DNA from: an uncultured Pelagibacteraceae bacterium
Lineage (GTDB): Bacteria; Pseudomonadota; Alphaproteobacteria; Pelagibacterales; Pelagibacteraceae
Length of the DNA: 32,197 nt
NCBI GenBank assembly: GCA_902531025.1
Contig: CACACV010000004.1
Span: forward strand, 1 to 32,197
Direction: 5' to 3'
This document shows, in pieces, positions 1-32,197 of the stretch. Each line of letters starts with the position of its first letter. Position 1 is the stretch's first letter. The notes under the pieces were generated by a model. It was given only the letters and a program-made list of their open reading frames with translations. It did not search any database and was not told the DNA's origin. The position numbers and the translations under genes are program-made.

Positions 1-2
1 GG

Positions 3-509
<507 letters not shown>

Positions 510-537
510 TTTATTTTTTTTATTTCAAACAAAAAAA

Positions 538-568
538 TAACTAAGACTAATAAACCTAGCCTTAGTTA
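538..568. terminator. Bidirectional rho-independent-like terminator between convergent genes
   Basis: Perfect 8-bp inverted repeat taactaag...cttagtta flanked by A-run upstream and T-run downstream. Confidence 0.6.
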
Positions 569-584
569 AATTTTTTAATGTTTT

Positions 585-1025
585 TTATAGAGAATTAATT
601 AATTCAGGAGCTATTTTTTTTGATTTAGCATTAAATCTAATCTTTTTAATTGCTTCTAAATTTGATTTGTCATCACCAACTACTACAAAACCGATCATGC
701 CCATATTTTTGTGAGGTGTGCACCAATAAGCATATATACCAGGAATTGTAAAATTATATTCTGTATCCTTGTTAAATTTTGATTTAAATTTTTTAACTCC
801 ATCAGGAACGCCACCTTTTATAAATTCTACATTGTGTCCTTTATCGGTAGATTTCCAATAAACAGTATCTCCAACATCAATTCTCACAATTTTTTTTGAG
901 TAAACCATTGACTCTTTGCCAAGTTTATTTAGCATTTCTATAGTCTCGTCGGCGGCTATTGAATTGCTCGAAAACAAAAATAAAGATATTGAAATAATAA
1001 ATTTAATTAAGTTTTTATTTAACAT
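585..1025 (-). CDS. Pseudoazurin/plastocyanin-like type 1 copper protein with signal peptide
   Basis: N-terminal signal peptide; GHNVEF and YWCTPHKNMGMIGFVVV (Cys-His-Met ligand loop as in pseudoazurin CTPHxxMGM). Confidence 0.85.
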   Translation of the reverse strand: MLNKNLIKFIISISLFLFSSNSIAADETIEMLNKLGKESMVYSKKIVRIDVGDTVYWKSTDKGHNVEFIKGGVPDGVKKFKSKFNKDTEYNFTIPGIYAYWCTPHKNMGMIGFVVVGDDKSNLEAIKKIRFNAKSKKIAPELINSL

Positions 1026-1145
1026 TTGTGATCCTTTCTTATAGATCTCCGCTAATCTTTGATTTTTATTAATATGATTTATTTAATTACTTAATCGATT
1101 AAAACAAGATAACTTAATGGAGCAAGTTGCCACATACAAAATTTT

Positions 1146-1760
1146 TCAAATTATTTCGATAATTTCCACAAATACATAGCTAGATAAAACAGTCATAAAT
1201 ATAATTATAAAAAAATTTATAGTTTTCCAAACTTTTGAATTAATTAAATTGTTAGAAAAAAATTTAGCTAAATAACCTAATGTGAAAAAAAATAAAAAAG
1301 ATGCAATTGAAGCACCTATTCCAAAAAAATATTTTTGTGAAATTAGAAAATTCTTTGAAAAATTTCCTAAAAAAAATACTGTATCTGAATAAACATGTGG
1401 ATTTAAATATGTAAATCCTAGAGTTTTAATAATTATATTCTTTAAAGATAAATTGGTATATTCAAAGTTTATCTCAGATCTTTTATATAAAGACCTTACT
1501 TTGGTATAAACAAAGTAAATTAAGAAGATAAAAAGCAATATATTAAAAACTAATTCGACATTTTTTGTGAAATAAATTTTAAAATATTCAAATAAAAATA
1601 TTCCTAAAAAAATTAGAATTAAATCGGATATAGAACAAATTAAACAAACTAAAAAAACGTATTGTTTTTTTAAACCTTGTTCTATTACAAATATATTTTG
1701 AGCTCCAATTGCTAAAATCAAACTAAAACCTGTAATAAAACCAAGTATTATAAAACTCAT
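1146..1760 (-). CDS. LysE/ArgO family amino acid exporter
   Basis: Multi-TM; N-terminal GFITGFSLILAIGAQNIFVIEQGL typical of LysE/ArgO. Confidence 0.8.
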   Translation of the reverse strand: MSFIILGFITGFSLILAIGAQNIFVIEQGLKKQYVFLVCLICSISDLILIFLGIFLFEYFKIYFTKNVELVFNILLFIFLIYFVYTKVRSLYKRSEINFEYTNLSLKNIIIKTLGFTYLNPHVYSDTVFFLGNFSKNFLISQKYFFGIGASIASFLFFFTLGYLAKFFSNNLINSKVWKTINFFIIIFMTVLSSYVFVEIIEII

Positions 1761-2920
1761 TTTTTACTTAATATATCTGCTCTTAAAGTAGTTAGGATAA
1801 TGATTATTAAAAAGGGTATACAAAGTAAATTCATCATTTTCCAGTTGGCAAGCATAATTAAAACTCCAGCAGACAAACTGCCAGTGGCATGAACAGAATA
1901 TACAATAAAATCATTTAATCCTTGAGCTTTGAATTTTTCTTCTTCTTTATAGGTTAAAACTAGTAAACTTGTTCCAGATATAAATAAAAAATTCCAACCT
2001 AAACCTAAAAAAATTAATGCGAACATATAATTATAATAAGTTTGTTCAAAGAAGCTTGCTATTATAGTTATGCTATAAAGAAAAACTCCTGCATACATTA
2101 TTTTGCTATGACCAAACTTTTTAACTAAATTTCCAGTTATTAAAGATGGTAGAAACATTGCCACAACATGAAACTGTATTACCAAACCTGTTTTACTTAG
2201 ACTCATTTTTTCCATTACATGCATGCTTAATGGAGTTGCTGTCATCAAAAATGTCATTATTGCATATCCAAATGCTGAGGCTACGAGTGCCTGTAAAAAT
2301 CTAGGTTGCGAAATTAATTCTAAAATACTTCTTCCTGAACTTTTTATATTAGACTCTAATTTTGATGTATTTTCATAAAATAAAAAGAAAATTGCTGGTA
2401 TGATAGTTAAAATAGCAAGTGACAAATAAGATCCAACATACAATTGATCGGTAACAATATCTTTTCCATAATTTGCCATGCTAGGGCCTAAAAATGCTGA
2501 AACAATTCCACCTAATAAAATTATTGAAATTGCCCTAGGTACTTTATCTTTTTCAACACTTTCAGCTGCAGCAAAACGATATTGATGGGTAAAGGCCATG
2601 CCAACACCAATAAAAAAATTTGCAAAACAAAATAGAATAAAGTTTTGATCCATTATTGAATAAGCCGCCAATAGAGAAAATAAAAAATTTCCAATTGATG
2701 CAGAAATAAATCCAGCTTTTCTGCCTATTAAACTCATAACTTTTGTTGCAAGGATTGCTCCTATTGCTATGCCAACTACCGATATTGACATTGGCAAAGT
2801 AGAGAGTGATTTTAAAGGGCTAATTTGAGAACCAATAATTCCACTTAAAAATACTGTAACTGGAGCAGCAGTAAAGCTAAAAATTTGACTTAATGTAAGA
2901 ATTAATAGATTTCTATTCAT
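1757..2920 (-). CDS. MFS transporter
   Basis: 387 aa, about 12 hydrophobic segments; ATKVMSLIGRKAGF motif; overlaps neighbours by 4 nt. Confidence 0.8.
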   Translation of the reverse strand: MNRNLLILTLSQIFSFTAAPVTVFLSGIIGSQISPLKSLSTLPMSISVVGIAIGAILATKVMSLIGRKAGFISASIGNFLFSLLAAYSIMDQNFILFCFANFFIGVGMAFTHQYRFAAAESVEKDKVPRAISIILLGGIVSAFLGPSMANYGKDIVTDQLYVGSYLSLAILTIIPAIFFLFYENTSKLESNIKSSGRSILELISQPRFLQALVASAFGYAIMTFLMTATPLSMHVMEKMSLSKTGLVIQFHVVAMFLPSLITGNLVKKFGHSKIMYAGVFLYSITIIASFFEQTYYNYMFALIFLGLGWNFLFISGTSLLVLTYKEEEKFKAQGLNDFIVYSVHATGSLSAGVLIMLANWKMMNLLCIPFLIIIILTTLRADILSKK

Positions 2921-3669
2921 GATAAGAAGTTTTTTACTGTTTCATTAAACTTTTGGGGTTCTTCAAGATGAACATTGTGACTACAACCTTTAAAGATCTC
3001 TAATTTACTATTAGGTATATTTTTTTTTAAAGTATCAACTTGGTTAAAATTATATGAAACATCTTTATCGCCCCAGATGATCAGGGTATCTTGTTTGATA
3101 TTTTTTAAATTTTCATATCCTCTCCAATTTTTCATAGCTACTAAAGCATTATAAGCTGTTACTTCTTTTATTTGTTTAACTGCATTTTCACATAAATAAT
3201 AATTTTTAGCTTTTTGTCCTTTTACAAACCATTTTGGAGGTATTCTTTTAACTGTTTCTTTAATTCCTTCTTCTTTTAATTTTTCAATAGAAGTATCTAT
3301 ACTCTCAAATCTATCTGGAATATCTCCAATAGATCCAGTAGCAAAGCAAATTAGTTTTTTAATTTTTTCTCCAGATATTTTTGCCATCTCTTGAACTATC
3401 ATTCCTCCCATTGAATGTCCTAACAAATGAAACTTATTTATATTTTTCTCATTAATCAATTTAATCAGCATTTGTGCCATTTTATTAATACTATTAAGAG
3501 ATTTAACTTTATAACTTTCACCAAAGCCCGGTAAAGCAGGTGCAATTATTCTATAATTTTTACTTAAAAATTTTTTTTGTAAAAACCACATTTCTGATGA
3601 ACCAAGATATCCATGAATTAAAACTAGAGGAAAACCTTTTCCGATATCATCAATATATATTTGTTGCAT
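2917..3669 (-). CDS. Alpha/beta hydrolase
   Basis: VLIHGYLGSSEMW (oxyanion HG), LLGHSMGGMI nucleophile elbow, WGDKDVSY, GCSHNVHLEEP catalytic His. Confidence 0.9.
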   Translation of the reverse strand: MQQIYIDDIGKGFPLVLIHGYLGSSEMWFLQKKFLSKNYRIIAPALPGFGESYKVKSLNSINKMAQMLIKLINEKNINKFHLLGHSMGGMIVQEMAKISGEKIKKLICFATGSIGDIPDRFESIDTSIEKLKEEGIKETVKRIPPKWFVKGQKAKNYYLCENAVKQIKEVTAYNALVAMKNWRGYENLKNIKQDTLIIWGDKDVSYNFNQVDTLKKNIPNSKLEIFKGCSHNVHLEEPQKFNETVKNFLS

Positions 3670-3730
3670 AATTATAATTAAAATATAGTTGTATAATCAA
3701 TTTATTAAACAAAATTAAGAAATTTTAATT

Positions 3731-4429
3731 ATGATTGGAATATTAGGTGGAATGGGAACGCAAGCTGGTTTAGATTTCTGTAATAAACTAGCAAAACTTA
3801 ATAGAGGAAAGTTAGATCAACAATATCCTTTATTTGTTCTTTATAATAAATCAGATACTCCTAAGAGACCAGAAAATTTGAAAAAATATTACAATGTATT
3901 AAACGCTCTAGTTAAAGGGTGTAAAATGTTGCAAAAAAATAACTGTAAGTTCATTGTAATGCCATGCAACACAGCTCATTATTGGCACGATGACATTCAA
4001 AAGAAAATTAATATTCCAATAATCAGTATGCCAAAAGAAGTATATTTGAATACTAAAAAAACATGTAAAAAAAATTCTAAGATTGGACTTTTAAGTACTG
4101 AAGCTACATTAAATACTAAAGTTTATCACAGATACTTTGAAAAAAATTTTCAATTAGTTAGTCCATTAAAGTCTTTACAAAAAAGTTCAGTAAATAAATC
4201 AATAAAGTATGTAAAAATGGGTAAAATAAAAGAAGCAGAGAGAGCTATTAGACCTGCAGTTAATTATTTAATGAAAATAAAGTGCAGAAAAATAATACTT
4301 GGTTGCACAGAATTACCGATTGCAATTTTTGCATTCAAATCATTTAAAAAAATTAAAGAATCAAAAATATTTGTTGATCCAAATTTACTGCTAGCCCAAG
4401 TTTCTATGAAAAAATATAAAAGATCCTAA
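3731..4429 (+). CDS. Aspartate/glutamate racemase family protein
   Basis: MIGILGGMGTQAGLDF; both catalytic Cys contexts MPCNTAHYW and LGCTELP. Confidence 0.85.
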   Translation: MIGILGGMGTQAGLDFCNKLAKLNRGKLDQQYPLFVLYNKSDTPKRPENLKKYYNVLNALVKGCKMLQKNNCKFIVMPCNTAHYWHDDIQKKINIPIISMPKEVYLNTKKTCKKNSKIGLLSTEATLNTKVYHRYFEKNFQLVSPLKSLQKSSVNKSIKYVKMGKIKEAERAIRPAVNYLMKIKCRKIILGCTELPIAIFAFKSFKKIKESKIFVDPNLLLAQVSMKKYKRS

Positions 4430-4430
4430 A

Positions 4431-4477
4431 AAAAACCTCAGACTTATTTGAGAAAAATTCTCAATGCTGAGGTTTTT
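4431..4477. terminator. Bidirectional terminator between convergent racemase and peroxiredoxin genes
   Basis: aaaaacctcag (4431-4441) / ctgaggttttt (4467-4477), 11-bp stem, enclosing a second 7-bp hairpin ttgagaa/ttctcaa (4448-4454/4458-4464). Confidence 0.85.
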
Positions 4478-4494
4478 AATTTTTGTTTACCAGA

Positions 4495-5154
4495 TTATTT
4501 AGATGGATCTGGTACTTTTCTTAAATATGGTTTTACTGTTTCCCAACCATCTGGATAGATTTTTTTAGCTTCATCATCCTTGACCGCAGGAAGAATAACA
4601 ACATCTTCTCCTTTTTTCCAATTTGCTGGAGTTGCAACTCTATGTTTAGCTGTAAGTTGCATTGAGTCTATAGCTCTTAAAATTTCATGGAAATTTCTTC
4701 CAGTTGCCATTGGATATGTTAGGTATAGACCAATTCTTTTGTCTGGTCTAATAACAAAAACTGTTCTTACCGTTTCATTGTCAACTGCAGTTCGACCCAT
4801 AGATGAAGTTCCTGCATCTCCTTCTAACATGTTAAAAAGTTTAGCAACTTTTAAATCTTCGTCAGCAATAATTGGATAGTCTGGTTTAGTTCCAGATACA
4901 TCTTTAATGTCTTCTAACCATTTTTTATGATCTTCAACACCATCAACACTTAATCCAATAACTTTTACATTTCTTGCATCAAATTCTGCTTTCATTTGTC
5001 CTAAAGAACCTAGTTCTGTAGTACAAACAGGTGTAAAATCTTTTGGGTGAGAAAATAAAACTCCCCAACTGTCTCCTAGCCATTCATGAAAAGAAATATC
5101 ACCCTCTGAAGTCTTGCACTGAAAATCAGGACAAACACTATTTATTTTTAACAT
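4495..5154 (-). CDS. Peroxiredoxin (1-Cys Prx6-like)
   Basis: HPKDFTPVCTTELG; C-terminal extension typical of Prx6 (RVATPANWKKGEDVVILPAV). Confidence 0.9.
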   Translation of the reverse strand: MLKINSVCPDFQCKTSEGDISFHEWLGDSWGVLFSHPKDFTPVCTTELGSLGQMKAEFDARNVKVIGLSVDGVEDHKKWLEDIKDVSGTKPDYPIIADEDLKVAKLFNMLEGDAGTSSMGRTAVDNETVRTVFVIRPDKRIGLYLTYPMATGRNFHEILRAIDSMQLTAKHRVATPANWKKGEDVVILPAVKDDEAKKIYPDGWETVKPYLRKVPDPSK

Positions 5155-5288
5155 AATTCTAATCTCCTTTTTGTTTTTTAGAATTATTATAAGTTATTAA
5201 TGATATTTATCAACGATATTAAATTTAATAAACGCAACTTTTAAGACGTATATTATTATAATTTTTCTCGTGTAGTGTTCATTGAATT

Positions 5289-6530
5289 ATGAATAACTCA
5301 AATCACTCAAATATATTAATAGTTGGGGGCGGATGTGCAGGAATATCCGTAGCGACAAGATTAAAAAATTTAAAATCAGATCTAACTATATCTATAATAG
5401 AACCTTCTGATAAATCATTGTATCAGGCTGCTTGGACTTTAGTGGGCGCAGGTGCTTATAATGTAAATAACACTATAAAGCCTATGTCTGAAGTGATGCC
5501 AGGTTTTGTAAACTGGATAAAGGAGCATGCAGAAAGTTTTTCACCAGAGACTAATTCAGTTAAAACTACGAATGGTGAATACCATTATGACTATCTTGTT
5601 GTTTGTCCTGGGCTAAAACTTAATTTTGATGGTGTAGCCGGACTAAAAGAGTCATTAGGAAAAAATAATGTATGTACAAACTATGACTCTGATTTAGCAG
5701 TATATACATGGGAATGTTTAAAAAATTTAAATGGTGGTAACTTATTGTTTACTGAACCTCCAATGCCAATTAAGTGTGCTGGAGCTCCGCAAAAAATTGC
5801 TTATCTAGCAGCAGATCATTTAAAGAAAAAAGGAGCTCTAAAAGATAGTAGTCTAGAATTTTTGTGTGCCAAACCAGTTATATTTGGTGTTCCACATTTT
5901 CAAGGTCCGCTTAACGAAGTTTGCGACTCATACGGTATTAAAAGAGGCTTTCAGCATAATTTGATTTCGGTTAATGGCGAAGCAAAAGAAGCTGTCTTTA
6001 AAGTTTCCGATAAAGATGGAAACAGTAAAGAAGTTACAAAAAAATTTGATTTTATTCATGTAACTCCTCCACAAACTTCACCAGATTTTATAAAAAACAG
6101 TCCGCTAGCTGATGCAGGTGGATGGGTTGATGTTGATCATAAAGGTGGAACTTTAAAACATATGAAATATGAAAATATTTATAGCTTAGGAGATGTTATG
6201 AATGCTCCTAATGCAAAAACTGGTGCGGCAGTTAGAAAGCAAGCTCCAATAGTTGCTCATAATATAATTAAAGATATTAAACAATCTTCTGAAGCCTACA
6301 GACTTTATGATGGTTACGGCGCTTGTCCTTTAACTGTGGCTTATGGCAAAGTAATGTTAGCTGAGTTTTGTTATGGGGGTAAAGTAACACCAAGTTTTCC
6401 TTTTGACCCAACAAAACCAAGTTCTATTTATTGGCAAATGAAATCAAAACTTTTCCCATATTTACAATGGAATGTAATGTTTAAGGGAAAAGAATGGAGT
6501 AAGCCAGCCCATAAAGCTGTTGAAAAATAA
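5289..6530 (+). CDS. sqr: Sulfide:quinone oxidoreductase (type II / mitochondrial-SQRDL-like)
   Basis: GGGCAGISVATRL FAD motif; FTEPPMPIKCAGAPQKIAYLA; VTPPQTSPDFIKNSPLAD; SLGDVMNAPNAKTGAAVRKQAP. Confidence 0.85.
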   Translation: MNNSNHSNILIVGGGCAGISVATRLKNLKSDLTISIIEPSDKSLYQAAWTLVGAGAYNVNNTIKPMSEVMPGFVNWIKEHAESFSPETNSVKTTNGEYHYDYLVVCPGLKLNFDGVAGLKESLGKNNVCTNYDSDLAVYTWECLKNLNGGNLLFTEPPMPIKCAGAPQKIAYLAADHLKKKGALKDSSLEFLCAKPVIFGVPHFQGPLNEVCDSYGIKRGFQHNLISVNGEAKEAVFKVSDKDGNSKEVTKKFDFIHVTPPQTSPDFIKNSPLADAGGWVDVDHKGGTLKHMKYENIYSLGDVMNAPNAKTGAAVRKQAPIVAHNIIKDIKQSSEAYRLYDGYGACPLTVAYGKVMLAEFCYGGKVTPSFPFDPTKPSSIYWQMKSKLFPYLQWNVMFKGKEWSKPAHKAVEK

Positions 6531-6563
6531 TTGTAATTTAATAAATTTCAAATAATTATAATT

Positions 6564-7256
6564 ATGATTTTTGAACAATTATTTGATACAAAATCTTCAA
6601 CTTACACTTATATTATTTCTAGTGGAAAAGGTAGAGAAGCCTTAATTATTGATCCAGTTATTGAACATTCAGATGAATACATAAAAATTTTAGAAAACTT
6701 AGAACTAAAATTAGTTAAAGTCTTAGATACTCATATTCATGCTGATCATATTTCAGGTCTAAATGAACTAAATAAAAGAACAAATTGTACTCGTATTATG
6801 GGAGAAAAATCAAAATCCGAAGTTGTTGATGTCAGATTAAAAGATAATGAAAATTTAAATATAGAAAATATTAAACTTAAAGCAATTTATACACCCGGCC
6901 ATACTGATTGTTCTTATTGTTATTTAATGAATGATAGAGTTTTCACTGGAGACACTCTTTTAATAAATGGAACTGGAAGAACAGATTTTCAAAGCGGGAG
7001 TCCCCTTGAAGCTTATGACTCTTTATTTAATAAATTGCTCAAATTACCAGAAAAAACACTTGTCTATCCAGCACATGATTATAATGGGAAAAAAAATTCA
7101 ACTATTGAAAATGAGAGAAATAACAATCCACGTTTGCAAGTCAGCTCAAAAGAAGAATACGCAGAGATTATGAATAATTTAAATCTATCTAATCCAAAAA
7201 TGATGGATATAGCTGTTCCAGCAAATTTAAAAGGTTTGATGTTAAATCAGATATAA
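6564..7256 (+). CDS. MBL-fold persulfide dioxygenase-like protein (ETHE1/Blh family)
   Basis: DTHIHADHISG, YTPGHTDCSYCYL, FTGDTLLINGTGRTDFQSGS, VYPAHDYNG; directly downstream of SQR. Confidence 0.85.
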   Translation: MIFEQLFDTKSSTYTYIISSGKGREALIIDPVIEHSDEYIKILENLELKLVKVLDTHIHADHISGLNELNKRTNCTRIMGEKSKSEVVDVRLKDNENLNIENIKLKAIYTPGHTDCSYCYLMNDRVFTGDTLLINGTGRTDFQSGSPLEAYDSLFNKLLKLPEKTLVYPAHDYNGKKNSTIENERNNNPRLQVSSKEEYAEIMNNLNLSNPKMMDIAVPANLKGLMLNQI

Positions 7257-7307
7257 TCAGCATTAATTTAGCCTTGTTTTTACTGGATCTATAATTATAT
7301 TATTTCC

Positions 7308-7427
7308 ATGGCTTGCAACAATCCAAAATGTGTATGTACAAATTGTACTTATGACAAATGCAAATGTGACGGCACTAAAGAGTGCAAATGTAAACCTAAA
7401 TCAGGAAGTTGTTGTTGTAACAACTAA
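7308..7427 (+). CDS. 39-aa Cys-rich metallothionein-like microprotein (not in supplied ORF track)
   Basis: Direct translation MACNNPKCVCTNCTYDKCKCDGTKECKCKPKSGSCCCNN*, 11 Cys of 39, several CxC motifs; sits in the gap between the MBL protein and cysE. Confidence 0.75.
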   Translation: MACNNPKCVCTNCTYDKCKCDGTKECKCKPKSGSCCCNN

Positions 7428-7463
7428 TTGATTATTTAATAAATTAATCTTTTAAATACTTGA

Positions 7464-8042
7464 ATGAACAATTTTTTAGAATCCATAATTAACAGAGACC
7501 CTGCTGCAAAATCAAAATTAAGTATAATATTAACTTATCCGGGTATTAAAGCAGTTTTTTTTCATAGAATTGCAAATTTTTTTTCTATTGCAAAGTTTGA
7601 TTTAATTGCAAGAATGATTTCACAATTTTCAAGATTCTTAACAGGTATAGAAATCCATCCTAAGGCAAAGATAGGAGATAACTTATTTATTGATCATGGT
7701 ATGGGTGTGGTAATTGGAGAAACTTCTGAAATTGGAAATAATGTAACTATTTATCATATGGTTACTTTAGGAGGAATTGCTCCAAGTATAAAATCTAATG
7801 AACAAAGAAATACAAAAAGACATCCTACATTAATGGATAATGTTGTTGTTGGATCAGGAGCACAAATATTAGGTCCTGTTATAGTTGGAAAAAATGCTAA
7901 GGTTGGAGCTAATGCAGTTGTTACTAAAGATGTTCCTGAAAATGCTGTAATGGTTGGAATACCAGCAAAAAATGTTGGTATGGCAAATGAAGAATTTAAA
8001 CCTTATGCCGTAACAGACGAAAGTGAAAATGAAAAATTATAG
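7464..8042 (+). CDS. cysE: Serine O-acetyltransferase
   Basis: Left-handed beta-helix hexapeptides; [41 protein letters not shown]. Confidence 0.9.
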
Positions 8043-9030
8043 CGATAGTTTTATTCAGTCGATTGGAAATACCCCGCTTATAAAACTTAAAGCTGCTTCA
8101 GAGATTACTGGATGCAACATTTATGGAAAAGCTGAATACTTAAATCCTGGTGGATCAGTAAAAGATAGAGCAGCTCTTTCTTTAATAAAAGATGCAGAAG
8201 AAAAAAAATTAATTTCTAAAGGAGGAACAATAGTTGAAGGAACAGCAGGTAATACTGGAATTGGTTTGTGCTTAATAGGAAATTCTCTTGGTTATAAAAC
8301 TGTAATAGTAATGAATGATAACCAAACCCAAGAAAAAAAAGATACTTTAAGAAATATTGGTGCAGATTTAAGGTTGGTGCCACCAAAGCCTTATAAAGAT
8401 GATAGTAATTACGTTAAGTTTGCTGGAAGATTAGCTGAAGAACTTAAAAGTTCAAATAATCACGGGGTAGTTTGGGCTAATCAATTTGATAACACTGCTA
8501 ATGCCAAGGGTCACTACGAAACAACAGGACCTGAAATTTGGAATCAAACAGATGGAAAAATAGATGGTTTTGTTTGTTCTTCAGGAACTGGTGGTACTAT
8601 TAGTGGAACTAGTAGTTATCTAAAAGAAAAAAATAAAGATATTAAAATTTATTTATCAGACCCTACGGGATCTGCTCTTTATAATTATATAAAAAATGGA
8701 GAACTAAAGTCTGAGGGTGGTTCAATAACAGAGGGTATTGGTTCAAGTAGAGTTACTGCTAACTTTGCAGAAGCTAAAATAGATGGTGCATTTTCAATAA
8801 GTGATCATGAGTCTTTACCTATAATTTATAACTTAATTCAAAATGAAGGATTAAGTTTAGGAACAAGTTGTGGAGTAAATATTGCTGGAGCTATAAGATT
8901 AGGTAAAGAACTTGGGCCAGGAAAAACAATTGTTACAATTCTTTGTGATAAATCTGATAAATACAACTCTAAGCTGTTTAATAAAGCTTTTTTAAAAGAA
9001 AAAGGTCTTCCCTTTCCCGATTGGATTTAA
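8029..9030 (+). CDS. cysK: Cysteine synthase / O-acetylserine sulfhydrylase (PLP)
   Basis: [21 protein letters not shown] (PLP Lys), [24 protein letters not shown] at 8029 or in-frame GTG at 8023; overlaps cysE end. Confidence 0.9.
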
Positions 9031-9122
9031 GGCGCATATCTGCTTTGTAATAAAATCATTACATTCGTTTGTTAGACTAATTTAGACTTTAAATAAAATT
9101 AACAATTTAAAAAGGAACAAAA

Positions 9123-9497
9123 ATGGACGCAAAAGAAATTGTAAAAAGAGGTTATGAATTATTTGGTAAGGGAGACATGGAAACTTTCTTTAACGAAGTT
9201 GTTCACGATGAAATAACTTGGGTTTATCCTGGTGACAAACATCCAATGTCAGGAACTCACAAAGGTAAAGAGGCAATGATGAAAACAATGTCTTTAATAC
9301 CTCAACAATGGAGTAATTTTTCTGTAACCCCTGAGTTTATGATTGCAGAAGGAGATAAAGTATTTGCTAAATGCAAAGCAACTGCTGATGGTATGGAAAC
9401 TATATTCGGTCATTACTTTGAGATAAAAGATGGAAAAATGTCTATGTTTATGGCTTTCGATGATACTCTAAGCATGTATAATGCTATAAAAAAATAA
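9123..9497 (+). CDS. NTF2/SnoaL-like small protein
   Basis: 124 aa; pattern VKRGYELFGKGDMETFFNEVVHDEITWVYPG...GTHKGKEAMMK typical of SnoaL-like cone fold. Confidence 0.75.
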   Translation: MDAKEIVKRGYELFGKGDMETFFNEVVHDEITWVYPGDKHPMSGTHKGKEAMMKTMSLIPQQWSNFSVTPEFMIAEGDKVFAKCKATADGMETIFGHYFEIKDGKMSMFMAFDDTLSMYNAIKK

Positions 9498-9510
9498 TAA
9501 GGAGGAAATA

Positions 9511-9801
9511 ATGGATAAAGAAGTTTTAGTGATCGTAGATTTGAAAGACGGAAAGCTTGAAAAATTTATGGGATGGATGCAATCAGATGAGGGAATGAGT
9601 GTAAGAAAATCAGCAGCTCATCCAGAAAAAACTATTGGAGCAGTAAAGCCAGATAAAAGTGGTGTTATGTTTAAGGTATTTGTTCATAATATGGAAAAAA
9701 TGAAAGAGATGGTATCTGGAGCAAATCCAATTGGAAAACCAATTTATGATGAGTGTGTAAACAAGATGCATGTGTGGGAATTAACGAAAGTTGATATCTA
9801 A
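9511..9801 (+). CDS. Small protein of unassigned family (possible dimeric alpha/beta barrel)
   Basis: 96 aa; SD aaggagg at about 9501; MDKEVLVIVDLKDGKLEKFMGWMQSDEGM...; no family confidently recognised. Confidence 0.6.
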   Translation: MDKEVLVIVDLKDGKLEKFMGWMQSDEGMSVRKSAAHPEKTIGAVKPDKSGVMFKVFVHNMEKMKEMVSGANPIGKPIYDECVNKMHVWELTKVDI

Positions 9802-9802
9802 A

Positions 9803-10126
9803 ATGGCAAAATATTATGTAATCGGAAAAGTAAGCAAAGAACTTTTAAAAAGAATGCAAAAAGATCCTTCTGCGGATAGACACGCATCAACAAAAAAAGT
9901 TATTGAAGCCATTGGTGGAAAAATGATTAGTTACGAATGGGTTCGTGGACGTTTTGATGTGGTCTGTTGTGTAGAAGGAGATGCTGAAACAGTTGTTGGA
10001 ATGAAAGTTGCTTTTATAAATTCAGGACTGATGGATGATCTAATGATACATGAAGTTATTGATTACAATAAAGCATTCACAAAAGCCGCGGATGGTTCTA
10101 AAAGTGTGGTAATACCTGCTGAATAA
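9803..10126 (+). CDS. GYD-domain-like small protein
   Basis: KKVIEAIGGKMISYEWVRGRFDVVCCVEGDAETVVGMKVAF resembles GYD domain. ATG at 9803 preferred over listed TTG at 9791. Confidence 0.65.
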   Translation: MAKYYVIGKVSKELLKRMQKDPSADRHASTKKVIEAIGGKMISYEWVRGRFDVVCCVEGDAETVVGMKVAFINSGLMDDLMIHEVIDYNKAFTKAADGSKSVVIPAE

Positions 10127-10129
10127 ATT

Positions 10130-10417
10130 ATGTCGGGTTATGCAATTGCTCAAATTGAAGTTAATAATCCTGAAAATTATAAAGAATATTTAGCAAAAGT
10201 TTCAGATATTGTTGCTAAATTTGGAGGAGAATTTTTAGTAAGAGGTGGTGAGTTTAGCCACGTTGAAGGTGAATGGAAAAACTCTAGAAACATTGTTATT
10301 AAATTTCCTTCTTATGAAAAAGCTTTAGAGTGGTATCACTCTGAAGAGTATAAACCTATTAGGCAAATAAGGTTAGATAACGCAGATACAAATCAAATAA
10401 TAATAAAAGGAGTATAA
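10130..10417 (+). CDS. DUF1330 family protein (copy 1)
   Basis: GYAIAQIEVNNPENYKEYLAKV...FGGEFLVRGG...NIVIKFPSYEKALEWYHSEEYKPIRQIR. Confidence 0.85.
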   Translation: MSGYAIAQIEVNNPENYKEYLAKVSDIVAKFGGEFLVRGGEFSHVEGEWKNSRNIVIKFPSYEKALEWYHSEEYKPIRQIRLDNADTNQIIIKGV

Positions 10418-10419
10418 GA

Positions 10420-10728
10420 ATGGGAAAGGCATACGTCATAGCTCATCCAATAGTAAAAGATATGGATAAGTTTAAAGTTGAATATGCGTCAAAAGTAGAC
10501 GCAACAGTAGAAGCTTTTGGTGGTAAGTTTCTAGTTAGAACTCCTGACACTTTGGTTCACGAGGGCGTTAAAGGAACCTTAGCTGTTGTAATTGAGTTCG
10601 AAAGTAAAGAGAAAGCATTAGGTTGGTATAATTCTGATGCTCATCAAGGAATAGTAAAACATAGAAGAGCTTTAACAGATGAAAAAAGTACTTGGATGAT
10701 TTGTGAAGAGTCTTCAACGATGAAATAA
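10420..10728 (+). CDS. DUF1330 family protein (copy 2)
   Basis: AYVIAHPIVKDMDKFKVEYASKVDATVEAFGGKFLVRTPD...VVIEFESKEKALGWYNSDAHQGIVKHRR; paralogous to preceding gene. Confidence 0.85.
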   Translation: MGKAYVIAHPIVKDMDKFKVEYASKVDATVEAFGGKFLVRTPDTLVHEGVKGTLAVVIEFESKEKALGWYNSDAHQGIVKHRRALTDEKSTWMICEESSTMK

Positions 10729-10743
10729 AAAAAGGAGAAAAAC

Positions 10744-11064
10744 ATGTCTATATTAGAAAAATACAGCGCTGCAATAAAAGATAAAGATGAAGCGGCTATG
10801 AATGAACTGCTGCATGATGATTTTAAATTTACAATGCATAAATCTGGTAACACATTAAGCAAAGGCGATGTAATCAAATGGGCCATGAGTGGTGACATTA
10901 AACAAAGAGATACGAGAGTAGTTTATGAAAATGATGAAGTGGGTATTCACCACGCATTCGTGACATTTGATGATGGAAATGTTGAAGCTGTAATGGCAGT
11001 TTATAAATACAAAGATGGAAAAATCACAAGTTTAGAAACTGGCGCAACGCCAATGCCTAAATAA
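10744..11064 (+). CDS. NTF2/SnoaL-like small protein
   Basis: 106 aa; EKYSAAIKDKDEAAMNELLHDDFKFTMHKSG...SKGDVIKW. Confidence 0.7.
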   Translation: MSILEKYSAAIKDKDEAAMNELLHDDFKFTMHKSGNTLSKGDVIKWAMSGDIKQRDTRVVYENDEVGIHHAFVTFDDGNVEAVMAVYKYKDGKITSLETGATPMPK

Positions 11065-11073
11065 ATTTAATTT

Positions 11074-11412
11074 ATGTCAATAACAATTCAATCATTACTA
11101 ACAACATGGGGTAATGCTTTTAAGTCTGGTGATCCAACAGAAATTTCAAAAATACTTGATGAAAAATTTAAACACATAAATCTTCACCAGGCTGAAAAAG
11201 GTTTTGAAACATTACAAGAGAGTTTGGATTGGATTAAAACAAAACCAGGCATAGTCTCTGATATTGTATCCATTTATGAAGATGACAAAAGATTAATTGG
11301 AACTTTTAAATGGAAAGATTCTGATAAAAATCCAGATACAATTATGTTTCACGGCATAATTTCAAATAATAAGCTTTTAAGATTTGAAATAGTAAGAGCA
11401 CCTGATCTATAA
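11074..11412 (+). CDS. NTF2/SnoaL-like (DUF4440-like) small protein
   Basis: 112 aa; LLTTWGNAFKSGDPTEISKILDEKFKHINLHQAEKGFETLQESLDWI. Confidence 0.6.
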   Translation: MSITIQSLLTTWGNAFKSGDPTEISKILDEKFKHINLHQAEKGFETLQESLDWIKTKPGIVSDIVSIYEDDKRLIGTFKWKDSDKNPDTIMFHGIISNNKLLRFEIVRAPDL

Positions 11413-11924
11413 TGGATAAAATTTTAAGTTTTTTTTTAACATTTTTTGTTTTTATATACCCACTTAATTCAATTGCATCTTCAACAAAATCAATTGGAGA
11501 AAAAGGTGATCCAAAAAATATTGACAGAGTAATTAAAATAAAAATGTATGACAATTATTATGAACCGAATTCAATTACTGTTAAAAAAGGTGAAACAATT
11601 AAATTTGTAATTACTAACCTTGGAGAGATGGTTCATGAATATAATATTGGTACTAAAGAAATGCATATAAAACATCAGCCAGAGATGCAAAAATTAATTG
11701 ATCATGAAATCATTTCATTTGATAAAATTGATAAGAAAAAAATGAAAGAAATGTCTAAAAAAGATCATTCATTAGCTCACTCCCATTCGAACAGTGTTAT
11801 GCTGGAACCGCAAACTAAAGGTGAAATTATATGGAAATTTTCTAAAGATATAGAATTAGAAATGGCATGTAATATACCCGGACATTATGAGTCTGGAATG
11901 GTAGGCAAAATCATAACTAAATAA
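11412..11924 (+). CDS. Exported cupredoxin with His/Met-rich insertion (CopI-like)
   Basis: Signal peptide; GEMVHEYNIGTKEMHIKHQPEM, insertion DHEI..MKEMSKKDHSLAHSHSNSVM, MACNIPGHYESGMVGKI ligand loop. Confidence 0.8.
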   Translation: MDKILSFFLTFFVFIYPLNSIASSTKSIGEKGDPKNIDRVIKIKMYDNYYEPNSITVKKGETIKFVITNLGEMVHEYNIGTKEMHIKHQPEMQKLIDHEIISFDKIDKKKMKEMSKKDHSLAHSHSNSVMLEPQTKGEIIWKFSKDIELEMACNIPGHYESGMVGKIITK

Positions 11925-11925
11925 A

Positions 11926-12477
11926 GTGAAAAAGTTTTTATATTTTATAACTTTTATTTTTCTAACAAATTTTCCAGCAAAATCAGAAAATAAAAATATA
12001 GAACTAAATAATTTATTCTTAAAATTAAAAACAGAACAAAATATTATTATTGCTTCGAAAATAGAAAGTAAAATTTGGAAGCTTTGGACTACTCATCCAT
12101 CAGAGCCAACATTGACAGAACTTCTTGCTGAGGGATCTTATTATATGTCTCAAAATCAATTAGATAACGCACATAAAATATTTTCTAAAGCAATTGAATT
12201 AGATCCAAAGTGGGCCGAGGCTTGGAATAAAAGAGCAACTGTCTATTATCTAATGGGTAATTATGAGCTTTCACAAAATGATATCGATGTAGTGCTTAGT
12301 TTAGAAGAAAGGCATTTTGGTGCGTTGTCTGGACAAGGTCTTGTTCAATCAGCTTTGAAAAATTATCAATTAGCTATTGATAGTTATATAGAAGCCCATA
12401 AAATCTATCCTGCTATGGAGTCTCCTGTTATAATGATTGAAAAATTGAAAACATTAATACAAAACCAAAGTGTATAA
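11926..12477 (+). CDS. Exported TPR-repeat protein
   Basis: GTG start at 11926; signal peptide; NQLDNAHKIFSKAIELDPKWAEAWNKRATVYYLMGNYELSQNDIDVVLSL. Confidence 0.8.
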   Translation: MKKFLYFITFIFLTNFPAKSENKNIELNNLFLKLKTEQNIIIASKIESKIWKLWTTHPSEPTLTELLAEGSYYMSQNQLDNAHKIFSKAIELDPKWAEAWNKRATVYYLMGNYELSQNDIDVVLSLEERHFGALSGQGLVQSALKNYQLAIDSYIEAHKIYPAMESPVIMIEKLKTLIQNQSV

Positions 12478-12482
12478 ATAAA

Positions 12483-12584
12483 ATGAAAAAATATATTAAA
12501 TATACAATTTATACTGTAATTTATATTCTTTTAGTTTTGCTTCTAGCAGCATATTTTTATAAAAATGATATTGGTTTAATATAA
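12483..12584 (+). CDS. 33-aa single-TM microprotein (not in supplied ORF track)
   Basis: Direct translation MKKYIKYTIYTVIYILLVLLLAAYFYKNDIGLI*; starts 6 nt after the TPR gene, basic N-terminus then a hydrophobic helix. Confidence 0.45.
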   Translation: MKKYIKYTIYTVIYILLVLLLAAYFYKNDIGLI

Positions 12585-12605
12585 TTTAGTAAGAAAGGAT
12601 AAAAT

Positions 12606-13202
12606 ATGAATGATATAAATTTTTATTTTTCTATAGGAAGTACATATACATATTTATCTGTTACAAGAATTTTAGATGTTGAAAAAAAACATAACGTTAA
12701 ATTCAATTGGATGCCTTTCAGTGTTAGAGCGATTATGAAAGAAATGAATAATATTCCCTTTCCTAAAGACAAAAAAAACAAAGTTGATTACATGTGGAGA
12801 GATATTGAAAGAAGAGCAGAAGGATATGGTTTTTTTGCCAAAACTCCTGTTCCCTACCCTTTAAGTGAATTTGATCTTGCTAATAAATTAGCAATTCTTG
12901 GTTTAAAAGAAGGATGGGGAATAGATTATGTAAGACTAACTTACAAAAGATGGTTTCAAGATGGCAAAGAACCAGCAACTGAACCCAACATCTCTGAAAT
13001 TTGTAATGAACTTAAATTAGACAAAGAACAAGTTATTTCTAAAGCTAATACTCAGGATATAGAAAAAGAGTATTTAGCAAATACTGACAGTGCTAGAAAA
13101 AATAAAGTATTTGGAAGCCCTTCGTTCATAGTTAATAGTGAAATCTTCTGGGGAGATGATAGAATGGAAGATGCTATAACTTGGGCGAAAAAAAATGGGT
13201 AA
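12606..13202 (+). CDS. DsbA-fold 2-hydroxychromene-2-carboxylate isomerase-like protein
   Basis: NFYFSIGSTYTYLSVTRI, FKWMPFSVRAIM-like region, VFGSPSFIVNSEIFWGDDRMED. Confidence 0.8.
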   Translation: MNDINFYFSIGSTYTYLSVTRILDVEKKHNVKFNWMPFSVRAIMKEMNNIPFPKDKKNKVDYMWRDIERRAEGYGFFAKTPVPYPLSEFDLANKLAILGLKEGWGIDYVRLTYKRWFQDGKEPATEPNISEICNELKLDKEQVISKANTQDIEKEYLANTDSARKNKVFGSPSFIVNSEIFWGDDRMEDAITWAKKNG

Positions 13203-13530
13203 TTTAACAGCTTATATCATTCTAATTGTTGCAGTTATTTTGGGAACAGCTTCAAATGGTTTTGCTAAGGGAGCACAAGGTTTTACTATATTAATACCGA
13301 GTATTTTAACTGCGGTAACGATAGTTGGGTGTATGTACACTTTATCTCTAGTAATGAAATCCATTCCTGTAGGAATAACTTATGCTTCTTTTGCAGGACT
13401 TTGCATTATTGCAACTACAATGGTTGGAATGTACAAGTTTAATCAAATGCCTGATTTTTATACTCTAATAGGCCTTATATTAATTATTGCTGGTGTCTTA
13501 ATTGTAAATTTATTGGGAAAAACTGGTTAA
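13195..13530 (+). CDS. SMR-family-like small membrane protein (copy A)
   Basis: 111 aa, 4 TM; SIPVGITYASFAG and LIIAGVLIVNLLGK as in EmrE; lacks the TM1 acidic residue. Confidence 0.8.
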   Translation: MGNLTAYIILIVAVILGTASNGFAKGAQGFTILIPSILTAVTIVGCMYTLSLVMKSIPVGITYASFAGLCIIATTMVGMYKFNQMPDFYTLIGLILIIAGVLIVNLLGKTG

Positions 13531-13531
13531 T

Positions 13532-13867
13532 ATGAAACCATTTACTGGATATATTTTTTTGGCATTAGCTATCACTTGTGGAATAGCTGCTAATAGTTTT
13601 GCTAAAATATCTGATGGTTTTTCAAAATTAACTCCTTCTGTTGCTTGCATACTATTAATGTGTATAACAATGTTTTCACTTGCAAAAGGTATGTCGGCAA
13701 TTCCTGTTGGTTTTGCTTATGCCACCTACAGCGCAATTACAGTTGCATCGATACTTATATTTGGAATCGTAAAATATAATCAAATGCCAAATGTATATGG
13801 TTTAATTGGAATTACTTTAATTATAGCTGGAGTGATAATTGTAAATTTACTAGGAAGAGTTGATTAA
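13532..13867 (+). CDS. SMR-family-like small membrane protein (copy B)
   Basis: 111 aa, 4 TM; AIPVGFAYATYSA and LIIAGVIIVNLLGR; lacks the TM1 acidic residue; one nt after copy A. Confidence 0.8.
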   Translation: MKPFTGYIFLALAITCGIAANSFAKISDGFSKLTPSVACILLMCITMFSLAKGMSAIPVGFAYATYSAITVASILIFGIVKYNQMPNVYGLIGITLIIAGVIIVNLLGRVD

Positions 13868-13887
13868 AATTAAATTAAGGAGAAAAA

Positions 13888-14802
13888 ATGTCTGAACTTA
13901 TTGCGTTCATTGGTATTGGAAACATGGGAAGTCCAATGGCTGAAAATTTAGTTAAAGCTGGAAAAAATGTTAAAGTTTTTGATGCTTCAGCAAGTATGGT
14001 TGAAAAAGCAAAAGAAAAAAAATTGGAAGTTGCAAAAAATTTAGATGAATTAATTACAAATGAAGCAACAACAGTAATAACAATGCTTCCAGAAGGAAAA
14101 AATTCAGAAGAGGTTTATTTGGGAGATAAAGGTATTATTAACAAAGTATCTAAAAATTGTCTTCTGATTGATTGTTCTACAATTGATATTCAAACTTCAA
14201 TCGAAATAGGAAAAAAAGCTTTAGAAAAAGGAATTAAAATGATTGATGCTCCTGTAAGCGGAGGTGTTATGGGTGCACAAAAAGCAACACTAAATATTAT
14301 GGTTGGGGGAACCAAAGAATCTTTTGATCTTGCTCTTCCTCTTTTAAAAATAATGGGAAAAAATATATTTCATGCAGGTGATCTTGGAAGTGGTAACGGT
14401 GCAAAAATTTGCAACAATATGTCTCTTGGTATTACAATGATTGCAGCATCTGAATCTTTAATGTTAGCTAAAAGATTAAACATAGATATAAAAAAAGTTC
14501 ATGAAATTATGAAAAATGCATCTGGTAATAGTTGGCCTATATCTGTCTACCCACCTTTGCCTGGATTAATTGAAGGAACGCCTTCAAATAATAATTATAG
14601 ACCAGGGTTTTCTGCAGGCATGATGAATAAAGATTTAAAATTAGCTAACGAATGCGCCAAGCAAGTTAATGCCTCTACTCCACTTGGTACTATGGCATTG
14701 AATATTTATAATAAATTTTGTGAAGAAGGTAATGATAATAAAGATTTCTCAGCTATTTCAAAAGCAATTGGTCAAGAAGCTTGGAACTACCCAATAGATT
14801 AA
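13888..14802 (+). CDS. 3-hydroxyisobutyrate dehydrogenase family NAD(P) oxidoreductase
   Basis: IAFIGIGNMGSPMAENLVKAG; DAPVSGGVMGAQKATLNIMVGG; GSGNGAKICNN catalytic Lys motif. Confidence 0.9.
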   Translation: MSELIAFIGIGNMGSPMAENLVKAGKNVKVFDASASMVEKAKEKKLEVAKNLDELITNEATTVITMLPEGKNSEEVYLGDKGIINKVSKNCLLIDCSTIDIQTSIEIGKKALEKGIKMIDAPVSGGVMGAQKATLNIMVGGTKESFDLALPLLKIMGKNIFHAGDLGSGNGAKICNNMSLGITMIAASESLMLAKRLNIDIKKVHEIMKNASGNSWPISVYPPLPGLIEGTPSNNNYRPGFSAGMMNKDLKLANECAKQVNASTPLGTMALNIYNKFCEEGNDNKDFSAISKAIGQEAWNYPID

Positions 14803-14806
14803 TTTT

Positions 14807-15577
14807 TTATAACAAACTATTTATGGACGATGATTTTATTGGTTTGAAGTCTTGTCCATGTTTATAATCAGGTCTAGAAAATTTAGTTTGAGCATTATCA
14901 CAAGGGTTTAGGATTACAGAAAAAATTGATCTATCCATAGGAGACATGTTTTGTGCTGAACCATGTACCAAGTTATCTACAAAAATTAATGAAGTTCCAG
15001 CTTTACCATGAGCAGAAACAATTCCATTTTCTTTTACAAGAGATGAAACTGTCTCTTGGTCAACAGTCCAGAGTGGATAACTTGTAGTTTTAGTATCAAG
15101 TTTAGATTTAACAGTGCCATATTTATGAGATTTAGGAATAAAAAACAGAGGTCCATTAAATTCATTAACGTCATCAAGAAAAACATGTAAATTTAATGCT
15201 AAAGGTTTTGCTGACCCATCTTCTCCAGAATGAGTTGCAAAATCGTAATGCCATTGCCAAACTTCTCCAGTAAATGCAGCTTTAACATTTATTTTTGTCT
15301 GTTGGATATAAAGATTATCACCACGTATCTGTCTTGCAGGTTCAAAAAATTTTGGGTGTCGAGTTAAATTGTCAAAAATTTTACTACGAAGGTGTAGTCC
15401 CATTGCTGTTCTTACTTCACCAGATGATTTTTCAATAATGTCAGCCTCAGTTTTATCATTAAATATTTTTTTCATCTCTTTTCGAATATTTTTTACTTCA
15501 ATATCAGAGAACCAATATGGTAAAACTATATATCCATTTTCGTTGACTTCATTAATCTGATTTTTGGTAAGTTTCAT
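14807..15577 (-). CDS. Phytanoyl-CoA dioxygenase family 2OG-Fe(II) oxygenase, EctD-like
   Basis: LYIQQTKINVKAAFTGEVWQWHYDFATHSGEDG (HxD), NGPLFFIPKSHKYG, DNLVHGSAQNMSPMDRSIFSVILNP (distal His, Arg). Confidence 0.85.
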   Translation of the reverse strand: MKLTKNQINEVNENGYIVLPYWFSDIEVKNIRKEMKKIFNDKTEADIIEKSSGEVRTAMGLHLRSKIFDNLTRHPKFFEPARQIRGDNLYIQQTKINVKAAFTGEVWQWHYDFATHSGEDGSAKPLALNLHVFLDDVNEFNGPLFFIPKSHKYGTVKSKLDTKTTSYPLWTVDQETVSSLVKENGIVSAHGKAGTSLIFVDNLVHGSAQNMSPMDRSIFSVILNPCDNAQTKFSRPDYKHGQDFKPIKSSSINSLL

Positions 15578-15692
15578 TTTTACTTAAATTTAAACTAGTT
15601 AAATAAATACTTTCAAATAATATAGATGCCACAAATATTAAAATAATATTATATTGAAAATTTTAATTATTTAAATTAGTTATTTTGACAGA

Positions 15693-16802
15693 ATGAAAAA
15701 AACTATTGTAAAAAGTTGGAACGAGTGGGATCCTTTAAAACATGTAATTGTTGGAAGAGCAGATAATTGTTGTATACCTGCACCTGAACCTGCTGTAGAT
15801 GTAAAAATTCCCCCAGACTCAGTAATGAAAGGCAAACACGGTAGAAGAACTCAAGATTCTATAGATAAGGCAAATGAACTTCTAGATAAATTTGTAAAAA
15901 CATTAGAAGGTAGAGGAATAAGAGTGGATAGACCAACTCCTTTAAAATTTGACGAAAAAATTGCTACACCAGACTGGAAAGCAGAACACATGTTTGGATG
16001 TATGCCGTCCAGAGATGTAATTATTACGGTTGGAAAAGAAATGCTAGAAGCAACTATGAGTTTTAGATGTCGGTGGTTTGAATATTTAGCTTATAGACCA
16101 CTGTTACAACAATACTTTATGGAAGATCCGGGCATGAAACACGAGTGTGCTCCTAAACCTAGATTGACAGATAAAGATTACCATAAAAATTATTTATCTG
16201 ATGAAGTAAGTATTGAACAACGATTGGAATGGGCTGAAAAAAAATATTTTGTAACAACTGAAGAAGAACCTCTTTTCGATGCTGCAGATATATTAAGATT
16301 TGGCAAAGACTTAATAGTTCAGCATGGTTTTACTACTAATTTAAAAGGTATAGACTGGTTAAAAAGACATTTTCCTGATCATCGTGTTCATACTGTGAAT
16401 TTTCCAGGAGATCCTTACCCTATACATATAGATGCAACTTTTACACCTATCAAACCTGGGTTAATATTAAACAATCCTCAAAGAAAACTTCCGAAAGAAC
16501 AAAGAAAACTTTTTGAGGATAATGGTTGGGAAATTGTTTATGCGGCACAACCAGCTCACAACTCTCCTCCTCCTCTTACTTATTATTCAATATGGTTATC
16601 AATGAATATTTTAGTTTTAGATCCAAAAACTGTATGTGTGGAAAAAAGTGAAGTGTATCAAGCTGAACAACTTGATAAACTGGGTATGGAAGTAATACCA
16701 ATAGATTTTAGAGAGGCATATGGCTTTGGTGGAAGTTTACATTGTAGTACAACAGACGTCTACAGAGAAGGTGAGTTACAAGATTACTTTCCAAAACAAT
16801 AA
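15693..16802 (+). CDS. Arginine:glycine amidinotransferase-like enzyme (AGAT/GATM superfamily)
   Basis: SWNEWDPLKHVIVGRAD; FRCRWFEYLAYRPLLQQYF; EPLFDAADILRFGKD; HIDATFTPIKPGLILNNP; GFGGSLHCSTTDVYREG (active-site Cys). Confidence 0.9.
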   Translation: MKKTIVKSWNEWDPLKHVIVGRADNCCIPAPEPAVDVKIPPDSVMKGKHGRRTQDSIDKANELLDKFVKTLEGRGIRVDRPTPLKFDEKIATPDWKAEHMFGCMPSRDVIITVGKEMLEATMSFRCRWFEYLAYRPLLQQYFMEDPGMKHECAPKPRLTDKDYHKNYLSDEVSIEQRLEWAEKKYFVTTEEEPLFDAADILRFGKDLIVQHGFTTNLKGIDWLKRHFPDHRVHTVNFPGDPYPIHIDATFTPIKPGLILNNPQRKLPKEQRKLFEDNGWEIVYAAQPAHNSPPPLTYYSIWLSMNILVLDPKTVCVEKSEVYQAEQLDKLGMEVIPIDFREAYGFGGSLHCSTTDVYREGELQDYFPKQ

Positions 16803-16826
16803 AATTAACATATGAAATAGAGGTAT

Positions 16827-17780
16827 ATGACCTTTAATAATAATAATTCTCAAGGAATTATTTTTATTCTATTAGGCATGGCTTTTTTTTCAATTCAAGA
16901 TGCTTTAATAAAGTTTATTTTTCAAGATATAGCGTTATTCGAACTGTATTTTGGAAGAACTTTAATACAGGCATTTTTGTTAATATGTTTTTTAATTATT
17001 ACTAAAAAAACTTTTACTTTAAAAACTTATTATCCAGCTTTAACTTTGGTCAGGGTATTTTGCTTCTTTTTTGGTTTTAGTTTTTTTTATATCTCTTTAA
17101 CTTTTATGTCTCTAGCTATGACAAGTGCATTATTTTTTTCCTGTCCTTTTTTTATGTCTATTTTTGCAATAATTTTTTTAAATGAAAAAATCGGAATAAG
17201 ACGGTGGAGTGCAATAATTGTTGGTTTTGTCGGAGTTTTAATAGTTTTAAATCCGAATTTTGATGACTTTAATTTTTTTAAATTAGCACCAATTGCGTGT
17301 GCATTTTGTTATGCCATTGCAATGACTATTACAAAGTACACTTCTGAAAAAGATAGCATTTATACACAATTGGCTTGGTTATATATTTTTGCATTGCTTG
17401 TAGGTTTCATAATTTATTTAATTTCAGGTGATGGAAAGTTTAATACTTTTTCAGACCCGACTATGCAATTTATTTATAGAGAATGGTTTTCCAATCCAAC
17501 GGATACATGGCCTTACGTATTAGTTATGGGAATTGTTGCTTCTATATCTTTCTTTTTTGTTTTTAAAGCTTACAGCATTGCTTCTCCTTCAATTGTGTCT
17601 TTATTTGAGTACTCATATATCTTGTGGGCAATTTTAGCAGGATATTTATTGTTTGATACAATACCAGTTCCTAGAACATTTATTGGAACAGCTTTGATTG
17701 TAGGTGCTGGTTTTTATATTTTTTTTAGAGAAAAAGTTACAGGTCAAATGATTGTAACCGATACCCTAACAAATAGATGA
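16827..17780 (+). CDS. EamA/DMT-superfamily transporter
   Basis: About 10 TM; GIIFILLGMAFFSIQDALIKFI; LNEKIGIRRWSAIIVGFVGVLIVLNP. Confidence 0.85.
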   Translation: MTFNNNNSQGIIFILLGMAFFSIQDALIKFIFQDIALFELYFGRTLIQAFLLICFLIITKKTFTLKTYYPALTLVRVFCFFFGFSFFYISLTFMSLAMTSALFFSCPFFMSIFAIIFLNEKIGIRRWSAIIVGFVGVLIVLNPNFDDFNFFKLAPIACAFCYAIAMTITKYTSEKDSIYTQLAWLYIFALLVGFIIYLISGDGKFNTFSDPTMQFIYREWFSNPTDTWPYVLVMGIVASISFFFVFKAYSIASPSIVSLFEYSYILWAILAGYLLFDTIPVPRTFIGTALIVGAGFYIFFREKVTGQMIVTDTLTNR

Positions 17781-18748
17781 TTAAAAAAACCTTTATTCCA
17801 ACAATAAATATTTCATCTTTAATTAATAATAAGTTTGAAACAAAAATTGCAATAAAGACAATAAAAAAGATAGAAAAAGCATGCATTGATGTAGGTTTTT
17901 TTCAAGTGGTTGGGCATGGGATTAATTTACAAGAGATTAATAAAACTTGTGCCATAGGTTATAAGTTTTTTAATTCATCTAGTAATAATAAAAAAAAATT
18001 ATCACCTAAAAAATGGAATAAAAAAAATAAAAATCTTTATAGAGGGTATTTTCCAAATGATGTAAACGGCAAAGAAGGTTTAGATATAGGAGATTTAAGA
18101 GTAAATAAAAGTTATTCTACAAAGATTAAAAATCAATATATAGAATATTTAAATTTAAATAAAAGTTTTAACAAAAACTCAATTAAAATACTAGAGAAGT
18201 ACTTTGATAAAGTCTTTTCTTTAAGTGAAAGCTTATTTAAATGTATAATAAGACTTTATAAAAAAAATCCTGATATCTCTTATAAAGCTTTTTCAAGATT
18301 AAAAACACTTAGTACTTTAAGATTTAATTACTACCCAAATCAATCTAAACCTGTTGAAATATCAAAACATGATGGGGTTGCTTTAGGTTGTGAAACACAT
18401 GTTGATAGTGGAATATTTACCGTGCTTTACCAAGATAAAAAAGGTGGTCTACAAGTACAAAATAGAAAAACTAAAAAATGGCACAGTATTCCATTTAATA
18501 AAGAAGCTTTAGTAGTAAATACAGGTAGAGCCCTTGAGTATTTAAGTAAAGGAAAGTTTAAAGCAACAAATCATAGAGTTTTATGGAATAAGCAAAAAAG
18601 ACTTTCGATTCCTTTCTTTTTTGAACCATCCTATGATTTTAAAATGAACCATGATTTTTTAAATACTAAGAAAACCAATAATAAAGGTTTGATTTATGAA
18701 AAATTTCTTAATCAGTCTTTAAAAAAATTCATTGAATATCAAAGATAA
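17777..18748 (+). CDS. 2OG-Fe(II) oxygenase, isopenicillin-N-synthase-like family
   Basis: VGFFQVVGHGI; CETHVDSGIFTVLYQDKKGGLQV (HxD); TNHRVLWNKQKRLSIPFFFEP (distal His, RxS); overlaps the upstream DMT gene by 4 nt. Confidence 0.9.
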   Translation: MIKKTFIPTINISSLINNKFETKIAIKTIKKIEKACIDVGFFQVVGHGINLQEINKTCAIGYKFFNSSSNNKKKLSPKKWNKKNKNLYRGYFPNDVNGKEGLDIGDLRVNKSYSTKIKNQYIEYLNLNKSFNKNSIKILEKYFDKVFSLSESLFKCIIRLYKKNPDISYKAFSRLKTLSTLRFNYYPNQSKPVEISKHDGVALGCETHVDSGIFTVLYQDKKGGLQVQNRKTKKWHSIPFNKEALVVNTGRALEYLSKGKFKATNHRVLWNKQKRLSIPFFFEPSYDFKMNHDFLNTKKTNNKGLIYEKFLNQSLKKFIEYQR

Positions 18749-18762
18749 GAATAATAATATCA

Positions 18763-18850
18763 ACCTATAAAGCGATACATAACTCATCGTACCTAAGTAA
18801 TGGTTTACGAAAGCGGGATAGGTCGTCTTTAAATTAATTTTTAAAGGAGG
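18763..18850 (+). promoter_or_regulatory. Candidate structured 5' leader (possible unassigned riboswitch/RNA element) with SD-overlapping hairpin
   Basis: acctat(18763-18768)/ataggt(18818-18823); gcgat(18772-18776)/atcgt(18786-18790); acc/ggt (18791-18793/18802-18804); ctttaaa(18827-18833)/tttaaag(18840-18846) overlapping SD aaaggagg (18843-18850). Confidence 0.4.
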
Positions 18851-18855
18851 CTTTA

Positions 18856-20025
18856 ATGAAATTTGGTTACTTTTGTAATACTACTAACTGGACGCACAAA
18901 CCTTACGATAAACTCTTAGACGAAACTAAAGAGATAACTGAATACTGCGATCAAAATAATTGGAATTCTATATGGTTTACTGAACATCATTTTAATCATG
19001 AAGGAATGGAGTCTTGTACAAATCCATTAATGCTTGGAACTGATGCTGCCGCAAGAACAAAAAATATTAGAATAGGACAAGCAGCAAATGTAATTACTTT
19101 TCATAATCCAATAAGACTCGCAGAAGATATAGCTACACTTGATCAACTTTCAAAAGGAAGAGTAGAAGTTGGAGTTGCAAGAGGAATTTACGGAAGAGAA
19201 GCAATCAATCTAAATGTTGAAGCTGACATGAAAGATCAGGCAAAAAATTTTAGACTTTTTGCTGAAACTCTAGAAGTGTTAAAAAAAGCATGGTCAGAGA
19301 AATTTTTTAGTCATAAAGGTGAATTTTATACATATCCACATCCTGATCATGTTTGGCAGCACGATATGAGCCCTCCAAGTCAAGAATTTATGAATATGGA
19401 TGATAATACAATAAAAAAAATTAGCGTTGTTCCTAAACCTTATCAGAAACCTCATCCTCCAATTCATCAAGTAGTCGATGGTATTAGGTCTATCGAGTGG
19501 GCCGCACAAAATGGAATAAATGTTATTATGTGGATACCTACAGTTAAAGCTCTAAAAATAAAATTTGAAGCTTATAAAAATGCAAGATCCGAAGCAGAAA
19601 AAAGAAATGTCCCTATGGGAGAAGGTGTGTCTCTAGTAAGAGATATGTTTGTTGCTGACACAATGGAAGAGGCTAGAGAAAAAGCTGGAGAACATATGGT
19701 CAATTATATGAGATGGGTTTGTCATTGGAGAGGGCTTGGCAATCATATGGATCCAGAAGAAGAATTGCCTGTGACTAAAGGAAAGTTAGATTTATTAAGT
19801 TACGATTTTTTACATAAAAGAAATATGTTATTTGGTACCCCTGAATATGTAATAGATAAAATTCATGAACTAAAATCAGAATTAAATTTGCAAAATTTAC
19901 AAGTATGGTCCAATTTTCCTGGAGTCAAACATGAAGATTGTATGAAAAGTATTAAATTGTTTACTGAAAAAGTAATACCTCACTTTAAAGATGATTTAGA
20001 AACTGAAGTAAAAAAAGTTTCGTGA
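18856..20025 (+). CDS. LLM-class flavin-dependent monooxygenase
   Basis: MKFGYFCNTTNW, WFTEHHFNHEG, NPIRLAEDIATLDQLSKGRVEVGVARG (luciferase-like monooxygenase signature). Confidence 0.9.
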   Translation: MKFGYFCNTTNWTHKPYDKLLDETKEITEYCDQNNWNSIWFTEHHFNHEGMESCTNPLMLGTDAAARTKNIRIGQAANVITFHNPIRLAEDIATLDQLSKGRVEVGVARGIYGREAINLNVEADMKDQAKNFRLFAETLEVLKKAWSEKFFSHKGEFYTYPHPDHVWQHDMSPPSQEFMNMDDNTIKKISVVPKPYQKPHPPIHQVVDGIRSIEWAAQNGINVIMWIPTVKALKIKFEAYKNARSEAEKRNVPMGEGVSLVRDMFVADTMEEAREKAGEHMVNYMRWVCHWRGLGNHMDPEEELPVTKGKLDLLSYDFLHKRNMLFGTPEYVIDKIHELKSELNLQNLQVWSNFPGVKHEDCMKSIKLFTEKVIPHFKDDLETEVKKVS

Positions 20026-21719
20026 GCAAAATAAAAAGGCTGACTGGCGGTCAAGCAGCAATTAAATCTTTAAAAAAAGAAAAAGTTAAGCATGTTTTTG
20101 GTTTAATTGGTTCTGCTACAATGGAAATGTTTGATGCCATTTATCACGAGAAAAATATAAAATTTATAGGAGTTCGTGATGAAAGAACTGGTACACACAT
20201 GGCAGATGGATATGCAAGAGCATCTAATCAACCCGGTATTATACTTGCTGGACAGAATGGTCCTGGTGCAACCAATTTAGTTACAGGACTTGCGCAAGCG
20301 AAAGCGGCCTTTTCTCCTGTAGTTTCAATTGCAGGTTCATATTCTACAAAAGATAAAATGGAAGATGCTTTTCAAGGACTTGATCAACAATCTTTATTTG
20401 AACCAGTAACAAAAAAAACTTGGACAGTAAAAAATACTAAAAAAATTCCAAAAACTTTTAGTGATGCTTTTAACATTGCAATGTCACCCAGAAGGGGACC
20501 GGTATGTATTAATTTACCAAGAAATATTTTAGCTGATAAAGGAAATTTTAAAATCAATGAGAAAAATCAATCATTTGATAATCAAAACTCAACTAAAGCA
20601 AAATCTAACTATATAAAAAAAGCTTTAAAGATTATCAGTAATTCAAACAAAACTGTTATTATTGCTGGTGGTGGCATTAAATATACATCAAGATATAAAA
20701 TTGTAATTAAATTGGCAGAATTATTAAACGTCCCAATAGTAACTGCAGCTGGACATGGAGATGCTATACCATTTAATCATAAACTAAATGCTGGACAAAT
20801 GGGTCCAAGAGGCAATCCAGTTGCATCCAAATTAGTTAAAGAGGCAAGCGTTATAATTGCTCTTGGAACAAGACTGGGATTTAATTCAACTTTTTATTCT
20901 TACGAAAATATAAATAAAAAAGCAAAAATCATACAAGTCGAATTGGAAAAAAGTATGATAGCAAGATACTTTCCTGTAGCAGTAGGAATTTATGGAGATG
21001 CTGCCACAATAACTGGCCAATTATATAAAGAAATTAAGAAACAAAATGTTGCCCTTGATTTAAAAAAATGGACCAATAACTATTTAAATGAAAGAAAAAA
21101 ATTTCTACTAAACAGAGATAAATTTAAACAGAAAAATTTTCCTATTCAGCCCAATAGTTTATTTAAACAACTAAGACAAGTGCTTCCAAAAAACTCTGCA
21201 ATAACATTAGATGCAGGCACTCTTTGTCTACAAGCTACAGATGCTCTTGAATATTATAATCCTCCATCTTTATTTACTCCTTTAGACTTTGGTTTAGTTG
21301 GATTTTCTTTTGCATGTGGATTGGGTGTTAAAGTTGCAAAACCAAATAAAAAAGTAATTAGCCTTATGGGAGATGGGGGTTTTGGAATGACAATTTCAGA
21401 ATTAAGTACTGCCGTTGAATATAATATTAACACAATAACTATAGTCATGAACAATAAAAGCTGGGGAGCTGAAAAGGCTTACCAAAAAGATTTTTATGGA
21501 AAAAGATATTTGGGAGCTGATATTAGCAGTCCACCTTTTGATAAAGTTGCTGAGCTATATGGCGCTAGAGGTTTTAATGTTAAAAAAGTTTCAGAAATAA
21601 ATCAAGCCGTTAGTGAAGCTTTAAAAATAAATAAACCTGTGGTTATTGATGTTGATGTAGATCCAAAAGCACTATACAGTTTTAGAAGAGATAGTTTTAA
21701 ACATAGATCAACAAAATGA
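20022..21719 (+). CDS. ThDP-dependent enzyme, acetolactate synthase superfamily, Xsc-like
   Basis: GTG start; HVFGLIGSATMEMFDAI, GQNGPGATNLVTG, FQGLDQQSLFEPVTKKTW, GDGGFGMTISELSTAVE (ThDP motif), NNKSWGAEKAYQKDFY, FRRDSFKHR. Confidence 0.85.
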   Translation: MSKIKRLTGGQAAIKSLKKEKVKHVFGLIGSATMEMFDAIYHEKNIKFIGVRDERTGTHMADGYARASNQPGIILAGQNGPGATNLVTGLAQAKAAFSPVVSIAGSYSTKDKMEDAFQGLDQQSLFEPVTKKTWTVKNTKKIPKTFSDAFNIAMSPRRGPVCINLPRNILADKGNFKINEKNQSFDNQNSTKAKSNYIKKALKIISNSNKTVIIAGGGIKYTSRYKIVIKLAELLNVPIVTAAGHGDAIPFNHKLNAGQMGPRGNPVASKLVKEASVIIALGTRLGFNSTFYSYENINKKAKIIQVELEKSMIARYFPVAVGIYGDAATITGQLYKEIKKQNVALDLKKWTNNYLNERKKFLLNRDKFKQKNFPIQPNSLFKQLRQVLPKNSAITLDAGTLCLQATDALEYYNPPSLFTPLDFGLVGFSFACGLGVKVAKPNKKVISLMGDGGFGMTISELSTAVEYNINTITIVMNNKSWGAEKAYQKDFYGKRYLGADISSPPFDKVAELYGARGFNVKKVSEINQAVSEALKINKPVVIDVDVDPKALYSFRRDSFKHRSTK

Positions 21720-22303
21720 AATTAGAAATAAGAAAGTTTACAAAATTCGTTGATAAGACTTTTATTGAAGGTGGAAAAAAAGCAAAAGAACCTGTCTTAA
21801 TGGTTTCTGTTGCAGCAGTTTTTAAAAATCCTTGGGATGGCCAAGGATTTGTTGAAGACCTTAAGCCTACAATCTTAGATTTAGCACCAAAACTTGGTGA
21901 TATTTTAGTTCCAGAATTAATAAAAGAAATTGGTTCACCAGAAAAAATTTTAGCTTATGGCAAAGCTGGGGTTGTTGGATTAAGCGGTGAGATAGAACAT
22001 GCATCTGCATTTATTCACACTTTAAGGTTTGGAAATAAGTTTAGGGATGCAGTTGGAGGAACTTCTTATTTAAGTTTTACTAATACAAGAGGACCTGCAG
22101 GATCAAAAATTTCTATACCAATGATGCATAAAACAGATTCTGGTTTAAGGCCCTATTATCTCACACAAGAATTTACTATTCATGATGCTCCGTTTGATAA
22201 TGAAATAGTAATTGCTATAGGTGGTGCTTCTAGTGGAAGAGCGCATGCAAGAACTGGTGATAGATATCAAGATATGAAAGAAATGGGCATTGAACCTAAA
22301 TAA
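21716..22303 (+). CDS. DUF1185 (amino acid synthesis family) protein
   Basis: IRKFTKFVDKTFIEGGKK...AAVFKNPWDGQGFVEDL...GKAGVVGLSGEIEHASAFIHTLRFGNKFRDAVGGTSYLSFTNTRGPAG...IGGASSGRAHARTGDRYQDM. Confidence 0.85.
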   Translation: MKLEIRKFTKFVDKTFIEGGKKAKEPVLMVSVAAVFKNPWDGQGFVEDLKPTILDLAPKLGDILVPELIKEIGSPEKILAYGKAGVVGLSGEIEHASAFIHTLRFGNKFRDAVGGTSYLSFTNTRGPAGSKISIPMMHKTDSGLRPYYLTQEFTIHDAPFDNEIVIAIGGASSGRAHARTGDRYQDMKEMGIEPK

Positions 22304-22307
22304 CTAA

Positions 22308-23081
22308 ATGATCAATGCAAAAGATTCTAAAAATACTTTTTACATTCTAAATAGCAAACAAGACATCCCATTAGTTTTGATACATGGCGTCGGACTTAAT
22401 CATAAGATTTGGGATCCACAAATTAATTCATTTAATAATACAGTTTTGGCATATGACATTTTAGGTCATGGAAAAACACCTTTGACAAAATCAGATATAA
22501 ATTTTGATGATTTTTCTTCTCAATTGTTAAACTTAATAAATGAACTAGAGTTTGAAAAAGTACATTTGGTTGGTTTTTCTATTGGTTCATTAATAGCAAG
22601 AAATTTTGCTTGTAATTACAATGACAGATTAGAAACATTGACCTTGCTATGTTCGGTTTATCAAAGAAGTAAAGAACAGCAGCAAATAGTTAATGATAGA
22701 TTTGAATTATCAAAAAAAAGTAGATCTTTATCAAAACAAGCTCTCAAGAGATGGTTTACTGATGATTATATAAATAAAAATCCAAATATTTATGAAAAAA
22801 TTAGTTCTATGCTTGAAAAAAATAATATTGAAAATTTTTTAAAGGTTTACAGGCTATTTGTAGAACACCGGGATGATGAAAAATTTGAAAATATAAAAAC
22901 AAAAACACTAGTAATGACCGGAGAAAATGATATTGGATCAACACCTGAAATGTCATCAAAATTAAGTGAAAAAATTACTGGTTCTAAAGTCAAGATCGTC
23001 AGTAGTGGAAAACATCTCTGTAGTATTGAGTGTGCAGATGATGTAAACAACGCTATTAAGGAACATATTAAAAATGAGTGA
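22308..23081 (+). CDS. Alpha/beta hydrolase
   Basis: VLIHGVGLNHKIWDPQI, HLVGFSIGSLIARNFA nucleophile elbow, TGENDIGST, SSGKHLCSIE. Confidence 0.88.
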   Translation: MINAKDSKNTFYILNSKQDIPLVLIHGVGLNHKIWDPQINSFNNTVLAYDILGHGKTPLTKSDINFDDFSSQLLNLINELEFEKVHLVGFSIGSLIARNFACNYNDRLETLTLLCSVYQRSKEQQQIVNDRFELSKKSRSLSKQALKRWFTDDYINKNPNIYEKISSMLEKNNIENFLKVYRLFVEHRDDEKFENIKTKTLVMTGENDIGSTPEMSSKLSEKITGSKVKIVSSGKHLCSIECADDVNNAIKEHIKNE

Positions 23082-24555
23082 GCTTAAAAAATATAAAATG
23101 TTTATTGATGGAGAATGGGTAGAATCAGATACTAAAAAAACTTTTGAAACTTTAAATCCAGAAAATAACAAGCCGTGGGCTTTAGTACCAGAAGCAAGTG
23201 CGAATGATGTAGACAAAGCAGTGAAAGCTGCGCAAAAAGCATTTGAAGGTGAATGGCCAAGATTATTGCCAAGAGAAAGAGGAAAATTTTTAAGAGCAAT
23301 TGCAAATAAACTTAGAGAAAATGCTGAATTACTTGGAGAGATTGAAACAATTGATACTGGAAAATTATTTAGAGAAACTAAAAAACAAGCAAACTATATC
23401 GCTGAATATTATGATTACTACGCTGGTATGGCTGACAAAGTTGAAGGAACAGTTTTGCCAATAGACAAACCAAACATTCAAGCTATTACCACAAGAATAC
23501 CGATTGGAGTTATAGCGGCAGTTATTCCATGGAATTCACAGATGTTGTTAACAGTAACAAAGCTTGCTCCAGCTTTAGCAATGGGAAATACTGTTGTAAT
23601 TAAATCTTCTGAATTAGCTCCAGCTGTTTTGTTTGAATTCGCAAAACTAGTAGAAGAAACAGGAATACCAAAAGGAGTTGTAAATGTAATAACTGGGTTT
23701 GGCGATCCATGTGGAAAAGCGCTAACCACACATAATTTGGTTGAAAAAATTGCTTTTACTGGTGGGCCTGAAACTGCAAGACATATAATAAGAAACTCTG
23801 CAGAAAATCTGTCTGAAGTAAGTTTAGAACTTGGAGGAAAAAGTCCCGTAGCTGTTTTTGATGATGCAAATCAAGAAAATGCAATTAATGGAATTACTGC
23901 AGGAATTTTTGGTGCAAGTGGGCAAAGTTGTATTGCTGGTTCAAGATTATATTTACAAAAAGGAATTTATAATGAATTTTTAGATAAACTCATAAAAAGA
24001 GCAGAAAAAATAAAAATTGGTACACCTATGGATCCTGAAAGTGAAATGGGTCCAATTAGTAATTTTAAACAATTAGAAATAATAGAAAAAAATATTAAAT
24101 TAACTGTTGAGCAAGGTGGAAAAATTAAATGTGGAGGCAAAAGACATTCCTTTTCAAATGAAGGGTATTATTTTCCACCGACAATTATTGAATGCGACAA
24201 TCATAATCTTCCAACTGCGGAGAATGAACTTTTTGGACCAATACTATCTGTAATGAAATTTGAAAATGAAAATGAAGTAATAAATAAAATGAATGACAAC
24301 CAGTATGGTTTATCCTCTGGTGTTTATACTGCTGACTTTTCAAGGGGAATGAGAGTTTCAAAGGCAATAAGAGCAGGAATTACATTTGTCAATACTTATA
24401 GATTAATTTCACCATCAGCACCATTTGGAGGAATGAAAGATAGCGGATATGGCAAAGAAGCAGGGATTGAGTCTATAAAAGATTACACAAGAGTTAAGAC
24501 AACTTGGTATTATACGTCAGACAAACCTACCTTAGATCCTTTTTCAATGAGATAG
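23074..24555 (+). CDS. NAD(P)-dependent aldehyde dehydrogenase
   Basis: PWNSQMLLTVTKLAPALAMGNTVVIKSSE, FTGGPETARHI, LELGGKSPVAVFDDAN, FGASGQSCIAGSRL (catalytic Cys), ELFGPILSVMKF. Confidence 0.95.
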   Translation: MSELKKYKMFIDGEWVESDTKKTFETLNPENNKPWALVPEASANDVDKAVKAAQKAFEGEWPRLLPRERGKFLRAIANKLRENAELLGEIETIDTGKLFRETKKQANYIAEYYDYYAGMADKVEGTVLPIDKPNIQAITTRIPIGVIAAVIPWNSQMLLTVTKLAPALAMGNTVVIKSSELAPAVLFEFAKLVEETGIPKGVVNVITGFGDPCGKALTTHNLVEKIAFTGGPETARHIIRNSAENLSEVSLELGGKSPVAVFDDANQENAINGITAGIFGASGQSCIAGSRLYLQKGIYNEFLDKLIKRAEKIKIGTPMDPESEMGPISNFKQLEIIEKNIKLTVEQGGKIKCGGKRHSFSNEGYYFPPTIIECDNHNLPTAENELFGPILSVMKFENENEVINKMNDNQYGLSSGVYTADFSRGMRVSKAIRAGITFVNTYRLISPSAPFGGMKDSGYGKEAGIESIKDYTRVKTTWYYTSDKPTLDPFSMR

Positions 24556-24643
24556 TTCGCTTAAGGCATATAAATTTAGCAGAAAATAAATAAAATTTAT
24601 CTATTGATATTATTTTTAGATCATATTTAATTTTATTTATATA

Positions 24644-24657
24644 AATTGTTAACAATT
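24644..24657. promoter_or_regulatory. Perfect 14-bp palindrome AATTGTTAACAATT immediately 5' of the SD of the LIV binding-protein gene
   Basis: aattgtt|aacaatt, exact self-complement, followed by aaagga SD and ATG at 24670. Confidence 0.4.
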
Positions 24658-24669
24658 AAAGGAAATAAT

Positions 24670-25860
24670 ATGAAAAAATTAGTTTTAGCTATGTTCATTT
24701 TTGTGTCATGTTTTGTAACAAAAGCACATTCAGATGGACACGGTATTAAAATGGGTATCATTTTAGGATTTACAGGTCCTATTGAATCCCTAACTCCTGC
24801 AATGGCTGCATCTGCAGAGCTTGCTTTTAAAGAAGCTTCAGATTCAGGTTCATTACTAGGTGGAAAAAGTATTTCAGTTGAAAGAGCTGACTCTACATGT
24901 GTAGACTCTGCTGCTGCGACTGCTGCTGCCGAAGGTTTAGTTTCAAATGGTGTTGTAGCTATTATGGGAGCTGACTGTTCTGGTGTTACAGGCGCAATAG
25001 CAACTAACGTTGCTGTTCCAAATGGAGTGGTAATGATTTCACCGTCTGCAACTTCTCCAGGATTAACCGACTTAAATGATAATGGTTATTTTTTTAGAAC
25101 TGCACCATCAGATGCTAGAGGTGGTCAAATTTTAGCTGACATAACAAAAGATAGAAAAGTTAAATCACTTGCTGTAACTCACACTAACAATGATTATGGA
25201 AAAGGATTAGCTGATGTTTATGTTGCTGCTGTAAAAGCTCATGGTATTAACGTAACTGTTGTGACTGCTCACGAAGAAGGCAAAGGTGATTATGGTGCTG
25301 AAGTTGCAACTTTAGCTGCTGCTGGCGGAGATGCTTTGGCAGTTTTAGGTTACCTAGACCAAGCAGGCGGAAGTATAATCCAAGGTTCACTAGACTCTGG
25401 TGCATTTGACAGATTTGTATTGTCTGATGGTATGATTGGTGACTCTTTAACTGACAGATTTGGTAAAGATTTAAATAAATCTTTTGGATCATTGCCAGGT
25501 TCTATGGGTAAAGGAGCAGGAATATTTGGAGATGTAGCTAAAGCTGCAGGAATAGACTCTTCAGGACCTTATACTGGGGAATCATATGATGCTGCTGCTT
25601 TAATAGTTCTTGCAATGCAAGCTGGTGGTAAAGCAGATAGAGCAACTGTTCAAGCAAATGTAATGGATGTTGCAAATGCACCTGGAACAAAAATTTATCC
25701 TGGTGAATTGAAAAAAGCACTTGATCTTTTAGCTAAAGGAAAAGCAGTAGATTACGAAGGTGCAACTGCCGTTCAGCTTACAGATGTTGGAGAAGCTGCT
25801 GGAGCTTTTATTGAAAAAGAAATAAAAGGTGGCAAATTCAAAAACAAAAAACAAAGATAA
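24670..25860 (+). CDS. LIV/branched-chain-amino-acid-type ABC transporter substrate-binding protein
   Basis: ATG at 24670 gives a signal peptide MKKLVLAMFIFVSCFVTKAHSDG; IKMGIILGFTGPIESLTPAMA, YGKGLADVYVAAVKAHG. The listed TTG start at 24646 is less likely. Confidence 0.9.
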   Translation: MKKLVLAMFIFVSCFVTKAHSDGHGIKMGIILGFTGPIESLTPAMAASAELAFKEASDSGSLLGGKSISVERADSTCVDSAAATAAAEGLVSNGVVAIMGADCSGVTGAIATNVAVPNGVVMISPSATSPGLTDLNDNGYFFRTAPSDARGGQILADITKDRKVKSLAVTHTNNDYGKGLADVYVAAVKAHGINVTVVTAHEEGKGDYGAEVATLAAAGGDALAVLGYLDQAGGSIIQGSLDSGAFDRFVLSDGMIGDSLTDRFGKDLNKSFGSLPGSMGKGAGIFGDVAKAAGIDSSGPYTGESYDAAALIVLAMQAGGKADRATVQANVMDVANAPGTKIYPGELKKALDLLAKGKAVDYEGATAVQLTDVGEAAGAFIEKEIKGGKFKNKKQR

Positions 25861-25870
25861 AATCTAATTT

Positions 25871-25904
25871 AAAACCCCAGTAAATTTATTTGCTGGGGTT
25901 TTTT
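25871..25904. terminator. Bidirectional terminator between convergent SBP and LivM genes
   Basis: aaaaccccag (25871-25880) / ctggggtttt (25893-25902) plus T-run. Confidence 0.9.
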
Positions 25905-25917
25905 ATTTTCTAAATTA

Positions 25918-27288
25918 TTATTGTTTAATTATTTTTTCAGGAAGTATTCCTTGAGGTCTAAAACGCATAATTAACAAAAGACCAATTCCTACAAGTAAAA
26001 ATCTAAAATATGGGGCACTTTCAATTAAATGAATTCTTAATTCATTTGTTTCAGGAAGATGTGCGGTAAGCAGATTTATTACAAATAAAGCCATTGGAGC
26101 AGCTTGAACCCATAAAAACCATACCACAAATCCTCCAAGAATTGCGCCAAAATTATTTCCAGTTCCTCCAACAATTACCATTACCCATATAACAAACGTA
26201 TATCTCATAGGTCTATAACTTCCTGGAGTAAACAAACCATCATTTGTTACCATCATTGCGCCAGCTATACCAACTATCGCTGATCCCAAAATAAATATAA
26301 ACAAATGCTGTTTAACGATATTTTTTCCCATAGCACTAGCCGCCTCTTCATTATCTCTTATTGCTCTCATCATTCTTCCCCAAGGTGAATAAAGAGCTTT
26401 TTGAGTGATAATTAATAAAATAATCACAACAACCAAAAATAGTCCTGCAAAACAAAGTTTTACATAAATTGATGAAGCATCAATGACTAATTGATTAAGC
26501 AAATCTTGTTTTTCAGAAATAGAATTGATTGCTGCTAATTTTGTTGAATGAAATTTTTCAACTAAATTAATAAACCATGGAGAAGTCTGTAAGTCTATTT
26601 CATAAGGTGCTGGTCTTTTTAATCCAATAACGTTTTTAACACCTCTTGCTAACCAATCTTCATGTTTAATTATTGAGACAACAATTTCTGCAATTAATAA
26701 AGTAGCAATTGCAAGATAATCTGCTCTTAATCCAAGTGCCACCTTTCCAACAATAAAAGCTAATCCCGCAGCAAAAAACCCTCCAACTATCCAAGAAAAC
26801 AATACTGGCATTCCAAGTCCACCTAGAAAACCAAATTTAGCAGGTTCAACAGCTTCTATTTGTTCTATTGCAGGGCCTGATATTAATTTAATTAATATCA
26901 AACCAATGAAAATTATTGCTGCAATTAAATAATTTCTTTTTTTAGATTTTTGAATTTTTTTTAAAATGTATCTTATTGAAAATATCATCCCAACTATTAT
27001 TGCAAGAGAAGCCATCATATTTACTCCACCAACACGCCAAGCCTCAGGAACAGGCGCAACTGAAACAAGTACAACTGCTAAACCTCCTAATGCTGTATAA
27101 CCCATAATTCCAAAATTAATTAAGCCAGCATAGCCCCACTGAATATTTGCACCCATAGTCATAACTGCAGATATCATACAGTAATTAAAAATTGATAAAG
27201 CTATTGACCAAGATTGAAATACACCAACTAAAATTATAAGTAATAGCATAATCGAGTAAGCAGCAATGACGTTTGAATATTGCTTCAT
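25918..27288 (-). CDS. livM: LIV-type ABC transporter permease
   Basis: NIQWGYAGLINFGIMGYTALGG, GLRADYLAIATLLIAEI, GRMMRAIRDNEEAASAMGKN, FRPQGILP. Confidence 0.88.
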   Translation of the reverse strand: MKQYSNVIAAYSIMLLLIILVGVFQSWSIALSIFNYCMISAVMTMGANIQWGYAGLINFGIMGYTALGGLAVVLVSVAPVPEAWRVGGVNMMASLAIIVGMIFSIRYILKKIQKSKKRNYLIAAIIFIGLILIKLISGPAIEQIEAVEPAKFGFLGGLGMPVLFSWIVGGFFAAGLAFIVGKVALGLRADYLAIATLLIAEIVVSIIKHEDWLARGVKNVIGLKRPAPYEIDLQTSPWFINLVEKFHSTKLAAINSISEKQDLLNQLVIDASSIYVKLCFAGLFLVVVIILLIITQKALYSPWGRMMRAIRDNEEAASAMGKNIVKQHLFIFILGSAIVGIAGAMMVTNDGLFTPGSYRPMRYTFVIWVMVIVGGTGNNFGAILGGFVVWFLWVQAAPMALFVINLLTAHLPETNELRIHLIESAPYFRFLLVGIGLLLIMRFRPQGILPEKIIKQ

Positions 27289-28295
27289 ATTTTCTTTCCT
27301 TCAAAAATTCCTGATGGTCTAAACAATAATACAACGACTAGAATAGAAAATGAAATTGCGAATTTATAATCAGTTGATAGCAATTGCATTAATGAATTCG
27401 GTTCAAGGGTTTCGGGTAATAAATAAATAAAAAATCTTTTATAAGCGTAGGTTAAAAATATTTCTGCAAAGGCAATTACATACCCTCCAAAAAAAGCTCC
27501 ATAGGGGTTCCCTATTCCTCCAACAATTGCGGCTGCAAATATTGGTAGCATGTTATTAAAATACACAAATGGCCTGTAACTTTTATCTAAGCCATATAAA
27601 ATTCCTCCAATAGTTGCTAATATTCCCGCTATTATCCAAGTAATCATAACCACTCTTTTTGGATCAATTCCTGAAAGTAATGCTAAATCTTCATTGTCGG
27701 AATAAGCTCGCATACTTGTTCCAGTCTTTGTTTTATTTAAAAACCAAAACATGATTGAGACAACAACGATAGTAACAACCAATGTTATAGCTTGAGTAGA
27801 TTTGATTGTCAGACCTTCATTAAGTCCTGTCATTTCCTTAAATTCTGTAGCTTTCAATATAAATTTTTCTCCATCAAGGAATCTTCTGTCAGTTGGTCCT
27901 ATGATTATTCTTATTATTGCTTGAGTCACAAACATTACACCTAAACTAACCATAGCAAGTTGCACTGGTGGGCTTTTTTTTATTCTATAATAACTAAAAA
28001 CTGTTTTATCTATAAGTAACATATAAAAAATCATCATTGCTACAGCAAAAGGAATTGTTAAAAGTGCAGTGGGCAAAAACCCGAAGCTTATACCTTTGGA
28101 TTGAAAATAATAAGTCAATAGAACAGCAAACATTGTTCCAAAAGACATCATGTCTCCAGTTGCAAAGTTTGCAAATCTTAAAATTCCATAAATCAATGTT
28201 ACAAAAATCGCTCCTAGTGCCAATTGAGAACCATAAGTAAGAGCTGGTATTACAGTATAATTTAATAAAACAATTAGTGCGTTTACAAAATCCAT
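27285..28295 (-). CDS. livH: LIV-type ABC transporter permease
   Basis: YGILRFANFATGDMMSFGTMF, GTSMRAYSDNEDLALLSGIDPKRV, IVGGIGNPYGAFFGGYVIAFAE, FRPSGIFEGKKI. Confidence 0.88.
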   Translation of the reverse strand: MDFVNALIVLLNYTVIPALTYGSQLALGAIFVTLIYGILRFANFATGDMMSFGTMFAVLLTYYFQSKGISFGFLPTALLTIPFAVAMMIFYMLLIDKTVFSYYRIKKSPPVQLAMVSLGVMFVTQAIIRIIIGPTDRRFLDGEKFILKATEFKEMTGLNEGLTIKSTQAITLVVTIVVVSIMFWFLNKTKTGTSMRAYSDNEDLALLSGIDPKRVVMITWIIAGILATIGGILYGLDKSYRPFVYFNNMLPIFAAAIVGGIGNPYGAFFGGYVIAFAEIFLTYAYKRFFIYLLPETLEPNSLMQLLSTDYKFAISFSILVVVLLFRPSGIFEGKKI

Positions 28296-29003
28296 TTATG
28301 CTCCTAAAAATGACCTTCTAACCTCAGGATCATTTAATAATTCTTTACCAGATCCTTGAAATTTATTTTCTCCAGTTACCAAAACATACCCACGGTCAGA
28401 AATACTCAGTGCTTGCTTAGCATTTTGCTCAACCATAATTATTGCAACGTCAGTTTTTTTGACTTTCACTATATGTTCAAAAAGCTCATCCATTACTATT
28501 GGTGAAACTCCAGCTGTTGGCTCGTCTAACATTAAAACAGATGGTCTTATCATCAAAGCTCTTCCCAGTGCAACTTGCTGCCTTTGGCCTCCAGACAACT
28601 GTCCAACTACTTGATCTTTTTTATCTCTTAAAATTGGGAATAAATCATATATTTCTTCAATTACTTTTAAAACATCGTCTTCTCTTAAAAATGCTCCAAC
28701 TTCTAAATTTTCTCTGACGGTTAATTCTGTAAATACATTTCTTGTTTGAGGAACAAATGAAATTCCTTTTTTGACTCTTTCTTGAGGAGATAATTTTGAA
28801 ATATCTTCCCCTTCAATTAAGACATTGCCAGATTTAAGATTAAGCAATCCAAGCATAGCTTTCATCGCAGTTGATTTCCCTGCTCCATTAGGTCCTAAGA
28901 TTGCTACAATTTCACCTTTGTTAACATTAATAGTACAAGAACTGATTATATCTGGGCCATCTCCGTATCCACCAGTCATTTTATTTCCTTCAAAAAATGC
29001 CAT
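28296..29003 (-). CDS. livF: LIV-type ABC transporter ATPase
   Basis: Walker A GPNGAGKS, signature LSGGQRQQVALGRALM, Walker B LMLDEPTAGVSP, MVEQNAKQAL. Confidence 0.92.
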   Translation of the reverse strand: MAFFEGNKMTGGYGDGPDIISSCTINVNKGEIVAILGPNGAGKSTAMKAMLGLLNLKSGNVLIEGEDISKLSPQERVKKGISFVPQTRNVFTELTVRENLEVGAFLREDDVLKVIEEIYDLFPILRDKKDQVVGQLSGGQRQQVALGRALMIRPSVLMLDEPTAGVSPIVMDELFEHIVKVKKTDVAIIMVEQNAKQALSISDRGYVLVTGENKFQGSGKELLNDPEVRRSFLGA

Positions 29004-29800
29004 TAGTTATTTTCCTCCTCTTGAGTTTTTCCTCTTCCCAAATAACTTTCTATAACTTTTTCGTTTTTTTTTACCTGATCTGACGTTCCTTCAAATAGCA
29101 CTGAACCTTCTGCCATAACAATTACTGGATCACACATTCTACTAATAAAATCCATATCATGCTCTATCATACAAAAAGTATAATTTTTTTCTTTATTTAA
29201 CCTCAAAATAGCTGTTCCTAATTCTTTTAATAGAGTTCTATTGACACCAGCTCCAACTTCATCAAGTAATACAAGTTTAGAGTCAACCATCATAGTTCTA
29301 CCAAGTTCTAATAATTTTTTCTGACCTCCTGATAAATTACCTGCTCTCTCATTAGCCAAATGTTTCAAATTTAAAAACTCAATTACTTCATATGCCTTTG
29401 CTCTAATTTCTTCTTCTTCTTTTTTTATTAAGTTTGGTTTTAATAAAGCGTTTAATAAAATTTCTCCAGATTGATTTCCCGGAACCATCATTAAATTTTC
29501 AAGAACTGTTAAATTAGAAAATTCATGAGCTATTTGAAAAGTTCTTAATAAACCCTTTGAAAATAGTTCATAAGAAGGTACATCTGTAATATTTTCATTA
29601 TTAAACAAAACCTGACCTTCAGAACATTTTAAGTTTCCTGCAATGAGATTAAATAAAGTAGTTTTTCCAGATCCATTGGGACCTATTATACCAGTTATAG
29701 ATCCTCTCTTTATTTTTAATGAACAATTATCAACAGCTGCCAAGCCTCCAAAAAATTTTGAAAGATTATCTATTTGCAGAATATTAGAATCTGACTGCAT
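29003..29800 (-). CDS. livG: LIV-type ABC transporter ATPase
   Basis: Walker A GPNGSGKTT, signature LSGGQKKLLELGRTMM, Walker B LVLLDEVGAGVN, MIEHDMDFI. Confidence 0.92.
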   Translation of the reverse strand: MQSDSNILQIDNLSKFFGGLAAVDNCSLKIKRGSITGIIGPNGSGKTTLFNLIAGNLKCSEGQVLFNNENITDVPSYELFSKGLLRTFQIAHEFSNLTVLENLMMVPGNQSGEILLNALLKPNLIKKEEEEIRAKAYEVIEFLNLKHLANERAGNLSGGQKKLLELGRTMMVDSKLVLLDEVGAGVNRTLLKELGTAILRLNKEKNYTFCMIEHDMDFISRMCDPVIVMAEGSVLFEGTSDQVKKNEKVIESYLGRGKTQEEENN

Positions 29801-29806
29801 AGAAAA

Positions 29807-30577
29807 TTATACTTTGTTTAATCTTTTAAGAATACTATTTAATGTTTTTTCAATAGATCTATAGAATCCTGCTTTTCTCAGTTCTTTAACTCCTTGTTCA
29901 TTAAGTCCTTTTGGAGTTTGAGATTCTTTTACTAAAAACTTTAAATCTTTGTTAGAATTTACTACTGCATCTTCTGATAAAGCCACAAAAAGTGAAGTTA
30001 TATATTTTTGTGCTTTATCTCTTTTCACTCCACGTTTAACTAACCAATTAGACATTGTGCTTAACAATTCATAAAATGGCGCCATCATTCCTGAAGTAGA
30101 CCAAAAATTTTTTGATAGCTTTTCATTATTAATTTCAACTGTTGTTCCAATTTTATCAAAAAAGTTTTTTACCTTTCTATTTGGTGGAAATATTGGAACT
30201 GGACCTTTTTTTAATGAAATAGGTGGCAGTGGAATTGCTCTAATAATTTTTGCTTTAACCTTGATCGCTTTTTTTAGCTGTGGCAAAGTCATTGTAGATA
30301 TAAAGCTTATTATTGTATGGTTTGATTTAAATTTTAAATTCTTAATTATTTTTTGCCCTACAGAAGGAGTAATTGCCAAAAAAATCCAATTACAAGAATT
30401 AAGTATCTCTTGATTATCTTTTGCTATTGAAATTTTTTTAAATTTTTTTTTTAATTTTTGAGAAACAGATTTACTTCTTTGAGATAAAATTATCTTATTA
30501 AATGATAAATTTGATCTACAAATTCCTGTGACTACAGATGATGTTATCTTGCCCGAACCTATAAAACCCAGTTTCAT
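29807..30577 (-). CDS. Divergent pyrroline-5-carboxylate reductase-like (ProC-family) protein
   Basis: MKLGFIGSGKITSSVVTGI Rossmann motif; WIFLAITPSVGQKII; IISFISTMTLPQLKKAI; RAIPLPPISLKKGPVPIFP. Confidence 0.7.
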   Translation of the reverse strand: MKLGFIGSGKITSSVVTGICRSNLSFNKIILSQRSKSVSQKLKKKFKKISIAKDNQEILNSCNWIFLAITPSVGQKIIKNLKFKSNHTIISFISTMTLPQLKKAIKVKAKIIRAIPLPPISLKKGPVPIFPPNRKVKNFFDKIGTTVEINNEKLSKNFWSTSGMMAPFYELLSTMSNWLVKRGVKRDKAQKYITSLFVALSEDAVVNSNKDLKFLVKESQTPKGLNEQGVKELRKAGFYRSIEKTLNSILKRLNKV

Positions 30578-30594
30578 AAATGTATTTTCTACAC

Positions 30595-31518
30595 TTAATT
30601 ATTGAAAAAGGAACCTCTAATTCTAAGTAATTCTCTACTTAAATTTTTGTTTTCTTTAAATGGTTTTCTTCCATGCAGCCAAAAGTAATTGTTTGCAACT
30701 ATTGCACTACCCACTGGTAGAGAGAAGGTAATCTTATTATTGCTTTCCTCTAAAGCATCCGATAATTTTTGTAAAAACAATCCTTGATCCATATTTTTGG
30801 GCTCTGGAAACTGATCAATATAAGAAATTTGTGGATTTCCGTTTTGATCTTCTGTAAATATCGGATGCTCTACTTTATATTCAATATTTTTACTTTTAGG
30901 GGATCCCCAAATAAAATTCTGTTTTCCAATTTCATCATTAAAGAGATCATTTAAATGTTCCCAATCATCTAAGTGGAGCAAATAAGTTTCTCCCCCGTGA
31001 ACATTTTCTTCTTCTAGTTTAGACATAAGTAACCAGTCAGTTTTTTCTTTAACATAAGTTCCATCTGTATGAAGATCCATATTTACATATGCCTTTCTTA
31101 AATATGAGTCACTACTATCTTCATGTTTGACATGAAATCTTGCGTAATATTTGCCAGCCATTGCATCATGATTAGGATTGCCTATTAAATGTGTAATTGC
31201 GGTTGATAATTTTACTAAAAAATTATCATCTATTTTAGAAGATAAATTTTTTGGGCCAATAATAAAACATCCCGTTTCCCTATTTCTTAAAATTGAACTT
31301 AATAATTTTTCAAGTTTGCCTATAGCAATATCATTTAAACTTTTGGCAATTGTAAACCTAGTAAAGGGTTTATATTCTAAAGCAGTAATATTAAATTTTT
31401 TAAATGGAAAAATTAGCCTATCTATAATTTGATCTTCTATTTTAATATCTATAATTCTTTTTGATTTTTCATGCAAAGATATCTCAAAGCCTTCTATATT
31501 CTCTAAGCTTTCAAGCAT
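30595..31518 (-). CDS. CsiD/GlaH-like 2OG-dependent oxygenase (glutarate 2-hydroxylase family)
   Basis: ALEYKPFTRFTIAKSLNDI, THLIGNPNHDAMAGKYYARFHVKHEDSSDSYLRKAYVNMDLHTDGTYV (HxD), YLLHLDDWEHLNDLF, ISYIDQFPEPKNM, NNYFWLHGRKPF, SRELLRIRGSFF; resembles E. coli CsiD over the full length. Confidence 0.9.
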   Translation of the reverse strand: MLESLENIEGFEISLHEKSKRIIDIKIEDQIIDRLIFPFKKFNITALEYKPFTRFTIAKSLNDIAIGKLEKLLSSILRNRETGCFIIGPKNLSSKIDDNFLVKLSTAITHLIGNPNHDAMAGKYYARFHVKHEDSSDSYLRKAYVNMDLHTDGTYVKEKTDWLLMSKLEEENVHGGETYLLHLDDWEHLNDLFNDEIGKQNFIWGSPKSKNIEYKVEHPIFTEDQNGNPQISYIDQFPEPKNMDQGLFLQKLSDALEESNNKITFSLPVGSAIVANNYFWLHGRKPFKENKNLSRELLRIRGSFFNN

Positions 31519-31523
31519 TAATA

Positions 31524-32030
31524 TTATTTATTGCAAACTCCAATAGACTCTGGACCACAAGTCTCTCCATTAGTCCATGTTGCTCCAATGAGATTAGCTC
31601 CATCAAAATTTGCGTTAGTCATATTTGAATTAGTAAAATTTGCTTCCATCAAATTTGCATTTTGAAAATTTGCTTCAATTAATGTAGATCCCATAAAATC
31701 TACTCTTGTAAGATTTGCGCCAGTAAAGTTTGTTTTTTCAAAGTTAGCTCCAACTAATATCGACTCGTATAAGTTAGCTCTTACAAAAGTTGATTCTGGA
31801 AAAGTTCCAAAAGATAAATTTGAATTCATCATTATGCTTTTGTCAAAATTTACCTGGATAAAACTTGCAAATGATAAGTTTGAATTTGGAAGATAACTTC
31901 CTTGTAAATCTTGACCATCAGAAAATCTACAATTTGTATATTCAACTCCATCTTTTAATGGATCCTCGCATCCAGCACCTGCCACATTAGGCAGTATTAG
32001 AAAGAATAAAATTATAAATAATTTTTTCAT
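31524..32030 (-). CDS. Exported pentapeptide-repeat protein
   Basis: Signal peptide MKKLFIILFFLILPNVAGA; repeats such as ANFEKTNFTGANLTRVDF...ANFQNANLMEANFTNSNMTNANFDGANLIGA. Confidence 0.9.
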   Translation of the reverse strand: MKKLFIILFFLILPNVAGAGCEDPLKDGVEYTNCRFSDGQDLQGSYLPNSNLSFASFIQVNFDKSIMMNSNLSFGTFPESTFVRANLYESILVGANFEKTNFTGANLTRVDFMGSTLIEANFQNANLMEANFTNSNMTNANFDGANLIGATWTNGETCGPESIGVCNK

Positions 32031-32197
32031 ACTAAGTAGCTATTTATCAAAGCCAATATGATAGCAGAGAAAATGGTTGGATAAACTAAGTTTTTTTTTG
32101 TTAAGTAAAAAACTAATATTGAGCTGATTATAGCGATAAATCTAACAAAATAATCAACTTCAGACAACGCTCCAGAAGGGAAAATTACTATCCTTGC
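32027..32197 (-). CDS. C-terminus of a small membrane protein, possibly AzlD-like (truncated by window edge)
   Basis: Reverse-strand open frame ARIVIFPSGALSEVDYFVRFIAIISSILVFYLTKKNLVYPTIFSAIILALINSYLV*; stop TGA overlaps the pentapeptide-gene ATG. Confidence 0.5.
   Translation of the reverse strand, partial: ARIVIFPSGALSEVDYFVRFIAIISSILVFYLTKKNLVYPTIFSAIILALINSYLV

Follow-up and report, generated by a model that had tools for sequence, protein, structure and literature searches.

What is encoded in the short gap between a persulfide dioxygenase (PDO)-like gene and cysE in this Pelagibacter (SAR11) genome, and what might it do there? The stretch of DNA analysed here (the window, 32,197 nucleotides) is a contig from a 0.88-Mb genome that is 55% complete. 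The original prediction had read a clean ORF of 39 amino acids with 11 Cys in the gap. The translation agrees exactly, giving MACNNPKCVCTNCTYDKCKCDGTKECKCKPKSGSCCCNN followed by a stop codon, with Cys at positions 3, 8, 10, 13, 18, 20, 26, 28, 35, 36, and 37. The PDO-like gene lies on the 5′ side of this short ORF (sORF), and cysE and then cysK follow it (Table 1). Such a composition had been called very rare by chance, and indeed none of 4327 ATG ORFs of 30–60 amino acids in a 3-Mb Markov simulation matched to the dinucleotide content of the window reached 25% Cys. The 39-amino-acid ORF is a real, conserved Pelagibacter gene.

Table 1 Coordinates of the sORF, its putative control elements, and the adjoining genes in the window.
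Feature	Position	Strand	Basis
Cys-rich microprotein ORF, 39 aa, 11 Cys	7308..7427	+	Translation, conserved family, purifying selection
Predicted leaderless promoter	7274..7301	+	-35 TTGTTT 7274-7279, 16-nt spacer, -10 TATATT 7296-7301
RNA hairpin, last sORF codons	7399..7433	+	Window fold, recoding test, pair counts
PDO/GloB-like metallo-beta-lactamase-fold hydrolase	6564..7256	+	Scores under the cut-offs of the Blh and GloB models
cysE, serine O-acetyltransferase, invariant downstream partner	7464..8042	+	TIGR01172, above cut-off
cysK, cysteine synthase A, overlaps cysE end	8029..9030	+	NF007989, above cut-off

Of 61 close relatives, 7 have a homolog, as do 28 of the 298 genomes searched across the order. 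Within the genus, a profile search at E ≤ 0.05 gave matches in 62 of 300 sampled genomes (about 20%), one of which, G879 (E = 0.04), is probably a chance match. One further copy came from a sister genus (genome G315, locus L065). A class-wide search with the single peptide returned merely chance-level Cys-rich matches, and a class-wide profile search gave no convincing match beyond the family. The set gathered comprises 123 loci, certain genomes being reached by two routes, which reduce to 80 different nucleotide sequences and 69 different peptides; counts over this set overstate independence, as the sequences are related by descent.

The 80 distinct sequences encode peptides of 36–44 residues with 10–13 Cys (about 30%). 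Cys 3, 8, 10, 13, 18, 26, 28, 35, 36, and 37 were invariant in the first alignment, together with Asn5. Over the whole set, Cys is lost only as C8F, C10R, C13Y, and C20S, in one sequence each, and never in the CCC close to the 3′ end, which all 69 distinct peptides contain. The Cys codons swap between TGT and TGC, and the residue positions are near-invariant. Asn5 is kept in 69/69 peptides and Asn12 in 63/69, and there are conserved Asn, Asp, and Pro residues. The CxC modules survive variation in length: the 36-aa class is shorter by three residues and richer by one Cys, and the L170 variant carries an extra CxxCxC unit. The dN/dS ratio (NG86, Nei-Gojobori) is 0.33 in the 39-aa class, 0.13 in the 36-aa class, and 0.19 in the 37/38-aa class; with Cys codons left out, the values are 0.65, 0.24, and 0.32, respectively. 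As the ratio is below one outside the Cys codons too, the peptide itself is constrained, chiefly at Cys. A dN/dS below one had been proposed as a check on the prediction, and a reading frame or Cys positions not conserved in relatives as its refutation; both frame and positions are conserved.

Does the peptide belong to a known family? None of 27 family members matched a Pfam model at E ≤ 1, NCBIfam gave a single chance match to a TnpB model, a PDB profile search returned mucin and LDL-receptor noise alone, and no PHROGs family matched the Cys-rich peptide. Thus no curated metallothionein profile in Pfam or NCBIfam was matched, and among the open papers listed for metallothionein together with SAR11 or Pelagibacter, none concerned such a protein. 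Bacterial metallothioneins of the SmtA/BmtA type (SmtA, NmtA, and PmtA) are small and Cys-rich with CxC and CxxC motifs, and the SmtA gene adjoins an SmtB-type repressor. The SAR11 peptide resembles them in its small size, its Cys content, and its CxC and CxxC motifs, these features being present in the 80 distinct sequences. Unlike them, it is mostly without His and ends in CCC, and its gene heads cysE-cysK without an SmtB-type repressor beside it. No metal regulator or transporter was recognised beside the sORF within the window. The original label of a metallothionein-like peptide therefore holds for the motifs but not for any metallothionein family; the peptide belongs to none of the profiled families, though it could work like one of them.

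Relatives of the peptide were found in viruses. A profile-derived pattern retrieved MACENEKCKCENCTC-type peptides, 31–35 aa long, from eight viral contigs, and a wider pattern retrieved 17 contigs. Positions 11–20 were left unselected in the first eight contigs and the wider pattern imposed the Cys spacing, so that the case for homology is made by the first eight only. The viral ORFs share the N-terminal MAC.N..C.C.NC.C..C.C spacing with the 36-aa SAR11 class, and the phage and SAR11 peptides likely have a common ancestry. In contrast to SAR11, the phage ORFs are 26–35 aa long, and neither cysE nor a CCC tail was seen in the phage contig stretches read. AGGAG-type Shine-Dalgarno sequences are clear in two phage groups, whereas the SAR11 sORF appears leaderless. 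PHROGs gave no match for two phage forms tested, and tblastn gave none against named phages, a weak test given the low-complexity filtering of a 28% Cys query. In one phage group, nrdA shares 72% identity with the gene of Pelagibacter phage Mosig EXVC030M and about 70% with the cyanophage genes. The IMG/VR contigs (L177-L184 and L189-L205) belong to marine T4-like phages, with peptides such as MACENEKCKCENCTCDPCLCTEDKQCECAKE and MACKNCKCKCENCNCENCRCGDCGKRR, and certain of their Cys-rich ORFs adjoin tail-fibre-like genes.

Inspection of the bacterial loci indicated that the fixed partner of the sORF is cysE, rather than sqr or PDO. The cysE gene lies 25–38 nt 3′ of the sORF stop in 122/122 loci with enough downstream sequence. 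PDO lies 5′ in nearly all loci, with the peroxiredoxin gene prx divergent, and the sister-genus locus L065 has sORF-cysE without an adjoining PDO or cysK. Where prx, PDO, and cysE are all visible in an sORF-positive locus (49 loci), SQR is present in 23 and absent from 26. Synteny with sqr and cysE had been suggested as a check, and only the cysE half of it was borne out. Among the 72 loci in which PDO adjoins cysE, the gap between them is bimodal: 49 loci have a gap of 197–258 bp, every one with an sORF (38 by pattern and 11 by inspection), and 23 have a gap of 24–52 bp, none with an sORF. Many of the genomes are incomplete single-cell assemblies, and absence of the sORF is certain only where PDO adjoins cysE. 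On a midpoint-rooted tree of PDO, CysE, and CysK, three changes suffice for the pattern of presence and absence, which is consistent with the sORF having disappeared separately from L152 and from the L133-L147 clade; apparently lost at least twice, the sORF would thus be dispensable for cysE expression.

Several other features of these loci were recorded. The cysE gene was not found in seven of eight genomes with PDO alone (partial assemblies); in the eighth, cysE occurs but no sORF accompanies it. At L097, L099, L103, L118, L124, L150, and L157, PDO stands without cysE behind it, and the rest of the partial assembly yielded no cysE either; the L150 contig stops 287 nt past PDO. These are possibly cysteine auxotrophs, or sequence is missing. 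On the 5′ side in the window, the best-scoring model for a racemase (3731-4429) is that of the cysteate racemase CuyB, with a score under its cut-off, a hint of a broader sulfur-amino-acid neighborhood. On the 3′ side of cysK (9123-11412) stands a series of 95–125-aa ORFs whose order and number vary among relatives; the first of them (9123-9497) has no NCBIfam match.

The region upstream of the sORF points to an unusual mode of expression. In 69 distinct upstream sequences aligned at the ATG, a TTG triplet stands at -34 in 87% (3% in the background) and TATAT at -12 to -8 in 88% (0% in the background), the background being 269 mechanically called ORFs of the same genomes. Shine-Dalgarno-like 4-mers precede 0% of the sORFs versus 27.5% of the background ORFs. 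As the -10 box (TATAWN) ends 6 nt 5′ of the ATG, transcription is expected to start at or adjoining the ATG. A generic promoter scan left the sORF promoter of the window unflagged because its -35 is weak. In sORF-positive loci, cysE itself has a TATAW box in 1.5% and no Shine-Dalgarno sequence; in sORF-negative loci, 12 of the 18 distinct sequences upstream of cysE carry a TATAW box no more than 16 nt from its start. We predict that the sORF opens the cysE-cysK unit as a leaderless first cistron, and lineages without it would, on our reading, usually promote cysE directly from the adjoining box.

The end of the sORF also encodes an RNA hairpin, with the CCC codons inside its 5′ arm and its loop and with the stop codon in or beside its 3′ arm. 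The last 8 codons have a mean MFE of -4.6 kcal/mol, compared with -1.65 kcal/mol expected when the peptide is fixed and synonymous codons are redrawn by genome usage. A value of p<0.1 was obtained for 63% of sORF tails but for 7.7% of the tails of 299 control genes (Mann-Whitney p ~1e-20, the sequences not being independent). The same recoding test gave no folding excess elsewhere in the 39-aa sORF. The pairing is supplied by rare codons and by the rare TAG stop, used in 25 of 46 tails versus 10% of genes. Across 28 distinct tails of the 39-aa class, 86% of cells pair and 11 are double-change cells, a count that 0 of 500 shuffles reached, with the qualification that the sequences are related and the events not independent. 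The tail hairpin is under selection. In the 37-aa class, the recoding test finds no tail hairpin and a hairpin occurs in the spacer instead. No consistent fold across loci was found for the sORF-cysE spacer alone, the consensus fold of the whole sORF region is weakly structured, and no Rfam element matches in the region. No intrinsic (U-tract) terminator was recognised in the window; T runs of 4–6 occur within 10 nt past the stop in 34 of 80 distinct sORFs. Such a hairpin is consistent with a response to cysteine through translation of the sORF; it may end transcription, hinder translation, or shield the RNA.

A comparable arrangement has been reported in mycobacteria, where leaderless ORFs with contiguous Cys codons regulate downstream genes (Canestrari et al. 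2020, Mol Microbiol 114:93, as relayed in PMC9031893 and PMC9094748). Like the polycysteine sORFs described in those accounts, the SAR11 sORF is a short ORF with a leaderless start, here read from sequence alone, contiguous Cys codons (69/69 peptides), and, directly 3′, a gene that might be regulated through a ribosome speed set by cysteine, the cysteine-metabolism gene cysE (122/122). The two systems belong to different phyla; the SAR11 sORF shares the sequence features, and its regulation of cysE is putative. Unlike the mycobacterial sORFs, the SAR11 sORF encodes about 30% Cys throughout at fixed spacing in a conserved peptide sequence, and it has the CCC/stop hairpin and phage relatives.

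Taken together, we tentatively favor, at a little below an even chance, an account in which the leaderless first cistron of sORF-cysE-cysK yields a metallothionein-like peptide acting in trans and serves in cis as a cysteine-codon leader. The dispersed fixed Cys, the constrained non-Cys residues, and the phage relatives without cysE are the grounds for a trans-acting peptide, most simply one that binds metal through thiolates. The obligate cysE linkage, the leaderless start, the invariant CCC, and the selected CCC/stop hairpin are the grounds for a cis-acting leader. The reality of the gene, its Cys conservation, its promoter geometry, its cysE linkage, and the selection on its hairpin are the observations from which we infer translation, metal binding, and attenuation together with its direction. 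In trans, the peptide would most probably serve as a small thiolate ligand of metallothionein-like character, buffering cellular thiols and a soft metal such as Zn or Cu, and it would be made alongside the cysteine-synthesis enzymes on which it depends. In cis, the likeliest course is that scarcity of Cys-tRNA would stall ribosomes at the 5′-arm Cys codons, hold the hairpin open, and turn cysE-cysK on. With plentiful cysteine, the ribosome would complete the sORF and depart, the hairpin would form, and downstream expression would drop. Against this account count the missing metallothionein family match, the lack of a recognised intrinsic terminator in the window, the sORF-cysE spacer without a consistent fold, the 37-aa class without a tail hairpin, and the losses of the sORF. 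A more specific version, possible but held with greater doubt, is a bifunctional leader in which the CxC N-terminal module, circulating in marine phages, acts in trans and the CCC/hairpin acts in cis as a Cys-tRNA sensor for cysE-cysK. The two roles, metallothionein and leader, can be separated, and a single one may be true.

If only the trans role were true, co-transcription with cysE-cysK would meet the cysteine cost of a metallothionein-like peptide, and the hairpin would be a partial terminator or 3′-end stabiliser that keeps sORF mRNA above cysE mRNA. The invariant dispersed Cys spacing and the conserved Asn, Asp, and Pro residues would be accounted for in this way, as would the phage relatives without cysE and the T runs past the stop. 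The sORF, however, never occurs apart from cysE in the bacteria examined, its phage relatives have no CCC tail, and the window shows no recognised metal regulator or transporter beside it. We consider this explanation rather unlikely, if a serious contender.

A purely cis-acting attenuator, in which the Cys codons sense the Cys-tRNA supply for cysE-cysK and the peptide is functionless once made, appears improbable. Eight dispersed fixed Cys and an invariant Asn5 would be needless for it, and phage relatives that have neither cysE nor a CCC tail would be unexpected, although it fits the leaderless geometry, the match between Cys codons and operon product, the invariant CCC, the confinement of hairpin selection to the tail, the narrow cysE spacing, and the mycobacterial precedent (Canestrari et al. 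2020, through PMC9031893 and PMC9094748).

The sulfane-sulfur or persulfide carrier of the original prediction, which would hand sulfur between SQR/PDO and CysE/CysK, is very improbable: despite PDO directly 5′ in nearly all loci and the divergent peroxiredoxin gene, an obligate carrier role is argued against by the missing SQR in 26/49, by L065 without PDO or cysK, by the many PDO-cysE-cysK loci without an sORF, among which L174 retains SQR and PDO, and by cysE as the partner that always adjoins. An SQR-linked function is rejected on the same distribution of SQR. As for the SQR-like gene of the window (5289-6530), its closest NCBIfam model is type III SQR, far below cut-off, and across Pelagibacter its presence or absence in the interval from prx to PDO is independent of the sORF.

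The original prediction thus survives as to an unannotated microprotein that is Cys-rich, bears metallothionein-like CxC/CxxC motifs, and is conserved in both sequence and synteny, and finds no support as to sulfur carriage; it had overlooked the leaderless promoter, the CCC/stop hairpin, and the possible cysteine-codon leader of cysE-cysK. The ORF at the head of cysE is a conserved SAR11 gene that was previously overlooked and unannotated. SAR11 cells are among the most abundant in the ocean, and their genomes are extremely reduced. In one metagenomic survey, most detoxification systems were scarce or absent in Pelagibacter (PMC4161860). If our favored account is true, the peptide would be a candidate for the first metallothionein-like protein of SAR11, expensive in cysteine and heading a cysteine operon, and leaderless regulation through cysteine codons would reach past mycobacteria. 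The relatives in marine T4-like phages suggest that the same peptide module is in viral use.
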